The notes beneath the pieces were generated by a model, which was not told the DNA's origin, made no database searches, and saw nothing but the letters and a program-made list of their open reading frames with translations. The position numbers and the translations under genes are program-made. Positions 1-64,000 of a stretch of DNA of 64,000 bases are shown here, in pieces. Origin of the DNA: Paraglaciecola psychrophila 170 (GTDB taxonomy: Bacteria; Pseudomonadota; Gammaproteobacteria; Enterobacterales; Alteromonadaceae); NCBI RefSeq assembly GCF_000347635.1, contig NC_020514.1, positions 3,038,001 through 3,102,000 of the forward strand. Reading direction: 5' to 3'. The number at the start of each line of letters is the position of its first letter. The stretch's first letter is position 1.

Positions 1-1
1 A

Positions 2-979
2 GTGATTCACCCGCAACATTGGCCACAAGACCTCAGTTATGCCGGTAAAAACGTGATTGTAATTGGCAGTGGTGCAACTGCTGTTACCATTGTTCCAGCC
101 ATGGCCAATACGGCTGGTCATGTCACTATGTTACAGCGCTCTCCTACCTATATTGCCTCAAGATCCGAACAAGATGTATTTGCTAATGTGATGCGCCGCT
201 ATTTACCCGCTAAACTTGCTTACAGTGTCAGCCGCTGGAACAAAATACTCCAAGGCATGTTTATGTATAGCATGGCTAGGCGACGCCCCGAGTCTGCAAA
301 GAAAGTCATACGGAACGGCGTAATTGAAGCACTTGGAGAGGATTATCCTGTTGATAAACACTTTAAACCGAGTTACCAACCTTGGGACCAACGGGCTTGC
401 TTAGTGCCCGACGGTGATTTGTTTAAAGCTATAAAAAGCGGTTCGGCTAGTGTTGTCACTGAACATATAGACTCCTTTACGGCTAATGGGATTAAATTGC
501 AGACCGGCGAAGTACTGGCAGCAGATATTATTGTGACGGCTACTGGACTCAATTTAGAAATACTCGGTTCATATAAACTAAGCGTTGATAACAAACCATT
601 TAATGCCGCTGATAGTTATTGTTACAAAGGCATGATGTTAAGTGGCTTGCCTAACTTCGCGTTTTCGATGGGTTATACCAATGCGTCTTGGACCCTGAAG
701 TCAGATTTAGTCGGACAGTATGTATGCCGTTTGATTAACTATATGGATAGGCATCAACATCATTACTGTCAGCCTGTCCTACCCATTAATGGCATTGAGG
801 CAGAGCCTTTTATTAATTTCACCTCAGGCTATATTACTCGGTCATTGGATAAGATGCCCAAACAGGGGCGGGATAAGCCCTGGAGACTTAACCAAAATTA
901 TATACTTGATCGGATGAGTTTGAGCTATGAGTCAGTGGTTGATGACAATATTGTTTTTTCTTCGATTACACCTGAGTAA
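2..979 (+). CDS. Flavin-containing monooxygenase (Baeyer-Villiger type), 5' truncated by window edge
   Basis: C-terminal 325 residues of an FAD/NADPH-dependent monooxygenase of the FMO/Baeyer-Villiger family. The reading frame is open at base 2, so the N-terminal FAD-binding part lies outside the window. The visible part opens with a pyridine-nucleotide Rossmann motif (VIVIGSGATA, about residues 18-27). A later strand and turn, IIVTATGL (about residues 178-185), is typical of the second FAD-contacting region. Such enzymes insert oxygen into ketones or heteroatoms; the substrate cannot be read from the sequence. It converges on a response-regulator gene that ends 124 bp downstream. The family is clear, the exact reaction is not. 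Confidence 0.85.
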   Translation: MIHPQHWPQDLSYAGKNVIVIGSGATAVTIVPAMANTAGHVTMLQRSPTYIASRSEQDVFANVMRRYLPAKLAYSVSRWNKILQGMFMYSMARRRPESAKKVIRNGVIEALGEDYPVDKHFKPSYQPWDQRACLVPDGDLFKAIKSGSASVVTEHIDSFTANGIKLQTGEVLAADIIVTATGLNLEILGSYKLSVDNKPFNAADSYCYKGMMLSGLPNFAFSMGYTNASWTLKSDLVGQYVCRLINYMDRHQHHYCQPVLPINGIEAEPFINFTSGYITRSLDKMPKQGRDKPWRLNQNYILDRMSLSYESVVDDNIVFSSITPE

Positions 980-1060
980 ATAAGTCAGGGCTAGATAATT
1001 AAAGGACCCATTATCACTATGCTAAAGTAGATAGGTATATGTAGCTTAAGTAATAATCAG

Positions 1061-1090
1061 TGCATGGAGGCTATGGTACTATTTCATGCA
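1061..1090. promoter_or_regulatory. Inverted repeat enclosing a CTATGGTACTA motif
   Basis: TGCATG (1061-1066) and CATGCA (1085-1090) form a short inverted repeat around CTATGGTACTA (1071-1081). The same 11-mer occurs on the other strand at 4291-4301, inside a palindrome in the TonB-receptor/permease divergent promoter. It lies between the 3' ends of two convergent genes, so a promoter role here is doubtful. It could be a second binding site for the same regulator. Confidence 0.3.
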
Positions 1091-1102
1091 AGTTAATAGA
1101 GC

Positions 1103-1771
1103 TTAGAAGTCACTCATATGCTCACCCTCTATTGTGCTCATTACACTTTTAAACATCACTCCTGCCTGAGTGCGGTTATTGAAGCCGAGTTTATTCAAGA
1201 CCGCAGATACATGTTGTTTAATGGTGGACTCACTCACTTGAAATTCGTGGGCAATTTGTTTATTTAGCAGTCCATCGGCCATCAATTGCAACACTCTAAA
1301 TTGATGTGGAGTGAGCAATTCGAGTCTAGTAGCAAAAGTTTTGTATTGGGAGTTGTCAAGATGTTTCACATCGCTTAGCATGTCTTCTGGCACCCAAATT
1401 TGACCATCTAATATTTGCACCACGGCTTGAGTGATAACCGGTAACGGGGTAGATTTGGGGATATAGCCGCTGGAACCAAAGTCGATAGCTTTTTTAATAA
1501 TTTCCGAGCGCTCTTCTGCTGACACTATGACTACCAGTACATCAGGGTAATGATTACGCAATACAGTAAGTCCAGTAAGCCCATGATTACCTGGCATATT
1601 TAAATCCAAAAACACCAGTTCAATATTTTGATGAATGTTTAATAAATCCAAGGTTTCGTCAAAACTCGCGGATTCTAATATGTTGTCACCTAATGTACCT
1701 AAAACAGCGTGCTTTAATGCACTACGGAATAAGGGGTGATCATCTGCAACAATGGCTCGTGCTTGCATCAA
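1103..1771 (-). CDS. LuxR/NarL-family response regulator
   Basis: A 222-residue two-domain response regulator. The N-terminal receiver domain has the acidic pair ADDH near residue 9, the phospho-acceptor Asp in FLDLNMPG (about residues 55-62), the switch Ser in IVSAEE and the Lys in YIPKS. The C-terminal LuxR-type helix-turn-helix spans roughly residues 150-215 (LTPHQFRVLQLMADG ... SESTIKQHVSAVLNKLG). No histidine kinase lies nearby, so the signal is unknown. The product should bind DNA as a dimer. The TonB receptor and polyester-degradation genes just beyond it, and the palindrome at 4296-4309, are the obvious candidate targets, but that link is inference. Confidence 0.9.
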   Translation of the reverse strand: MMQARAIVADDHPLFRSALKHAVLGTLGDNILESASFDETLDLLNIHQNIELVFLDLNMPGNHGLTGLTVLRNHYPDVLVVIVSAEERSEIIKKAIDFGSSGYIPKSTPLPVITQAVVQILDGQIWVPEDMLSDVKHLDNSQYKTFATRLELLTPHQFRVLQLMADGLLNKQIAHEFQVSESTIKQHVSAVLNKLGFNNRTQAGVMFKSVMSTIEGEHMSDF

Positions 1772-1855
1772 TAAAACCTTTAGGAGCTAGAACTAATTGA
1801 ATTAACAATAGAATGTAAGAGTATGATTATTTTAGAGTTAAGCCAATGGATAAAC

Positions 1856-1880
1856 GCAAAAAGGCAGCCGAAGCTGCCTT
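1856..1880 (-). terminator. Intrinsic terminator of the TonB-dependent receptor gene
   Basis: Read on the minus strand, an 8-bp perfect stem AAGGCAGC/GCTGCCTT closes a TTCG tetraloop and is followed by a run of T. It starts 19 bp after the receptor stop codon. The shape is canonical for Rho-independent termination. Confidence 0.85.
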
Positions 1881-1898
1881 AAAAAATACCAGCTTAGT

Positions 1899-4208
1899 TT
1901 AAAACCGATAACCAACGGTTAAGCTAACTGAGCGGGGGTCGCCATAATAACCGATTAGAGTAGTATCGCCACCTAATCCTGGTCCATAGGTTCCATCGCC
2001 ATTATCTACAGCAAAATTATAACCACCGACTAAATACTCTTCATCCGTTAAGTTTTTAAGATGTAAACCGCCGTACCATTGACCACCATCACTTTGCCAA
2101 TTAACGCTGGCATTGAGAATACCGTAACCTTCTTCTTGAAGCAGGTCACTGTCTTCAAATAGGCGATAATCACCTCGATAATAATAATTAGCGTTAAAGG
2201 TAAAGGCACCCATATCGCTTTCCATCACATAATTTGCAGCAAGGTTATAGGTTAAATCAGGTGTATTTGAAATGCCGATAAGGGGTGGAACTGCGTTATT
2301 TTCTTCAATTTTAGAATTAATTGTACCTAGTGAGAAATCAAAGGTTAGATTATCCGTTGCTAAGTAGGTTATTTCTGCCTCTATGCCAGTTGCTGATGTC
2401 GCCGCCACGTTAGACAGAAACTGATTTAACACTGTGACATCATCAGTAGGGAGTAAACCAATATACTGGCGGTCTTTATGATCCAGAGAGAACAAGGTTA
2501 AGTTAACCCGCAAGTTATCTGACCAATCACTCTTCATGCCCACTTCAATTGAATCGACAATCTCTGGTTCAACCCCTGGTTCGTTAACTGTTGCACGAGG
2601 GTTAAACGTACCAGATTTAAAGCCCTGTGAATAACTGGCAAAAAGCATCAAGTCTGGATTCGCTTGATATTCTAATCCTATTCTAGGCGTAAAACGCGAC
2701 CAGCTTTGAACTGAGGGAGCATCTAAAACACCGTCTCCATTTGAGTCACTGCCTAAAACTTGAGGTACTATGTCACCACTTGGACGGACATAGCCTGGGA
2801 TCCAAGCTGATTCAGGATAAACATTATCAAATATCAAACCATTTTTGACTACTGCTTGTTTTTCTTCGTCTGTATATCGAGCACCGATAGTGACCGATAA
2901 TTGTTCGGTAATATCATAAGAACCTTGGGCATAGATTGCAGTACTTTCACTGTTGTTACAACCACTCACCTCACGAGTTAAACCCGGAGTGCCAAATGCA
3001 GCACGCCCCAAAAATCCTAATATTGCTTCAAACTGTCCACAAGACTCACCATCATAATAGTAAATACCACCGACGACATTTAAACCATCGCCGGAATAAT
3101 TAAATTGCACTTCATGGGAGCTATTATCGTCTTCATAAATAGCTGGGACATCAAAAATATCAAGAGCAGTATTATCAAAGTCAATATTGGTAGGTGAGTA
3201 ACTTTCACGTGTGGAGCCAGTATATTTGAGGCTCATAGCATCATTTATATCCCAGCGCGCAGTTAGACTTATGCCTTCCAATTCTACTTTGTTTTCCGTT
3301 GGCAAACTTGTGTAGGAATCAAAAACACTGTCTGGTACCGGTGCATCAGTTAATAGGCTGGGTAATAAACGATAGCCGCCTTTGGAATTAGAGTCATCGG
3401 TTGTTTTATCCCAGGCTAAACGAAAAAACAAATCGTCTCTTGGGGTAAATTCTATGGTGACTCGCGCTGCAGTTAGATCTTTGTTGTAGTTTTCTAAATC
3501 CTGATTGGGTAAGGCTGATTGCAAATATTCGCCATATCCATCACGAGACAAGTCAGCTAAACCAAATCCAACATACAATTTATCTTCAATTATCGGAAAT
3601 TGGCCGGTTACTTTGAGATCGCGCTGGTTATAGTTACCTAATGTGCCCTGTACATTTAGCTCAGTGTCGCCACTCATCTCTTTAGTTATGTATTTAAGTG
3701 CACCGCCTACCGTATTTTTACCGTACAAACTGCCTTGCGGACCACGTAAAACCTCTATGCGCTCAACGTCTAACAAGTCAAAAACAGCACCTTGAGGACG
3801 GGCTACATAAACATCATCAATATAAATTCCAACGCCTGGTTCATAACCCCAAAGTGGATCTTGCTGACCAACCCCACGAATAAATGCGGTTAAGGTGGAG
3901 TTAGTACCACGACTGTTCTGCAAAGTGGTGTTAGGGGAAAATTGCTGAATTTCGGTTAGCACCGAAATGCCTTTTTCATCCAGTTCAACAGAACCAATCG
4001 AGGTGATTGAAACTGGTACTTCTTGCAAACTTTCAACCGTTTTACGGGCTGTTACCTCTATTCGTTCAAGGCCTTTCTTCTGTTCGTTCTGTTGGGCGTG
4101 CAGATTGCTGCTTGCAAGTAAGACTGCTCCTACTGCCACAGCGCAGAGTGATTGATTAAATAATTGTTTAGTAGCAGCCAAACGTTGGATATTTTTTATA
4201 TTGTTCAT
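1899..4208 (-). CDS. TonB-dependent outer-membrane receptor
   Basis: A 769-residue outer-membrane active transporter. A signal peptide (Lys/Arg start, AVAVGAVLLASSNLHAQ) is followed by a TonB-box-like IEVTARK segment and a plug domain with IRGVGQQD, YIDDVYVARPQGA and the signature VERIEVLRGPQGSLYGKNT (about residues 145-165). The remainder is a beta-barrel that ends in an aromatic residue (VGYRF), as required for Bam insertion. Such receptors use TonB-ExbBD energy to import siderophores, vitamins or oligomers. It is divergent from the permease/PHB-degradation genes, so oligo-hydroxyalkanoate or a related substrate is a reasonable guess. No iron-related gene or Fur box was seen beside it. Confidence 0.93.
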   Translation of the reverse strand: MNNIKNIQRLAATKQLFNQSLCAVAVGAVLLASSNLHAQQNEQKKGLERIEVTARKTVESLQEVPVSITSIGSVELDEKGISVLTEIQQFSPNTTLQNSRGTNSTLTAFIRGVGQQDPLWGYEPGVGIYIDDVYVARPQGAVFDLLDVERIEVLRGPQGSLYGKNTVGGALKYITKEMSGDTELNVQGTLGNYNQRDLKVTGQFPIIEDKLYVGFGLADLSRDGYGEYLQSALPNQDLENYNKDLTAARVTIEFTPRDDLFFRLAWDKTTDDSNSKGGYRLLPSLLTDAPVPDSVFDSYTSLPTENKVELEGISLTARWDINDAMSLKYTGSTRESYSPTNIDFDNTALDIFDVPAIYEDDNSSHEVQFNYSGDGLNVVGGIYYYDGESCGQFEAILGFLGRAAFGTPGLTREVSGCNNSESTAIYAQGSYDITEQLSVTIGARYTDEEKQAVVKNGLIFDNVYPESAWIPGYVRPSGDIVPQVLGSDSNGDGVLDAPSVQSWSRFTPRIGLEYQANPDLMLFASYSQGFKSGTFNPRATVNEPGVEPEIVDSIEVGMKSDWSDNLRVNLTLFSLDHKDRQYIGLLPTDDVTVLNQFLSNVAATSATGIEAEITYLATDNLTFDFSLGTINSKIEENNAVPPLIGISNTPDLTYNLAANYVMESDMGAFTFNANYYYRGDYRLFEDSDLLQEEGYGILNASVNWQSDGGQWYGGLHLKNLTDEEYLVGGYNFAVDNGDGTYGPGLGGDTTLIGYYGDPRSVSLTVGYRF

Positions 4209-4290
4209 TATGTGTCCTTGGATGTAGGTTTTATTGTTTTCTATCTGCTGCGGTCTAAGTAACCTTAATCCAGAACTGACTCGCCGTCTT

Positions 4291-4309
4291 TAGTACCATA
4301 GTACTATGG
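4291..4309. promoter_or_regulatory. Palindromic operator candidate in the divergent TonB-receptor/GntP promoter
   Basis: CCATAGTACTATGG (4296-4309) is a perfect 14-bp palindrome. It overlaps TAGTACCATAG (4291-4301), the complement of the motif at 1071-1081. It sits between the receptor start (4208) and the permease start (4393), the right place for a dimeric regulator that controls both units. The LuxR-type response regulator at 1103-1771 is the nearest candidate ligand. No binding data can be inferred from sequence alone. Confidence 0.5.
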
Positions 4310-4392
4310 CATTGTTCAGGCTTTACTTCACAATGCAATTATCCTTTCTGTTGGTCTGCGGTCACTGACTCAATTTAAAGGAAACATATAAT

Positions 4393-5688
4393 ATGCTTAG
4401 TTTAATCGGCCTCATAGGTGGGTTATTGCTGCTTATAGTATTAACTATTCGCGGAATGAATTTATTTATAGCTGCCCCTCTGTGTGCACTCATAGTCGCA
4501 CTGACCAGTGGTTTACCTATTTTTATCGGAGACATCAACTTTGTTACTAATTACATGCAAGGTTTTTCAGGCTTTATAGCGTCTTGGTTTTTTATGTTTT
4601 TGCTAGGTTCATTATTTGGCAAATTTATGGAAGATACCGGTGCGGCAGACTCATTAGCTAGATGGATCATTAGCAAACTAGGTAGACAACAAGCTGTGGT
4701 GGCAGTGGTATTAGCCTGTGCAGTGCTCACCTACGGTGGAGTCAGTGTATTTGTGGTGGCATTTTCAGTTTACCCCATGGCACTTAGCTTGTTTAAAGAT
4801 GCTAATCTGCCGAGACGCTTTATCCCTGCAGCACTGGCCTTTGGTTCAGTGACGTTTACTATGACATCCGCCGGTTCACCTGAAATTCAAAACTGGATCC
4901 CTATTAAATACTTAGGTACGTCACCTTTTGCTGCGTGGGAAGTCAGCTTAGTCGTGGCCATATTTATGGCAAGCTTTGGTTTTTGGTGGATGAGCAAAAT
5001 GATCAATAAAGCCGTGGCTAACGGTGAACATTTTGAGGCACGTGATCATGATCCTGCAATCCCAGAGCGCGATTACCCCCACCCTTTCACCGGTATTATT
5101 CCGCTTTTTGTGGTGTTGGTTTTATCATTCTTATTACATGATTCTCTGCAGCAACTAGCATTAATAGTGGCGTTAGGTGGCGGTGTGTTATGTTTAATGG
5201 CGATTAACTTTAAGTATTTTCACAACTTACAAAATGCCGTGACAGCTGGGACCACCGGTGCGCTTATTGCTATCGGCAATACAGCAGCGGTAGTAGGCTT
5301 TGGTAGCATTGCCAAATCAACAGCAGCATTTCAAACAGCTGTCGAAATGATGTCACAAATACCCGGTAACGAATTAATTGGGGCCGCTATCGCCATTAGT
5401 GTCATCGCGGGATTAACAGGCTCTGCGTCTGGTGGTCAAGTTATCGCTTTGCCTCTTCTGGCTCCTGGTTATTTAGAACAAGGGGTCGACCCTGAAGAGC
5501 TGCATAGGATTGTATCTATCTCGTCTGGAGCCTTAGATTCATTACCGCATAATGGTTATGTGGTAACAACCATTCGAGCAATCTGTCAAGAAACCCATCA
5601 ACAAGCCTATTGGGCATTGGGCGCACTGACAGTTGTTGTGCCACTATGTGGCGTGGTATTAGCCATAGCTATATTTAGTTTTACATAA
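4393..5688 (+). CDS. GntP-family permease, probably for 3-hydroxybutyrate or related acids
   Basis: A 431-residue, very hydrophobic protein with about 11-13 predicted membrane segments and no signal peptide. It belongs to the GntP/CitM-like proton symporters of organic acids; the Gly/Ser-rich stretch SVIAGLTGSASGGQ lies near residues 336-349. It starts at ATG, 11 bp after an AAAGGAAA Shine-Dalgarno-like run. It is the first gene of a four-gene co-directional unit ending in 3-hydroxybutyrate dehydrogenase. GntP-type permeases are often found beside that dehydrogenase, so uptake of 3-hydroxybutyrate released outside the cytoplasm is the likely role. The substrate is inferred from context. Confidence 0.85.
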   Translation: MLSLIGLIGGLLLLIVLTIRGMNLFIAAPLCALIVALTSGLPIFIGDINFVTNYMQGFSGFIASWFFMFLLGSLFGKFMEDTGAADSLARWIISKLGRQQAVVAVVLACAVLTYGGVSVFVVAFSVYPMALSLFKDANLPRRFIPAALAFGSVTFTMTSAGSPEIQNWIPIKYLGTSPFAAWEVSLVVAIFMASFGFWWMSKMINKAVANGEHFEARDHDPAIPERDYPHPFTGIIPLFVVLVLSFLLHDSLQQLALIVALGGGVLCLMAINFKYFHNLQNAVTAGTTGALIAIGNTAAVVGFGSIAKSTAAFQTAVEMMSQIPGNELIGAAIAISVIAGLTGSASGGQVIALPLLAPGYLEQGVDPEELHRIVSISSGALDSLPHNGYVVTTIRAICQETHQQAYWALGALTVVVPLCGVVLAIAIFSFT

Positions 5689-5722
5689 ACACATTGCGGA
5701 AAATAAGCAGGAATCAATTGAT

Positions 5723-6922
5723 ATGAAATATCCGATATTAAGACACAGTAAATATTTAGCTATGTGTGTTGTCTTGTTATTTAGTGCATTTACATCAGCA
5801 GACTTAATGGTAGTCAAACAACGTTTTGAAACAGCAAATTTCAAAACCTTTAATGGCGAAACCATTAAAAAAGTGGTTGTGGGCTGGGAGAGTTATGGCA
5901 AGTTAAACGTCAAAAAAGACAATGTAATATTAGTCACTCACTACTTTTCAGCTAATTCACACGCTGCAGGAAAATACGCCAAAGAAGATCAACAACCAGG
6001 TTATTGGGACGCATTAATTGGTCCTGGCAAAGCCATTGATACCAATAAATTTTATGTTATTAGCGTAGACAGTTTAGCTAATCTTGGCGTGAACGATCCT
6101 AATGTCATTACGACTGGACCTGCGTCTATCAACCCTGATACAGGTAAGGCTTATGGTTTAGATTTTCCAGTCGTGACTATCCGAGACTTTGTTGAAGTAC
6201 AAAAACTGGTGCTAGAAAGTTTAGGCATAACTAAGTTACACGCTGTTATAGGGGCATCAATGGGTTCGATGCAAGCAATCGACTGGGCAGCCGCTTACCC
6301 AGACTGGGTGCCTAGAATGATATCGGTGATTGGCAGTGCTCAAAGTGATGCATGGGCCACCGTTTTATTAGAACGTTGGGCTATTCCTATTCGACTCGAC
6401 CCAAATTGGCGAAACGGCGATTATTATACACATACTCCTCCTACCGAAGGGCTAATCGCAGCGTTAATGTTTATTACGCAAGACGCATTGACCCCAAAAG
6501 CCTTCAATCAAATTGGCATCACAAAAGCAGTAAATCATCAGGCGTTACAAACAGGACCCCTGCACTCAATTGAAGGCACATATTCTATTGTGAGCTGGCT
6601 TAGGGAGCGGGCAGAAACCAGAGCTAAATTATCTGACGCTAATCATCTTTTATATTTAATCAGGGCATCCCAATTGTTTATCGCCGGTCACGGTGAAACT
6701 CTTGCCGAAGGCCTTAAAAATATCAAAGCCAAAAGCCTTTTTTTGCCTTCAGCTAATGATTTGTTACTGATGCCTTACCTCAGCCATGATGCAAATAAAC
6801 AGCTTGTAGATTTGGGCAAAGACAGCCAATTAGAAGAGTTGCTAGGTGATTCAGGTCACTTAAATGGGATATTAGGCATTAGCCAAAAAGCGCAACAAAT
6901 CAAAGACTTTATTGAACACTAA
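5723..6922 (+). CDS. Exported alpha/beta hydrolase of the MetX (homoserine O-acetyltransferase-like) fold
   Basis: A 399-residue protein with an N-terminal signal peptide (hydrophobic CVVLLFSAFTSAD) followed by an alpha/beta-hydrolase domain related to homoserine O-acetyltransferase. The nucleophile elbow is GASMGSMQ (about residues 178-185). A late Asp in NDLLLMPY and a His in GDSGHLNG fit the rest of the triad. True MetX enzymes are cytoplasmic, so an exported form beside a PHB depolymerase is more likely an esterase acting on hydroxyacid esters or oligomers. It lies 34 bp after the permease gene and 36 bp before the depolymerase-like gene. Family assignment is firm; substrate is inference. 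Confidence 0.8.
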   Translation: MKYPILRHSKYLAMCVVLLFSAFTSADLMVVKQRFETANFKTFNGETIKKVVVGWESYGKLNVKKDNVILVTHYFSANSHAAGKYAKEDQQPGYWDALIGPGKAIDTNKFYVISVDSLANLGVNDPNVITTGPASINPDTGKAYGLDFPVVTIRDFVEVQKLVLESLGITKLHAVIGASMGSMQAIDWAAAYPDWVPRMISVIGSAQSDAWATVLLERWAIPIRLDPNWRNGDYYTHTPPTEGLIAALMFITQDALTPKAFNQIGITKAVNHQALQTGPLHSIEGTYSIVSWLRERAETRAKLSDANHLLYLIRASQLFIAGHGETLAEGLKNIKAKSLFLPSANDLLLMPYLSHDANKQLVDLGKDSQLEELLGDSGHLNGILGISQKAQQIKDFIEH

Positions 6923-6958
6923 ATAAGTTTATCTATGCAGATATAAAGAAGGATGAAA

Positions 6959-7951
6959 ATGAAAAACCTAACAATTTTATTGCTAAGCTATTTGCTCATA
7001 AATAGCAGTCATGCGTTTGCTGAAAAGCTCAACCTAGACCTGACAAAGATTGGTTTATCAGGTCTATCGAGTGGTGGTTACATGGCGAATCAATTTCACA
7101 TCGCTCATTCTGATTGGGTAGACAAAGTCGGCATCATTGCAGCTGGCCCATATTACTGTGCCCAGAACAGTATCAAAACAGCACTTGCACAATGTGTAAA
7201 TAAAAGTACGGATGCAACCAGCCAAAATTTAACACAACAAGCTAAAGCTTATGAAAGACAGCATAACGTTGCCATTTTAGATAACCTAAAACACAGTAAA
7301 GTATGGTTATTAAGAGGCACCAAAGACACTAAAATCCATGCTGATGTGACTCAAGCCCTGCATCAGCAATATCTTATGTGGATGGACCCAAATAATCTGG
7401 AATATATCAATCAACAGCCTTTTGCGCATCATTTTCCTACCTTAACTCGTGGTTCTAAATGTGATGTTTCTGAATCACCATTTATGGGTAATTGTGATTA
7501 CGATGCTGCGGGAGAAATGTTGCGTTTTCTGTACCCGACTTTGCAACCACGCAATGAGCAACCACAAGGCAATCTTGTATTAGTTGACCAACAAGCATTA
7601 GGAGGGGAGCAAGCAAGCAGCCTAGCCGAGCAAGGATATCTATATATTCCCAAAACATGTCAGGCTGGTGAAAGTTGTCAACTACACATTAGTTTTCATG
7701 GCTGTCAGCAAAATGTAGAAACAGTAGGTACCCAATTCATCGAAAACAATGGCTTAAACAATTGGGCCGATACAAACCAAATGGTTGTGCTTTATCCACA
7801 AACTAAAAACTCTATGTTTATGCCGTTAAACCCTCAAGGCTGCTGGGATTGGTGGGGTTACACAGGTAGCGACTATGCCACCCAGAATGGCCTACAAATT
7901 AGAGCGGTTAAACAAATAGCTGAGTCATTAATTCAAAAATTAGATATTTAG
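6959..7951 (+). CDS. Exported poly(3-hydroxybutyrate) depolymerase-like esterase
   Basis: A protein of about 330 residues with a signal peptide (ILLLSYLLINSSHAFAE) and an alpha/beta-hydrolase domain. The lipase box GLSSGGYM comes very early (residues 35-45), as in the short R. rubrum/Paracoccus-type PHB depolymerases. Further family marks are ISFHGCQQN and GCWDWWGY near the C-terminus, and several Cys that could form disulfides. It should cleave PHB or 3-hydroxybutyrate oligomers in the periplasm or outside. Two in-frame ATGs exist (6953, 6959); the second is preferred because GAAGGA lies 5 bp before it. It is 9 bp upstream of the dehydrogenase gene. No separate substrate-binding domain is visible. 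Confidence 0.83.
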   Translation: MKNLTILLLSYLLINSSHAFAEKLNLDLTKIGLSGLSSGGYMANQFHIAHSDWVDKVGIIAAGPYYCAQNSIKTALAQCVNKSTDATSQNLTQQAKAYERQHNVAILDNLKHSKVWLLRGTKDTKIHADVTQALHQQYLMWMDPNNLEYINQQPFAHHFPTLTRGSKCDVSESPFMGNCDYDAAGEMLRFLYPTLQPRNEQPQGNLVLVDQQALGGEQASSLAEQGYLYIPKTCQAGESCQLHISFHGCQQNVETVGTQFIENNGLNNWADTNQMVVLYPQTKNSMFMPLNPQGCWDWWGYTGSDYATQNGLQIRAVKQIAESLIQKLDI

Positions 7952-7960
7952 GAGAACGGT

Positions 7961-8728
7961 ATGTCTAAAAGGAATATTCTTATTACAGGTGGCGCCAGTG
8001 GTATAGGTTTGGGTATTGGTCAGTACTTAGGTAACTTGGGACATCATATTATCATCGCAGATATTAATTTAGCTGCAGCAACAAATGCGGTTACGCAATT
8101 GCACAACCAAGGCATCGGCGCCTCAGCAATTGAACTAGATGTCACTAATTTAAAAGACGTAGCTGAGTTACCCAACAATTTACATCCATTAACAGTAGAT
8201 GTGTTAATCAACAACGCGGGGGTACAATACGTAAGTAAGCTTGAAGACTTCCCACCTGAAAAATGGCAACTTCTGATCAATATTATGTTGGTTGCACCTG
8301 CAATGCTTAGCCAAGCGTTGCTGCCTAACATGCGCAATCAAAATTACGGCCGAATTATCAATATCGGCTCAGTGCATTCAGTGGTCGCTTCGCCATTTAA
8401 ATCTGCGTATGTCGCGGCAAAACATGGCTTATTAGGCTTTGCTAAGACCCTTGCCCTAGAAACAGGTGATTGTGATGTCACCGTTAATACCCTGTGTCCT
8501 GCTTATGTAAAAACCCCCTTGGTTGAAAATCAAATTGCGGCACAAGCGATTGAAAATGGTATTAGCGAACAGGAGGTAATAGATAAAATCATGCTAGCGC
8601 CAATGCCCAAAAAAGCCTTTATCGGTATAGATGAGTTAGCAGCTACAGCAGCGTTTTTACTCACCAATGAAGCAAAGAATATCACCGCACAAGCGTTAGT
8701 GATTGATGGAGGGTGGACTGCGCGATAA
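7961..8728 (+). CDS. bdhA: 3-hydroxybutyrate dehydrogenase (SDR family)
   Basis: A 255-residue short-chain dehydrogenase. NAD-binding motif TGGASGIG (residues 9-16), NNAG near 84-87, catalytic Ser in NIGSVHS, and YVAAK with the catalytic Tyr/Lys. The segment AYVAAKHG with the preceding SPFKS is characteristic of D-3-hydroxybutyrate dehydrogenases. It oxidises 3-hydroxybutyrate to acetoacetate in the cytoplasm and would be the last step after polymer cleavage and uptake by the three genes upstream. An AGGAG-type ribosome site lies directly before the ATG. A 15-bp inverted repeat starts 4 bp after its stop codon. Confidence 0.88.
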   Translation: MSKRNILITGGASGIGLGIGQYLGNLGHHIIIADINLAAATNAVTQLHNQGIGASAIELDVTNLKDVAELPNNLHPLTVDVLINNAGVQYVSKLEDFPPEKWQLLINIMLVAPAMLSQALLPNMRNQNYGRIINIGSVHSVVASPFKSAYVAAKHGLLGFAKTLALETGDCDVTVNTLCPAYVKTPLVENQIAAQAIENGISEQEVIDKIMLAPMPKKAFIGIDELAATAAFLLTNEAKNITAQALVIDGGWTAR

Positions 8729-8731
8729 GAC

Positions 8732-8876
8732 TTCAGTTTGATTCGATAATAGTTAAAAGTAATCAACAGATAATTTAATCATGTAGCTATGGTTAAATTT
8801 ATTCGTGTAGCTATAGTTAAATTTAATCGTGTATTACATATTTTGACACTGTGTTGAGCTGTCGAATCAAACTGAA
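8732..8876. repeat. 15-bp inverted repeat bracketing three degenerate ~24-bp tandem repeats
   Basis: TTCAGTTTGATTCGA (8732-8746) and its exact complement TCGAATCAAACTGAA (8862-8876) enclose 115 bp. Inside, about 8771-8840, a unit of about 24 bp recurs three times with small changes: TTAATCATGTAGCTATGGT, TTTATTCGTGTAGCTATAGT, TTTAATCGTGTATTACA. No coding potential. It may be a small non-autonomous mobile element (MITE-like) inserted just after the dehydrogenase gene, or a structured 3' UTR. Confidence 0.6.
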
Positions 8877-9232
8877 TCTGATTTTTATTAAACTCTCCCC
8901 CATGATTGCTAGACACTCTCAAAGGTGTTTGGCTGAATCAATTAATCACTAACGAGAATCTAATCACCAACAGATCTTCGCATATTCTCAAATAAGCAGA
9001 TTACCCGTGTCCGCCTAGGATCTAACTTCAGTTTTTTATAGCCCTAAAATACTCATTGATAATGCATAGCCCAGTTCATTATGGATAAAGATTATAGGCT
9101 GTTATAATCATTGGTTAATTGTTACGTGGACCATATATAGTCTCTGCTTCAAATGTATTCGCAGATCCGGGAATAACTTCTGGTGGAAAAGTTAGATGTA
9201 GTACCAAAATCTAAAAGCTAAGTCCAGAGCAA
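8877..9232. other. Gene-free stretch upstream of the decayed PAS-GGDEF-EAL gene
   Basis: No convincing open frame on either strand. A TATAAT-like sequence occurs near 9101-9108, but with no clear -35 partner. In-frame similarity to a PAS-sensor lead-in (LSPEQ just before the Met at 9233) suggests the pseudogene once began further left. Otherwise nothing recognised. Confidence 0.4.
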
Positions 9233-11359
9233 ATGGCATTAGTTATTAGCGCCGCAGATATTGCTATATGGGACTGGGAAATAGTAAGTAAAGAATTAAT
9301 TTGCAATGAGCTATGAGCACAAATCATTGGTTACAGTTTATCAGAATTGCAGCCGTTAACGTTTGAAACATGGTCTAACTCCGTCCACTTAGACGACATC
9401 GAAAATGCGACGTTATTACTCTAAGAACATTGGCTAGGTAAGGCTGAAGTCTACGAAACAGAGTTCAGAATGAAACATAAGTTAGGACACTATGTTTGGA
9501 TTTTGGCCACGGGGAAAGTCATTGAATATGACCAAAATTCATCACCTCGAAGAATGATCGGTACACATATTGATATTACCCAACGAAAACGTGAGGAGCA
9601 GGAATTAGTCACTACCTCTCGTCTTCTCGACCAGTCACAAAAAATAGCCAAGGTTGGAGGGTGGGAGTTAGATATTCTTTCTGGCAATTTATTTTGGACC
9701 GCTGAAACCTACCGCATACATGAAACCACGCCCAAGAATTTAATCCTAGTGTTGATGCGGCGTGAGTTATTTTTTACCTGATTCAAAAGATAAGATTGAA
9801 AATGCACTAGCCGCTGCAATGATTCAAGGTAAAAGTTATGATCTTGAGCTAGAAGCCTACACCACTAAAGGACGTTTGATTGACATTAGAACAACAGGTG
9901 TTGTGACAATGTAGAACAAAAATCCAGTCAAATTAACAGGCATATTCCAAGATATTAGTGAGCAAAAGGCAAACCAACGAAGGCTAGAAAAATCGAATCA
10001 TAAATTGGCACAGCTCAACGAAGTATTAAAGAAAAATGCGTATTATGATGCCCTAACGGGATTACCAAATAGAAATCTCTTAGCCAATAGAATGCAACAG
10101 TGTATTAGCAACAATAAACGCCAACAAAGTCATATTGCGATAGTTTTTATGGATTTAGATGGTTTCAAGGAAATTAATGATCTTCATGGTCATAGTTTTG
10201 GCGATGATTTATTATGTTTTATTGCACAAAAAATTAAACTTTTAATGCGCGAAGACGACACATTGGCCCGTTTTGGTGGCGATGAATTTGTGATGATCCT
10301 AGATAATCTTAACTCACCTGACGATTGTCTTTTAATCCTACGACAAATACTTGACTCAGTATCGAATATCCAATTCATTAACAACAAATCAGTTAAATTA
10401 TCAGCCAGTATTGGGCTCACTATTTACCCTCAAGATAATAGTAATTCAGATCAACTTATAAGGCATGCGGATCAAGCGATGTATATCGCTAAACAATCTG
10501 GAAAAAATTGTTTAGCGATATATTTGATGTTGCAAAAGATGTTGCTGTAACCAATCAGTATGAAGAAATAGAAAATATCCGCTGCGCATTTAAAAATGAT
10601 GAATTTGTACTTTATTATCAACCCAAAATTAATATGAGAACGAATCAAATTGTTGGATTAGAAGCACTTATTAGATGGGATCATCCTCAAAAAGGTATAT
10701 TACCTCCAGCAGCATTTTTGCCCGTAATCGAGCAGAACACGCTCTTAATTGAGTTAGGTGAATGGGTTATTAAGGCAGCTCTAAATCAACTTAGTAGCTG
10801 GTCTAAGTCAGGAATAGAGATGCCTATCAGTGTCAATATTAGTCCATTACAACTACAACAAACAGATTTTGTGGATCGCCTTACCCTAATATTTAAAAGT
10901 CACCCGCACTTTAAAGCGGGACAAATAGAATTTGAAATATTAGAAACCAGTGCCTTAGATGATATAAAAATAGTAAAAAGTGTCGTTGAAAAATGTCATG
11001 AATTGGGAGTCGTTTTTTCAATAGATGACTTTGGAACCGGTTATTCGTCATTAACTTACCTAAAAAAATTACCCACTGAATATCTTAAAATAGACCGTTC
11101 CTTTATCCGATATATGCTGACTGACCATGATGATCGCTCTATTGTTATGGGTATAATTCAATTGGCTAAAACGTTTGAAAGAACCGTTATCGCTGAGGGA
11201 GTAGAAACAATCGCACATGGTGAAAAATTATTGACTCTAGGGTGCAAGTTGGCACAAGGATTTGGTATTTCTAAACCGATGCCCGCTAAAGAATTTCCAG
11301 GATGGTTAGGCCATTGGACGCACAATAATGAGTGGCAAATCCTCAGTGACCCAGAATAG
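9233..11359 (+). pseudogene. Decayed PAS-PAC-GGDEF-EAL cyclic-di-GMP regulator
   Basis: The pieces line up into one protein of about 700 residues. A first PAS domain begins near 9233 (ALVISAADIAIWDWE). A PAC segment (GHYVWILATGK ... GTHIDITQRKREEQE) ends near 9600 and a second PAS/PAC runs to about 9975. A GGDEF domain (YDALTGLPNRN; FGGDEFVMI at 10272-10300) and an EAL domain (EALIRWDHP; DDFGTGYSS; AEGVET) follow to 11359. Breaks: in-frame TGA at 9314-9316, TAA at 9422-9424, a frame change near 9735-9780, TAG at 9912-9914 and a frame change near 10510-10550. Catalytic motifs of both output domains are still intact, so decay looks recent. Separate translation of the GGDEF or EAL half cannot be excluded. 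Confidence 0.88.
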
Positions 11360-11382
11360 TTATAAAATTATTATCCAAAATA

Positions 11383-11427
11383 AACCAGTAACCCAAATTA
11401 AATGCTTATACATACAGGTTACTGGTT
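11383..11427. terminator. Bidirectional terminator-like hairpin
   Basis: AACCAGTAACC (11383-11393) and GGTTACTGGTT (11417-11427) form a perfect 11-bp stem with a 23-nt loop. It lies between the convergent ends of the EAL pseudogene and the WS/DGAT gene. No strong T run follows, so efficiency is uncertain. Confidence 0.5.
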
Positions 11428-11457
11428 AGCCTTATCTGGGATTGAAGTATTATATAT

Positions 11458-12864
11458 TTACGTTTTGCCTTTATTTTGCATTAATCCCTGCAGATAAATT
11501 CCTCCCTTGATACCATCCATTGCAACATCTATATATTCGGCAATTTTTTCAATATCGGGAATCGTATCTCGACAAGCCATTAGTCCAAAATCGATATCAT
11601 CACAATAACTCACCACTGTAATATTCAGTGACTGGCCATCAATTAATACAGATAAAGGATAGGTTGCTTTTAGCTTTGCTTGGCCAAAATACAACGGTTT
11701 CCTAGGACCAGGGACGTTGGATATAGTCACGTTTGCAACAGGTGGTAATAAGTTGGTCATATTAAGTTGATTCATCACTGCAACCAAGCCCTGAGCAATC
11801 ACCGCAAAACTAGTAGCAGCATCCGCAGAAACCGAGCCAAGTTCTTCTTTTGCATCTTTGGTTGAAGCACCAATTTTGGTTAAGCGAGTCATGGTGTCGG
11901 GTTCGTCAGTGGCCAGATTAGCTGTAACATAGGTAATTTGATTACCTGTACGATTCATCTGTCTCACCGAAACGGGTACCGAAGCGATTAAAGATTTTTT
12001 GGGTAATGCCCCCTTATCTTGCATATATTTACGCAAAGCCCCAGAACACAATGCCAATACCATGTCGTTAACGGTCGCATTAGCTTGTTTACCAATGCTC
12101 TTGAGTTCTGTTAACGAAAGTGATTTTACTGCAAAACGCCGAGCACCTGTGATCGGTACATTAAAAATCGATTTCGGAGCAGTGAAAGGCACCGGAGAAG
12201 TATTTTTACTGATACCTGTGGCTTTTAATCCTTGCCCCCAAAACATTTTTGATAAGTCCTGAACCATGCTTGCTCTGTCTTTTACTTGAGCAGCCAAGTT
12301 AGCTGTTTTTTCGCTTAAGCTTATTGAATTCTGAGAACGAGGTATTAAGTGTTTTTTCAGACCAGCCCAAGGGGCCCTCACCTCATCTTGACCCGATAAA
12401 CTAAAACACTCTTCCATCAATTCGATACCCCCCATGCCATCAATAGCGGCATGATGCATCTTCATGTAAAGAGCAAACTTGTTTCCTTCAAGGCCTTCGA
12501 TTAAATGAAATTCCCATAAGGGCCGTTCTCTATCCAACAGACGACTGTGTAGGCGTGAAGCTAGTTCTAACAAGTCAGCCATTCTACCGGGTTTAGGCAG
12601 CGCTGAATGGCGAACATGGTAGTGAATATCAAAGTGTTCATCTGTTACCCAACTTGGCAGTTTACCGCTGCTAACATGGCTTAACTTTTGATTAAAAGGG
12701 GGCCCTGCAGGTTGGACTTCTAATTTGTCCATTAAATCCCGAGGGAAATTACCCTTGTATCCTTTAGGTATTTCAAAAATCGCCAGACTGGCGACGTTGA
12801 CGGGGGTGGTCTGCTTTTCTAAAGACAGAAAAGCAAGGTCGAGCGCACTTAATTTATTTGACAT
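11458..12864 (-). CDS. Wax ester synthase/diacylglycerol acyltransferase (WS/DGAT)
   Basis: A 468-residue acyl-CoA-dependent acyltransferase of the WS/DGAT family. The active-site motif HHAAIDG (about residues 134-140) matches HHxxxDG. The conserved early pattern LSALDLAFL and the C-terminal NVPGPRKPLYF are also family hallmarks. It esterifies fatty alcohols or diacylglycerol to make storage wax esters or triacylglycerol, usually at the inner-membrane face. It stands alone between a c-di-GMP pseudogene and a small S4 gene, with no partner fatty acyl-CoA reductase in view. Length is normal for the family and the reading frame is intact. Confidence 0.93.
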   Translation of the reverse strand: MSNKLSALDLAFLSLEKQTTPVNVASLAIFEIPKGYKGNFPRDLMDKLEVQPAGPPFNQKLSHVSSGKLPSWVTDEHFDIHYHVRHSALPKPGRMADLLELASRLHSRLLDRERPLWEFHLIEGLEGNKFALYMKMHHAAIDGMGGIELMEECFSLSGQDEVRAPWAGLKKHLIPRSQNSISLSEKTANLAAQVKDRASMVQDLSKMFWGQGLKATGISKNTSPVPFTAPKSIFNVPITGARRFAVKSLSLTELKSIGKQANATVNDMVLALCSGALRKYMQDKGALPKKSLIASVPVSVRQMNRTGNQITYVTANLATDEPDTMTRLTKIGASTKDAKEELGSVSADAATSFAVIAQGLVAVMNQLNMTNLLPPVANVTISNVPGPRKPLYFGQAKLKATYPLSVLIDGQSLNITVVSYCDDIDFGLMACRDTIPDIEKIAEYIDVAMDGIKGGIYLQGLMQNKGKT

Positions 12865-13047
12865 TGGAATAACCTACAAAATTCCTAATGTAAGACTATA
12901 CAACGAAACTTATAAGCTTTTTTGATAATTCTACCTAGCTCAAAATTTTAGCATCAATAAACATTTATATTTTACAGTATTAAAATTGCGAATGAACTGA
13001 ATAACGGTGGAGAAAATCCAGTTTATTAGCGAATATATGGACATTCT

Positions 13048-13064
13048 GCCGCTTAATAAGCGGC
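13048..13064 (-). terminator. Short hairpin downstream of the S4-domain gene
   Basis: GCCGCTT/AAGCGGC form a 7-bp stem around an AAT loop, 77 bp beyond the S4 gene stop. No T run follows on either strand, so this is a weak terminator candidate or another structured element. Confidence 0.3.
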
Positions 13065-13140
13065 GATATGGGAAGCCTCAGAATAATCTTATAATAATGA
13101 CGAAAATGATTATGTTGTTAAATTTAGATACCGACCTGAC

Positions 13141-13392
13141 TTAACTGATAAAAGGTTTTATTTCCTGCTTCAATACTATTTTAAATTGCTGATTTTCAAA
13201 TTCGATAATATCGCCAGATATAATTTTTTTACGCCTTCTGGTTTCAACATCACCATTAACTAATACTCGGCCATCATCGATGGCCACTTTAGCTTCACCG
13301 CCGCTGGAAACTAGAGCTTCGAATTTTAATAACTGATACAGAGCAATGGGCTCGGCATATATTTCAATATTTTTCATGGGTAAAGTTTCCAT
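13141..13392 (-). CDS. Small S4-domain RNA-binding protein (YbcJ type)
   Basis: An 83-residue protein that is almost entirely one S4 RNA-binding fold: YQLLKFEALVSSGGEAK followed by VLVNGDVETRRRKKI, where the basic cluster contacts RNA. It resembles E. coli YbcJ (about 70 residues), whose exact RNA target is not established. Two starts are possible: ATG at 13392, or the sixth residue at 13377, which fits the YbcJ length better. Neither has a strong ribosome site. It is monocistronic as far as can be seen. Confidence 0.82.
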   Translation of the reverse strand: METLPMKNIEIYAEPIALYQLLKFEALVSSGGEAKVAIDDGRVLVNGDVETRRRKKIISGDIIEFENQQFKIVLKQEIKPFIS

Positions 13393-13772
13393 TTATCTTT
13401 GTAACCTTATTTAATGTAATTCACCTACCGTATCTGTATAAACTCAAAATATATACTTTAATCAATAGGTTTTAGAAAGCTTGTAGGTAGACCTTTATTG
13501 TAGCCAAACTAGTTTATTTTTAATCGCGGCTTAAAAAACAGGTGAAATACTGAGCATTAATAAACAGACGATAACAAACACCACGCTAATTCAAAACAGC
13601 TACGCATCCACTGATTTTCAATAAAAACCATTTGGGCCTAGAATCTCATATCAATATGCAGCAAAAATACTGATCCTTATAACTAGGTAACAAGTAAGTT
13701 TAGATCACAAGCGCGTAAAGGTTATAATGATTTCGACTTTTACTTAACCAATTCAACAAATGAGCTGTATAG
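13393..13772. other. Divergent intergenic region with a -10 candidate
   Basis: 380 bp without a gene, between the divergent S4 and GST-N genes. TATAAT at 13723-13728 is a good -10 for the gene starting at 13773, but the -35 region (13700-13705) is poor. AGATCACA just upstream resembles half a CRP site, too little to call. Nothing else recognised. Confidence 0.35.
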
Positions 13773-14144
13773 ATGAAATTATTGATTAATATTATTCGTA
13801 ACCTGTTAGGTGGCCTTATTGCTGCCATTGATTTTATCACTCGTGGTTCAAAACTGAAACGTACTCAAGAAGCTCAAGAACAAGTAACTGTGGAGCTAGA
13901 GAAACTCTCTTTGTATCAATTTTTTGCTTGTCCATTTTGTATAAAAACACGCAGAGCAATGTATAAGTTAAATTTGCCTATGGTAAAACGTAATGCCTCA
14001 GAAGGCTCTCCTTATCGTGATGAATTATTACAAGGTGGTGGGAAAATTCAAACGCCATGTTTACGTATTGAAAAAGATGATTCTGTAGAATGGTTGTATG
14101 AATCTTCTGCGATCATCAGTTATCTTGAAAAGCGTTTTGTTTAG
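13773..14144 (+). CDS. Membrane-anchored glutaredoxin/GST N-terminal domain protein
   Basis: A 123-residue protein. An N-terminal hydrophobic helix (IIRNLLGGLIAAIDFI) is followed by a short charged linker and a thioredoxin-like domain with ACPFC near residues 51-55, as in glutaredoxins and GST N-terminal domains. ESSAIISYLEKRF near the C-terminus is the glutathione-binding beta4-alpha3 region. It lacks the helical C-terminal GST domain, so a thiol-disulfide or glutathione-dependent reductase role is more likely than classical GST chemistry. The substrate is unknown. It converges on the ycaQ remnant with only 12 bp between them. Confidence 0.75.
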   Translation: MKLLINIIRNLLGGLIAAIDFITRGSKLKRTQEAQEQVTVELEKLSLYQFFACPFCIKTRRAMYKLNLPMVKRNASEGSPYRDELLQGGGKIQTPCLRIEKDDSVEWLYESSAIISYLEKRFV

Positions 14145-14156
14145 AACACTGGTCAC

Positions 14157-15219
14157 TTATAACACTTGCAGGCGTTGTTTGACGTCTGCTTGACTTTTAT
14201 TTGATTGATTTATGACACCCGAAAGTTTACGTACTTCTATAACCTCGCCCTTATAAAACTGCACAAAAGCATTGAGTGTTGGCTTTAGTATCTCAATAAA
14301 CTCATATACCTTAGCGGTCTCAAGATGCAAATTTTGGATATGCAAAACATGCGTTTACGGTCAATTTTGGTATCCAAACGCCCTACAAACTCCGATCCCC
14401 TTACCAGTGGTAGGCTGAAATACCCGGATTGACGTTTTGCTGGTGGCACATAACACTCAATTTGGTAATCAAAGCTAAATATTTGTGATGGTCGTTTACG
14501 CTGGATCACTGCATCATCAAAAGGTGACAGGATATTAACTTGATGCCGATTAACGGACTGTTTGAGTAAATTAGTTACGTTGGATAGTCCATAATCAAAT
14601 AACGTTCGAATTCTTTGGCTATTGACATTGTTGTGACTATACATGAAGGCAATACTCGCTTAATTAGGTCATAGACTTTTTGAAACACTATTCGCTCAGC
14701 TAACATCAACTCACCTTCTATAAAGAGTTGTTCTAGGGTGACTTTGTCTGGTTTCCAATCCCGGCATCCACTGCCTCTTTGGGTGCTGTTTTGTTCAAAG
14801 TCTTTGGCCCGTAATGGGCCTTCTTGTTGAATTCTTCGCAACACACGCTTTTCAGCAACAGGGGTTTTATCGCGCCAATGTTTTTCATCCGCCGTTATTG
14901 TGTGTTTCTTTGGAAGTGAAAAGCGGTAATCTTACATCAGTAAATAAGCGGCAGCATGATATCAGTATTCAAATACCTGCTTCTGCATTAAAAGTTTATC
15001 TATAAAATTAGCTTGATAGTTATTTATGCGACCCCACAAGCAATGGTGATGTGCCCGTTGAATAACAGAAATAGAGTCTATTTGAATATAACTTAAATGT
15101 TTAATAGCCGCATTTGCGCCTTCGACACCTTGCCCAAAGACATTGCTTGTATGCAGTCCTTGACTGATGAGGGCGAGTTTGCATGCTTGTTTAGGCGTTA
15201 TCTCAGGCAACTGTAACAT
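14157..15219 (-). pseudogene. ycaQ: Decayed ycaQ (AlkZ-family DNA crosslink glycosylase)
   Basis: Four fragments in different minus-strand frames match successive parts of the YcaQ/AlkZ winged-helix glycosylase family. 15219-14962 is the N-terminus (IDSISVIQRAHHHCLWGRI). 14844-14575 covers the middle (GPLRAKDFE; DWKPDKVTLEQLFIEGELM). 14644-14285 has ILSPFDDAVIQRKR and ECYVPPAKRQSGYFSLPL. 14345-14157 is the C-terminal end. In-frame stops, frame changes and apparent loss of internal sequence separate them. The intact protein unhooks interstrand crosslinks. In E. coli ycaQ sits between lpxK and ycaR; here the remnant lies beyond kdsB and an SDR gene. Confidence 0.85.
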
Positions 15220-15304
15220 AACGAAACACGCTGCTGTCTTTATCTAAAAATAAAAAAGTAACCTTAGCGTTCATACATAGCTCTTACACTCTTTACCTTT
15301 CGTA

Positions 15305-15967
15305 TTACCAAGGCAAAACTTCACCATTTGAATGCCAGAAGGTGCCTGTATTACCCAGATTCAATTCTTCTATACGCTGGATTAATCGCTCAACCGCAAC
15401 AGCAGCAGAAATATCGCCACTATAATTCACCATCTCAGTTTGAACATGACCTGGATGCAATAAAGCAACAGCCACTTCTTGCTCTTTCAAATCATGGGCC
15501 AATGATACGCCTGCAATATTTAATGCGGCTTTAGACATGCGATAACCGTAATAACCACCAGAAGTATTGTCTGTTACTGAGCCCATACGACTAGTTATCA
15601 TAGCGACTTTTGCACCTTTAACCAGTTGTTGCCTCAGCATTTGAGTCACCATCAAAGGCCCAATAGCATTGACTCTAAACTGATATTCAAGGGTCTTGAC
15701 TGACATATGTTCTAAGGTTTCGTTAGCAAACACACCTGCGTTGTTGATCAACAAATCTATTTTTAAGTCGCTCAATGTAGGTAGGATTTTTTCTAAACAT
15801 TCTGGGCTACTCACATCGACTTTATCAATCACTTTGGCGTCAGATTGACTAAGCTCATCGCTAGTATTGCGGCAAAGAGCAATTACTTTGTCACCTTTAG
15901 CCAAATACTGTTTTACAAACTCTAATCCAATGCCACGATTGGCTCCGGTAACAACTACAGTTGCCAT
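15305..15967 (-). CDS. SDR-family oxidoreductase
   Basis: A 220-residue short-chain dehydrogenase/reductase. The cofactor loop TGANRGIG is at residues 7-14, followed by NNAGVF and the catalytic YRMSK (about residues 142-146), with ITSRMGS supplying the Ser. It is closest in style to the C-factor/CsgA-like SDRs of unknown substrate. It begins 9 bp downstream of kdsB on the same strand, so it is probably the last cistron of the msbA-lpxK-ycaR-kdsB unit, placed ahead of the ycaQ remnant. The reaction cannot be assigned. Confidence 0.85.
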   Translation of the reverse strand: MATVVVTGANRGIGLEFVKQYLAKGDKVIALCRNTSDELSQSDAKVIDKVDVSSPECLEKILPTLSDLKIDLLINNAGVFANETLEHMSVKTLEYQFRVNAIGPLMVTQMLRQQLVKGAKVAMITSRMGSVTDNTSGGYYGYRMSKAALNIAGVSLAHDLKEQEVAVALLHPGHVQTEMVNYSGDISAAVAVERLIQRIEELNLGNTGTFWHSNGEVLPW

Positions 15968-15976
15968 ACAAACTCC

Positions 15977-16732
15977 TTATTTGTGATTAGCTAATAACCT
16001 AGCTAAATCTTCTGGTGTATCGATGCCAATAGGCGGTGTAACTCTGGCTTCCTGCACATGGATTTTTTCACCATGCCATAAGACCCGAAGTTGTTCCAAG
16101 GATTCAATTTGTTCTATACCAGATGGAGACATATTCACGTATTGTTTTATAAATCCTGCTCGATATGCATAAATACCAATATGCCTAAAATAAAAATCAC
16201 CTATCTCATCAATGCTGTCTGAATCAAGAAAACGCGCCCTGTCGTAAGGGATCGTGGAGCGAGAGAAATACATAGCATAACCTTGCTTATCCATCACCAC
16301 CTTGACGGTATTGGGATTAAAGGCTTCTTCAACATCGGTGATCTTAACCGCTAGTGTTGCCATTTCAGCTTGCTGATGATTATGTAAGTTTTCAGCCACT
16401 TGCAGGATATTTTCAGCAGGAATAAAAGGTTCATCACCCTGCACATTCACCACCAATTCGTGGGACAACATGTTTTGTAAATCGACTACTTCAGCTAGTC
16501 TTTCGGTGCCTGATTCGTGGTGCGCGCCTGTCATGCAATATTTGCCACCAAAGTCATCAACTACTTTGGCGATCCTGACATCGTCGGTGGCCACTAAAAT
16601 ATTGCTTGCCCCTGATTCTTGAGCACGCTCGTATACATGTTGCACCATGGGTTTGCCTTGTATTTCTACTAAAGGCTTACCGGGAAATCGTGTAGACGCA
16701 TATCGCGCAGGGATAATGACACTAAATTGCAT
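15977..16732 (-). CDS. kdsB: 3-deoxy-manno-octulosonate cytidylyltransferase
   Basis: A 251-residue CMP-Kdo synthetase, which activates Kdo with CTP for lipopolysaccharide inner-core assembly in the cytoplasm. The N-terminal nucleotide-binding segment [16 protein letters not shown] is diagnostic. It is followed by [16 protein letters not shown] and RSTIPYDR, all conserved in KdsB. Full length and undisturbed. It follows ycaR by 32 bp, the same order as in E. coli, consistent with a shared LPS operon. Confidence 0.97.
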
Positions 16733-16764
16733 AATTAAATCTCTTCAATAAAATTAACCAACAT

Positions 16765-16974
16765 TTAACTCTGGTTACTTTTTAACAGTAGTTCCATTTC
16801 TTCGCTAGACACATGTTTGGCTTCTGACTCCAACAACACGGGTATATTTTCTCGAATTGGATAAACCATACGATCGAATTTACAGATAAGTTGTGCCTGT
16901 TTATCTTGGTACAATAATTTACCTTTACAAACTGGGCAGGCTAAAATATCTAACAATTTTTTATCAAAGGCCAT
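16765..16974 (-). CDS. ycaR: Trm112-family protein YcaR
   Basis: A 69-residue Trm112/UPF0434 protein: [14 protein letters not shown] at residues 7-20, then [11 protein letters not shown]. It carries a CPxCK pair but not the four cysteines of a full zinc ribbon. In eukaryotes Trm112 activates methyltransferases; the bacterial role is unclear. Its ATG overlaps the lpxK stop (TAATG at 16972-16976), which implies translational coupling. Confidence 0.93.
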
Positions 16975-17983
16975 TATTTTCTCTTATTTTGTTTTTTATC
17001 TGCAACCACTTGCTTTAACTTTTGCAAAAGTTGCGATTCAAATTGTGCGGTTAATCTAGCACTAACAGGTAAATACCAACAATCATCATGTGCTATCAAG
17101 GTACATTTTACGGCATCTTTTTCTGTCATGATCACGGTTCCGCTAGGAATATCTTTTTTACTAAAGGCATGATGATCAACAAAACTGATTTGCTCCTTTA
17201 GCTTAACTTGTTTTTTTCTAACAAGGAAAAGAAACGTTGCGGGTTACCTATAGCCGCCATTGCTGTGACGGGCAAAGACAAATCGTTTATCGATAAACTT
17301 TTATTAGGGTATTTAACGTTAATCAATCTGCCAGCTTCCAGTGACATTAAATACTCACCATTTGTGACTGAACCACCATTTAATACTAAAAAATCAACCC
17401 TATCTAAACGCCACGAACCTTCGCGCAGTGGGCCTGCAGGTAATAAAAGTTTATTGCCACAACGCCTTTGTCCATCCATCACAACAATTTCAATGTCCCT
17501 ATTTAAAGCATAATGTTGCAAACCGTCATCACAAATAATCACATCACATTCATGTGTCTCAACTAGTTTCAACGCCCCTCTTGGGCGAATAGGATCAACG
17601 ACTAATGGGCAGTTGATATGCTGACGCATCAATATAGCCTCATCACCCACCCTATCGACTTCGCTGATGTAGTCTACCGACATAGGATAAGTGACATTTT
17701 TTCCGCCATAACCACGGCTTAATACTCCAGGGTGATATCCTGCTTGCCTTAATCGCTTAGCCAAATGCACGACTAATGGCGTTTTCCCATTACCACCGAC
17801 ACTGGTGTTACCCACTACAATAACTGGCACAGAAATATCAACTGAAGGTTTGATCTGCAATCGAAATAACATTCTTCTTAAGCTTGATAATACCCAAAAC
17901 AGTGCGCTTAACGGTAATAACAAAATGATTACAGGCCAATGATACCAACTCGGTGAATACCACATGTTGTCAATCCAACTCAC
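16974..17983 (-). CDS. lpxK: Tetraacyldisaccharide 4'-kinase LpxK, coding frame interrupted at an A AAA AAC heptamer
   Basis: LpxK phosphorylates the lipid A disaccharide 4' position at the inner membrane. It has one N-terminal membrane segment ([18 protein letters not shown]), the P-loop [13 protein letters not shown] (about residues 56-68) and DDGLQHYAL. The frame stops at 17198 after [12 protein letters not shown], but family sequence continues in the -1 frame ([22 protein letters not shown]) to 16974. The switch falls on seven A (17211-17217 on the complement) reading gaA AAA AAC. Total length is one base short of a multiple of three. Either a base is missing, or a -1 ribosomal shift makes the roughly 336-residue enzyme. 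The GTG start overlaps the msbA stop by 4 bp (GTGA). Confidence 0.85.
17211..17218 (-). other. A AAA AAC slippery heptamer inside lpxK
   Basis: On the coding strand the codons are GAA AAA AAC, so the heptamer is in the X XXY YYZ phase needed for -1 frameshifting. The -1 frame is the one that continues LpxK. A TAA follows shortly in frame 0. No convincing downstream hairpin or properly spaced upstream Shine-Dalgarno stimulator was seen. Confidence 0.4.
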
Positions 17984-19753
17984 TTAGCGATTATCTCCTC
18001 ACCAAACTGCATGTTATACAATTGCGAATAAACCCCATGTTGTGCCAATAAACTTTGATGGTTACCTTGCTCGATAATTTCACCTGCCTCAATCACTAAA
18101 ATTGTATCGGCGTTTTCGATAGTCGACAATCTATGGGCCACCACAATGCTAGTGCGGTTTTGTTGCAGTTTATCCAGTGCATCTTGGATCAATCGTTCTG
18201 ATTCAGTATCTAATGCTGATGTTGCTTCGTCTAATATTAAAATAGGCGCGTCTAATAGCAAGGCACGGGCAATCGCCAAACGTTGACGTTGCCCCCCAGA
18301 TAACATAAACCCATTTTCACCTACTATGGTATCCAAGCCTTCGGGTAACTGTTCCAAGAATTCCATTACATGGGCGGTTTTAGCCGCTTTCAGTATTTGT
18401 TCGCGGCTAACGTTATCTCCTGACCCATACGCAATATTATTGGCAATAGTGTCATTAAATAACACCACATGTTGTGACACCAAAGCAAACTGTCGACGTA
18501 AGTCTTTTAATGGGATATCTCTTAACAACATATCGTCTAATAAGATTTCACCCGTTTGGTTATCATAGAAACGTGTCAGCAGACTTGAAATAGTTGATTT
18601 ACCGCTACCAGAACGGCCTACCAGAGCAAATGTTTGCCCGGGTTTGACTGAAAAAGATAAGCTTTTTTAACGCGGCGTTTTCTTTACTTGGGTAACGGAA
18701 TGTCACGTTGTTAAAATCTATTTTCCCCTGAACTCTGGTGATGCTCTGTGTGCCTTTGTCTTCTTCAATATGTTGGTCCAGCACATCGAAAATACTCACA
18801 CAAGCCGCCATACCTTTTTGGAATTCACTATTCACGGTGGTCAGTTGTTTCAGAGGTTTTAAGAGCATGGTCATGAAAACCACCACACTGACAAATACGC
18901 CTGGAGTCAACGTTGTCACTAAACCTGGGGTACTGGCTACGTAAAGCACAACAGCCAAAGCAATAGAAGCAATCACCTGAATAGAAGAGACACTGAGTAT
19001 TCTGGCTACAATCAATTTCATATTTTGTTGACGGTTGTGGTTGTTTTTACCAGCAAAAGATTTATTTTCAATATCCTGTCCACCAAACATTAATACCACT
19101 TTGTGGCCTTTTAACACTTGTTCAACCGAGGAAGTTAATCCGCCCATAGCATCTTGAATACGACGACTGACCAATCTAAATCGTTTACTTACTACAGCAA
19201 CAATCACAGCGACAAGAGGACCAATTAAGATAAAAATTAGCGATAATTGCCACGACTTATAAAACATAGCTATTAATAAACCTATAACCAATGCTCCTTC
19301 ACGAACAAGTATGATCAAAGCTTTACTTGACGCATTAGCAACCTGCTCTGTGTCATAAATAACTTTAGAAATTAGTTTGCCTGTACTGTTGTTGTCATGA
19401 AACTCAACAGGAAAATGAATGTAGCGGCTAAACAATTCTTGACGCATACGCATCACTACATGGTTTCCAATCCACGAAACAGAATAAGTCCCCAGAAAAT
19501 TTAAAACGCCTCTGAAAATAAAGATAGGCACAATAAAAAAAGCCGCTAAACGCAGATACTCATAGTCACCTTTACCTAGGCTGTCATCAACTAGTGTTTC
19601 TAGCTGGGCTAAAACCAATACATCAATCACCGAGTAGCCAATCATGCCAATAATAGCGACAGCAAATGCCAGCTTGTAATCTTTAAGGTAAACGCGAAAA
19701 CGTTTAAAAATTTTATCTGGTACTTGACTGTCCAAATCGCTCTGCTTGCTCAT
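17980..19753 (-). CDS. msbA: Lipid A export ABC transporter MsbA, with one-base frameshift
   Basis: A half-size ABC exporter that flips lipid A-core across the inner membrane. The N-terminal part (from 19753) holds six membrane segments. The ATPase part carries Walker [10 protein letters not shown], the signature [15 protein letters not shown], Walker [13 protein letters not shown] and the H-loop [10 protein letters not shown]. The frame breaks at 18663-18668, where six A on the coding strand should be five: removing one gives [17 protein letters not shown], a normal join. The whole gene would then encode 590 residues, close to E. coli MsbA. The gene is essential, so a sequencing error is the simplest explanation. 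It sits between comEC and lpxK as in E. coli. Confidence 0.88.
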
Positions 19754-19838
19754 TAAATAAAGGGTATCTGAATAAATATAAAAACATTGGTAGTGTAACT
19801 GTTAGGGCGAAAATCCCCAACTATCAATAAGATATTTA

Positions 19839-22106
19839 TTAATGGTGAGTAGAATTTGCATACCAATAAGGATAAATATCCTGTCTAAAGGTTTTTAGAA
19901 TTACCGGCGTGGTTGAATTGTACTCAATCTGAAATGAAACTTGGCCTGAATGTGAAGTTGAAAACAGTATTGGGTTGTATGTCTGATATCTGTCTACGAC
20001 CTCTTGCCTTGGAAAACGCCAACGATTCATAAAGCCCTGACTAAATATCACATATTTAGCTCCTACTGTTTGGATAAACTCGGCAGATGAAGATGTGTTA
20101 CTTCCATGATGAGCTGCCACCAAAATATCAGATTTTAATTGTTTTGGATATAAACCCACCAGTTGCTTTTCGATACTTTTATTGATATCACCGGGTAATA
20201 AAATACTGTGGTACTGATCTGATACTTTGATTACACAGGAACCATTATTGTCGTTATGTTTAAGTGCGTTGTCTGGCCATAGAGCTTCAATACTCAAACC
20301 TTGCCAACTTATAGCAAAATCTTGCTGGCACTTATCTTGATTAGTTATCACCTGAGATACCTCAATACCCTTAAGTAATTGCGGTAAACTGCCAGCATGA
20401 TCGTTATCTTTGTGACTGATAAACACTACATCTACTTTTGAAAATCCCCTAGCCTGCAAAATAGGTAACAACACGCTGTCGGCCATATTAAAGCCAGAAG
20501 GATAACTTGCCCCAACATCATAAATGATTGCATGATTATTTTTACTAATGAGCACAGCCAACCCATGCCCCACATCCAATACGTCTAGCTGCCAAGTGTT
20601 AATTTTTGGCGATAATAAATGACTAGCTAGCGGCACTAACAATAAAAACAAATATTTTTTATTTAGCCAAAAAGAAGGCAAACAACACCCCAACACAAAT
20701 AGGAATACAAAAAACCATACAGCAGCTGGAAATGTTGGAATGTTGAAGAATGATGCTTTGATTTTCAGAGCAAAATTGAGGAAAGTTAAACCATAACTCA
20801 GTATTAGGTCTGCGTAAGAAAATAACTCAAATGCCCAGTCAGGACTAAACGCTAAACAAATTACTGCTACCAGACAAATCGGTACTAAGACCATCGTCAC
20901 TACTGGCACTGCAATCAAATTAACCAAGGGGGAAACAGTTGAGACATAAGAGAACTGCCAAGCAACTAACGGTAGCATCAATACTGTCAAACATAATTGC
21001 ACTTTGACCATGCCAGAAAATATTGCTGTCAACGAAAAATTAGCTTGTTTGACCGGCCATCGCCAAAATATAAAACATATAATGGTCACCGCAGAAAAGC
21101 TTAACCAAAAACTCAACCCAAATATACTCAGAGGAAACAGAAATACAAAGCCAGTAAGCCCTAACAAGATTAATCTTCTCGCCCCAAGGTGTTTATTCCA
21201 CAAAAAAAGCACACTAAACAAAAACAACATCAACCATGCTCTAAGTGTGGGCAATCCAAAACCAGCTAAAGCTGAATAAGCCAAGGTGGTAAAAAGAGTC
21301 AACAACATAGCCACGTTGTGCAAGTTGATATGATGTAAAGAATAAAACCTACTGATAAGCCCACCACCAGCCCAAGCTATCAACACATAACTGACACTCG
21401 CAACCAAGGCCAAATGTAAGCCTGATATGGCAATAAGATGAGCCACACCGGTTTTTTGAACTAGATGCCAGTCTTCCTGTTGCAACAACCCTCGATAACC
21501 AAAAGTGACAGCCGCTAGCCAAGAACGCTGGGGTAAATCAAAGCCTAACATTCGATTCAACAACGTTTGTCTAATGCTATTAACATTGGCAAGCAACGTA
21601 TTATCATCATCTGATTTAACGTAACCCGTTGCGTTTATGCCTTCACTAAACAACCATTGCTGATAATTAAAACCGGCCTCATTAGCTAAACCATGCGGCG
21701 GTTTAACTTTGACCCAAAGTTTAACACGTTGCCCCTGCTGTACCTGCCAAGCAGGCTCGCGCCAACTTAAGTGAAAGATCTTAGTAAACAACAAATGTTG
21801 GTCTGCAATATGGGTGACCTTAATATTAAAACGTATATTTTTTTCAGTAATAACTAAGCTGTTTACCTCGCCTATTATTTGTACTGGTTGACTAGTTTGT
21901 TCTGAAGATAGTTGCAAAGAGTATTGCCAATGCCCTACACTCGCCATCCAGATTATGCCTAGCAGAAAATAACCAAGGTGTTGATTTTTCCTAATTGTTA
22001 GGCAAGCGCACATGAATAGTAAAAGAGTGATAACGATGGAAGGCAGATTAGTCCACCATAAACTTGTGAACGACGCTGCAATAAAACTGAAGAGTTTACT
22101 GTCCAT
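19839..22106 (-). CDS. comEC: ComEC/Rec2 DNA-uptake channel protein
   Basis: A large polytopic protein of about 755 residues that carries single-stranded DNA across the inner membrane during natural transformation. Order: N-terminal membrane segments and a DUF4131-like OB region, the central Competence domain (HLIAISGLHLALVASVSYVL; PTLRAWLMLF), then a metallo-beta-lactamase-like domain with DVGHG, SHKDNDHAGSL, LLPGDI and AAHHGSNTS. The frame is open to 22208, but ATG at 22106 (MDSKLF) is preferred because the longer form would overlap the start of the divergent DUF2062 gene. The E. coli equivalent (ycaI) also precedes msbA. Confidence 0.92.
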   Translation of the reverse strand: MDSKLFSFIAASFTSLWWTNLPSIVITLLLFMCACLTIRKNQHLGYFLLGIIWMASVGHWQYSLQLSSEQTSQPVQIIGEVNSLVITEKNIRFNIKVTHIADQHLLFTKIFHLSWREPAWQVQQGQRVKLWVKVKPPHGLANEAGFNYQQWLFSEGINATGYVKSDDDNTLLANVNSIRQTLLNRMLGFDLPQRSWLAAVTFGYRGLLQQEDWHLVQKTGVAHLIAISGLHLALVASVSYVLIAWAGGGLISRFYSLHHINLHNVAMLLTLFTTLAYSALAGFGLPTLRAWLMLFLFSVLFLWNKHLGARRLILLGLTGFVFLFPLSIFGLSFWLSFSAVTIICFIFWRWPVKQANFSLTAIFSGMVKVQLCLTVLMLPLVAWQFSYVSTVSPLVNLIAVPVVTMVLVPICLVAVICLAFSPDWAFELFSYADLILSYGLTFLNFALKIKASFFNIPTFPAAVWFFVFLFVLGCCLPSFWLNKKYLFLLLVPLASHLLSPKINTWQLDVLDVGHGLAVLISKNNHAIIYDVGASYPSGFNMADSVLLPILQARGFSKVDVVFISHKDNDHAGSLPQLLKGIEVSQVITNQDKCQQDFAISWQGLSIEALWPDNALKHNDNNGSCVIKVSDQYHSILLPGDINKSIEKQLVGLYPKQLKSDILVAAHHGSNTSSSAEFIQTVGAKYVIFSQGFMNRWRFPRQEVVDRYQTYNPILFSTSHSGQVSFQIEYNSTTPVILKTFRQDIYPYWYANSTHH

Positions 22107-22158
22107 AGTAAGAAGTGAATGCCATCCGTTGCTGCATGAAATTAAAGTATAGAGAACT

Positions 22159-22689
22159 ATTCTGAAAAAGTTTATTAAGCGCTTTCTGCCAAGCCCCCAA
22201 AAAGTCAAAGAACAGAAGATATTGTCTATTTTTGGTTCTTTGTTACACGATCCTAACCTTTGGCATTTAAATAGGCGATCTGCTTCAGGCGCATTTGCTG
22301 TTGGATTATTCTTCGCATTTTGGCCAGTTCCATTTCAAATGTGGTTAGCCGCTGCGATGGCGATTCCTTTGCGAGTCAACTTGCCATTATCTGTGGCTAC
22401 CGTTTGGATAACGAACCCTTTCACTATGCCGCCTATTTTTTATGGGGCTTATATTTTAGGTACTACCGTAATGGGCTCGCCACAAAGACAATTTAGTTTT
22501 GAATTAAGTTGGGATTGGGTACTACAAAGCATTGAAACCATTGGCCCAGCGTTTTTAGTCGGATGTTTAATATGTTCGGTACTTTTTAGTGCTGTGGGAT
22601 TCTTTATTTTAAATTATCTGTGGAGATTGTCAGTCAAAAAAGCATGGAAACAACGTATCCAGAAGCGTTATCCAAAACGTCTGAAGTGA
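22159..22689 (+). CDS. DUF2062 membrane protein with apparent ATT start codon
   Basis: A small integral membrane protein of the DUF2062 family, function unknown, with DPNLWHLNRRSASGAFAVGLF followed by two or three hydrophobic segments and a basic C-terminus. The first ordinary start is TTG at 22222, but codons upstream encode LKKFIKRFLPSPQKVKEQK, which matches the usual N-terminus of this family. Between the in-frame TAG (22150-22152) and that stretch the only start-like codon is ATT at 22159, with CTG next. One substitution from ATG would explain it. It diverges from comEC. Confidence 0.78.
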   Translation: MLKKFIKRFLPSPQKVKEQKILSIFGSLLHDPNLWHLNRRSASGAFAVGLFFAFWPVPFQMWLAAAMAIPLRVNLPLSVATVWITNPFTMPPIFYGAYILGTTVMGSPQRQFSFELSWDWVLQSIETIGPAFLVGCLICSVLFSAVGFFILNYLWRLSVKKAWKQRIQKRYPKRLK

Positions 22690-22693
22690 ATCA

Positions 22694-22713
22694 GGGCTAT
22701 CGTTCGATAGCCC
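22694..22713 (+). terminator. Hairpin terminator after the DUF2062 gene
   Basis: GGGCTATC/GATAGCCC form an 8-bp perfect stem around GTTC, 5 bp after the stop codon, followed by TTTAAAA. The short T run makes it a modest intrinsic terminator. Confidence 0.6.
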
Positions 22714-22782
22714 TTTAAAAGCCAATTTTAACCCACGTGTTATTCATTTTCCTTTGGACTAATCCGCTTCCACTAAATATAG

Positions 22783-23782
22783 CTACTTGTCTAAGCTAGA
22801 CATCATAGCTTTAGGGTAACGCTCGCCAAACACCAAATCAGCAGGAATAAGTTGATTAATTTCATCCAGTTCAAGAGGTGATAAAATCACTGATGTTGCC
22901 CCCGCATTCTCAATTAAACGTTCAACACTTCTAGTACCAGGAATGGGTACATAATCTTCACCTTGATGTAGAATCCAAGCTAAATCTAACTATGCAGGAC
23001 TACATTTTTTTGTGTTAACAAACTGATTAATGCTATCCACCAAAGTTAGATTGTGATGAAAATTTTCCTCGGGAAATCGAGGGTTATTCAGTCTCCAATC
23101 CCCTTCTTCAAAGTCCTCACTACTTTTTATGGAGCCCGTTAGAAAACCACGACCAAGAGAGTTATAGGGTAGAGGTACAAGTCAGATACCCGACCTTTTG
23201 CATGCGGCTAATATATCGACTTCTAGGTGGCGACTCCAAAGAGAAAACTCGCTTTGGATTGCAGAAATGTGAAGCACGGCTGAAGCTCTTTCAAGAGTAG
23301 TAACGCCAGCTTCGGACAAGCCCAAATATTTGATTTTTCATTATTTGATAAGTTCAGCTATAGCTCCCAATGTTTCCTTAATAGGCACAGACGGGTCCAT
23401 CCGATGTTGGTAATACACATTAATATGGTCTACTACTAAGCTCTTTAGACTCGCTTCACAAGCTTGATGTATGTATTCAGGACGACCATCAAAACCTAAA
23501 AATTCACCTTGGGGATTTCGTATAATGCCAATTTAGTTGCCAATACGATTTTTTACGTTGCTGCAAATGTTTACTGAAATATCTTCCTAATAACTCTTTT
23601 TAGGTTTTAGGGCCATAAATATCAGACGTATCCCAAAACCTAACACCAGACTCAATAGCTTACGATAAAGTATTAAAAGACTGATTTTCATTATGACTTC
23701 CATAAAACTCTGACATCCTCATACATCCCAAGCCAATACTTGAAACCTCTAGTCCTTGTGTACCCGATAAACGTGTTTTCAT
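22783..23782 (-). pseudogene. Decayed aldo/keto reductase
   Basis: On the minus strand, from ATG 23782, the frame reads KTRLSGTQGLEVSSIGLGCMR, then SEFYGSHNENQSFNTLS, a stop, then AIESGVRFWDTSDIYGPKT, another stop and LLGRYFS. This is the N-terminus of a NADPH-dependent aldo/keto reductase of about 330 residues (AKR13-like). More stops and frame changes follow before a recognisable C-terminus ending near 22783 (DLVFGERYPKAM). Several base substitutions to stop codons rule out a single sequencing error. Confidence 0.85.
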
Positions 23783-23820
23783 AACTTCTCCTTAGTTAAA
23801 TATACTAACGTATCCACACC

Positions 23821-24165
23821 ATGAAAAGTCATGTGGCTGGCGATAAGGTACTTATTTCATTAGGACAATTATTACTTCAGTCGGTGCGCGACACTGATTA
23901 TGTTGGCCGCTATGGCGGTGAATAATTTATGGTGGTATTTAGTGATGCGACTCCTAGTGTCATCGAGAGTAAAATGAATGACATTTCAACCGCCTTTTTA
24001 CAGATTAATTATACCGTTGGTAAACAATCCTTTAATTGTAGTTTTAGTGCCGGTTTGGCCAGCTCAACGCATCATGAGAAGCTCAGTGAGCTTATTTCTA
24101 AAGTCGATACCGCTTTATACAAGGCTAAAGATGAGGGAAGAAGCAAAGTCTGTGTGCACGATTAG
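23821..24165 (+). pseudogene. Truncated GGDEF domain with a stop codon inside its catalytic motif
   Basis: A fragment of a diguanylate cyclase. HVAGDKVLISLGQLLL and VGRYGGE are followed by TAA and FMVVFSD, so the GGEEF signature has become GGE-stop-F (stop at about 23923-23925). The rest continues in the same frame to CSFSAGLASS, KVDTALYKAKDEGRS and a stop at 24165. Everything before the metal-binding Asp region is missing. It abuts the aldo/keto reductase remnant head-to-head, marking 22.8-24.2 kb as a decayed patch. Confidence 0.85.
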
Positions 24166-24271
24166 CATAACGAAAAATGTTTAATCCAGGTATAACACCG
24201 CTTAGCCCAAACTCAGTTTAATAGGATTACGACTCACCATCTGCAGAGTCGCTATCCTCATCCTTGTTATA

Positions 24272-25339
24272 TCACGCAAACTCAATTGGCTTCATATGTT
24301 CGATAATCTGTTGATTGTCACACATCTTTTTAAACGCTTGTCCTAAGCGATCACTCTGTGAAATAACAGTTTGCCAATATTCAATACGTTGCGCTGCAGG
24401 CATGGTTTCAAAATCAGTTCTGTCTGGTATTTTTCCATAAGGTAAGCTAGCTACAAATTCGTCAGAAGGCACCAACATTACCACGTCATCGTAACTGCTA
24501 GCATGAGGCAGACGCTTTTTAAGTGATTTGTCGAACCAGCCTGGAATAGGTTTTGAGTAGAAGTGTGGATACAATACTAAGCCTTTTTGAGGCCCAAAAG
24601 TAAGATCAAAATGATAATCAATGATGCCACCATCTCGATACATTCCTTTTGGCGCTCCATCAATATTTTTTACACCTTCAATCACAACAGGAATAGAGCC
24701 TGAAGCCATCAATGCTTGGGGTAAATTTTTAGCGGTAAGAGCAACTGAATATGAAGGCATATTATTTGGATCATTGATCTTTAAATCAGAATTAGGCGAC
24801 GAAAATAGAAAACGTTGATAAAACTTTTCTAACCATTTCCGTTTCAGCGCGTTAGCACTAGCGCTGGCAATTAACCCCGTCATTTGTAATGGTTTTGCTT
24901 CGAATTGGGTTAAACCCTTACACTTTGCCACTATAAAATGCGCTTTAATGATGGGGTTGTTAATGATTTCTTCGCTGCCGTTTTCACCCAAGACGTAATT
25001 CAGCAGCGCTGTGCCACTTGCAGTGATTTCTTTAGCAGTTGGTTTATCAGAATAAACAGTATGCGAATAACGCTCCGCTAAACGATTTATTGCAGACAAT
25101 GGATCGTTTTGCGCAAAACAAGCAAACCTAAATGCACCCGCCGACGAACCCACAATGTTGAGTGGTCTGGTACGCTCAGCAAAAAACTCAGGGAAAATAT
25201 AACGGTCAAGACCCGCTAACACAAACCACTTAGGGCCGCCTGATGCTCCCAACATATAATCAAATAAATCAGCACTAAAGCCTTCTTGCTTTATACGTGC
25301 AAAGGCATTTTTCCCTGCATAAATATCCAAAACCTGCAT
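24272..25339 (-). CDS. Patatin-like phospholipase family protein
   Basis: A serine hydrolase of about 355 residues with the patatin fold. The nucleophile elbow GSSAGAFRF and the earlier oxyanion glycine loop GASGGPKW are present, and a late Asp in MYRDGGIIDYHFD completes the Ser-Asp dyad. It probably cleaves acyl chains from phospholipids or related lipids in the cytoplasm, as no signal peptide is visible. The frame is open to 25408, but ATG at 25339 (MQVLDIYAG) is chosen because an AAAGGAAG ribosome site lies directly before it. Monocistronic. The substrate is unknown. Confidence 0.85.
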   Translation of the reverse strand: MQVLDIYAGKNAFARIKQEGFSADLFDYMLGASGGPKWFVLAGLDRYIFPEFFAERTRPLNIVGSSAGAFRFACFAQNDPLSAINRLAERYSHTVYSDKPTAKEITASGTALLNYVLGENGSEEIINNPIIKAHFIVAKCKGLTQFEAKPLQMTGLIASASANALKRKWLEKFYQRFLFSSPNSDLKINDPNNMPSYSVALTAKNLPQALMASGSIPVVIEGVKNIDGAPKGMYRDGGIIDYHFDLTFGPQKGLVLYPHFYSKPIPGWFDKSLKKRLPHASSYDDVVMLVPSDEFVASLPYGKIPDRTDFETMPAAQRIEYWQTVISQSDRLGQAFKKMCDNQQIIEHMKPIEFA

Positions 25340-26052
25340 ACTCTTCCTTTTATATTCGAACACTGCTCGAACACTAATTACCTGGTTCAATTTCAGCGTT
25401 AATAGCACATACCACGTCAGCTGAAACTTTTATGACGCTGTGCTGACGGCTAACCAAAGTTTTTTATAGTTATTAAAATACCTGGACTAAGTTTAACAAC
25501 TTGAGCAATAGATGCATCTAAATCAGCGACCTTAATATATATCATGCATAGTGCATGACGCAGGTAAGTCGTGATTTACCCCTATAGTATGGTAAACACC
25601 AGCAACTGCTGTTTACAAATCTGGCGGTTGCATAGCGTAATCGCCTGATTATCCGACACTCACAAAGCTTCTTTGCCAACCAACAACAGATGTATAAGAA
25701 TCGCTTATACGTCGTGTATTAGGCAGGTTAAATCGGACCTCGCTAAGGTACCTATTTCTATATTACTCATAATAACCCCTCATAAATGATGTAATTTCAA
25801 ACAAGCCTTCAGCTATCGAGTGATTAACAACCAATAGTAATTTATTTATATATATCAGTCTGTTAAGTAACATATAAACAGTACTCAACAGAGTTATCCA
25901 CAGGAACAGTGGATAAACCCAACTTGACATCATTACCACCAACTTTTTTGTTATCATATGTATAAAATGAATTAAGTATTGCTATATGCCAAAGATTAAA
26001 TCTCAAACTATTCACAAGCAAAACCTCTTAGCTAGTCTAAAGAACAGGACTT
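25340..26052. other. Long gene-poor region with several small inverted repeats
   Basis: About 700 bp without a convincing gene. Short palindromic pieces include TAATCGCCTGATTA near 25638-25651 and a GTAAAC...GTTTAC hairpin at about 25591-25617. A DnaA-box pair (25894-25916) lies in its right part. A 64-codon hydrophobic open frame on the minus strand (25957-25763) runs through the DnaA-box hairpin and has no good ribosome site, so it is not called. Confidence 0.4.
25894..25916. promoter_or_regulatory. Inverted pair of DnaA boxes
   Basis: TTATCCACA (25894-25902) is a perfect consensus DnaA box. The complement of 25908-25916 is TTATCCACT, one mismatch from consensus. The two face each other across a 7-bp spacer, which also makes an 8-bp perfect hairpin. 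Flanking DNA on the left is very AT-rich. No dnaA, gidA or parAB gene is nearby, so a chromosomal origin is unlikely. Confidence 0.5.
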
Positions 26053-26559
26053 ATGATGGGATTATTTAGTCGCCTAGTAGAGGCTGGCACTCTGCCATCT
26101 TATAAAAAGACCATAGAAATTTATAACCCATTAACGGGCACCGTACTGCCATTGAATGAGGTGCCCCATGCACTTTTTACAGAACGCATGTTTGGCGAAG
26201 GCATAGCCATTAAGCCGTCTGGTTACCAAGTATTCGCAACATTCGCTGGCACTATGCTGCACTTTCCAGAACTGGCTAATCAATTAAGAATAATTGGGCA
26301 AAATGGCTTACAGATACAAATACAGCTAGGGATTGATTCTCACCTTATGTTAGGGGGATTTAAGAAAATCATCAAACAAGGTGAGAGCTTTGAACAAGGA
26401 CAACTGCTCGCGGAGTTTTCACTGATTAAGATGAAAAAACAACTACACAGTATTTTATGCCCTATTACTGTACTCAGTAGTGACAAAATAAAGGGTCTGC
26501 AAGCCCACTATTTTCAAGTTATCGCGGGTGAAGATAAAATAATGACGGTTTACGTATAA
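26053..26559 (+). CDS. EIIA-Glc-like protein lacking both active-site histidines
   Basis: A 168-residue protein that aligns without gaps to the core of E. coli EIIA-Glc (Crr): GLFSRL at the N-terminus, then IAIKPSG and GIDSHLMLGGFKKI. Crr uses His90 as the phosphorylated residue and His75 in phosphotransfer. By position these are Gln (IQLGID instead of VHFGID) and Asn here. It therefore should not carry phosphate. No PTS permease, HPr or enzyme I gene is near. A regulatory or sequestering role is conceivable but not shown. Two adjacent ATGs follow an AGGAC ribosome site. Confidence 0.8.
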   Translation: MMGLFSRLVEAGTLPSYKKTIEIYNPLTGTVLPLNEVPHALFTERMFGEGIAIKPSGYQVFATFAGTMLHFPELANQLRIIGQNGLQIQIQLGIDSHLMLGGFKKIIKQGESFEQGQLLAEFSLIKMKKQLHSILCPITVLSSDKIKGLQAHYFQVIAGEDKIMTVYV

Positions 26560-26665
26560 TTTAGGAATATCAACAAACTAAAAGCATCGCTATCGTCCTT
26601 TACCTTCCCCACCCTTTATCGTTATAGTCGCACTATTATGATTTTGATTAACTCAATAGGACACC

Positions 26666-27011
26666 ATGACTACCCTGTACGGCATTAAAAACTGCGACAC
26701 CATCAAAAAAGCACGCGCTTGGTTATCAGCAAACAACATTGATTATACCTTCCACGATTACAGACAAAATGGACTAACCCCCCCGATGGTTAGAGCAAGC
26801 CGAACTGGCTTTAGGTTGGGAACTGATGCTCAATAAACGTGGCACTACTTTTCGTCAATTAAGTGAAGAACAAAAACAAGGGGTCGATAAAACGACAGCT
26901 TTAGCATTAATGCTTGAACATCCAGCCATGATTAAACGCCCCATACTCACCCATAACGATAAATATTTTATCGGTTTTAAAGCAGCACAATACACTGAGG
27001 TATTCTCATGA
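26666..27011 (+). CDS. yffB: Spx/ArsC-family protein YffB, with one-base frameshift
   Basis: A thioredoxin-fold protein of about 114 residues. The start, [18 protein letters not shown], is diagnostic of the ArsC-like YffB family, whose function is poorly known. After DYRQNGLT the frame is lost in a run of seven C (about 26779-26785). With six C it continues [20 protein letters not shown] and runs to the stop at 27011. Its TGA overlaps the dapE ATG (ATGA), and the yffB-dapE pair is conserved in gammaproteobacteria. The single homopolymer indel is likely a sequencing error. Confidence 0.82.
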
Positions 27012-28135
27012 GTCGTACACTTGATTTAACTAAAGACTTGATCAATAGAAAATCTGTTACCCCAGAAGATGCAGGTTGTCAGGAAATGATGGCAAACATT
27101 CTTGCACCTTTAGGGTTTGAAGTTCAGGATCTCACCTTTGCCGACACCAAAAACATTTGGGCCCGCAGAGGGACTGAGGAACCGCTGTTTTGTTTTGCCG
27201 GACATACCGATGTAGTACCTTCAGGCCCAGAAAAAAATTGGCAAACCCCACCTTTTGAAGCGACCGAGAAAAATGGTTACATACATGGTCGTGGTGCAGC
27301 AGATATGAAAGGCAGTTTAGCCGCCATGTTAGTCGCCACCGAAAATTTTGTAAAAGCAAATCCATTACATAAAGGTTCGATTGCTTTTTTAATTACCAGT
27401 GATGAAGAGGGGCCTTTTATTAATGGCACCACTAAGGTGATTGATACCCTAGAAGCCCGCAACGAAAAAATCACGTGGTGTTTGGTCGGCGAACCTTCAA
27501 GTACTAACGAAGTGGGTGATGTAGTCAAAAATGGACGTAGGGGGTCGCTAACCGGTGATTTACTGGTTAAAGGAATCCAAGGTCATGTCGCCTACCCTCA
27601 CCTAGCCAGAAACCCTATTCATGAGTCAACGTTGGCACTCGCAGAATTGGCCAACACCCATTGGGATAAGGGAAATGATTCATTCCCCGCCACTAGTTTT
27701 CAAATCTCTAATATCAATGGTGGTACAGGTGCTGGGAATGTTATACCAGGTGAATTAAAAATCTGTTTTAACTTTAGATTTTCAACTGAAGTAACTGACC
27801 AAGAGTTAATAACAAGAACGATAAAAGTGTTAAATGCGCATAAATTAGATTACGACATTAATTGGACCTTCAATGGTCAACCTTTCTTGACAGATTGTGG
27901 CAAGTTAGTGGAAGCCACACAACAAGCCATCAAACATTGCACAGGCAGAGACACCTTGTTGTCTACAGCAGGCGGCACTTCTGATGGACGATTTATTGCG
28001 CCAACGGGAGCTCAAGTCATTGAGCTTGGACCTGTTAACGCCACAATCCACAAGATTGATGAGTGCGTCAAAATTGACGACCTCGATACGCTTGCTGAAA
28101 TTTATCAAGACATATTGCAACGGCTGTTAGCGTGA
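27008..28135 (+). CDS. dapE: Succinyl-diaminopimelate desuccinylase
   Basis: A 375-residue M20-family zinc enzyme that removes succinate from N-succinyl-LL-diaminopimelate in lysine and peptidoglycan precursor synthesis. Metal ligands lie in [11 protein letters not shown] (about residues 62-72), [10 protein letters not shown] and TSDEEGPF; the C-terminal half holds the dimerisation domain and a late His ligand ([10 protein letters not shown]). Full length. It overlaps yffB upstream by 4 bp and the M15 peptidase downstream by 4 bp, so the three are translationally coupled. Confidence 0.96.
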
Positions 28136-28806
28136 TCACACAAGCACACACCTTAGGAAAAGATGAGAGTCTTTTAGTCGAATGCCAGAACGGTTTTCGA
28201 CTATTACCTGAAGTGTGTGAAGCATTTAAGCGTATGCAAACGTCAGCAGCACAAGATAATGTAGACATACAAATTGTCAGCAGCTACCGAAGCTTTGAGC
28301 GCCAATTGAGTATTTGGCAAAACAAGTGGTCAGGCAAGGCGACCTTGTTAGACGCAAATGAAAATACCTTAGATGCCACTGAGCTGTCCGACCAAGAAAA
28401 AATATACGCGATCCTCACATGGTCAGCGTTGCCTGGAGCCAGCCGTCATCATTGGGGTACTGATTTAGACGTGTATGACAAAAAGTCTGTAGAAAAGAGT
28501 CAGCATGACTTTCAGTTAGTTTGCAGCGAATACGATCAAGGACCTTGCACCCTACTCAATAATTGGCTAAACAAACATGCCATTAAGTTTGGTTTTAGCA
28601 GACCTTATGCTGAATATAAAGGCGGCATTGCTCGGGAGCCTTGGCATCTTAGCTTTCATGACAGCGCTGAAAAAATGTTCGCACAGTTAGATGAGACGGC
28701 ACTGCTAAATAATCTTAAGAATTCAAATGTTTTAGGATTAGAAAGTATTGCGAATAACATGCCTGAAATATATCAGCGCTTCGTTTTAAACAGAGGATTA
28801 ATATGA
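28132..28806 (+). CDS. M15-family D-alanyl-D-alanine carboxypeptidase-like protein
   Basis: A 224-residue VanY-type metallopeptidase. Zinc ligands and catalytic residues appear as [13 protein letters not shown] (about residues 103-115, the SxHxxGxxxD motif) and EPWHLSF (about 181-187). The preceding SSYRSFERQ is typical of the fold. It would trim peptidoglycan stem peptides. No obvious signal peptide is present, which is odd for a wall enzyme but seen in this subfamily. The GTG start overlaps the dapE stop (GTGA). Confidence 0.88.
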
Positions 28807-28958
28807 ATATTTGGATAGTGGTAGTGATTATCATCTTGGCCTTGGGCTTTATTATCGGCAACATATTATTATTACAACAAAGTGCCAGTCAAAAACTACC
28901 TAAGCCCAATAAAGATAATAATACATCGTATGACCGTTTTGAAGACAAAGATGATTAA
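28803..28958 (+). CDS. Small DUF2897-type membrane protein
   Basis: A 51-codon gene: [20 protein letters not shown] is a single membrane-spanning segment, followed by LLLQQSASQKLP and an acidic, polar tail ending DRFEDKDD. The pattern matches the DUF2897 family of short gammaproteobacterial membrane proteins of unknown function. Its ATG overlaps the stop of the M15 peptidase gene (ATGA), which supports real translation as the last cistron of the yffB-dapE unit. Confidence 0.75.
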   Translation: MNIWIVVVIIILALGFIIGNILLLQQSASQKLPKPNKDNNTSYDRFEDKDD

Positions 28959-28995
28959 CTTCTCATTGTGTACTTGTAATAAGTGGTGATGTTAA

Positions 28996-29799
28996 ATGCG
29001 GATCTTGATACTGGCCAACAAAGACATTGCTAGCAATTTAGCCCTCAACACTCTATTTCAAACAATGCGAGGTCAACACCAATTCCAGGTTTTACTGTCA
29101 TCATCGGTTGGAAAAAACACAATAAACAAACCTCAATGTTTATTAGATTTAGCTTTTTTTGAGCAAAGCTTATTCAACCAAATACTGTTCCCTGCCTTAC
29201 AACACAATCCTTCAACTGCGGCGAGCAAACATCTCAGTTTTAATCAATTTAAAATACTGGGAATACAAGTATCAGATATCCACTCGATAAACTGTCAGGC
29301 AGGCATTAACCAAGTGAATGAATTTTCACCTGAGCTTATCGTTTCAATTCGCTTTGGTTTGATCCTGCAATCTGCGGTCATTGAGATCCCCAAATTTGGC
29401 GTAATCAATTTACACTCAGGTGAACTCCCCACATACCGTGGCGTCATGGCAACGTTTAGGGCCATGCAGCAAAACGTAACTGAATGTGGCACTACCCTGC
29501 ATTATATTAATGACAATGGTATAGATAGCGGTGAAATTATCAGTATTAGTAAGCAAACGTTGGATTACCAACGCTCATATTTATACAACACCCTGTCGCT
29601 TTACGAAACGGGTATAAACGATGTGGTGAATGCAATATCTAAAATTGAAAAGTCAGAAAAATGCGAGAGTTATTCTGCAGATTCACAGGGAAACTACTTT
29701 TCATTTCCCTGTGAACAAGAGCTAATAGATTTTCAACAAAGAGGTCACAAGCTATACGAATATCGGGATGTGGTTGATATCGCTCAGAACTATTACTGA
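28996..29799 (+). CDS. Formyltransferase-domain protein
   Basis: A 267-residue protein with the formyl_trans_N fold used by methionyl-tRNA and GAR formyltransferases. The catalytic region reads GVINLHSGELPTYRGV (about residues 135-150) with the His, and GTTLHYINDNGIDSGEII supplies the Asp. It lacks the C-terminal tRNA-binding domain of Fmt, so it is probably a small-molecule or sugar formyltransferase or a related hydrolase. No substrate clue comes from its neighbours. It begins 37 bp after the DUF2897 gene and could be co-transcribed. Confidence 0.78.
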   Translation: MRILILANKDIASNLALNTLFQTMRGQHQFQVLLSSSVGKNTINKPQCLLDLAFFEQSLFNQILFPALQHNPSTAASKHLSFNQFKILGIQVSDIHSINCQAGINQVNEFSPELIVSIRFGLILQSAVIEIPKFGVINLHSGELPTYRGVMATFRAMQQNVTECGTTLHYINDNGIDSGEIISISKQTLDYQRSYLYNTLSLYETGINDVVNAISKIEKSEKCESYSADSQGNYFSFPCEQELIDFQQRGHKLYEYRDVVDIAQNYY

Positions 29800-29958
29800 G
29801 AGAATCTTAAAAAAAGAAAAACACGCTTCGCATCATCATCCTGATTTTTTAACTTGAACCGCTTCTGTGAGAAACTTGTCATTCCACCGCCACGCGGGAT
29901 AGCATTGTCCGCTATAGCAACAATTAAAAGCGAACAACAATACTCAACCTATTTTGGC

Positions 29959-30285
29959 TTACAGATCAACATAACGAATAGCAGTCCCACTGATACTCAC
30001 CATCAACATACTGCCGCCCTTGCCCACCACTTCGTAGTCAATATCCACACCAATAACCGCATTAGCACCAATAGAGCGAGCTTCTTGTTCTAGTTCCTGG
30101 AAACCAATTTTTCGTGCTTTAGTGAGTTCATCTTCGTAAGCGCCTGAACGACCACCCACAATGTCACGGATGGAAGCAAAAATATCTTTAAATATATTCG
30201 CCCCCATGACGGCTTCACCTACGACAATACCTAAATACTGTTCGATTTTTTTGCCTTCAAGCTGATTAGTTGTGGTTACTATCAT
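29959..30285 (-). CDS. ybjQ: YbjQ-family (UPF0145) heavy-metal-binding-domain protein
   Basis: A 108-residue protein of the YbjQ/UPF0145 family: [32 protein letters not shown] and [17 protein letters not shown] are conserved blocks. These proteins form pentameric rings, and a metal-binding role was proposed from weak similarity; the real function is unknown. Its start overlaps the stop of the HIT gene by 4 bp, so it is the last cistron of astE-HIT-ybjQ. Confidence 0.9.
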
Positions 30286-30703
30286 TTCTCACTCCTTGAT
30301 TTGATTTCAGTCTTAATTAATTCAATTTGTTTGGCCAACGCTTCATCTGAATAGGCCTTAGATGGCACTTGCCCCCAAATAGGTTTGGGCCAACTTACGT
30401 CATGTTGATAACGTACAATATGATGTAAATGTAACTGAGGTACCATATTACCCAGCGCGGCGATATTCAACTTATCAGGTGTAAACAAATGTTTAAGTGC
30501 CCAGCTAACCAGTGATGATTCTTGCCATAATGCTTGCTGTTGAGCAGTATTTAGATCAATTACGTCACTGATATCTGTCACGCGAGGGACTAAAATTATC
30601 CAAGGGTAGTTGGCATCGTTGATCAGTCGAACAGAACACAAAGCTAAATCAGTGACTAGTTCACTGTCTTTTTCTAATTGCGGATGTAGAAAAAATCGGT
30701 CAT
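30282..30703 (-). CDS. HIT-domain nucleotide-binding protein, apparent one-base deletion near the start
   Basis: A histidine-triad protein of about 140 residues. The triad is LHLHHIV, preceded by [15 protein letters not shown] sequence ([11 protein letters not shown]). HIT proteins hydrolyse nucleotide phosphoramidates or related linkages. Family sequence continues upstream of the first start in the open frame (TTG 30641), back through [16 protein letters not shown] at 30703 has an AAGGA site 5 bp before it, but reaches that frame only if the run of six T after ATGACCGA is seven. An ATA codon at 30719 is the only in-frame alternative. It overlaps the end of astE or nearly so. Confidence 0.75.
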
Positions 30704-30711
30704 CTGAGTCC

Positions 30712-31791
30712 TTAAATATGAGTAGGTATTACCGTTAACAGCGCTCGCTGACCGATTTCAACATCGGCGTTTGGAAAGACAATCGCTTCACCTTCAAATT
30801 GGGCGCGGTATTCGCACCCTGTTTCATGGGCTAATACATGACCTTTAGGAAAATCACTGAAGTTAGGTGCATCTGGCGCAAAATCAAGTGAAAAATCAGC
30901 TTGTTGTTTATTGACCACTTGGTTGACTTCATAAATCAAAAAATCTGCTTCATTATAGTTTTTAAGTGACAAATCATTACCACAAATCAAATTGGTCAAT
31001 GTGGTGACTACATCATTAAAATGATCCATATTATTTTGCCCAAATGGCATTACCTTACCCAATTCAACAGTGAATGCATTTGCGTTAAGTTCATTAACTG
31101 AATAATAACTGAAAGTAGTCGTGGGACTACCGGACAGTAAAATAGTATTCACCCCACAGGCTAACAAGATTTGTAGCTGATATTTGTCCCAAGGTTTACC
31201 ATTTTGAAATGGGTATACCGCAAACTTATCATTTTTAGATGCGCGAATAGCGGTATGTAAATCATAATGAAAACGACTTCTAGATTGAGTCGCATCTATT
31301 CCCAGATAGAAATTTTTTACTACATCTTCTAATTGTTTTGCTCGATGTCTTTCAGCATTCATCTGTTGCCCAGCAGCTAAATTTTGATGCTCGCCACTAA
31401 ATAAACGATTCATATTCTCTTCAACAAATCGCTGCGCAATGTCCATGGCGGGTAAATTCCCAAACAAAAATAACACCCGTTGCTTTACCAGTATTTTACC
31501 CATCAAAATACTTTTGACTAAATCATCACAAATTTCTATGGGAGCAGTTTCGTTACCGTGGACACCACATGAAAGCACAATGTCTTTATCACTATTAGCA
31601 ATCGTCTCAAAGCTGATAATCCCTTCTGCCAACACATTAACTTGTGTATGTGCATCAATAAAAAATTGAAAAGATGTACTAAAAAGTGCAGGTTGAGTGC
31701 GCGATAAAGACAGAAAATTGCCATGCTGCTTTAACGATTGGATCGTGTCTTGAATGGTGTTTTGATTTAATGTATCGATTTTTGTTTGCAT
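30712..31791 (-). CDS. astE: Succinylglutamate desuccinylase/aspartoacylase family (AstE)
   Basis: A 359-residue zinc carboxypeptidase-like enzyme. The metal site begins CGVHGNETAPIE (about residues 75-86, HxxE), with a later His in RFHYDLHTAIR and the catalytic Glu in FTVELGKVMPFG. AstE removes succinate from N-succinylglutamate, the last step of the arginine succinyltransferase pathway. The other ast genes are absent from the window, so astE is separate from them here. It is followed immediately by the HIT and ybjQ genes. Confidence 0.92.
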   Translation of the reverse strand: MQTKIDTLNQNTIQDTIQSLKQHGNFLSLSRTQPALFSTSFQFFIDAHTQVNVLAEGIISFETIANSDKDIVLSCGVHGNETAPIEICDDLVKSILMGKILVKQRVLFLFGNLPAMDIAQRFVEENMNRLFSGEHQNLAAGQQMNAERHRAKQLEDVVKNFYLGIDATQSRSRFHYDLHTAIRASKNDKFAVYPFQNGKPWDKYQLQILLACGVNTILLSGSPTTTFSYYSVNELNANAFTVELGKVMPFGQNNMDHFNDVVTTLTNLICGNDLSLKNYNEADFLIYEVNQVVNKQQADFSLDFAPDAPNFSDFPKGHVLAHETGCEYRAQFEGEAIVFPNADVEIGQRALLTVIPTHI

Positions 31792-31885
31792 ATGAATGGG
31801 TAATAATCGCAGATATGATTTCTAAAGAATTAATACTACGCTAATCAGAATATTAACTCTGCTTTTTTCAACTGAGGATAAACAG

Positions 31886-33193
31886 TTAAGCAGTCTGATG
31901 TTCACGCGCAAAGGATGTGCCAACGGCTAAGTCTTTATTGGCTAGCTCAATAAAATCATCTACGGGGACCGCTTTTGAGAACAAAAAACCTTGCCCAGAT
32001 ACAACCCCTATTTCACGTAATATATGAAGATGCTGAATAGTTTCGATCCCCTCCGCGATCAACTCACAATTGGCGGCCTTAGCAATTAACTGACTCGCCT
32101 CTACTATCGCCCGATTAACCGGACTTTCATCAATTTGCATGATGAAAGATTTATCGATTTTAATGCTATCGATTTCAATATCACGTAAATAAGCTAAATT
32201 CGAGTAACCTTTACCAAAATCATCAATCGCAATCGTCGCTCCAAATGCACGAATTTGTGACAATTGTTTTTTAACTAAAATTGAATTAGATAATGCCACG
32301 TCTTCAGTAAGTTCTAATTCAAACTGTGACAATTCCACATGGTGTTTTTGCGCCAACTTTTGGATCTTGTTGGCAAAATTCAAATCATATAATTGTGAAG
32401 GCGACATATTCACAGCAATTTTTAGACGTAACCCCTTGCTGTTAAGATAAGCAGCGTTTTTAAAGGCTTGCTCTAATATCCAATAACCAAGTTCATTCAT
32501 CATATTGTAGGATTCAGCGGCTTGAATCAGTGTCCCAGGAAAAATCAAACCATCTAGCGGATGATTCCAACGTAACAAACACTCCGCACCTATTATTTGT
32601 AAGGTATTTAACTCGATTTTAGGTTGAAAATAGATTTCCAATTCATCTTGCTCCAAAGCCCGAGTAATGTCAGCCTTCATAGCTAATGCTCGGCCTGAGG
32701 TATAATCAGTTAAAATTTGCGCATGTTGAAAATTATCAAATTTATTATCTTTTGCTTGTTTTAAGGCTGTTTCAGCTAATGAAAAAAATTTATTGATATC
32801 GCTGTTGTTTTTAGGATTCGATGCTGCACCAACATTGAAGTCGGCGATAAAGGCGTGGTCATCGCATTGTATAGGGGTTTTAAAATGTTGAACTAGATGG
32901 CTGTAAAAATTATAAAGTTGTTTCTGTTGATGGGTACCTGACAAAATCAAACCAAAAACATCACCGCCAATTCGGCCAAAAATCGCGTTGTCGTCAAACA
33001 AAAACGCAATACGATTTGCAATTTCTAAGAGTACTTTGTCACCATAATCGTAACCAAAACTGGCACTGACATCAGAAAAACGCACGACATCAATTAATAG
33101 TAAAGATTGTTCAGCATTTGTATTTAAAAGCTGCTCTATTTCACATAAAAATGCATAGCGATTTGGAATAGTTATTAATGATTCATGTTGCAT
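31886..33193 (-). CDS. GGDEF-EAL protein with degenerate cyclase motif
   Basis: A 435-residue cytoplasmic protein made of a GGDEF domain directly followed by an EAL domain, without a sensor region. The cyclase signature is GGDVF (about residues 76-80), so synthesis of c-di-GMP is unlikely. The EAL motif reads ECLLRW, but other metal and catalytic blocks (ELTEDVAL; DDFGKGYSNLAYL; KIDKSF; AEGIET) are intact, which favours phosphodiesterase activity. It is the only undamaged c-di-GMP gene in the window, beside two decayed ones. Confidence 0.9.
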   Translation of the reverse strand: MQHESLITIPNRYAFLCEIEQLLNTNAEQSLLLIDVVRFSDVSASFGYDYGDKVLLEIANRIAFLFDDNAIFGRIGGDVFGLILSGTHQQKQLYNFYSHLVQHFKTPIQCDDHAFIADFNVGAASNPKNNSDINKFFSLAETALKQAKDNKFDNFQHAQILTDYTSGRALAMKADITRALEQDELEIYFQPKIELNTLQIIGAECLLRWNHPLDGLIFPGTLIQAAESYNMMNELGYWILEQAFKNAAYLNSKGLRLKIAVNMSPSQLYDLNFANKIQKLAQKHHVELSQFELELTEDVALSNSILVKKQLSQIRAFGATIAIDDFGKGYSNLAYLRDIEIDSIKIDKSFIMQIDESPVNRAIVEASQLIAKAANCELIAEGIETIQHLHILREIGVVSGQGFLFSKAVPVDDFIELANKDLAVGTSFAREHQTA

Positions 33194-33304
33194 TAAAAAT
33201 GTATAGCCGCGTTAATAGTCCACTAAAATTTTTGTCAAATCACTGCTAATAGTGAAGAAAACCCTTGGAATAAGAATACGTTAGTTAGCCTATTTCACCT
33301 AATC

Positions 33305-33348
33305 CTAAAACACAAGACTCAAACACTTGTTTGAGTCTTGTGTTTTAG
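33305..33348 (-). terminator. Long perfect hairpin (21-bp stem) downstream of glgP
   Basis: Bases 33305-33325 and 33328-33348 are exact complements with only CT between them, so in practice a stem of about 18-19 bp with a small loop. The outer arms are AAAAC/GTTTT-rich. It lies 47 bp after the glgP stop and ahead of the GGDEF-EAL gene on the same strand. It probably ends glgP transcription, though no long T run follows it on the minus strand. Confidence 0.6.
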
Positions 33349-33394
33349 ATAAAAATCTGCCATGACCTATCTTAAATTTTATAAGTATAAAAAT

Positions 33395-35866
33395 TTACTC
33401 TACTGTACATGGCTGTAATTTCCAAATTTTTTCAACATAGTCATTAATGGCTCGGTCTGAGGTAAATTTTCCCATACGTGCAGTATTCAGTATTGCCATT
33501 TTCGCCCAGCGAGATTTATCACCGAAAGCCTTATTGGCTTTTTGCTGTGCATCTGAATAAGACTCAAAGTCGGCCAATACTTTGTATTGGTCTCCTCCCT
33601 CCAACAAACTACGTTTAAGTGATGCTAATGCACCCGGTTTGCCTGGGGTAAAATAATCAGTTTCAAGCCAATCTAATACCGCTTTGATCTCTTTATTATT
33701 GTAATAAATATCAAATGGGTTGTAGCCCACTTTATCAAGCTCATGCACTTCATTTACGTTTAAACCAAAAATGAAAATATTTTCGTCACCCACTTCTTCA
33801 GCTATCTCAATATTCGCACCGTCTAAGGTGCCAACTGTTAACGCACCGTTTAGTGATAGCTTCATATTTCCAGTACCTGAAGCTTCTAGGCCCGCAGTGG
33901 AAATCTGCTCGGAAATATCAGCCGCGGGAATTATTTTCTCAGCCAAACTAACGCGGTAATTGGGTAAAAACACCACTTTTATTTTTCCGTTTACCCGTTT
34001 GTCATTATTCACTTTGTCAGCCACTTGATTGATGGCATAAATAATATCTTTGGCTAATTTATAACTAGGTGCGGCTTTAGCGCCAAATATAAATACCCGT
34101 GGTTGCATGTCATAATTAGGATTCTCTAGCAAACGACGGTAAAGCGCCATAATATGTAAAAGGTTAAGATGTTGACGTTTATATTCATGTAAGCGTTTAA
34201 TTTGTACATCAAAGATAGCTTTAGGATTAATTTCTATTCCCGTTAACACTAATACCTCTTTTGCCAACGCCACTTTGTTTTCGTGCTTTATTTTCATAAA
34301 TTGTTTTTGAAACTTAGTATTGTCAGCAAACTGGCTTAGCTGCTCTAGCTTATCTAGATGTAACGGCCAATCATTGCCAATCTTTTCATCAATTAGAGCA
34401 GATAATTTGGGGTTGCATGCCTTTAGCCAACGACGTGGCGTAATACCATTAGTTACGTTGGTTAACTTTTCTGGCCACATTTTGTCAAATTCAGGGAACA
34501 GATTCTTCTTGACTAAGGATGAATGAATTTCAGCCACACCGTTCACTTTAAAAGAGCCAATAACCGACAAGTTACCCATACGTATCATCTTTTCGTTGCC
34601 CTCTTCAATGATTGACAATTTTTGCTTGATCGCATTGTTACCTGGCCACATTTTTTCTACTTCAACCATAAAACGATGATTAATTTCATAAATGATTTCT
34701 AAGTGCCTGGGGAGAATTTTTTCAAACATACGAGCCGGCCATTTTTCCAAGGCTTCAGGTAACAACGTATGATTGGTGTAGGCAAATGTTTTACTGCATA
34801 TCTGCCATGCGCTATCCCAATCAAGCTCCGCCCTGTCTAATAAAATTCTCATCAATTCGGGAATGGCAATAGCCGGATGAGTGTCATTTAATTGAATGAC
34901 AACTTGGCTGGAAAAACGACTCCAATTATTTCCATGGGCTCTTTTATAACGACGAATAATATCTTTTAGCGAACAAGCGCTAAAGAAATACTGCTGAATT
35001 AAACGTAACTCTTTACCCGCCTCAGTTTCATCATTTGGGTACAATACTTTAGAAATCGTTTCGGCTTGTACGTTTTCTTTTTGCGCATCCACATAACCAC
35101 CGGCATTAAACACGTCCCAATTGAAGTAACTTGACGCTTGGCTTTGCCATAAACGCAAAACATTCACGGTTTTCCCGCCGTAGCCCACCACGGGGATATC
35201 CCAAGGCAGCCCTTTCACTATCAGACCAGGATGCCATTCTTTTTTAATTTCACCATTTTCACCATATTTAGTTTCAACATAACCATACAGTGGAATTTCT
35301 TGAATAGACTCAGGGCGGCATATTTCCCATGGGTTACCATAATCGCGCCAGCTGTCTGGACGTTCAATTTGTTCACCATTTTTTATTTCTTGGCGGAATA
35401 AACCATGTTCATAATGTAATCCATAACCTACAGCTGGCATATCAAGTGTCGCAAGCGAGTCAATAAAACATGCGGCTAATCGGCCTAAACCGCCATTACC
35501 CAATGCCATATCCGGCTCTTCTTCCATAATGTCAGTGAGGTTAACGCCTAATTCTTTTAAAGCTTGATCCGTTTGTTCGAACAAACCTAAATTATGCAGG
35601 TTGTTGGACATCAAACGACCCATTAAAAACTCTGCAGAAAAATAATGTACGGCACGGGTATCATTAAAATAATGAGACTTTTGAGTTTTACGCAATTGCT
35701 CCAACACGTGCTCTTGAATTGAGGCGCAAGTCGCTTTCCACCATGCATGATTGTCGGCTTTATTTTCGTCGGTGCCTAATGAACAATGTAGATGTCTAAC
35801 AATCGCATCTTTAATGGCTTTTTTTGGTAAGGAAGCCGTTTTAGAAACTGACTTTTTCGCACTCAT
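33395..35866 (-). CDS. glgP: Glycogen/maltodextrin phosphorylase
   Basis: An enzyme of about 823 residues that releases glucose-1-phosphate from alpha-1,4-glucans. The N-terminal half carries [12 protein letters not shown], and the C-terminal half [20 protein letters not shown] with the Lys that binds pyridoxal phosphate. The frame opens at 35878, but ATG 35866 (MSAKKSV) follows a GAGGTG ribosome site and is the better start. Phosphoglucomutase lies just upstream on the same strand, so the two could convert storage glucan to glucose-6-phosphate. No other glg gene is in the window. Confidence 0.95.
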
Positions 35867-36092
35867 ATTACACCTCAATTTAGCTTTATTTGGATGTCAC
35901 TTACCCAGACGTGATTAGTCTAACAATGGTTTTAAATGACGTAATAAAATTACAGATAAATTTAATGAGATAGTTTTAGCAGGATTTTCTATTGCATTTT
36001 GTTAAATAAATGTTAAATAAACAAATAAGCATACGTATTCACTTCAGAATCCGCATGCTTTTTACATAAAAATAACATTCTGTATTTTTTAT

Positions 36093-37745
36093 TTATACAT
36101 TTGCGGTTTTAAACACTTGTTCTACCAATGTTTGAGCTTCTTTAATCAATAAATCAAGATGCTCTGAGCCATTAAAACTTTCTGCGTATATCTTGTAAAT
36201 ATCTTCAGTACCGGATGGACGTGCAGCAAACCAGCCATTTTCGGTACTGACTTTTACTCCACCAATTGCTGCATTGTTACCTGGCGCATGAGTTTGAATA
36301 TTCGTAATCGTTTCACCTGCTAGATCTGAAGATTGAATGACACTTTTATCCATTTTGCTTAATACTTGCTTCTGAGCATGATTTGCAGCTACATCAATGC
36401 GAGTATAAACAGGTGCTGAAAACTGCTCGGTAAGGTCCTGATAATGCTCACCTGGATCTTTACCTGTTACAGCAATAATTTCAGCCGCTAACAAACACAT
36501 GATGATCCCGTCTTTGTCGGTTGCCCATGGTTTGCCATCACGACGCAAAAATATACCGCCTGCACTTTCTTCACCTGCAAAACCAATTTCGCTGTTCAAT
36601 AAACCTTGTACGAACCATTTAAAGCCTACTGGCATTTCTGCCAATTCACGGCCTAGTCCGTTCACTACACGATCAATCATGCTACTCGATACCAGTGTCT
36701 TACCGATTTTTATATCTTTGGGCCACTGGGTTCTGTGTTGAAATAAATATTGAATGGCTACCGCTAAATAATGATTAGGATTCATTAAACCGCTTTTGCG
36801 AGTGACTATGCCGTGACGGTCAAAATCAGGATCGTTGCCAAAGGCCACATCAAACTTGTCTTTTAAATCAATCAAACTCGCCATGGCGTAAGGTGAGGAA
36901 CAATCCATACGAATTTTTCCATCCTTATCTCGGTGCATAAAGCCAAACTGCTGATCAACATTACGATTGACCACCTCAATGTTTATGCCATAACGCTCGG
37001 CTATTTTGTCCCAGTAACCTAAACCTGCACCACCTAGTGGATCGGTGCCTAAAACTAATCCTGCCTTAGCAATGGCTTGCATATCTATTACTTGATCGAG
37101 TTGTGCAATATAATCTTCGGAAAAATCAATTTCTGTTACGTAAACCGAGTCATAGGCAGCTGCCAAATTCATACGTTTCACACCAGCCATATCATTGCTG
37201 ATGATCTCATTGGCACGTTGCTGGATAAGATTAGTGACATCGCTGTCTGCGGGTCCACCATGAGGCTGGTTATACTTAAAACCGCCGTCTTCTGGGGGAT
37301 TATGTGATGGGGTTATCACCACACCATCAGCTTGGTCTTTTGACGCAGTGCCATTATGTTGCAAAATAGCATGGGAGATAACAGGTGTAGGGGTATAACC
37401 GCGATTTTCCTGAACAACTAGAGCAACCCCGTTTGCTGCTAACACTTCGACAGCTGTTGAAAACGCAGCTTCAGATAAAGCATGCGTATCCATGCCCATA
37501 TATAATGGCCCCGTAATATTTTGATCTTGTCGAAATTCAGCTAGCGCCTGACAGATGGCTGCAATATGCATATCGTTAAAGGTATTTAAAATCGAGCTAC
37601 CACGGTGTCCTGACGTACCAAAAGACACCGCTTGGGAAATGTCTCCTTTGGTTGGTTGATGGGTGTAATAGGCACTAGTTAACTTAGCAACGTTAACCAA
37701 CTGTTCTTTACTAGCAGGTTTTCCTGCTTCTGGATGCAGAGCCAT
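36093..37745 (-). CDS. pgm: Phosphoglucomutase, alpha-D-glucose-specific
   Basis: About 550 residues, interconverting glucose-1- and glucose-6-phosphate. The active-site loop has the phosphoserine in [13 protein letters not shown]. The magnesium loop is NDPDFDRHG, the sugar-binding loop GEESAGG and the phosphate-binding loop [11 protein letters not shown]. The frame is open to 37775; ATG 37745 (MALHPEAGK) has AAGGAC before it. It follows seqA on the same strand, the order also seen in E. coli, and precedes glgP, which makes its substrate. Confidence 0.96.
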
Positions 37746-37982
37746 AATAGTCCTTATTTTTGTTAAACACCCCAATATCGGGATAAAAGATGTCGAAATA
37801 CGTTTACATTATTAGCAATCTTAAAGTAACGGATAATCCCGCTGGTAATGCTGCTGCCATATTCAGGATAAGTGCCGCTATTTGTGTTCTTATCAAAGCG
37901 CTCGTTAGATTGTTTAGACATTCTAAACTGACAGAGAGCAACACAGAGATGCATAAATAGCAGTGTTTATTCCGAGTTTGAG

Positions 37983-38561
37983 CTATATATGCTCGGGAGC
38001 AAGTATGGTGATCAGTTGTTCTATTTCGGATAGACTAAAACCCACTTGCTCAGCGACTTCTTTAAGCATATTGATTTTCTTTACAGTATTGTTATTGGTT
38101 ATCACCCAATATTTGGAGCCGGGCACATTTTTAGGATTAGTACTGCTACCTGTCGCTAAGAGTGTATCTTTGTCAGTGGCAAAGTAGGTTCTGTTACGGC
38201 CACTCATACCTAATACTTTACTGAATTGTTGGATATGATATTTATGGATAATTGATAACACCAACAGCCACCTTTCCACCATTTTAGGAATAGCTTGCAA
38301 CTGTTGCCCTTCGAGTTCGCTAAACACTGCTGATGCCTGACAAATCTGCTCTGCGGATTGAGCACTAGCACTACCACTACCAATACTATTGTCTAGCGCG
38401 AAAATAGATTTTGCAGCATCAACATTATTCGCTTGCTCGATGTTAAGCAGCGACTCAGGCATCACTAATCGACGTAAAATATCTGATGCACTTTCACCGA
38501 TATCTTGGGTTTGTGAAGCAATAAAATGGTAAAGGTCGTCTTCTATTTGAATACTTTTCAT
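37983..38561 (-). CDS. seqA: Replication initiation negative modulator SeqA
   Basis: About 192 residues. The N-terminal oligomerisation domain starts MKSIQIEDDLYHFI. The C-terminal part, GRNRTYFATDKDTLLATGSS through PKNVPGSKYWVITNNNT, is the hemimethylated-GATC-binding domain. SeqA sequesters newly replicated origins and organises hemimethylated DNA, so a Dam methylase is expected elsewhere. The frame is open to 38594, but TATAAT on the minus strand at 38597-38602 would place the transcript start near there, favouring the internal ATG at 38561. pgm follows on the same strand after about 240 bp. Confidence 0.93.
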   Translation of the reverse strand: MKSIQIEDDLYHFIASQTQDIGESASDILRRLVMPESLLNIEQANNVDAAKSIFALDNSIGSGSASAQSAEQICQASAVFSELEGQQLQAIPKMVERWLLVLSIIHKYHIQQFSKVLGMSGRNRTYFATDKDTLLATGSSTNPKNVPGSKYWVITNNNTVKKINMLKEVAEQVGFSLSEIEQLITILAPEHI

Positions 38562-38736
38562 GGAATTATTTTTTATAATCGGTGTACATGACATAGATTA
38601 TACGGATTGACGCAATCAATTCATCGATTAATTCCATTTCATACGCAAGTATTAGCTAAACCACCGAAATTTTGCTTAATTTGCGCTAAAATATTGATTC
38701 TTTCAATAAAATCAATTCTTTGGATACCCTTACCCT

Positions 38737-39657
38737 ATGCTGCAAAATAAATTGGCTATGGCCGTAGAGCAATCCTGCAAAGTATTAATTGGTAAACAAC
38801 AACAAGTTAAATTGGCACTAACTTGTTTGTTAGCGAATGGCCATTTGTTAATTGAAGATTTACCCGGTATGGGCAAAACCACACTTTCACACACTTTGGC
38901 TAAAGTACTTGGCTTGGAATACTCCCGTATCCAGTTCACATCTGACTTATTACCCGCAGACATGCTGGGGATCAATATTTATGATAACAACGAACAAACG
39001 TTTCGCTTTCACCCAGGGCCTATTTTTAATCAACTGGTTCTAGCTGATGAAATCAATCGAGCTAGCCCTAAAACCCAAAGTGCATTGCTTGAGGCCATGG
39101 AAGAAAGGCAGGTCAGCTTAGATGGTAAAACCCGCCCACTGCCTTCACCGTTTTTTGTGATTGGTACCCAAAACCCGATGCATCAATCAGGCACATATCC
39201 TCTACCCGAATCCCAATTAGACCGTTTTTTAATGCGTATTCAGTTGGGATATCCCGATAAAGAGGCAGAAATAAGCATGTTAAAGACACAACTTGGGGAC
39301 TCCCAACATGAAGTAAAGACGGTAATGGACATAGCTGAATTTATTGAATTACAAGGAGCAGTCAGACAAGTTCATGCATCGGATGAATTACTTCATTATA
39401 TATTGCGCTTAGTCACGTTTAGTCGTGAAAGCAACTTATTTGCCAACCCATTATCACCCCGAGCGACCAAAGCATTGTTAAGCTCAGCTAAAGCATGGGC
39501 ATTTATTAATAATAGAGAATTTTTAATTCCAGAAGATGTGCAAGCCATATTGCCGGCAGTAGCCGAACATCGATTACGCAGCGCATCAAGCGACTTCAGT
39601 GCACAGGGCAGTTTAAGTAAAACATTACTCGAATCAATCGACCCGCTTGCGGCTTAG
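38737..39657 (+). CDS. MoxR-family AAA+ ATPase
   Basis: A 306-residue AAA+ protein. Walker A is GMGKTT (about residues 45-50), Walker B LVLADEINRASP, sensor 1 GTQNPMHQSGTYPLPESQLDRF. MoxR ATPases work as chaperone-like partners of the DUF58/transglutaminase proteins encoded directly downstream (gaps of 8 and 2 bp). These units are linked to stress and envelope functions, but the target is rarely known. It diverges from seqA. Confidence 0.92.
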   Translation: MLQNKLAMAVEQSCKVLIGKQQQVKLALTCLLANGHLLIEDLPGMGKTTLSHTLAKVLGLEYSRIQFTSDLLPADMLGINIYDNNEQTFRFHPGPIFNQLVLADEINRASPKTQSALLEAMEERQVSLDGKTRPLPSPFFVIGTQNPMHQSGTYPLPESQLDRFLMRIQLGYPDKEAEISMLKTQLGDSQHEVKTVMDIAEFIELQGAVRQVHASDELLHYILRLVTFSRESNLFANPLSPRATKALLSSAKAWAFINNREFLIPEDVQAILPAVAEHRLRSASSDFSAQGSLSKTLLESIDPLAA

Positions 39658-39665
39658 ACTCTGAT

Positions 39666-40715
39666 ATGACTGTAATCTACAATTACTGGAACAAATGGTT
39701 AAATAAGCGGATACCCGAGGCCACCCAGCATCGCTTAAACCATCACAATATTTTTATTTTCCCTGCTAAATTTGGGCTGTTGTTTTTGTCTTTGTGTGTA
39801 CTGCTCTTTTTATTGGGCACCAACTATCAAAATAACCTGATGTTGTTACTCTGCTATTTTTTATTAGCAATATTTTTAGTTAACCTATTGGCTAGTTATA
39901 TCAACTTTGCCCGCATCGATTTACAAATAGGTAAGTGTCCTGAAGTATTTGTAAGTGACAATTTAGATGTTCCTATATGGTTAAATGCCAATAACGATAC
40001 TGCATCCCCTACCCATGGGTTATTACATTTTAAGTTCCAAGCTACTCAGCGTAAATCCAATAAAAAAGCCAAAACCCAACATGACCAATCAGGCACGCTA
40101 ATAGATGCCGATGCTTTCACTAATCCAATTAGCTTAAGCCAAAATTGTCAACAACGAGGAAAATTGACTTTATCAAGAGTCACTGTAGAAAGCTTTTACC
40201 CATTAGGCTTGTACCGTTGTTGGACACATTTAGCTTTTAGCCACGAGATAACCGTTTTTCCTAAACCTTTGCCATGTGACATACGACTGCATGTTAGTCA
40301 GAAAAACAGTCCTAAAGAAAGTGGTGATATAGCCAATCAGCAAACCGGTCACGATGACTTTTCTCATCTCAAAGCATACCAAACAGGCGAATCGTTAAAT
40401 CATGTCGCATGGAAACAACTGGCTAAAGGTCGAGGTATGGTCAGCAAACAATTTTCTTCGATTAGCAATCACATAGGTTGGCTTAAACTATCAGCTGAGT
40501 ATAAAAACAAAGTGTTATCACAACCCAGCATAGAGTTAGAAACAGCATTAGATAAAGAGCTGGGCGAGTTGTGTTATCAAGTAATTGAGTTGAGCCGAAC
40601 CCAACGTACGTTTGGTTTGGACTTGGGCGCTCAATGTATTGCACCCAATAGTGGTGCTGAGCATCGACTCGCCTGTTTACGCGCCTTAGCCTACTTTCCA
40701 GAATTAAGCTGCTAA
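39666..40715 (+). CDS. DUF58 membrane protein of the MoxR-transglutaminase operon
   Basis: A 349-residue protein with two adjacent membrane helices near the N-terminus (FGLLFLSLCVLLFLLGTN and LLLCYFLLAIFLVNLLASY). A beta-rich region (VTVESFYPLGLYRCW) and the DUF58 block HDDFSHLKAYQTGESLNHVAW follow. The family often has a von Willebrand A-like fold and acts with MoxR ATPases. Function is not established. Tightly packed between its two partner genes. Confidence 0.88.
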   Translation: MTVIYNYWNKWLNKRIPEATQHRLNHHNIFIFPAKFGLLFLSLCVLLFLLGTNYQNNLMLLLCYFLLAIFLVNLLASYINFARIDLQIGKCPEVFVSDNLDVPIWLNANNDTASPTHGLLHFKFQATQRKSNKKAKTQHDQSGTLIDADAFTNPISLSQNCQQRGKLTLSRVTVESFYPLGLYRCWTHLAFSHEITVFPKPLPCDIRLHVSQKNSPKESGDIANQQTGHDDFSHLKAYQTGESLNHVAWKQLAKGRGMVSKQFSSISNHIGWLKLSAEYKNKVLSQPSIELETALDKELGELCYQVIELSRTQRTFGLDLGAQCIAPNSGAEHRLACLRALAYFPELSC

Positions 40716-40717
40716 GC

Positions 40718-42805
40718 ATGTTGTTCAAGCTAAAACAAAAAACTTCACCCCAAGACACCGCGCAGTTTTCTGGAAATATTGCATTATTATTGGCGGCGGT
40801 ATTAGTATTGGTGAGTTTTAGTCTTTTTTCTTCGATACTCACTTGGATATTATTATTGGTTGCTTGCGGTGCGGTAATCAGAGGCGCTATTTACTATAAT
40901 CATTACAAACACTTACCATCGATTCGCACCCTAAACTTATTAGCGTTGTTAAGTATACTAGGGTTGATTTACTCAGCTTTAAGTGCCGGTTTATTATTTG
41001 GAATGGTTAACTTATTGATCCTCGCCTGTGCATTGAAATTGATGCAAATGCGCAGTCAAAAAGATGTCTATCAATTAGTCATTAGTCTGTCTTTTTTGAT
41101 TGGTTGTGGTTTTATTTTTAATCAATCTATTGGTTTTAGCCTATTTTATGGCTTGATGTGTATGACACTGTTATTAAGTTTGGCCTGTTATCACGCCCCT
41201 TCAAACACGATGCGCAAACAATTAAAAACCATTTCATTATTAAGTTTACAAGCTTTACCCATAGGCGTGTTGATGTTTTTAGTGCTACCCCAGCTATCGC
41301 CACTATGGCACACACCTAAAGCCAAAGGTGCGCAAACAGGACTCTCAGAACAGATAACACCTGGCGATATCGCCGCTCTGTCGCAATCAAGCGAATTAGC
41401 ATTTCGAGCAACCTTCGAAGACACGCCGCCCAAAGCGCGGCAACGATACTGGCGAGCCATAGTAATGGAAGACTTTGATGGCAAAACATGGAAAGTCCAT
41501 CCTTATCGTCAGAAGGTCCGAGAATATCAATTAGAAACAAAGCAGCAATTTGAGCCTAAATTGACGGGCCCTTTTTTTAATTATGAAGTGATCGCCGAGC
41601 CTACCTATCAACCTTGGCTATTTGCATTGGACATTGCGGTGCCCGCAAATACTCAGAGCAGCAGAAATATCATGCAAAGCAGTGATTTTTTGTTGTTTAA
41701 TCGCCAGCCAGTAGTGAGCAAATATCAGTACGCAGTGCGTTCATATCCTGAAGCCTTAGCCAGCCAAACTCTGACGAAAACTGACAAACAGATTAATTTA
41801 GGCTTACCTGAAAAAGACAATAAAAGAACCCGGGTATGGGTCAATAACCTGCGCGCTCAACATCAAGAAAACGACAAATTTATAGAAGCAATATTAAGTC
41901 ACTTTACTGAGAACCCTTTTGTTTATACCTTACGACCTGATGTTATGCTGGTTGATCCCGTGGACCGTTTTTTATTTGATAATCAAGCAGGATTTTGCAG
42001 CCACTATGCCAGCGCGTTAGCTTATGCACTTCGGTTAGGCGGGATCCCAGCACGCATAGTGACAGGTTATCAAGGAGGCGAATTAATAGAAAATACTGGG
42101 AAATCACCGTATTTGAGCATTTATCAATACGATGCCCATGCTTGGGTAGAAACATGGGGTGATAACTCAGGTTGGCAACGAATCGATCCAACTGCAATTG
42201 TATCGCCAGACAGAATAGAATTTGGTTTACAACAAGCGATGCAAGAAGAAGGCAGTTTTTTAGCTGATTCTCCCTTTGCCCTAGCCAGACTTGCCAATAT
42301 AGCTTGGCTCAATAATATAAGACTCTTTTTAGCAGACATAGATTACAACTGGAGTCGCTGGGTATTAGGATTTAATAGTGATAAGCAACGTGACCTATTC
42401 AAATCGATATTAGGAAAACTTACCCCAGACCGCTTATCAATCTTAGGGGTAGGAATAGTATTCAGCATCGCTTTGTTACTGAGTTTGTTTTTTCTCCCTC
42501 ATTGGTTACAAAATAGACTTGCCACAACACAACGCTTATATTTAAAAGCACTGAATGCCCTTGAAAACGCAGGAACCCAAAGAGCAACTTGGCAAGGACC
42601 CAGTGCATTTAGTCAACAGATAAGTGAACGCTACCCACATAAAGTGAGTGTTCCCTTTTCTCAACTAACCCAATACTATTTGCGATTAACCTATCAAAAT
42701 AAGCAAGACCCTAAAACCACAGTACTCACGACTAAACAGTGTCATCGCATGATGCGCCGTCATTTAGCCCTCTTAAAAACTGAATTGTCAAAACATAAAG
42801 CTTAA
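40718..42805 (+). CDS. TgpA-like membrane transglutaminase (DUF3488-transglutaminase-DUF4129)
   Basis: 695 residues. Five or six membrane helices fill the first 180 residues (DUF3488). A periplasmic transglutaminase-like domain follows, with the catalytic Cys in GFCSHYASALAYALR (about residues 427-441), His in YDAHAWVE and Asp in RIDPTAI. One more membrane helix (near 575-592) and a cytoplasmic DUF4129 tail end the protein. P. aeruginosa TgpA has the same layout and is essential there, but its substrate is unknown. Third and last gene of the MoxR unit. Confidence 0.9.
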   Translation: MLFKLKQKTSPQDTAQFSGNIALLLAAVLVLVSFSLFSSILTWILLLVACGAVIRGAIYYNHYKHLPSIRTLNLLALLSILGLIYSALSAGLLFGMVNLLILACALKLMQMRSQKDVYQLVISLSFLIGCGFIFNQSIGFSLFYGLMCMTLLLSLACYHAPSNTMRKQLKTISLLSLQALPIGVLMFLVLPQLSPLWHTPKAKGAQTGLSEQITPGDIAALSQSSELAFRATFEDTPPKARQRYWRAIVMEDFDGKTWKVHPYRQKVREYQLETKQQFEPKLTGPFFNYEVIAEPTYQPWLFALDIAVPANTQSSRNIMQSSDFLLFNRQPVVSKYQYAVRSYPEALASQTLTKTDKQINLGLPEKDNKRTRVWVNNLRAQHQENDKFIEAILSHFTENPFVYTLRPDVMLVDPVDRFLFDNQAGFCSHYASALAYALRLGGIPARIVTGYQGGELIENTGKSPYLSIYQYDAHAWVETWGDNSGWQRIDPTAIVSPDRIEFGLQQAMQEEGSFLADSPFALARLANIAWLNNIRLFLADIDYNWSRWVLGFNSDKQRDLFKSILGKLTPDRLSILGVGIVFSIALLLSLFFLPHWLQNRLATTQRLYLKALNALENAGTQRATWQGPSAFSQQISERYPHKVSVPFSQLTQYYLRLTYQNKQDPKTTVLTTKQCHRMMRRHLALLKTELSKHKA

Positions 42806-42946
42806 ATCTGTAAAAATCCCCCTCCCCCTTAGCGATATCAAGATTTTTGTGACATAATATGCGCCGAATTTTTGCCATCTATACATCACCGATTTAAGGT
42901 ATGTGATGGTAAACGATAGTTGAATATTAATACTGAGGTACCGACA

Positions 42947-44533
42947 TTGCTAACAACTGCAAATATTACAATCCAATTTGGCGAAAAGCCTTTATTTGAA
43001 AATGTCTCAGCCAAATTTGGCAATGGCAATAAATATGGCCTGATTGGCGCAAATGGTTGTGGTAAGTCAACCTTTATGAAAATCATTGGTGGTGACTTAG
43101 AGCCCTCTGGAGGCAATGTGTCTGTCGACCCAGGCGAACGGATCGGTAAACTAAAACAAGATCAGTTCGCATATGAAGACTGCAGCGTTATTGATACTGT
43201 TGTTATGGGTCATGGTGAACTTTGGAAAGTTAAAGTTGAACGCGATGCTATTTACTCCAATCCTGATATGACAGAAGAAGATGGTATCAGAGTCGCCGAT
43301 TTAGAGAATGAATTTGCCGAAATGGACGGTTACACAGCTGAATCTAGAGCCGGCGAACTTTTGATTGGTGTGGGTATTCCTGTGGAGCAACATTTTGGTC
43401 CTATGAGTGAAATTGCGCCAGGTTGGAAACTTAGGGTGTTGCTAGCCCAAGTATTATTTTCTGATCCTGACATTATGTTACTCGATGAGCCTACCAACAA
43501 CTTGGATATCAATACTATCCGCTGGTTGGAAACTGTGCTTAACGAACGTAACTGCACCATGATCATTATTTCTCATGATAGGCACTTCTTAAATTCTGTT
43601 TGCAGCCATATGGCAGATATCGATTACGGCGAAATTCGTTTATTTCCCGGCAATTACGATGAATACATGACAGCAGCCACTCAATCTCGTGACCAGTTAT
43701 TATCAGATAACGCCAAGAAAAAAGCGCAAATATCTGAGCTGAAAGCGTTTGTGAGTCGTTTCTCAGCCAACGCATCAAAGTCGAAACAAGCCACATCACG
43801 AGCTAGGCAGATTGATAAGATTCAATTGGATGAAGTCAAACCCTCGAGCCGTCAAAGTCCATTTATTCGTTTTGAAGAAACTAAAAAGCTTCACCGCTTG
43901 GCAGTAGAAGTCGAAGGGTTGGCCAAAACTTACGATGAAGAGTTATACAAAAACTTAGACTTGATGATAGAAGTAGGTGAAAGAGTCGCCATCATTGGTC
44001 CTAACGGTGTGGGTAAAACAACCCTACTAAAATGTTTAGTCGGTGACACTGATTTAACAGCGGGTAGCATAAAATGGTCAGAGAATAGCAACATTGGTTA
44101 TTATGCACAGGACCATGCTTCTGACTTTGAAGAAGACAAAACACTGATGGATTGGATGTACCAATGGGCCCAAGAAGGTGATGACGAACAAATCATGCGC
44201 GGTACATTGGGCAGGCTGTTATTCTCTCAGCATGATATTAATAAGTCGGTCAAAGTCATATCAGGTGGTGAACAAGGGCGTATGTTGTTTGGCAAATTGA
44301 TGCTACAAAAACCCAACATTTTAGTCATGGACGAACCAACCAACCACCTAGACATGGAATCTATAGAGTCTTTGAATTTAGCGCTAGAAAATTACAAAGG
44401 TACCTTGATTTTTGTCAGTCATGATAGAGAATTTGTATCTACTGTCGCTACACGTATCATCGACATTCAACCCGATGGTATCGTGGACTTTAAAGGCGAC
44501 TATGAGAGTTACTTGGCAAGTCAAGGGGTATAA
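42947..44533 (+). CDS. ybiT: ABC-F ATPase YbiT
   Basis: A soluble, ribosome-associated ABC-F protein of about 528 residues with two ATPase domains: Walker [10 protein letters not shown] and GPNGVGKTT, and Walker B regions followed by DEPTNNLD and DEPTNHLD. The long linker between them carries [18 protein letters not shown] proteins bind the ribosomal E site; YbiT's exact role is unsettled. The start is taken as TTG at 42947, because GAGGTA lies 6 bp before it and the length then matches E. coli YbiT (530). The frame itself opens at 42920. Confidence 0.93.
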
Positions 44534-44583
44534 AGCAGATCACCGGCTTCGAGTAGTGAAGTTATAAGACATAGTATTGATTT

Positions 44584-44605
44584 GGGAGTGGCACTTGCTA
44601 CTCCC
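44584..44605 (+). terminator. Hairpin terminator after ybiT
   Basis: GGGAGTGGCA and TGCTACTCCC pair over 10 bp (one G-U) with a 2-base gap between arms, about 50 bp after the stop, followed by TTCTCT. Plausible intrinsic terminator with a poor T run. Confidence 0.5.
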
Positions 44606-44713
44606 TTCTCTATGACGACTGGAAAGCTTAATCAAACTATTTTGATTGCTCTTTGTCTGATAACCTTCGCAGCTTAAGTTTATTAGCGCACACATTATAA
44701 TTATTAAGGTAAA

Positions 44714-45109
44714 ATGAAAAACAGACGTTTGGTAAGCTACTTCACGATTGTACTGATACTATTTCAGTCCTTTTCGGCTATTGCCAATTCGTTAGACTTT
44801 CATGCGACTGACCCAGCACATCTGCAGCAGATACATCAGCACTCGGATGACCATAATGCCGCCAGAGTGGAACACGGCCCATCCAATAAACCAATCAAAA
44901 AACTTGATGACGCTCAAGCGCCCCCTGCCAATCATCACAATCCAGCCGACTGTCATCACTGTGGACATTGCAATGGCACTCACCTGCAGTGGGTGGGTCA
45001 ACAAGCTTTTCGTAGCACTGACCTAGTGCAACAGTTACATCAATTTTCCTATTTACGCGCGCTGATTAATGCCCCTATCAACCAGTTGTTACGCCCACCC
45101 AAAGCCTAG
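44714..45109 (+). CDS. czcI: His/Cys-rich periplasmic protein, CzcI-like
   Basis: A 131-residue exported protein (signal peptide FTIVLILFQSFSAIANS). The mature part is full of likely metal ligands: many His between residues 30 and 80 and the cluster ADCHHCGHCNGTH. It opens a four-gene heavy-metal efflux operon. Its position and composition match CzcI-type regulators or metal buffers of czc systems. TATAAT at 44696-44701 and AAGGT at 44706-44710 precede the ATG. The name rests on context rather than on strong sequence identity. Confidence 0.7.
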   Translation: MKNRRLVSYFTIVLILFQSFSAIANSLDFHATDPAHLQQIHQHSDDHNAARVEHGPSNKPIKKLDDAQAPPANHHNPADCHHCGHCNGTHLQWVGQQAFRSTDLVQQLHQFSYLRALINAPINQLLRPPKA

Positions 45110-45187
45110 TCCTTTTTTCTGATTAAAACTTAGGTCTCAATTACTTTTTGAGATGCACAGTCATATTTGATTTTATTAGGACAATCA

Positions 45188-46510
45188 ATGAACCTTTCTT
45201 TTTTTAAGAAGCTTCTGTGCCTGCGAGCATGGTATATAAGTACGCTGGTAATGTGTATCAGCGGCAACGCTTCTGCAGCGTTAAATGACGTTAATAGGGC
45301 TTTTCCAATGACACTAGAAAGTGCCATAAAACGCACACTTATCAATAACCCCCAATTACATGAATTTAATTTTAGGCAGCAAGTGATTGCAGGTGAAGCT
45401 AAAACCGCAGCACTAAGGCCGGGTTATGCTGTGGGTGTCGAAGCAGAAAACTTTCTTGGCAGCGGTGATGTGTCAGGTATCAATGACGTGGAACTTACGA
45501 TCACCTTATCATCCGTTATTGAAATGGGTGAAAAACTCCATGCACGAACAAATATTAGCAACGTTAAACGCCAAAAGTTAGTTGTCGAGAAACAAGTGCG
45601 TTCCCTGGATATTCTTGCCGAGGTCATGCGTCGATATATCGATGTGTTAGCGGGACAAGAGACAGTCAATGCGGTGAACGAAGCGGAACAACTTGCTCGT
45701 TATACCTATCAAGCGGTTATTCGCAGGGTAGAAGCTGGGGCGTCACCATTACTAGAACAAAAGCGCGCTGAAGCAGCCTTGGCTAAAGCTAGACTTAATG
45801 TACAAACAGCGAAATTACAGTTGCAAACCAGTATTAAAAGTTTGTCTATTATGTGGGGTGAGCAGCAGCCTGCATTTGGTCACGTGCAAGGGAATATTTT
45901 TTCATTAACCAAGTCGCCATCATTCCAAACGCTTATTTCAACGCTTTCAGCCAGCCCTCATATTCAGTTGTTTGCACAGCAGTCCCGTGTGCAAAACGCG
46001 CAGATGAGATTGGCACAGACGGCTAACCGACCTGATGTTAGCTGGACCGCCGGCATCCGCAGAATAAAGGCTATTGATGCAACCACGTTTGTTGCTGGCG
46101 CAAGCGTCCCTCTTCTCAGTAATAGTCGAAACCTAGGTGATTATGAAGCACAAAGAGCAAGGCTCGATACCATTGAGCAACAAAAACAAGCCAGTCTTCG
46201 CAATCTATACCATCAGGTTAATCAAGCGCTGGACGCCCGAAACCGGGCATTACTTGAAGTGTCTACGTTCCAAAAAGACATTATCCCACCACTTAAAGAG
46301 GCCTTAACACTGGTTGAAAAAGCCTACTCAGACGGACGGTTCAGTTATCTAGAATGGGTATCCACCCGACAAGAATTACTGGATGCGCAACACGCTCTGA
46401 TTCAATCAGCAAAACAAGCTCATCAGCGCGGTGCAGATATCGAAGCACTGACAGGTATATCTATAGTTTCGCTCCCAGGTGATACCTCCCATATTTTTAA
46501 AGAGCATTAA
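45188..46510 (+). CDS. czcC: TolC-family outer-membrane efflux protein CzcC
   Basis: An outer-membrane factor of about 440 residues. A signal peptide (ALVMCISGNASA-like, near residues 15-32) is followed by two repeats of the TolC alpha-helical barrel, with LARYTYQAVIRRVEAGASPLLE as the typical first-repeat helix and LVEKAYSDGRFSYLEWV as the second. It forms the exit duct for the CzcBA pump. ATG 45188 is preferred over 45167 because TTAGGA lies 6 bp before it. Followed at 2 bp by czcB. Confidence 0.9.
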   Translation: MNLSFFKKLLCLRAWYISTLVMCISGNASAALNDVNRAFPMTLESAIKRTLINNPQLHEFNFRQQVIAGEAKTAALRPGYAVGVEAENFLGSGDVSGINDVELTITLSSVIEMGEKLHARTNISNVKRQKLVVEKQVRSLDILAEVMRRYIDVLAGQETVNAVNEAEQLARYTYQAVIRRVEAGASPLLEQKRAEAALAKARLNVQTAKLQLQTSIKSLSIMWGEQQPAFGHVQGNIFSLTKSPSFQTLISTLSASPHIQLFAQQSRVQNAQMRLAQTANRPDVSWTAGIRRIKAIDATTFVAGASVPLLSNSRNLGDYEAQRARLDTIEQQKQASLRNLYHQVNQALDARNRALLEVSTFQKDIIPPLKEALTLVEKAYSDGRFSYLEWVSTRQELLDAQHALIQSAKQAHQRGADIEALTGISIVSLPGDTSHIFKEH

Positions 46511-46512
46511 TT

Positions 46513-47433
46513 ATGAAAATATTTAGTACAAACACACAATGTCGGACAAAAAAACGGACGCTCATATACGTAATAATATTGCTATCGCTTCCATGTTTAA
46601 CTGTTGCTGGCGAAGACAATCACGCTGCAGAAGTTGCGGTGATAACAGATAATATGGCTAGCGCATCTGGTATAGAAACCGTCGCGGTGTCTGCTGGGCA
46701 ATTGCATATAATGGCAACTATTTTTGGCGATGTGATTACCGATCCCGCATCGCTCAGTCATATTCGCGCCAGATTTGACGGTGTAGTCTCAGATGTCACA
46801 GTTAATCTCGGTGATAAGGTCAAGCGTGGGGATACCTTGGCGATGGTAGAGTCAAATGAAAGTCTTAAACGTTACCAAGTCAGCTCACCGTTTGCTGGAA
46901 CGATCATCGGTAGACATGCGAATGCAGGTGAGCTATCTAATGGCCAAATCTTATTTTCAATCGCAAATTATGATGATGTGTGGGCGCAGTTAAAAATATT
47001 TCCTAACCAACGTGCGGCCATAAAAGCTGGGCAAAAAGTTTGGCTAAGTAATGCTGATTTTGTTCAAGAATCATCTATCAGTCATACTGTTCCTTCATCT
47101 GAAGGCAAACCTTACACCTTAGCGTTTGTGAAACTAAATAATACTGATGGCAACTGGCCAGTTGGCGCCTTAACTAAAGCGCGGGTTAGAACAGCTACCA
47201 CAGATACCTCTCTGCTTATTCCTAAGTCTGCGATCCAGAAGTTTGAAGGACAACCAGTGGTGTTTGTAAAAAAAGGAAATCAGTATCATGCTCGCCGAAT
47301 TAGCCTTGGGCTAGCCGACGATACAAATATTGAGGTGTTGCAAGGCTTAGAAAATGGCGAGTTGATTGTTAGTCAAAACAGCTACCTGATAAAGGCAGAT
47401 TTAGAAAAGTCGGAGGCAAGTCATGATCACTAA
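46513..47433 (+). CDS. czcB: RND efflux periplasmic adaptor CzcB
   Basis: A 306-residue membrane-fusion protein with an N-terminal signal or anchor (YVIILLSLPCLTVAGED). The barrel-sandwich/lipoyl halves (RARFDGVVSDVTVNLGDKV and VSSPFAGTIIGRHANAGE) follow one another with almost no alpha-helical hairpin between them, making a compact adaptor. The beta-barrel and membrane-proximal domains come next. It links CzcA to CzcC across the periplasm. Shorter than most CzcB proteins, but without visible breakage. Confidence 0.88.
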   Translation: MKIFSTNTQCRTKKRTLIYVIILLSLPCLTVAGEDNHAAEVAVITDNMASASGIETVAVSAGQLHIMATIFGDVITDPASLSHIRARFDGVVSDVTVNLGDKVKRGDTLAMVESNESLKRYQVSSPFAGTIIGRHANAGELSNGQILFSIANYDDVWAQLKIFPNQRAAIKAGQKVWLSNADFVQESSISHTVPSSEGKPYTLAFVKLNNTDGNWPVGALTKARVRTATTDTSLLIPKSAIQKFEGQPVVFVKKGNQYHARRISLGLADDTNIEVLQGLENGELIVSQNSYLIKADLEKSEASHDH

Positions 47434-47486
47434 TCACGCAATGTCTATTCCGATGCTAGGCCTTTCACTCAAATTTGGAGTCAAGC

Positions 47487-50400
47487 ATGATTGAATCTAT
47501 ACTTCGTCTATCGATTGATAGACGCGGCATCATGCTACTACTGATACTCTTTATCAGCGGACTAGGTGTATGGAGTTATCAACAACTCCCTATTGATGCC
47601 GTTCCTGACATCACCAACGTGCAAGTACAAATCAACACTCAAGCACCAGGTTACTCGCCACTTGAAACTGAACAGCGGATCACATTCGTGGTGGAAACGG
47701 CGTTAGCAGGTCTACCTGAACTCTCTTACACCCGTTCATTATCTCGCTATGGCTTATCTCAGGTCACGGCAGTGTTTCATGAAGGCACTGACATTTACTT
47801 CGCCAGAAACTTAATCAGCGCCCGCCTAGCTTTAATAAAAAGCCAACTTCCCCTAGGACTTGAACCTGAGATGGGGCCAATTGCTACGGGCTTAGGTGAA
47901 ATCTACATGTACACTTTGAGTGCAACAGATGATGCACGCCAAACTAACGGGCAACTATTTGATGCTATGGCATTACGAGAACTACATGACTGGGTTGTGA
48001 AGCCCCAACTTGTTTTAGTCAAAGGTGTCACAGAAGTAAACGCCATTGGCGGATATACCAAACAATATCATGTGAATCCTTCGCCACAAAAAATGCTCAA
48101 CTTTAACCTCAGTATGCAGGACTTATTAACCGCGCTTGCCCGAAATAATGCCAATCAAGGAGCAGGATTTGTAGAGCGTAATGGGCAGCAAATATTAATT
48201 CGTTCCCAAGCTCAGCTCAAGACGGTTGAAGACATTGGAAATGTGGTTGTTAAGCTCATTGACTCGGTACCGGTCACGGTAAACGATATTGGCAAGGTAG
48301 TCATAGGCAAGGAGCTTCGCACAGGTGCTGCCACTCGTGAGGGCATTGAGACAGTATTAGGGACAGCGATGATGTTAGTTGGGGAAAATTCTCGCGCGGT
48401 CTCAATAGCGGTGGCTCAAAAAGTGGCCGACATTCAAACAAGTTTGCCCGATGGCGTAATCATTCAGCCTGTCTACGATAGAACCACGTTAGTGGATAAA
48501 GCCATCAATACCGTACAGAAAAACCTGGTAGAAGGGGCGTTGTTAGTAGTGGTTATCTTATTTATTCTTTTGGGCAACGTTCGAGCAGCATTGATCACCG
48601 CTGCAGTTATTCCGCTGACGATGTTGGCGACGATAACGGGCATGGTACAAACTGGTGTATCGGCAAACCTCATGAGTTTAGGCGCATTGGACTTTGGATT
48701 AATTGTGGACGGCGCAGTGATCATTGTCGAAAACTGTATCAGGCGACTATCCGAGCAACAAAAGCGTAGCGGCGTGATAATGCTTCTCAAAGACAGGTTA
48801 GAATTGGTCTATGAGGCAACTAATGAAGTCATCAGGCCCAGCTTATTTGGTGTGCTTATCATCACAGTGGTATACATCCCTCTTTTTTCGTTGTCGGGCG
48901 TAGAAGGCAAAATGTTTCACCCAATGGCTGCAACGGTCATCATCGCTTTACTGGCCGCAATGCTATTTTCGATTACCATTGTACCAGCGGCAGTAGCGAT
49001 GTTTTTGAGCGGAAAAATCAGTGAAAAAGAAAGCCCCATTATTGTAGGCGCCAAATATGTATATCGCCCCTTATTGTTAGGAGCATTGAAGTTTCGTTGG
49101 TTAGTTGTTGTGACAGCAAGTGTATTGGTTATTATCAGCATCTGGCTAGCGTCCCGCTTAGGCTCTGAGTTTATTCCACAACTTGATGAAGGCGATATTG
49201 CACTGCACGCAATGCGTATTCCAGGGACGGGCATCGACCAAGCCATTGATATGCAGAAACTGCTTGAAACAAAAATCATGGAATACCAGCAAGTACAGAC
49301 TGTGTTTGCTAAAACAGGCACCGCTGAAGTAGCAACCGACCCTATGCCTCCCAATGTGACTGACACCTTTGTGATGCTAAAGCCCAAAGAGTTGTGGGCA
49401 GATCCGAGCCTGTCTAAACAAGACTTTGTCGCAATGCTTGAAAAGGATTTAAGCGTATTACCAGGCAATAATTACGAATTCACGCAACCCATACAAATGC
49501 GATTTAATGAATTAATAAGCGGTGTACGTGCAGATTTGGGTATCAAATTATTTGGTGATGATTTAGATACCTTAGTGTTGTCTGCGTCTGAAATACTGGC
49601 GGTACTTGAAACGATTGAAGGCGTGGCTGATGCTCGCCTTGAACAAGTCGACAATGTACCAATATTAACTATTAATCCTAAACCTGTCATGTTGGCGCGA
49701 TACGGGCTAGACGTGACAGACCTGCAAACATGGCTTCATTCAGCGATTGGTGGCAATCAGGCTGGATTAATTTTCGAAGGTGATAGAAGGTTTAGCTTAA
49801 CTGTCAGATTTAGTGAGGATATGCGTTCTAATCTCGATGCATTTGGAGACATTCCAATCGTGACAGCCAACGGTGAATACGTACCTCTGGCAGAAGTAGC
49901 AGAATTAAATTTATCCTCCGTACCCAGCCAGATCAGTCGAGAAAACGGCAAGCGACGAGTTGTAGTAACAGCCAATTTACGGCAGCGGGACTTAGGCTCT
50001 TTTGTGCAGGAAGCCAAGCTCAAAATAGCACAACAAGTAGACTTGCCTGTAGGTTATTGGTTAGATTATGGAGGCACTTTTGAGCAGTTACAAAGTGCCA
50101 GTCAACGGCTCTCAATTGTGGTACCCGCCACGTTATTTATTATTTTGACTTTATTGGTGATTGCCTTTGGCTCAATCAAAGATGCCTTGATTATATTTAC
50201 TGGGGTGCCACTTGCCTTAACGGGCGGTATTCTTGCGCTTTGGATGAGAGATTTACCCCTGTCTATTTCAGCTGGTGTAGGATTTATAGCCCTTTCAGGC
50301 ATTGCTGTTCTCAATGGTTTGGTGATGTTGTCATTTATCAAGCAACGGTTATTAGAAACAGGTGAATTAGTTAATTCTATCGTTGAAGGTTCGCTTACTC

Positions 50401-50597
50401 GACTTAGGCCAGTATTGATGACTGCGCTTGTAGCCAGTTTAGGATTTGTACCCATGGCGATAAACGTTGGAACAGGCGCTGAAGTACAGCGACCTTTAGC
50501 AACCGTTGTGATTGGCGGTATTATATCGTCAACAATGCTTACTTTGTTTGTGCTGCCAGTGCTGTATCGCTTCGCCTATTGGAAAAGAGTCAATTGA
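47487..50597 (+). CDS. czcA: Heavy-metal RND pump CzcA
   Basis: An inner-membrane proton-driven exporter of about 1036 residues, twelve membrane segments and two large periplasmic loops. The TM4 motif DFGLIVDGAVIIVEN matches the HME1 class (Zn/Co/Cd), not the monovalent Cu/Ag class. It ends the czcICBA operon. ATG 47487 follows TTTGGAG by 6 bp; the frame also offers TTG at 47475. A bidirectional terminator lies about 200 bp downstream. The intervening DNA has no convincing gene. Confidence 0.94.
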   Translation: MIESILRLSIDRRGIMLLLILFISGLGVWSYQQLPIDAVPDITNVQVQINTQAPGYSPLETEQRITFVVETALAGLPELSYTRSLSRYGLSQVTAVFHEGTDIYFARNLISARLALIKSQLPLGLEPEMGPIATGLGEIYMYTLSATDDARQTNGQLFDAMALRELHDWVVKPQLVLVKGVTEVNAIGGYTKQYHVNPSPQKMLNFNLSMQDLLTALARNNANQGAGFVERNGQQILIRSQAQLKTVEDIGNVVVKLIDSVPVTVNDIGKVVIGKELRTGAATREGIETVLGTAMMLVGENSRAVSIAVAQKVADIQTSLPDGVIIQPVYDRTTLVDKAINTVQKNLVEGALLVVVILFILLGNVRAALITAAVIPLTMLATITGMVQTGVSANLMSLGALDFGLIVDGAVIIVENCIRRLSEQQKRSGVIMLLKDRLELVYEATNEVIRPSLFGVLIITVVYIPLFSLSGVEGKMFHPMAATVIIALLAAMLFSITIVPAAVAMFLSGKISEKESPIIVGAKYVYRPLLLGALKFRWLVVVTASVLVIISIWLASRLGSEFIPQLDEGDIALHAMRIPGTGIDQAIDMQKLLETKIMEYQQVQTVFAKTGTAEVATDPMPPNVTDTFVMLKPKELWADPSLSKQDFVAMLEKDLSVLPGNNYEFTQPIQMRFNELISGVRADLGIKLFGDDLDTLVLSASEILAVLETIEGVADARLEQVDNVPILTINPKPVMLARYGLDVTDLQTWLHSAIGGNQAGLIFEGDRRFSLTVRFSEDMRSNLDAFGDIPIVTANGEYVPLAEVAELNLSSVPSQISRENGKRRVVVTANLRQRDLGSFVQEAKLKIAQQVDLPVGYWLDYGGTFEQLQSASQRLSIVVPATLFIILTLLVIAFGSIKDALIIFTGVPLALTGGILALWMRDLPLSISAGVGFIALSGIAVLNGLVMLSFIKQRLLETGELVNSIVEGSLTRLRPVLMTALVASLGFVPMAINVGTGAEVQRPLATVVIGGIISSTMLTLFVLPVLYRFAYWKRVN

Positions 50598-50794
50598 TGA
50601 CAAGCGTGGTGAGCAATCTAATTAAAGAACTACAGGAGTTGCAAGCTGTGTAGCCGGTCACAGCGTGCTACGAGCTTGTTATTGGCAAGATAAGTTTGGA
50701 GTAAATTTAAACGGGCTATTTGTTGAAGGCAATGCAGTTGATTGGCTTTTATTTTATTTTGAGCTAGTCACTCGAAGTTTACAAATGGTAGAAC

Positions 50795-50823
50795 TAAAAA
50801 AACCGGATTTCTCCGGTTTTTTT
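50795..50823. terminator. Bidirectional intrinsic terminator
   Basis: AACCGGA/TCCGGTT with a TTTC loop, flanked by A6 on the left and T7 on the right, so it works on both strands. It separates the czc operon (plus) from the small minus-strand frame at 50865-51047. Confidence 0.88.
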
Positions 50824-50864
50824 CATCTGTTACTACAAGTTGATAACTCGTAGCTGTCTAGTTG

Positions 50865-51047
50865 TTACTTAATATTTAGTAACCAAGAGACAAATTGTTT
50901 TGCTTCAGTGGTGTTAGCAAAGGTGCCAATTTTCTGGCCACACTTGTCGGCAAACGCCACTTTGTATTTATTCACAGAGATGTTGTGCACTGGGCACATT
51001 ACCGAAATCTGTGTTCCGTTATATGTATAAGACATAATAAAACTCAT
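50865..51047 (-). CDS. Small hypothetical protein
   Basis: A 60-codon frame, or 56 codons if the internal ATG at 51035 is used (MSYTYNGTQISVMCPVHN). It contains CPVHN and a later Cys, with KQFVSWLL at the end. No family recognised. A strong terminator follows it on the minus strand, which is the main reason to consider it real. The ribosome site is weak for either start. Confidence 0.4.
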   Translation of the reverse strand: MSFIMSYTYNGTQISVMCPVHNISVNKYKVAFADKCGQKIGTFANTTEAKQFVSWLLNIK

Positions 51048-51481
51048 TAAATATGACTATTTTGTACTTCAAATATTGAAGCAATTAATAGTTAAAACTA
51101 AAAATAAGCTCATTACAGTTTTGACGATACTACTAAAACCTTAAGTTTTTGTTCGATGAGACATCTGCAAATTTTGTTTGCTACGATGTTTAATACCCAT
51201 TAATTCGTCGTACGATAATTCAGCTTGTTATTATAATTCATTAAGTCATTGCCTGTAGAGGCGCACTTAAAGATTACGTTTTTAATGTCGGCTGACTGGA
51301 TCAAGGAAAGACATAACATTGGAGGTTTGTTTTGAGAGAGGTTCAACAAACCGAATATCAACATACTTACCTTTGATTAATTAGTCAACTGTTAATTAGA
51401 CTAAATGGTCTACTAGTGACAAATACTTTTACTATTAAGATGTTATCATCAGACTAATTTATTAATAGTAAGAGATTTACT
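51048..51481. other. Gene-free stretch upstream of the NYN gene with repeats
   Basis: About 430 bp without a clear gene. GGTTTGTT (51324-51331) and AACAAACC (51345-51352) are exact inverted repeats. TTAATTAG occurs twice near 51378-51402 and AGACTAA recurs near 51399 and 51451. GGAGG at 51320-51325 precedes a TTG and 13 codons, too little to call a gene. Probably the promoter and control region of the NYN gene. Confidence 0.4.
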
Positions 51482-51955
51482 TTGGAAAAAATCGCCATAT
51501 TCGTTGATGTTCAAAACATCTACTACACGACTCGCCAAGCGTACTCTCGCCAATTTAACTATCGTCGATTCTGGCAACATATACAGCATCAAGGCGACAT
51601 TATCATGGCCAATGCCTATGCTATTGATAAAGGGGATGAACAACAGCAAAAATTTCAAAGCGCACTCAAACATATTGGTTTTGATATAAAATTAAAACCT
51701 TATATCCAACGTAGCGATGGTTCAGCCAAAGGTGATTGGGATGTAGGCATTGCCATAGACGTGTTAGAAGCGGCCGAAAGTGCTGATACGATTGTTTTAT
51801 TATCGGGTGACGGAGATTTTGATTTATTGCTCAAAAGGGTGAGTCAAAAATATGGCTGTAAAACGCAAGTCTATGGTGTACCTCAACTTACGGCCACATC
51901 CTTGGTGAATGCAACCGATGAGTTTTTCAAAATTGAATCTGATTTATTACAATAA
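51482..51955 (+). CDS. NYN-domain (LabA/DUF88-like) protein
   Basis: A 157-residue single-domain protein of the PIN-like NYN superfamily: IAIFVDVQNIYY at the N-terminus with the first catalytic Asp, KGDWDVGIAIDV in the middle and VLLSGDGDFDLLLKRV with further acidic residues. Such proteins are predicted RNases; the substrate is unknown. TTG start. Its stop lies one base from the stop of convergent feoB, so there is no room for a separate terminator. Confidence 0.87.
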   Translation: MEKIAIFVDVQNIYYTTRQAYSRQFNYRRFWQHIQHQGDIIMANAYAIDKGDEQQQKFQSALKHIGFDIKLKPYIQRSDGSAKGDWDVGIAIDVLEAAESADTIVLLSGDGDFDLLLKRVSQKYGCKTQVYGVPQLTATSLVNATDEFFKIESDLLQ

Positions 51956-51956
51956 C

Positions 51957-53771
51957 CTAAATAACACTAGCCGCAATCCATGCGATAAGATAGGCCAGTA
52001 ATCCGTAACTCACAAATAAGCCCCAGGCTATTTTTCCACTGCCTGTTTCACCTTTAATGGTGGCAACCGTAGCGACACATTGCAGTGCCACTACATAAAA
52101 TAACATCAAACCAATACCAGCCCCAAGAGCAAGGCCGTCTTGCTGAATATTAGCAGCTAACCCAGCTATATCTTCATCCGCTCCTTGAATACCAAATAAA
52201 GTACCCAGTGCGCCAACAAATACCTCTCGGGCTAAAAATGACACTAATATAGCCACACCGTAACGCCAATCTAAACCTAGGGGTTCAAAAACAGGCTCAA
52301 TCCATTGCCCTATCGATGCCAAATAAGATGACTGTAAATTACCATTTTGTGGAAAATAGCCTAAAACCCATATTACCACAGAGACCATAAAAATAATCGG
52401 TGCAGCCCGTCGGATAAATTGCTTAGCACTGGTTAAAACTCGATGGATAAGTGGTTTCCAGTGGGGTAAGCGATAGGTCGGCAACTCTAATATAAATGGC
52501 ATCTCTGCTTTATCCTTATCTAAATCTGTCAGTTTAGTTAATAATGTACTGACCAATAATGCTGTTGCGATACCAATAAAATACAGAATGAAGAAGGTAA
52601 TGCCCTGCAAGTTAATTAGCCCACCTAAATATTGAGTGTCGGGGATTAACACCGCAATTAACAAAGCATACACTGGTAAACGAGCCGAACATGACATCAA
52701 AGGAATAGTCATCATGGTAATAAGCCGCTTGCGCGGTGATTCTATGGTTCGCGCGGCCATAATCGCGGGAATAGCACAGGCATGCCCTGACAAATAGGGG
52801 ATAAAACTTCTACCAGACAAACCAAAGTAACTCAAAGGTTTATGACAAATTAATGCTGCTCTGGCTAAATAACCACTATCTTCGAGTAATCCAATAATCA
52901 AAGTAAGCACCATAATTTGCGGCACAAAAACTAAAAACGAACCCACACCACCAAACATTGCATCAGTGACAAAATCGTTTAACACCCCTGACGGAATAAC
53001 TTGGCTGCTTACCATCGCCAACTCCGTCATGATGGTTTCAACCCCGTCCATTAATGGACTGGCCCAAGTGAAAATACTTTGAAATAACAAAAACATGATG
53101 GCTAAGAAAATAAAACCACCAAAAAAACTGTTTAACAAAAAGTTATCTATTATGTTTTGCTGCTTAAGGACCACATCGGCTTTAATACCGTAACGACGAG
53201 ACAACTCTCGGCTTATCTCTAGTAATGGGGTGTGTGCATCATTCGTTATTTTAGGCACAAAATCCTGAGGATGTTTAGCCGCATCAATAAGGCCTAACTT
53301 GAACTCATGTAAACCGATTAGAGTTTTAGCGGAAAGGGCAAAAACCGCACAACCTAAATCCTGAGATAACTTATCTGTATCAATGTGGTGACTAAAACGT
53401 TGCACCTCGTCAATCATATTTAACGCGAAAACCACACCTTTTTTATGTTCAAAGGCTAAGTCTCTCACCTGAAGACCAAACACTAAACTGCGTTCTAAAC
53501 GTGTAGCATCCAAATTACATACTATTAACGACGTATCATCACTGTGCATCGCCTCATGCAACTTTTCGATGGCAAGCTCTTCATCTCTTGACAAGCTTTT
53601 TAATGAGTAGGTACCGGGAAAGTCTACTAACTGATACTCGTCAAATTTGCCACTTTTCAATTCAACGGTAACGCCTGGAAAATTAGCTACTTTTTGGCGC
53701 ATACCGGTTAATTGATTAAACAGCAGGCTTTTACCAGAATTGGGTTTACCAACTAAGATAATACTTTTCAT
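51957..53771 (-). CDS. feoB: Ferrous iron transporter FeoB (short form)
   Basis: A 604-residue inner-membrane Fe(II) transporter. The N-terminal G domain has G1 GKPNSGKS (usual first Asn replaced by Lys), G2 region FPGVTVE, G3 DFPGTYSL and G4 NMID. The membrane domain contains SCSARLPVYALL and GHACAIPAIMAART. It is shorter than E. coli FeoB (773), mostly in the spacer and C-terminal regions, but the conserved gate segments are present. It follows feoA with a 113-bp gap under a probable Fur promoter. It converges on the NYN gene. Confidence 0.93.
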   Translation of the reverse strand: MKSIILVGKPNSGKSLLFNQLTGMRQKVANFPGVTVELKSGKFDEYQLVDFPGTYSLKSLSRDEELAIEKLHEAMHSDDTSLIVCNLDATRLERSLVFGLQVRDLAFEHKKGVVFALNMIDEVQRFSHHIDTDKLSQDLGCAVFALSAKTLIGLHEFKLGLIDAAKHPQDFVPKITNDAHTPLLEISRELSRRYGIKADVVLKQQNIIDNFLLNSFFGGFIFLAIMFLLFQSIFTWASPLMDGVETIMTELAMVSSQVIPSGVLNDFVTDAMFGGVGSFLVFVPQIMVLTLIIGLLEDSGYLARAALICHKPLSYFGLSGRSFIPYLSGHACAIPAIMAARTIESPRKRLITMMTIPLMSCSARLPVYALLIAVLIPDTQYLGGLINLQGITFFILYFIGIATALLVSTLLTKLTDLDKDKAEMPFILELPTYRLPHWKPLIHRVLTSAKQFIRRAAPIIFMVSVVIWVLGYFPQNGNLQSSYLASIGQWIEPVFEPLGLDWRYGVAILVSFLAREVFVGALGTLFGIQGADEDIAGLAANIQQDGLALGAGIGLMLFYVVALQCVATVATIKGETGSGKIAWGLFVSYGLLAYLIAWIAASVI

Positions 53772-53884
53772 TGGATACCTTTGAGCAGAAACAAATATGC
53801 AACGTAGTTTGGATTTAAGAGCAACAAACAGTCTGAATTAGAATATGCAAAATACACTTAAGCTGGGCACTTCAAAGATTATTA

Positions 53885-54115
53885 TTAAGCCGCACTAATA
53901 TTGATGTGGTTAGCAATACTTTGCTCTAAAGAATAAACACAATCACCAACCTGCAACACCAGAGGTCCTTTTAAAGGGCTGCGACGCAGACACAGAATGG
54001 ATTGACCAGCAGCGAAACCCATTTCATTCAGGCGATCAAATACTGCAGGCATCAGATTAGGATCGAGGCTATCAATTAATACAGACTGTTTATTTCTAAT
54101 TTCCCAGAGGGTCAT
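53885..54115 (-). CDS. feoA: Ferrous iron transport protein FeoA
   Basis: An SH3-like domain protein of about 76 residues that assists FeoB in Fe(II) uptake: MPAVFDRLNEMGFAAGQSI contains the typical LxxMGF block. The frame opens at 54157, but ATG 54115 (MTLWEIRNK) is preferred because CAGGTAG lies just before it and the Fur box would otherwise fall inside the gene. Confidence 0.88.
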   Translation of the reverse strand: MTLWEIRNKQSVLIDSLDPNLMPAVFDRLNEMGFAAGQSILCLRRSPLKGPLVLQVGDCVYSLEQSIANHINISAA

Positions 54116-54141
54116 ATAACTACCTGGCTGACTAATACAAA

Positions 54142-54156
54142 TGAAAACGATTATCA
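54142..54156 (-). promoter_or_regulatory. Fur box upstream of feoAB
   Basis: TGAAAACGATTATCA fits the 7-1-7 inverted Fur consensus (TGATAAT-N-ATTATCA). The right half is perfect and the left half matches 5 of 7. It ends 27 bp before the feoA start codon, a typical repressing position, so feoAB should be shut off when iron is plentiful. Confidence 0.75.
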
Positions 54157-54222
54157 TTTATACCATTTAAAACAACCGCTTTGCAATTAAACACATCACA
54201 AAACGGCAAGTTTTTATTCTTT

Positions 54223-55566
54223 TTATGCGTCACGCAAATGGTCAGCCACAAGAAACGCCATCTCTAATACTTGATCAGCATTTAATCGTGGGTCACATTG
54301 AGTTTTATAGGCTAAAGCCAAGTCGTCATCACTGATTTTATAAGCGCCACCTGTGCACTCAGTCACATGTTGTCCGGTCATCTCTAAGTGAATACCACCA
54401 GCATGAGTGCCTTCAGATTTATGTGCAGCAAAAAACTGTTGAATTTCACGCAGAATAGCGTCGAAGTTACGTGTTTTATAACCGCTTGAAGCTTTAAATG
54501 TGTTGCCATGCATGGGATCAGAGCTCCACACCACTTTACGTCCTTCTTGTTTAACTCGGCGTAAAAGTTTAGGCAGGTTGTGTTCAAGCTTGTCTGCGCC
54601 CATACGGGTGATCAACGTCAGTCGGCCCGCATCATTATTGGGGTTGAGTGCATCAATTAGCTGAATTAATTCATCTTCCTGCATAGTTGGCCCTACTTTT
54701 ACACCAATAGGATTATGAATGCCGCGGAAAAACTCTAAATGTGCATGATCGAGTTGACGAGTTCGTTCACCAATCCACAACATATGTGCCGAACAGTTGT
54801 ACCAATTACCCGTCAACGTATCGACTCGGGTCAAAGCTTGCTCATAGTTAAGCAACAAAGCCTCATGGGAGGTATACAAACTAGTTTCATGCAAAGTAGG
54901 CGTATTTGTAGAATTGATACCCATGACTTTCATAAACTCTAATGAGTCTTGAATACGCGTAGCTAAGTCATGATAACGATCTTTTAAAGGGTTATTTTCT
55001 ACGAAAGCCATATTCCAGCGATTCACTTCATGCAAATCAGCTAATCCACCTTGAGCAAAAGCACGCAATAAATTTAAAGTAGACGCACCACGATGATAGG
55101 CTTCAATCATTCTTTGAGGATCAGGCCTACGTGAAGCTTCAGTAAATTCAAAGCTGTTAATAATATCGCCACGATAACTTGGTAAAGACACACCATCAAT
55201 TGTTTCAAAATCACCCGAACGCGGCTTAGCATACTGCCCAGCCATACGAGCCACTTTGATTACCGGGCATCGACCCGCATAAGTCAGTACGATGGCCATT
55301 TGCAAAATGACTTTAAAAGTGTCGCGAATTTTTGGAGCGTTAAATTCATCAAAAGATTCAGCGCAATCACCGCCCTGCAACAAGAAACCTTTTCCTTCTG
55401 CTACATCACCTAACTGTTTATATAGAGCACGTGTTTCAGCTGCAAAAACCAAAGGAGGATAACCGCCAAGAGTATCTTCAACCTGTTTAAGGTGTTGTTT
55501 ATCTTCATAAGTAGGTTGTTGCAAAATGGGCTTTGAGCGCCAACTGTCTGGTTGCCAATGACTCAC
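54223..55566 (-). CDS. Class II 3-deoxy-7-phosphoheptulonate (DAHP) synthase
   Basis: A 447-residue enzyme for the first step of the shikimate pathway, of the class II (plant/mycobacterial) type rather than AroF/G/H. Marks include [14 protein letters not shown] with the metal-binding Cys (about residues 83-96), [24 protein letters not shown] and [15 protein letters not shown]. Full length with no visible extra regulatory domain. Probably a single-gene unit between feoA and the phosphatase gene. Confidence 0.95.
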
Positions 55567-55698
55567 GATTTTTCCTTGTTAGATTGATGTAAGGTAGCCG
55601 ATTAAAAAATGAACCGACAAACTGGGACGAGAATTTAGAGGGTATGAGCGTAAACATCAATCACAAACGCACTTATTCTTGAAATATAAATTGATAAC

Positions 55699-56175
55699 TT
55701 ATGACGTACTGGATTTTAGATGCTTAATAAAGCCATCAGCCCCTTGTTCAATCAGATCTAAAACATATTCAAAACCTCCTTTGCCACCGTAATAAGGGTC
55801 GGGCACCTCTCGCTCTTCAGCATCACTAAAACTTAAAAGTAATGTCACCTTATGTTGAAGTTCTTCTGGGCAGGCTTCTAATAAGCTTGCGATATTTTGG
55901 TTATCCATACCCAAAATATAATCAAACTTTTCAAAGTCTTGCTGTACCACTTTTCGACACTTCAAACCTTTAAAACTATAACCTCTTTCCATACCCACGG
56001 CTTGAGAACGTTTGTCAGGCGCAGCTCCTTTGTGATAACCAGCCGTACCAGCGGAGTCGATTTCAATAACCAAACCGATATCAGCTGCTTTTGTTTTAAA
56101 AACAGCTTCAGCACTGGGTGACCGGCAAATATTACCCAAACAAACAAAAAGTACTGAAGGTGTGTTGGTTGCCAT
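55699..56175 (-). CDS. Low-molecular-weight protein-tyrosine phosphatase
   Basis: 158 residues. The P-loop FVCLGNICRSPS (about residues 10-21) carries the catalytic Cys and Arg, and the general acid is the Asp in VPDPYYGG (about residues 122-129). Family members dephosphorylate tyrosine kinases that control exopolysaccharide export, or arsenate in some cases. No capsule genes or tyrosine kinase are in the window, so the partner is unknown. Separate unit from the DAHP synthase gene. Confidence 0.92.
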   Translation of the reverse strand: MATNTPSVLFVCLGNICRSPSAEAVFKTKAADIGLVIEIDSAGTAGYHKGAAPDKRSQAVGMERGYSFKGLKCRKVVQQDFEKFDYILGMDNQNIASLLEACPEELQHKVTLLLSFSDAEEREVPDPYYGGKGGFEYVLDLIEQGADGFIKHLKSSTS

Positions 56176-56257
56176 TTTATTTCCTAATATTTTCCCTATG
56201 CAAAGTATTCTAGCTGTCTATAATTGTGCGTCTAGTGCTAAAACGGATTAATTTGAA

Positions 56258-56950
56258 ATGAATATACTGATGCTTAGCAGCTCTAAAGTGGCCAATGAAG
56301 ATTACCTACAGCATGCAATCCCCATGCTTAATCAACATTTATCCAATATCAAAGAACTACTATTTATACCTTTTGCTGGCGTATCAGTCAGCTGGGACGA
56401 CTACACAACAAAAGTACAACACGCCCTGCCCGACTTTCAAGTATTCGGCATTCATGAATGCTCGAACGCCCATCAAGCATTAGAACATGCTCAAGCCATA
56501 TTAGTAGGCGGTGGCAACACCTTCAACCTGCTTAACGAACTGTATCGTCAAGATTTACTCGGCACCGTAAAAAACCAAGTCAACAAAGGCACACCCTATG
56601 TTGGATGGAGCGCAGGCTCAAATATATGCGGTAATAGTATCCGCACCACCAACGATATGCCGATAATTCAACCACCTAGTTTTGACGCACTCAACTTTGT
56701 ACCTTTTCAGCTCAATCCCCACTACACTGACTATCAACCCCCCGGGCACAATGGCGAAACACGCGCGCAACGCATCGAGGAGTTTTGTATTTTAAATCCT
56801 AAGATGCCTGTGATTGGAATTCGTGAAGGGTGTGCCTTGCTGTTGCAAGGGGAGTCGTTGGTTTTAAAAGGTGAATTAGATGGGGTAGTGTTTGAGGGTA
56901 ATTCACAGAGTGTGATCCACCCAAATCAGGATTTAAGTGGGTATTTGTAA
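56258..56950 (+). CDS. pepE: Dipeptidase E (alpha-aspartyl dipeptidase)
   Basis: A 230-residue S51-family serine peptidase that cleaves Asp-X dipeptides in the cytoplasm. The nucleophile lies in GWSAGSNICG (about residues 118-127), after the conserved ILVGGGNTFNLL. IQPPSFDALNFVPFQLNPH is also diagnostic. Single gene, divergent from the phosphatase gene with about 80 bp between them. Confidence 0.94.
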   Translation: MNILMLSSSKVANEDYLQHAIPMLNQHLSNIKELLFIPFAGVSVSWDDYTTKVQHALPDFQVFGIHECSNAHQALEHAQAILVGGGNTFNLLNELYRQDLLGTVKNQVNKGTPYVGWSAGSNICGNSIRTTNDMPIIQPPSFDALNFVPFQLNPHYTDYQPPGHNGETRAQRIEEFCILNPKMPVIGIREGCALLLQGESLVLKGELDGVVFEGNSQSVIHPNQDLSGYL

Positions 56951-57401
56951 GAGGAATTTGAGGACGATCATCCTAAATTTATTACTGACGTTAATAAAAG
57001 AATATGCATACACAACTCTCGAAGGCAATGCTCTTGAACCGGAAGTTTTGCGAGTTTCGAGTTGAGGCGAGCAACAAGAGGCTCGCCTTTGCAGACTAAG
57101 AGTTTTGAATGGCTTTACTATGGATGAATTTTGTTACGACCCCAATTAATTTCAAAAAGTAATTTTATTGTTCGTGGACCACTGCATTTTCACACTAAAT
57201 TTGATTGTATGGATACGAATGTCAGAAATGAGACCGCGAGTCCTAGTCGACCACAACGGTTATCGGTGAAAACACGACCCTCATTCTACTCCTCACTCTG
57301 TGAAGCCATTTGGTACTTACAGTTACACATCTTAATTCTGTTCTTGAACTTAAAACGTTTTGACAGTAATCAAGTAGCACTTATCAAAAATAAATAACCA
57401 A
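56951..57401. other. Gene-free stretch after pepE, with a hairpin
   Basis: No supported gene; an 88-codon frame at 57131-57397 resembles no family and runs into the promoter of the next element. AGGCGAGC (57065-57072) and GCTCGCCT (57081-57088) form an 8-bp stem followed by TTT, a possible pepE terminator. TTGACA (57360-57365) and TATCAA (57382-57387) with a 16-bp spacer precede the 91-bp element. Confidence 0.45.
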
Positions 57402-57492
57402 AAGTTGAACTTATGCCTTAACTGCCCCTCTGAATATATAGTTTTTATGTGTGTTCCCTTTTTAAGCCTGATTTTCCATCAGGCTTTTTTTT
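57394..57492 (+). ncRNA. Candidate small RNA, copy A of a 91-bp repeat upstream of cheV
   Basis: Bases 57402-57492 are repeated at 58974-59064 with the same length and about 83 of 91 positions identical by eye. The 3' part is a textbook intrinsic terminator: AAGCCTGAT/ATCAGGCTT around TTTCC, then eight T. Differences fall in two short patches; the first 14 bases, CCCCTCTGAATA and the last 47 bases are invariant. A promoter-like TTGACA-N16-TATCAA ends 14 bp before the repeat, giving an RNA of about 100 nt. No reading frame is conserved between copies. Confidence 0.55.
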
Positions 57493-57784
57493 GCGCTTTT
57501 TTTACTGCTAATAGTCATCAACAAAGCCATCATGGTAATTCAACCCTTTGTCCTTAAAGAACATAGCAAGGATGGCGATAAGCATTAACGCATTCTTATA
57601 ACTTGATACTAGGATATCAAGCCTTCATGATGTAAGTGCTACACATAGTTACTTCTATGCTCGTTGCCACTCAGTTACTGCGTTAAACCTCGGTCTCCAT
57701 TTCAAAAGTTGCGACTTGGCCATGCAGTGCATCGATTTAATCTAGTTTCACTCTACTCAATTCACTTAATAACTAGATGAAGGG

Positions 57785-58771
57785 ATGAATTATCAATACA
57801 CTCATGTTAATTTTATTTTGGTCGATTCGAGCAGTACCAACTCATTATTTTATTCACCGGAGAATGTTGTGGCCTCTAAAGCTAACTACTCACAAGGGCT
57901 ACTACTATTTCGCCTAAAAAATGGTCGTCAGTATGCTTTGGGAACCTTAAAAATCCAAGAGCTTGTGCCGTATAAAGCGGTAACGAAAATGATTAAGTCA
58001 GAACCAGGGGTTAAAGGTGTTTTAACAATTCGTAATCAAACTATCGCAGTGATCGATATGGCTGAAGTGATAGGGCTTGGCCCAATTTCAGAAAGTAATC
58101 TCAGCCAGTCTTTTATTGTTGTGACCGATTGCCAACGAAAAGTAGTTGGCTTTATTGTTAGCCAAATTGAAAAAATTGTTGAAACCAATTGGCGAGAAAT
58201 CAAGCAGCCTGATAAAAAACTAGGGGCCGGTGTTTTCATTACAGGGACGGTAGAAGTTGAAGGTGAGTTTATTCAACTGATAGATGTAGAGTTACTTCTT
58301 AATAAAATTTTCCCTCCAGATCCGCGGGCGGCATTAGCGGTGGTTACCGATTTTCAGCGGGAACAACTTAAACCCATGAATATATTAGTGGTTGATGATT
58401 CATTGACCGCTAGGCGGCAACTAACTGATGTTTTAGAGCTCCTGAACGTACCATTTCATGTTACGGACGATGGTCATAAAGCTTTAGTGTACATGCGTGA
58501 GCAAGCTTCCAGTGGGCATCCAGTTAACTTGTTAGTCTCCGATATTGAGATGCCAGGTTTAGACGGATATGAGCTAACTTTTGAAGTGCGTAATTTGCCG
58601 GTATTGGCAGCTGCCTACATCATTCTTCACACCTCGTTATCGAGTGCGATCAGTATTGGTCAAGCTCACCAAGTAGGTGCAAATGAAGCATTAACAAAAT
58701 TCGACGCAAAAGAATTGGTACTTTCTATGCTGCGAGGTGTCGAGTTTATCAATAACCCGCCTAAAGAATGA
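57785..58771 (+). CDS. cheV: Chemotaxis coupling/response-regulator protein CheV
   Basis: 328 residues: an N-terminal CheW-like domain (about 35-175; GLLLFRLKNGRQYALG; VLTIRNQTIAVIDM) and a C-terminal receiver domain (about 195-320) with VVDDS, the phospho-acceptor Asp in LLVSDIEMPGLDGYEL, the Thr/Ser in LHTSLSS and Lys in ALTKFDAKEL. CheV couples chemoreceptors to CheA and is itself phosphorylated, probably for adaptation. No other che gene lies near. The gene is bracketed by the two 91-bp repeats. Confidence 0.93.
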   Translation: MNYQYTHVNFILVDSSSTNSLFYSPENVVASKANYSQGLLLFRLKNGRQYALGTLKIQELVPYKAVTKMIKSEPGVKGVLTIRNQTIAVIDMAEVIGLGPISESNLSQSFIVVTDCQRKVVGFIVSQIEKIVETNWREIKQPDKKLGAGVFITGTVEVEGEFIQLIDVELLLNKIFPPDPRAALAVVTDFQREQLKPMNILVVDDSLTARRQLTDVLELLNVPFHVTDDGHKALVYMREQASSGHPVNLLVSDIEMPGLDGYELTFEVRNLPVLAAAYIILHTSLSSAISIGQAHQVGANEALTKFDAKELVLSMLRGVEFINNPPKE

Positions 58772-58965
58772 ACACATTAAAGTCATAGGTTAAGTTAAAT
58801 ACGATTTTCATTTGTACTTATCGTTATCAGCTAAGGACGGCTTGCCTAGCTAAGTTCTTTCGTTGAAAAAGATGACCTTGGGATTTAACAAAACATCTAG
58901 GATTTACTCTGTGACTTAACTTAAATCGATCAGACTACAATTGTGCAATGCCTATAGAAAAATAA

Positions 58966-59064
58966 TTAATAACAAGTTGAACTTATGACGTTATTACCCC
59001 TCTGAATAAACAGTGTTTATGTGTGTTCCCTTTTTAAGCCTGATTTTCCATCAGGCTTTTTTTT
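58966..59064 (+). ncRNA. Candidate small RNA, copy B of the 91-bp repeat downstream of cheV
   Basis: Second copy (58974-59064) of the element at 57402-57492, with the same terminator stem (59036-59044/59050-59058) and eight T. TATAGA at 58953-58958 occupies the same relative place as the -10 of copy A, but no good -35 was seen. It begins about 200 bp after the cheV stop, so it could also serve only as the cheV terminator. Confidence 0.45.
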
Positions 59065-59393
59065 ACTTTTTTATCTTCAAGTACATTAATTTTACTAATG
59101 CTCAACGAAGTGATCATTACTTTTCACTAACGTTTAGGTAATGACTTATCAAAACGAGTGGTGTACCACAACAAAGTGGAGAACTTCAAAAGTGAGCTGA
59201 TAAGATACTTATCACACAACCTTTATTACCTTATTTTTGGTTAAAGAAAAACAGATTGGAAGAAAGGGGGGCGCTTGCTAAAAGTGATGCTAACAACGCT
59301 TGGTCTGGCATCACTCGATGCAGCATATAGGTTTAAAAAGTATGCCAAGGACACTTACAAACATAAATCTCTCAATAATTTACACCTAGGATT
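59065..59393. other. Gene-free stretch between copy B and the DUF799 gene
   Basis: About 330 bp with no convincing gene, promoter or repeat. It lies between convergent units (copy B on plus, lipoprotein operon on minus), so it is probably 3' flanking DNA. Confidence 0.35.
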
Positions 59394-60041
59394 TTAATTG
59401 CTGCTCTTTACATTTTTATAAGGCCCATTGAGTAAACCTCTTTTAGCTGAATTAAAAGCCATATTATTGGCCATACGTGCAACCTGTGGTGTGTTATCTG
59501 AAATTTCACCCGCAATTTGCGAAACTACGGCCACAACTAAAGCCCCCAATAGACCACCGCTACTATTATCATTGGGACTATACTGCGCGTTAATAGGTGC
59601 TTCCCACAATAACTTACCCGTTTTAACTGAAACAAGTTTTAGACCACCCTGCACCACAGAAACGGATGACAATACTAGAAATTTTTGTCCCCAATCCTGA
59701 ATATGCACATACAGAACAGCGTCAGCACCGATAATTTCATCGATTTTATCTAATGCAATACCATTCATTTCGGCAGGGGTCGGCAAACCGTTTTCTTTTA
59801 AGAAATTGTCCACAACCGAAACCGGAAAAACATAGTAACCTTTCTCTGCAAGAGGTTTTGTTACCGTCGACAAATAGGTATAAGGGGCACTCACTTCAAC
59901 AGAGCTATTCATTGGTGGCAAAACCAAAATAGAGCGAGGTGCGGCTTGCTTTAAAGGGCCATAATTATAGGGTTCAATCGTGGTACAACCAGATAAAAGT
60001 ACGATAAACAACAGCGCAACTTTATGAATACGGGTGTTCAT
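59394..60041 (-). CDS. DUF799 lipoprotein (GNA1162-like)
   Basis: 215 residues with a lipoprotein signal (LLFIVLLSGC, acylated Cys near residue 19) and a DUF799 domain: ILVLPPMNSSVEVSAPYTYLST and ADAVLYVHIQDWG. The Neisseria member GNA1162 is an outer-membrane-associated lipoprotein with a TolB-N-like fold. Third gene of a three-lipoprotein operon. The only other hydrophobic stretch is GGLLGALVVAVVSQIAGE near residues 160-180. Function unknown. Confidence 0.88.
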   Translation of the reverse strand: MNTRIHKVALLFIVLLSGCTTIEPYNYGPLKQAAPRSILVLPPMNSSVEVSAPYTYLSTVTKPLAEKGYYVFPVSVVDNFLKENGLPTPAEMNGIALDKIDEIIGADAVLYVHIQDWGQKFLVLSSVSVVQGGLKLVSVKTGKLLWEAPINAQYSPNDNSSGGLLGALVVAVVSQIAGEISDNTPQVARMANNMAFNSAKRGLLNGPYKNVKSSN

Positions 60042-60051
60042 TTTTACTTCC

Positions 60052-60411
60052 TTAACTTTTTGGAATAGAACGTTGTATGATGCCGTTAATGAAAGTCGCT
60101 GATTCTGGAAATAACTCTTTTTCTTTTATCAGAGATTGCATTGCAAGTTCTTTATTGCCATCAGCGGCATACATAAAACCTAGATGAGCATAAACGCCAG
60201 GAGCAACCGACTTACCTAATGCTTCAGCTTTATCAATATCTGCAAGTAATGTCTCAATTTGAACACTAGGAGGGACTTCACTTGGGGTATGGTGAGTTTT
60301 ATAAACTAAATCTTCATATGCCCCCCAGTAATATTGGTTTTTGTTCGATGCACAGCCAGCAAGCAACAACACCGTTACACATAAAATGACTTTATTAAGT
60401 TCCATTTCCAT
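60052..60411 (-). CDS. DUF4810 lipoprotein
   Basis: 119 residues with the lipobox VLLLAGCASN (Cys near residue 19). The mature part holds YYWGAYEDLVY and a short helical repeat (YAHLGFMYAADGNKELAM), like a single TPR. It is the middle gene of the operon, 6 bp after the CsgG-like gene and 10 bp before the DUF799 gene. The DUF4810 name rests on that pattern and on the typical neighbours. Function unknown. Confidence 0.82.
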   Translation of the reverse strand: MEMELNKVILCVTVLLLAGCASNKNQYYWGAYEDLVYKTHHTPSEVPPSVQIETLLADIDKAEALGKSVAPGVYAHLGFMYAADGNKELAMQSLIKEKELFPESATFINGIIQRSIPKS

Positions 60412-60417
60412 CTCAGA

Positions 60418-61104
60418 TTACAAGGTCAGTTGTAAGGTATTGTTTTCAAGATCACGAGTCATATTATTAACGCTTTCTTTAATCGCAAAATCTAACACTT
60501 TGCCATTAAGAGTAGAATCATATCCCGCTTTGGAACCGAAACCGACGACCTGTCGTTCATTGAGTTGATATTCGCCCGCACCTTGAGTTGTGTATATGAT
60601 TTCAGAAGTCACAACGTCAATGATGGTTAAGGAAACCTTCGCATAGGCTATTTGGCTTTTACCGGAACCCAAGATACCAAACAATTGTTTGTCACCAATC
60701 ACTTTTCTGCCGAATTCAGTCACACCGCCACTAATGACGTAACGGGCACCTTTAATCTCTTGTTTGATGCCTAGAAGTTGAGCTTCTTGTTGTAAGTTGG
60801 CTAAGTTTTCTCTGTCGACTACCTTAAAACGATGAGTTTGTTGCAGATGGGTCTTTAGAATAGTTTTGCCCTGATTGCCCAGTCTATCTATATTGGATGA
60901 AAACAAACCCTGCATATAATTAGAACGGTTGTTAAAATTACCTAAAACAAGTGTAGATTTGGGGCCTGCATACGCTGTTTTATTTGATTCTACAGGGGTA
61001 ACCGCGACTTTTTGATAGGTTTCAGTGGCACAGCCGCTGATGCCGGTAATCAATGCACCTAACATTAAAAATAAACTAAATTTCTTAACCCGACAATATT
61101 CCAT
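60418..61104 (-). CDS. CsgG/HfaB-family lipoprotein
   Basis: 228 residues with a lipoprotein signal (LITGISGCATE, Cys near residue 25). The body shows the CsgG fold: VLGNFNNRSNY, FKVVDRENLANLQQEAQL, ARYVISGGVTEFG and IAYAKVSLTIIDV. CsgG makes the curli secretion pore in the outer membrane; relatives such as HfaB assemble other surface structures. No curli gene (csgA/B/E/F) is present, so the partners are the two small lipoproteins downstream. First gene of the operon. Confidence 0.88.
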   Translation of the reverse strand: MEYCRVKKFSLFLMLGALITGISGCATETYQKVAVTPVESNKTAYAGPKSTLVLGNFNNRSNYMQGLFSSNIDRLGNQGKTILKTHLQQTHRFKVVDRENLANLQQEAQLLGIKQEIKGARYVISGGVTEFGRKVIGDKQLFGILGSGKSQIAYAKVSLTIIDVVTSEIIYTTQGAGEYQLNERQVVGFGSKAGYDSTLNGKVLDFAIKESVNNMTRDLENNTLQLTL

Positions 61105-61498
61105 AAATTACTACTCCATCATTAAAAAAACATTGTCTAATAATATTACCCTCACGTAAACGAAATAAGTGGAACATCTCTGTAGATTCTATTTTTTTAC
61201 AGAACAGCCAATGCTTTATGATTTATTTCGGAGATCTTTTTTACTGACTTGCTTGGTTGTTGAAAAAATTAGGTTTGAGAAAACTGATTTTAATTGAATA
61301 AAGCCATATAAAATTTGCCCAAGGCGGCTGAGCTGGATAGAGCAACACAGTTTAAAAAAATCTATTAAGAAATAATTGCTCCGCTCTAATTAGAACACAA
61401 TCAATGTAAAGTCCGGTTTTACTTCCAACCTTGCTCAAACATTGGATACATAATAAAATTGACACACATTTTTCAAACATTTAAGCGCAAATTTTTAT
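61105..61498. other. Divergent promoter region between the lipoprotein operon and the aldolase-like gene
   Basis: About 390 bp with no gene. TTGACA at 61459-61464 is a good -35 for the plus-strand gene at 61499, but the matching -10 is poor. Several A and T runs are present. Nothing else recognised. Confidence 0.35.
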
Positions 61499-62581
61499 AT
61501 GCCAGTGTCACTCAAAGAAAGTTGCTCAATCAATCTTGGTTATCCTTACCATAAACATAAAACACCTGCAGAATCGTTGTCGAGGTTGTCTTCTTATTTG
61601 AATGAACAAAAGAAAGTTGACTCTGAAATTGGCAACGACCACGGTGCGAGTCTGCTGGAAGATAAAGTAGCTAAACTATTTGGAATGCAGGCCGCGTTAT
61701 GGCTACCCACAGGCACCTTGGCACAAGGTATTGCGGCCAGAATACATGGACAACAAACAAACAGTGAACGATTATTGCTACATCCTTCTTCGCATTTGTT
61801 GTTGCATGAAGAACAAGGCTATCAATATGCCCATGGATGTTCAGCAAAAGTAATCGGCAAGTGGCGAGAAACTCTTACTTCGGCCGATATTAGTGGTGAG
61901 TCTGGCAGTCTTTTTGTCGAGCTTCCGCAACGTCATAGCGGCGGCAAGCTCCCCAGCTGGAATGAATTGCAAGGGATTAAAGATCACTGCAAAGCTTTAG
62001 GTATGCCGTTGCACATGGATGGAGCCAGATTATGGTCTTGCCGCCCTTTTTACGAGAATAGATCTTATGCCGATATTGTCGCAGGTTTTGATTCGGTTTA
62101 TGTATCACTGTATAAAGATATTGGTTCAATGGGCGGCGCTATATTAGCAGGCTCTCAGGTATTTATTAATGATGCGCGTAAATGGAGAACCCGTTTAGGC
62201 GGATTTTCGGTTGGTTCTTGGCCACTTATATACGATGCATTACATTTAATTGATAATCGAATCACACAGATGCCAGCATTTATCGAAAAAGCGAAACAGC
62301 TAGCAAACGGGATTCAGCATATTGATAATTTTCGAATCGATCCAGTTGTTCCCCATACTAACCTGTTTCATATCTTGCTTAACGTTTCTGCTGACAAAGC
62401 AGCATCAGCTAGAGATCAAGTTGCGAGAGACTCGGGGGTATGGCTATCCGACCGATTCTGGGATTACGAATATCCCAACACCTGCGCCATGGAATTTGTG
62501 GTGGGTGAAAAGGCACTGGCGTTGGAGAGTGAAATATTTACCAAAGCTATGACTCTGTTTGATAAAGCTTTAAATCCTTAG
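61499..62581 (+). CDS. Threonine-aldolase/beta-eliminating-lyase family PLP enzyme
   Basis: A 360-residue fold-type I PLP enzyme. LEDKVAKLFGMQAALWLPTG lies near residues 51-70. The Asp that contacts the cofactor ring is in LHMDGARLW (about residues 176-184), and the Schiff-base Lys is in VSLYKDIGSMGGA (about residues 200-212). Low-specificity threonine aldolases, which split threonine into glycine and acetaldehyde, share this layout, but so do other beta-eliminating lyases. Single gene. Confidence 0.85.
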   Translation: MPVSLKESCSINLGYPYHKHKTPAESLSRLSSYLNEQKKVDSEIGNDHGASLLEDKVAKLFGMQAALWLPTGTLAQGIAARIHGQQTNSERLLLHPSSHLLLHEEQGYQYAHGCSAKVIGKWRETLTSADISGESGSLFVELPQRHSGGKLPSWNELQGIKDHCKALGMPLHMDGARLWSCRPFYENRSYADIVAGFDSVYVSLYKDIGSMGGAILAGSQVFINDARKWRTRLGGFSVGSWPLIYDALHLIDNRITQMPAFIEKAKQLANGIQHIDNFRIDPVVPHTNLFHILLNVSADKAASARDQVARDSGVWLSDRFWDYEYPNTCAMEFVVGEKALALESEIFTKAMTLFDKALNP

Positions 62582-62650
62582 TAATTAACTGCTTAAAAGT
62601 GTGTCGATAACATGTTATATCAATTAATCCTTTAGCAGTTAAAATATAAA

Positions 62651-62676
62651 AACCAGCCACTGGGTGGCTGGTTTTT
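62651..62676. terminator. Bidirectional intrinsic terminator between convergent genes
   Basis: AACCAGCCAC/GTGGCTGGTT form a 10-bp perfect stem around TGG, with A run on the left and T run on the right. It ends both the aldolase-like gene (plus) and the endonuclease gene (minus). Confidence 0.9.
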
Positions 62677-62705
62677 AGGAGTTAACTAAACTACTTTAAC
62701 AATAA

Positions 62706-64000
62706 TTAATTACCCCAAATTTCACTTACAAAAATTGGATAATCAACAAAAGGATTACGATTGCCTTGATGGGAGTACGCAGCCTCATTTCGATCTATCT
62801 CCTTTTGACTGACAGGATCTTGAGTATGCCAACTTTTTAGCATGCTCAAATACCACGTTTCAAACACTTGATCACCACTACCATTAAGCACTGCATCAGC
62901 ATAAATACTATTACTATCCCAACCTACGATGTTATTTTCATAACGGGTTGCCATATAGAAATAAGCGCGTGCAAGATCACCTTTAAATTCATCAATAGGT
63001 TCAAACACCGTTCCTGTATAACCCAAGCTGCTGCTTGCGCTGCCTACTTTTGAACCATTAGCTGAGATATAACTAGCAGAACTTACTTCACCATATGGGT
63101 AGCTGCTGCGTTTAGAATTGACGTATCCGTCTGTAGCAAAAATATGATGTACGTCAGTATTCATTGGGTTAACGGCACCGCCAAACCAACTTCTTGGAAA
63201 AGAATGCTCACGATTGTAACAATCACTTTCACCCGAATAATTACCACATTGATCAATGCCAGAAGTAAAAATATAGCTATCAGACGAATTAGGCGACTCA
63301 GAATAAATATCTAAAATAGTGCCATCATTCTCGTAATAGCTATCCAATTCGTTGGCCGTGTAGAACGTCCATAGGTCGCCATAACTTTGTGTTGTATGTC
63401 CATTAATGATGTTGAACAACTCAGTTTTTAATGTGAAGCCTGTTAAGTTTTCAGCACTCTTGTAATATTCACTTAAGTTGGTAGTACCACCAGAGCCTCC
63501 TGGTCCACTTCCAATAGTGAAACTAGTTGATTCACTGGAACCAAAACTACCGCCACTTGCGACAGTATTGCCAGCAACAACCATATTATATGAGCCAGAC
63601 CCATACGAACAACATATACCGTCACCATAAGAATCATCAATGGTAAAAACATAATCGCCATCATCTAAACACACATCCTCAGAGTAGGAGGTAGAGCTCG
63701 AATAGCCTGAGCCTGAGTTCAGCGTTGATGAACTACTATTGACTATCGACCAGCTAGTCTCAGAGCCATAATTATCAGTTGTTAAATTAAATGTACCTGC
63801 ACTGCATTCGCCTGAACTTGAACCGCCGCCAGTACTATTATGGGGTTCAAAATCATCGACATAAACTATTTCGCTGCCATCAAACCCTGATACATCGTAA
63901 AAACGTAATCCGACAGGAATACGGGTTGTGCTGCTTGCTGTAAAGCTATACGTCAACTCCTGCCATTGTCCCGTGATAGAAGCATTCGAATATCCCTGAT
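62706..64000 (-). CDS. Secreted modular endonuclease I, 5' end beyond the window
   Basis: The frame is open to the right edge, so the N-terminus is missing. Visible order: part of a beta-sandwich, carbohydrate-binding-like domain (SITGQWQELTYSF; YVDDFEPHN), a Ser/Gly linker, a small Cys-containing domain (YVFTIDDSYGDGICCSYGSGS) common on marine secreted hydrolases, another Gly linker and the C-terminal endonuclease I (EndA/NucM) domain. The nuclease has NREHSFPRSWFG with the catalytic His and TDVHHIFATDGYVNSKRSSYP with further metal and DNA contacts. It probably degrades extracellular DNA for nutrients or biofilm control. Confidence 0.88.
   Translation of the reverse strand, partial: QGYSNASITGQWQELTYSFTASSTTRIPVGLRFYDVSGFDGSEIVYVDDFEPHNSTGGGSSSGECSAGTFNLTTDNYGSETSWSIVNSSSSTLNSGSGYSSSTSYSEDVCLDDGDYVFTIDDSYGDGICCSYGSGSYNMVVAGNTVASGGSFGSSESTSFTIGSGPGGSGGTTNLSEYYKSAENLTGFTLKTELFNIINGHTTQSYGDLWTFYTANELDSYYENDGTILDIYSESPNSSDSYIFTSGIDQCGNYSGESDCYNREHSFPRSWFGGAVNPMNTDVHHIFATDGYVNSKRSSYPYGEVSSASYISANGSKVGSASSSLGYTGTVFEPIDEFKGDLARAYFYMATRYENNIVGWDSNSIYADAVLNGSGDQVFETWYLSMLKSWHTQDPVSQKEIDRNEAAYSHQGNRNPFVDYPIFVSEIWGN

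Follow-up and report, generated by a model that had tools for sequence, protein, structure and literature searches.

The window, a stretch of 64,000 nucleotides from the Paraglaciecola psychrophila 170 chromosome, carries a cheV gene that is enclosed by two copies of a short element, copy A (57402-57492) and copy B (58974-59064; Table 1). As stated by the original prediction, both copies are 91 bp long and share 83 of 91 bases in an ungapped comparison, the mismatches falling on element positions 15, 17, 19, 21, 23, 36, 38 and 42. The 5' 14 bases are invariant as claimed, and the invariant 3' stretch comprises 49 bases and not the 47 given before. The block CCCCTCTGAATA is likewise present in both copies, and both end in an identical terminator with a stem of nine pairs and a run of eight T, as had been noted. 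This likeness is far beyond chance: used as query against the 5,413,691-base chromosome, copy B retrieves copy A at E 7e-31, and the six other copies retrieved have E values of 4.8e-13 or lower. The flanks are not alike, except for an A-rich run immediately 5' of each copy, to which the resemblance is limited (32 of 80 bases match upstream and 20 of 60 downstream, ungapped).

Table 1. Coordinates of the predicted features of both copies, of the enclosed gene and of Spot 42-like RNAs at related loci (window positions unless a locus is named).
Feature	Position	Strand	Basis or remark
Copy A A-rich run, possible UP element	57386..57401	+	A-rich in the 8 BLAST-found copies and in alignment A3; role inferred
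Copy A -35 element TTGAACTT, sigmaE type	57405..57412	+	GAACTT at 57407-57412, 16 bases before TCTGA
Copy A -10 element TCTGA, sigmaE type	57429..57433	+	TCTGA in 6/8 BLAST-found copies
Copy A predicted small RNA, ~53 nt	57440..57492	+	start inferred; 52/53 identical to copy B; fold z -4.75
Copy A seed core TATGTGTGTTCCC	57446..57458	+	TGTGT kept in relatives; complementary to TBDR translation-start regions
Copy A intrinsic terminator	57464..57492	+	terminator prediction and fold
cheV (CheW and receiver domains), between the copies	57785..58771	+	PF01584 and PF00072
Copy B A-rich run 5' of promoter	58958..58973	+	A-rich in aligned copies; role inferred
Copy B -35 element TTGAACTT	58977..58984	+	sequence motif
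Copy B -10 element TCTGA	59001..59005	+	sequence motif
Copy B predicted small RNA, ~53 nt	59012..59064	+	start inferred; fold z -4.49
Copy B seed core TATGTGTGTTCCC	59018..59030	+	sequence motif
Copy B intrinsic terminator	59036..59064	+	terminator prediction and fold
Spot 42-like RNAs below the Rfam threshold	L104:1299-1379, L167:1444-1557, L110:1692-1774, L161:1850-1936, L168:1436-1517

Two conserved parts of the element, the invariant 5' end and the CCCCTCTGAATA block, resemble the -35 and -10 elements of promoters used by sigmaE (RpoE/AlgU). GAACTT-N16-TCTGA, which is the form of AlgU promoters, is present in both window copies, and the first variable patch of the twins is the spacer of this promoter. 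TTGAAC is present in each of the eight genome copies retrieved by BLAST, and in each the -10 element follows GAACTT, or the variant in its place, at a distance of 16 bases, the sequence of the spacer varying freely; the -35 element is GAACTT in six copies, GAACGA in one and GAACTA in one, and the -10 element TCTGA in six, ACTGA in one and TCCGA in one. The same layout recurs in alignment A3 of 27 genus copies, the invariance of which is partly built in, since the members of A3 and of alignment A4 were chosen by patterns demanding GAAC and a -10 element (for A4 TGTGT as well); copies left out of A3 as non-fitting carry TCTTA (L014), GAATTT (L015) or TCTAT (L034 and the other L013 copy). The enteric sigmaE motifs given in the available text of PMC1804206 are GGAACTTTT for the -35 and GTCAAA for the -10 element. 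Unlike GGAACTT, the -35 element of the window copies begins with TTGAACTT. The genome contains one rpoE above the NCBIfam family cut-off, followed by two ORFs resembling rseA and rseB and preceded by GAACTT-N16-TCAAT; the RpoE model also gives 12 weaker matches. The strict motif GAACTT-N16-TC[TA]NA occurs at nine sites in 884 kb of the genome, five of them in members of the RNA family; the other five of the ten members, within the same 884 kb, deviate from it. Judged by these motifs, control of the RNA family by a sigmaE-type factor is very likely. A second TTGAACTT was seen at window positions 57344-57351, 61 bases before the copy A -35 element and with no -10 element seen at the right distance; it is perhaps a decayed copy.

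The original prediction had noted a -10-like hexamer at each copy and TTGACA at copy A, and it took the elements for paralogous regulatory RNAs; on this reading they would be ~91-100 nt long and made from sigma70-type promoters, with CCCCTCTGAATA as target-binding segment. A TTGACA indeed exists at 57360-57365, its start lying 42 bases upstream of copy A and the motif standing 16 bases before a weak TATCAA; it is not found near copy B. Moreover, prediction of sigma70-type sites in 57250-59250 returned three as compared to 5.5 expected from shuffles, none of them at either copy, by which a sigma70 promoter at the copies was rejected. The conserved 5' blocks are spaced as in a sigmaE promoter in all eight genome copies, and the segment between them is the most variable one. 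Since the 5' half of the element reads as a sigmaE promoter, the transcript expected is ~53 nt rather than 91 nt, and CCCCTCTGAATA would be the -10 block of this promoter and not a seed. We therefore regard the longer RNA from a sigma70-type promoter as quite improbable.

Under the sigmaE-type reading, transcription should start ~6 bases past TCTGA and yield an RNA of ~53 nt. Its predicted fold consists of a bare 5' part of ~24 nt with an unstructured seed (UUUUAUGUGUGUUCCC; UUUUAUGUGUGUUCYC), followed by the terminator hairpin and a U-rich tail. No pair of the terminator stem changed on both sides among the 27 genus copies of A3, and the stem thus says nothing beyond 'terminator'. A small protein was also considered and rejected: an ATG lies within the RNA, yet it is missing in several relatives, and indels shift the frame. 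The element is almost certainly a small RNA gene.

Copies A and B were originally perceived as a pair; they belong to a family of ~10 copies in this genome. Eight are strong (BLAST with copy B), a weaker ninth is located at 3425209, and a tenth lies between polA and engB. The ninth copy scores E 2.6e-7 with R2, a sequence-only model of promoter and seed, as compared to 0.0079 with R1, a covariance model built from the 27 genus copies and used at E<=0.001. The covariance-model search of relatives that had been proposed as a check gave R1 matches in 17 of 22 genomes of the genus and in 61 of 395 genomes of the family, the latter spread over 14 of 52 genera. The RNA core was recovered in ten named stretches, nine from Paraglaciecola (P. 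arctica, P. marina, sp. MB-3u-78 and uncultured) and one from Aliiglaciecola. Within the genus, copies frequently stand in pairs or tandem arrays, for instance four at G016:C1:222566-224393 and three at G009:C19:72645-75206. By coordinates, cheV has copies on both sides, upstream as well as downstream, also in G009 and G016, and the twin arrangement is thus common to at least three species. Recombination between the direct repeats could, according to the original prediction, remove cheV; in these two relatives the gene is retained between its twins. In the window as well as in G009, the cheV twins are almost identical in RNA body, including the terminator loop, and differ in their promoters. 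The cheV twins of G016 differ in both RNA body and promoter, and the other copies of the window's genome differ too. It is possible that gene conversion or recent duplication lies behind the shared bodies.

Two more pairs of copies with genes between them were noticed by eye in the window's genome (G000:C1:1912312-1913689 and 3314511-3317629); the enclosed genes are a substrate-binding-protein-like gene, apparently interrupted by a stop, and one that is transposase-like. Two GUGU-type seed motifs within one RNA (e.g. AUGUGUGUCCCUAUGUGUUUU) were seen in L016, L017, L049, L050, L060, L069 and L150:13374-13435, and L050 holds at least three elements with GUGU-type seeds in tandem.

R2 found matches in 114 of 395 family genomes and 25 of 52 genera, which is an upper figure since some of these matches (e.g. 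in G406 and G200) cover the promoter part alone. Among the weaker R1 matches, the promoter layout and a downstream TGTGT were present in all 25 loci listed, and the terminator stems were quite different. Across genera the terminators change but promoter and seed are retained, so the family is not just a terminator. This is the opposite of conservation restricted to the terminator stem, which the original prediction had named as speaking against it, and paralogous small RNA genes, not mere terminators, stand as the best explanation of the pair. Of the 47 matched genomes outside the genus, 37 supplied the 38 loci examined, and 33 of these loci are flanked by polA and engB. With the genus included, a relaxed promoter pattern was present in 34 of 39 polA-engB gaps, the remaining five being without match. 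In the window's own genome, the polA-engB element is located ~13.4 kb from the contig start and has a weak -10 element (TCCTA) and two seed-like repeats; it was reported by neither R1 nor R2 and became apparent upon inspection of the gap. The polA-engB gene is, to judge from this synteny, highly likely to represent the ancestral member of the RNA family across Alteromonadaceae. Applied to 369 genomes sampled from the class, R2 gave ten matches at E<=0.01, eight of them outside the family, at E 1.2e-4 or weaker and mostly partial; an order sample of 295 genomes gave 13 matches at E<=0.001, of which four lay outside the family, all partial. Hence, there are no convincing relatives outside Alteromonadaceae in these two samples, with the proviso that searches across more than 40 genomes use stricter filters, by which weak matches may be lost.

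On the polA side of the element, sub-threshold matches to Spot_42 were obtained at five of 25 polA-engB loci searched (best E 2.1e-7; Table 1). The gene order at these five loci is polA, Spot 42-like RNA, new family RNA, engB, and the Spot 42-like RNAs are probably diverged spf genes. Identity of the new RNA with Spot 42 itself was rejected: the matches lie beside and not on the element, and there is none in the window. An Rfam search of the 64-kb window at gathering threshold produced no match, hence none to RF00021 (Spot 42) or RF00079 (OmrA/OmrB).

It could be argued that the elements are selfish or passive repeats, of the promoter-terminator or MITE-like type, which spread in Paraglaciecola without a regulatory role. 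Dispersed and tandem copies are many, the flanks are unrelated, and one pair encloses a transposase-like ORF (by eye). Against this stand the syntenic form in other genera, which has other terminators and the same promoter and seed, and complementarity to mRNAs of TonB-dependent receptors (TBDRs) across three genera, as described below. Synteny with kept promoter and seed, taken together with this complementarity, therefore argues for selection on function, and we consider a mere repeat very unlikely.

The unpaired 5' part of the small RNA reads antisense to stretches at the beginning of TBDR genes, for example GGGAACACAUUAUG and GGAGAACACGAUG. Such genes are very numerous in Alteromonadaceae (PF00593 matches: 75 in the window's genome, 66 in G203, 67 in G189 and 52 in G016). 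A search for perfect targets (GRGAACACAC) in the genome yielded 15 sites as compared to seven for the reversed control; six are the RNA copies and the other nine lie at no evident ribosome-binding site, for which reason this search was replaced by duplex-based testing. For the window's genome, we used a set of 703 ORFs drawn from 40 stretches of 20 kb around TBDR genes or RNA copies, 30 TBDR loci, the window and one more 20-kb stretch. ORFs overlapping PF00593 matches (74) were classed as TBDR and the remaining 629 as other; at least one gene of the latter class (2204878) resembles the N-terminal part of a TBDR separated from its barrel. A site was defined as at least eight uninterrupted Watson-Crick pairs within -60 to +40 of the start, G-U pairs being passed over. 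Such sites were present in 21 of 74 TBDR as compared to 28 of 629 other ORFs (p 7.4e-10), a comparison to be read in the light of the other genes being mostly TBDR neighbours, of start codons set by a simple rule and of the paralogy, and lack of independence, among TBDR leaders. With the CCC seed carried by the window copies themselves, the counts were 20 of 74 and 24 of 629, respectively. The ratio of TBDR to other ORFs at eight pairs was reached by none of 200 mononucleotide and none of 100 dinucleotide shuffles of the seed. At seven, eight and nine pairs, 10, 3 and 13 of 200 mononucleotide shuffles, respectively, attained the raw TBDR count, as did four of 100 dinucleotide shuffles at nine pairs.

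Ranking by duplex energy placed nine TBDRs among the first 20 ORFs and 19 among the first 50, as compared to 2.1 and 5.3 expected. None of 150 dinucleotide shuffles reached the top-20 count, the top-50 count or the mean difference, and one reached the AUC. The family seed was weak by energy in this genome (AUC 0.556, p 0.057), and the terminator half of the RNA showed the opposite trend (AUC 0.385). The best target, TBDR 3238507, would form 19 continuous pairs (G-U included) across Shine-Dalgarno sequence and AUG at -29.5 kcal/mol. Tested with their native polA-engB seeds, G203 had sites in 21 of 54 TBDR as compared to 50 of 512 other ORFs, and G189 in 11 of 25 as compared to 24 of 259 (at least eight pairs). 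The eight-pair ratio was reached by none of 200 shuffles in either genome, and the nine-pair ratio by three of 200 in G189. In the energy test, the real value was reached by two of 60 shuffles for AUC and one of 60 for the top 20 in G203, and by none and one of 60, respectively, in G189. The seed of one genus works about equally well on the TBDRs of another. The seed is thus predicted to pair with outer-membrane protein mRNAs at the translation start in three genera, with a focus on Shine-Dalgarno sequence and AUG that is clear in the window's genome and absent in G203: sites centred on -20 to +5 account for 13 of 21 TBDR versus 11 of 28 other sites in the former, for six of nine versus eight of 19 in G189, and in G203 for eight of 20, no more than the 17 of 37 among other ORFs. 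Non-TBDR proteins with a signal peptide, assigned by a crude rule, were not enriched in these tests (p 0.37, 0.68 and 0.13).

These data also bear on whether a true sigmaE-dependent small RNA family may have its main partners elsewhere, among other mRNAs or in titration of Hfq, the TBDR signal then reflecting a shared style of ribosome-binding sites. The start regions of TBDR genes are paralogous and not independent, 53 of 74 are without an eight-pair site, and the sites of G203 are not concentrated at the start codon, all of which would fit such partners. However, shuffles of the same composition miss the eight-pair ratio in all three genomes, and the E. coli RybB and MicA seeds gave no TBDR enrichment in the same test. 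We therefore hold other main partners to be unlikely. TBDR mRNAs are probably the main targets, and given pairing, repression is the likely sign of regulation.

Small RNAs controlled by sigmaE are best known from enterobacteria, vibrios and Pseudomonas and act largely on porins. OmrA and OmrB are duplicated neighbouring small RNAs acting on outer-membrane receptors, and their comparison with the twins, drawn by the original prediction, is fair as an analogy of kind: both cases combine duplicated neighbouring genes with receptors as (predicted) targets, and they differ in promoter type and sequence, the gathering threshold of RF00079 not being reached in the window. The polA-engB slot of Pseudomonas presumably holds the ErsA gene. 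The ancestral members of the new family, and only these, would share with ErsA both this slot and a promoter of the sigma22/AlgU type. ErsA of P. aeruginosa is controlled by the sigmaE homologue sigma22/AlgU, represses the porin mRNA oprD and has been described as functionally orthologous to Spot 42 (PMC8395346, PMC7565897). At 132 nt (PMC5819304), it is longer than the new RNA of ~53 nt, and R2 has no convincing match outside Alteromonadaceae in the 369-genome class sample. ErsA is nonetheless the nearest precedent outside enterobacteria. Spot 42 (spf, RF00021) likewise shares the polA-engB region with the ancestral member, unlike the window copies. Also sX13 of Xanthomonas is encoded downstream of polA, as is the ancestral member, and differs in its 115 nt, its C-rich loops and its confinement to Xanthomonadaceae (PMC3771888). 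As for MicA and RybB, their levels rise once envelope stress has activated sigmaE, and the mRNAs of outer-membrane proteins are then switched off (PMC1804206). When compared to the promoters described there, the new family has a sigmaE-type promoter motif directly at the RNA gene, and it resembles MicA and RybB further in its terminator and in the predicted use against mRNAs of outer-membrane barrels. It differs in locus, sequence, high copy number, length (~53 nt as compared to ~70 nt for MicA and ~80 nt for RybB; PMC1804206) and in having TBDRs rather than porins as predicted targets. Searches of the literature, with supplementary tables outside their scope, turned up no paper describing the RNA found here. 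Systems of this kind are known; the RNA family, its bias towards TBDRs and its amplification appear to be new.

Taken together, the elements are best read as a family of sigmaE-dependent, base-pairing small RNAs that repress TBDRs and were amplified in Paraglaciecola. Gene anatomy, family, synteny, amplification and the statistical complementarity to TBDR mRNAs are sequence-based, and from them we infer transcription, start site, sigmaE dependence, use of Hfq and repression. We consider this reading probable as a whole; confidence in it is slightly lowered because the sites in G203 are not focused on the start and only some cheV twins share their RNA body. Each element would be a complete, very short small RNA gene composed of a sigmaE promoter, a seed-bearing 5' RNA and an intrinsic terminator. 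Envelope stress would free RpoE and thereby switch on the ~10 copies together. The RNA, probably with Hfq, would pair with the start region of many TBDR mRNAs and stop their translation; fewer TBDRs would be made, lowering the barrel load of the outer membrane. The ancestral polA-engB gene would have given rise to the dispersed and tandem copies in Paraglaciecola, two of which flank cheV.

Going one step further, we see a slightly better than even chance that Alteromonadaceae possess an RNA dedicated to envelope stress that arose between polA and engB, next to a relative of Spot 42, and pairs with the starts of a large share of TBDR mRNAs, thereby coupling membrane stress to the whole nutrient-uptake programme. 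The ~10 Paraglaciecola genes, with varying promoters and seeds, would in this case provide dosage and might also allow inputs to be tuned separately. Start-site data against which the claim can be held are available for Alteromonas macleodii Te101, for which dRNA-seq reported 127 chromosomal small RNAs (PMC5864184). The syntenic ancestor, the double-seed variants, the exchanged terminators and the ~10 copies together amount to a natural experiment in the duplication of a small RNA gene with its seed kept. If true, the sigmaE small-RNA logic acts here on TBDRs, the entry route of marine copiotrophs for polysaccharides, iron and vitamins, and through such action envelope stress would control the feeding of these bacteria.
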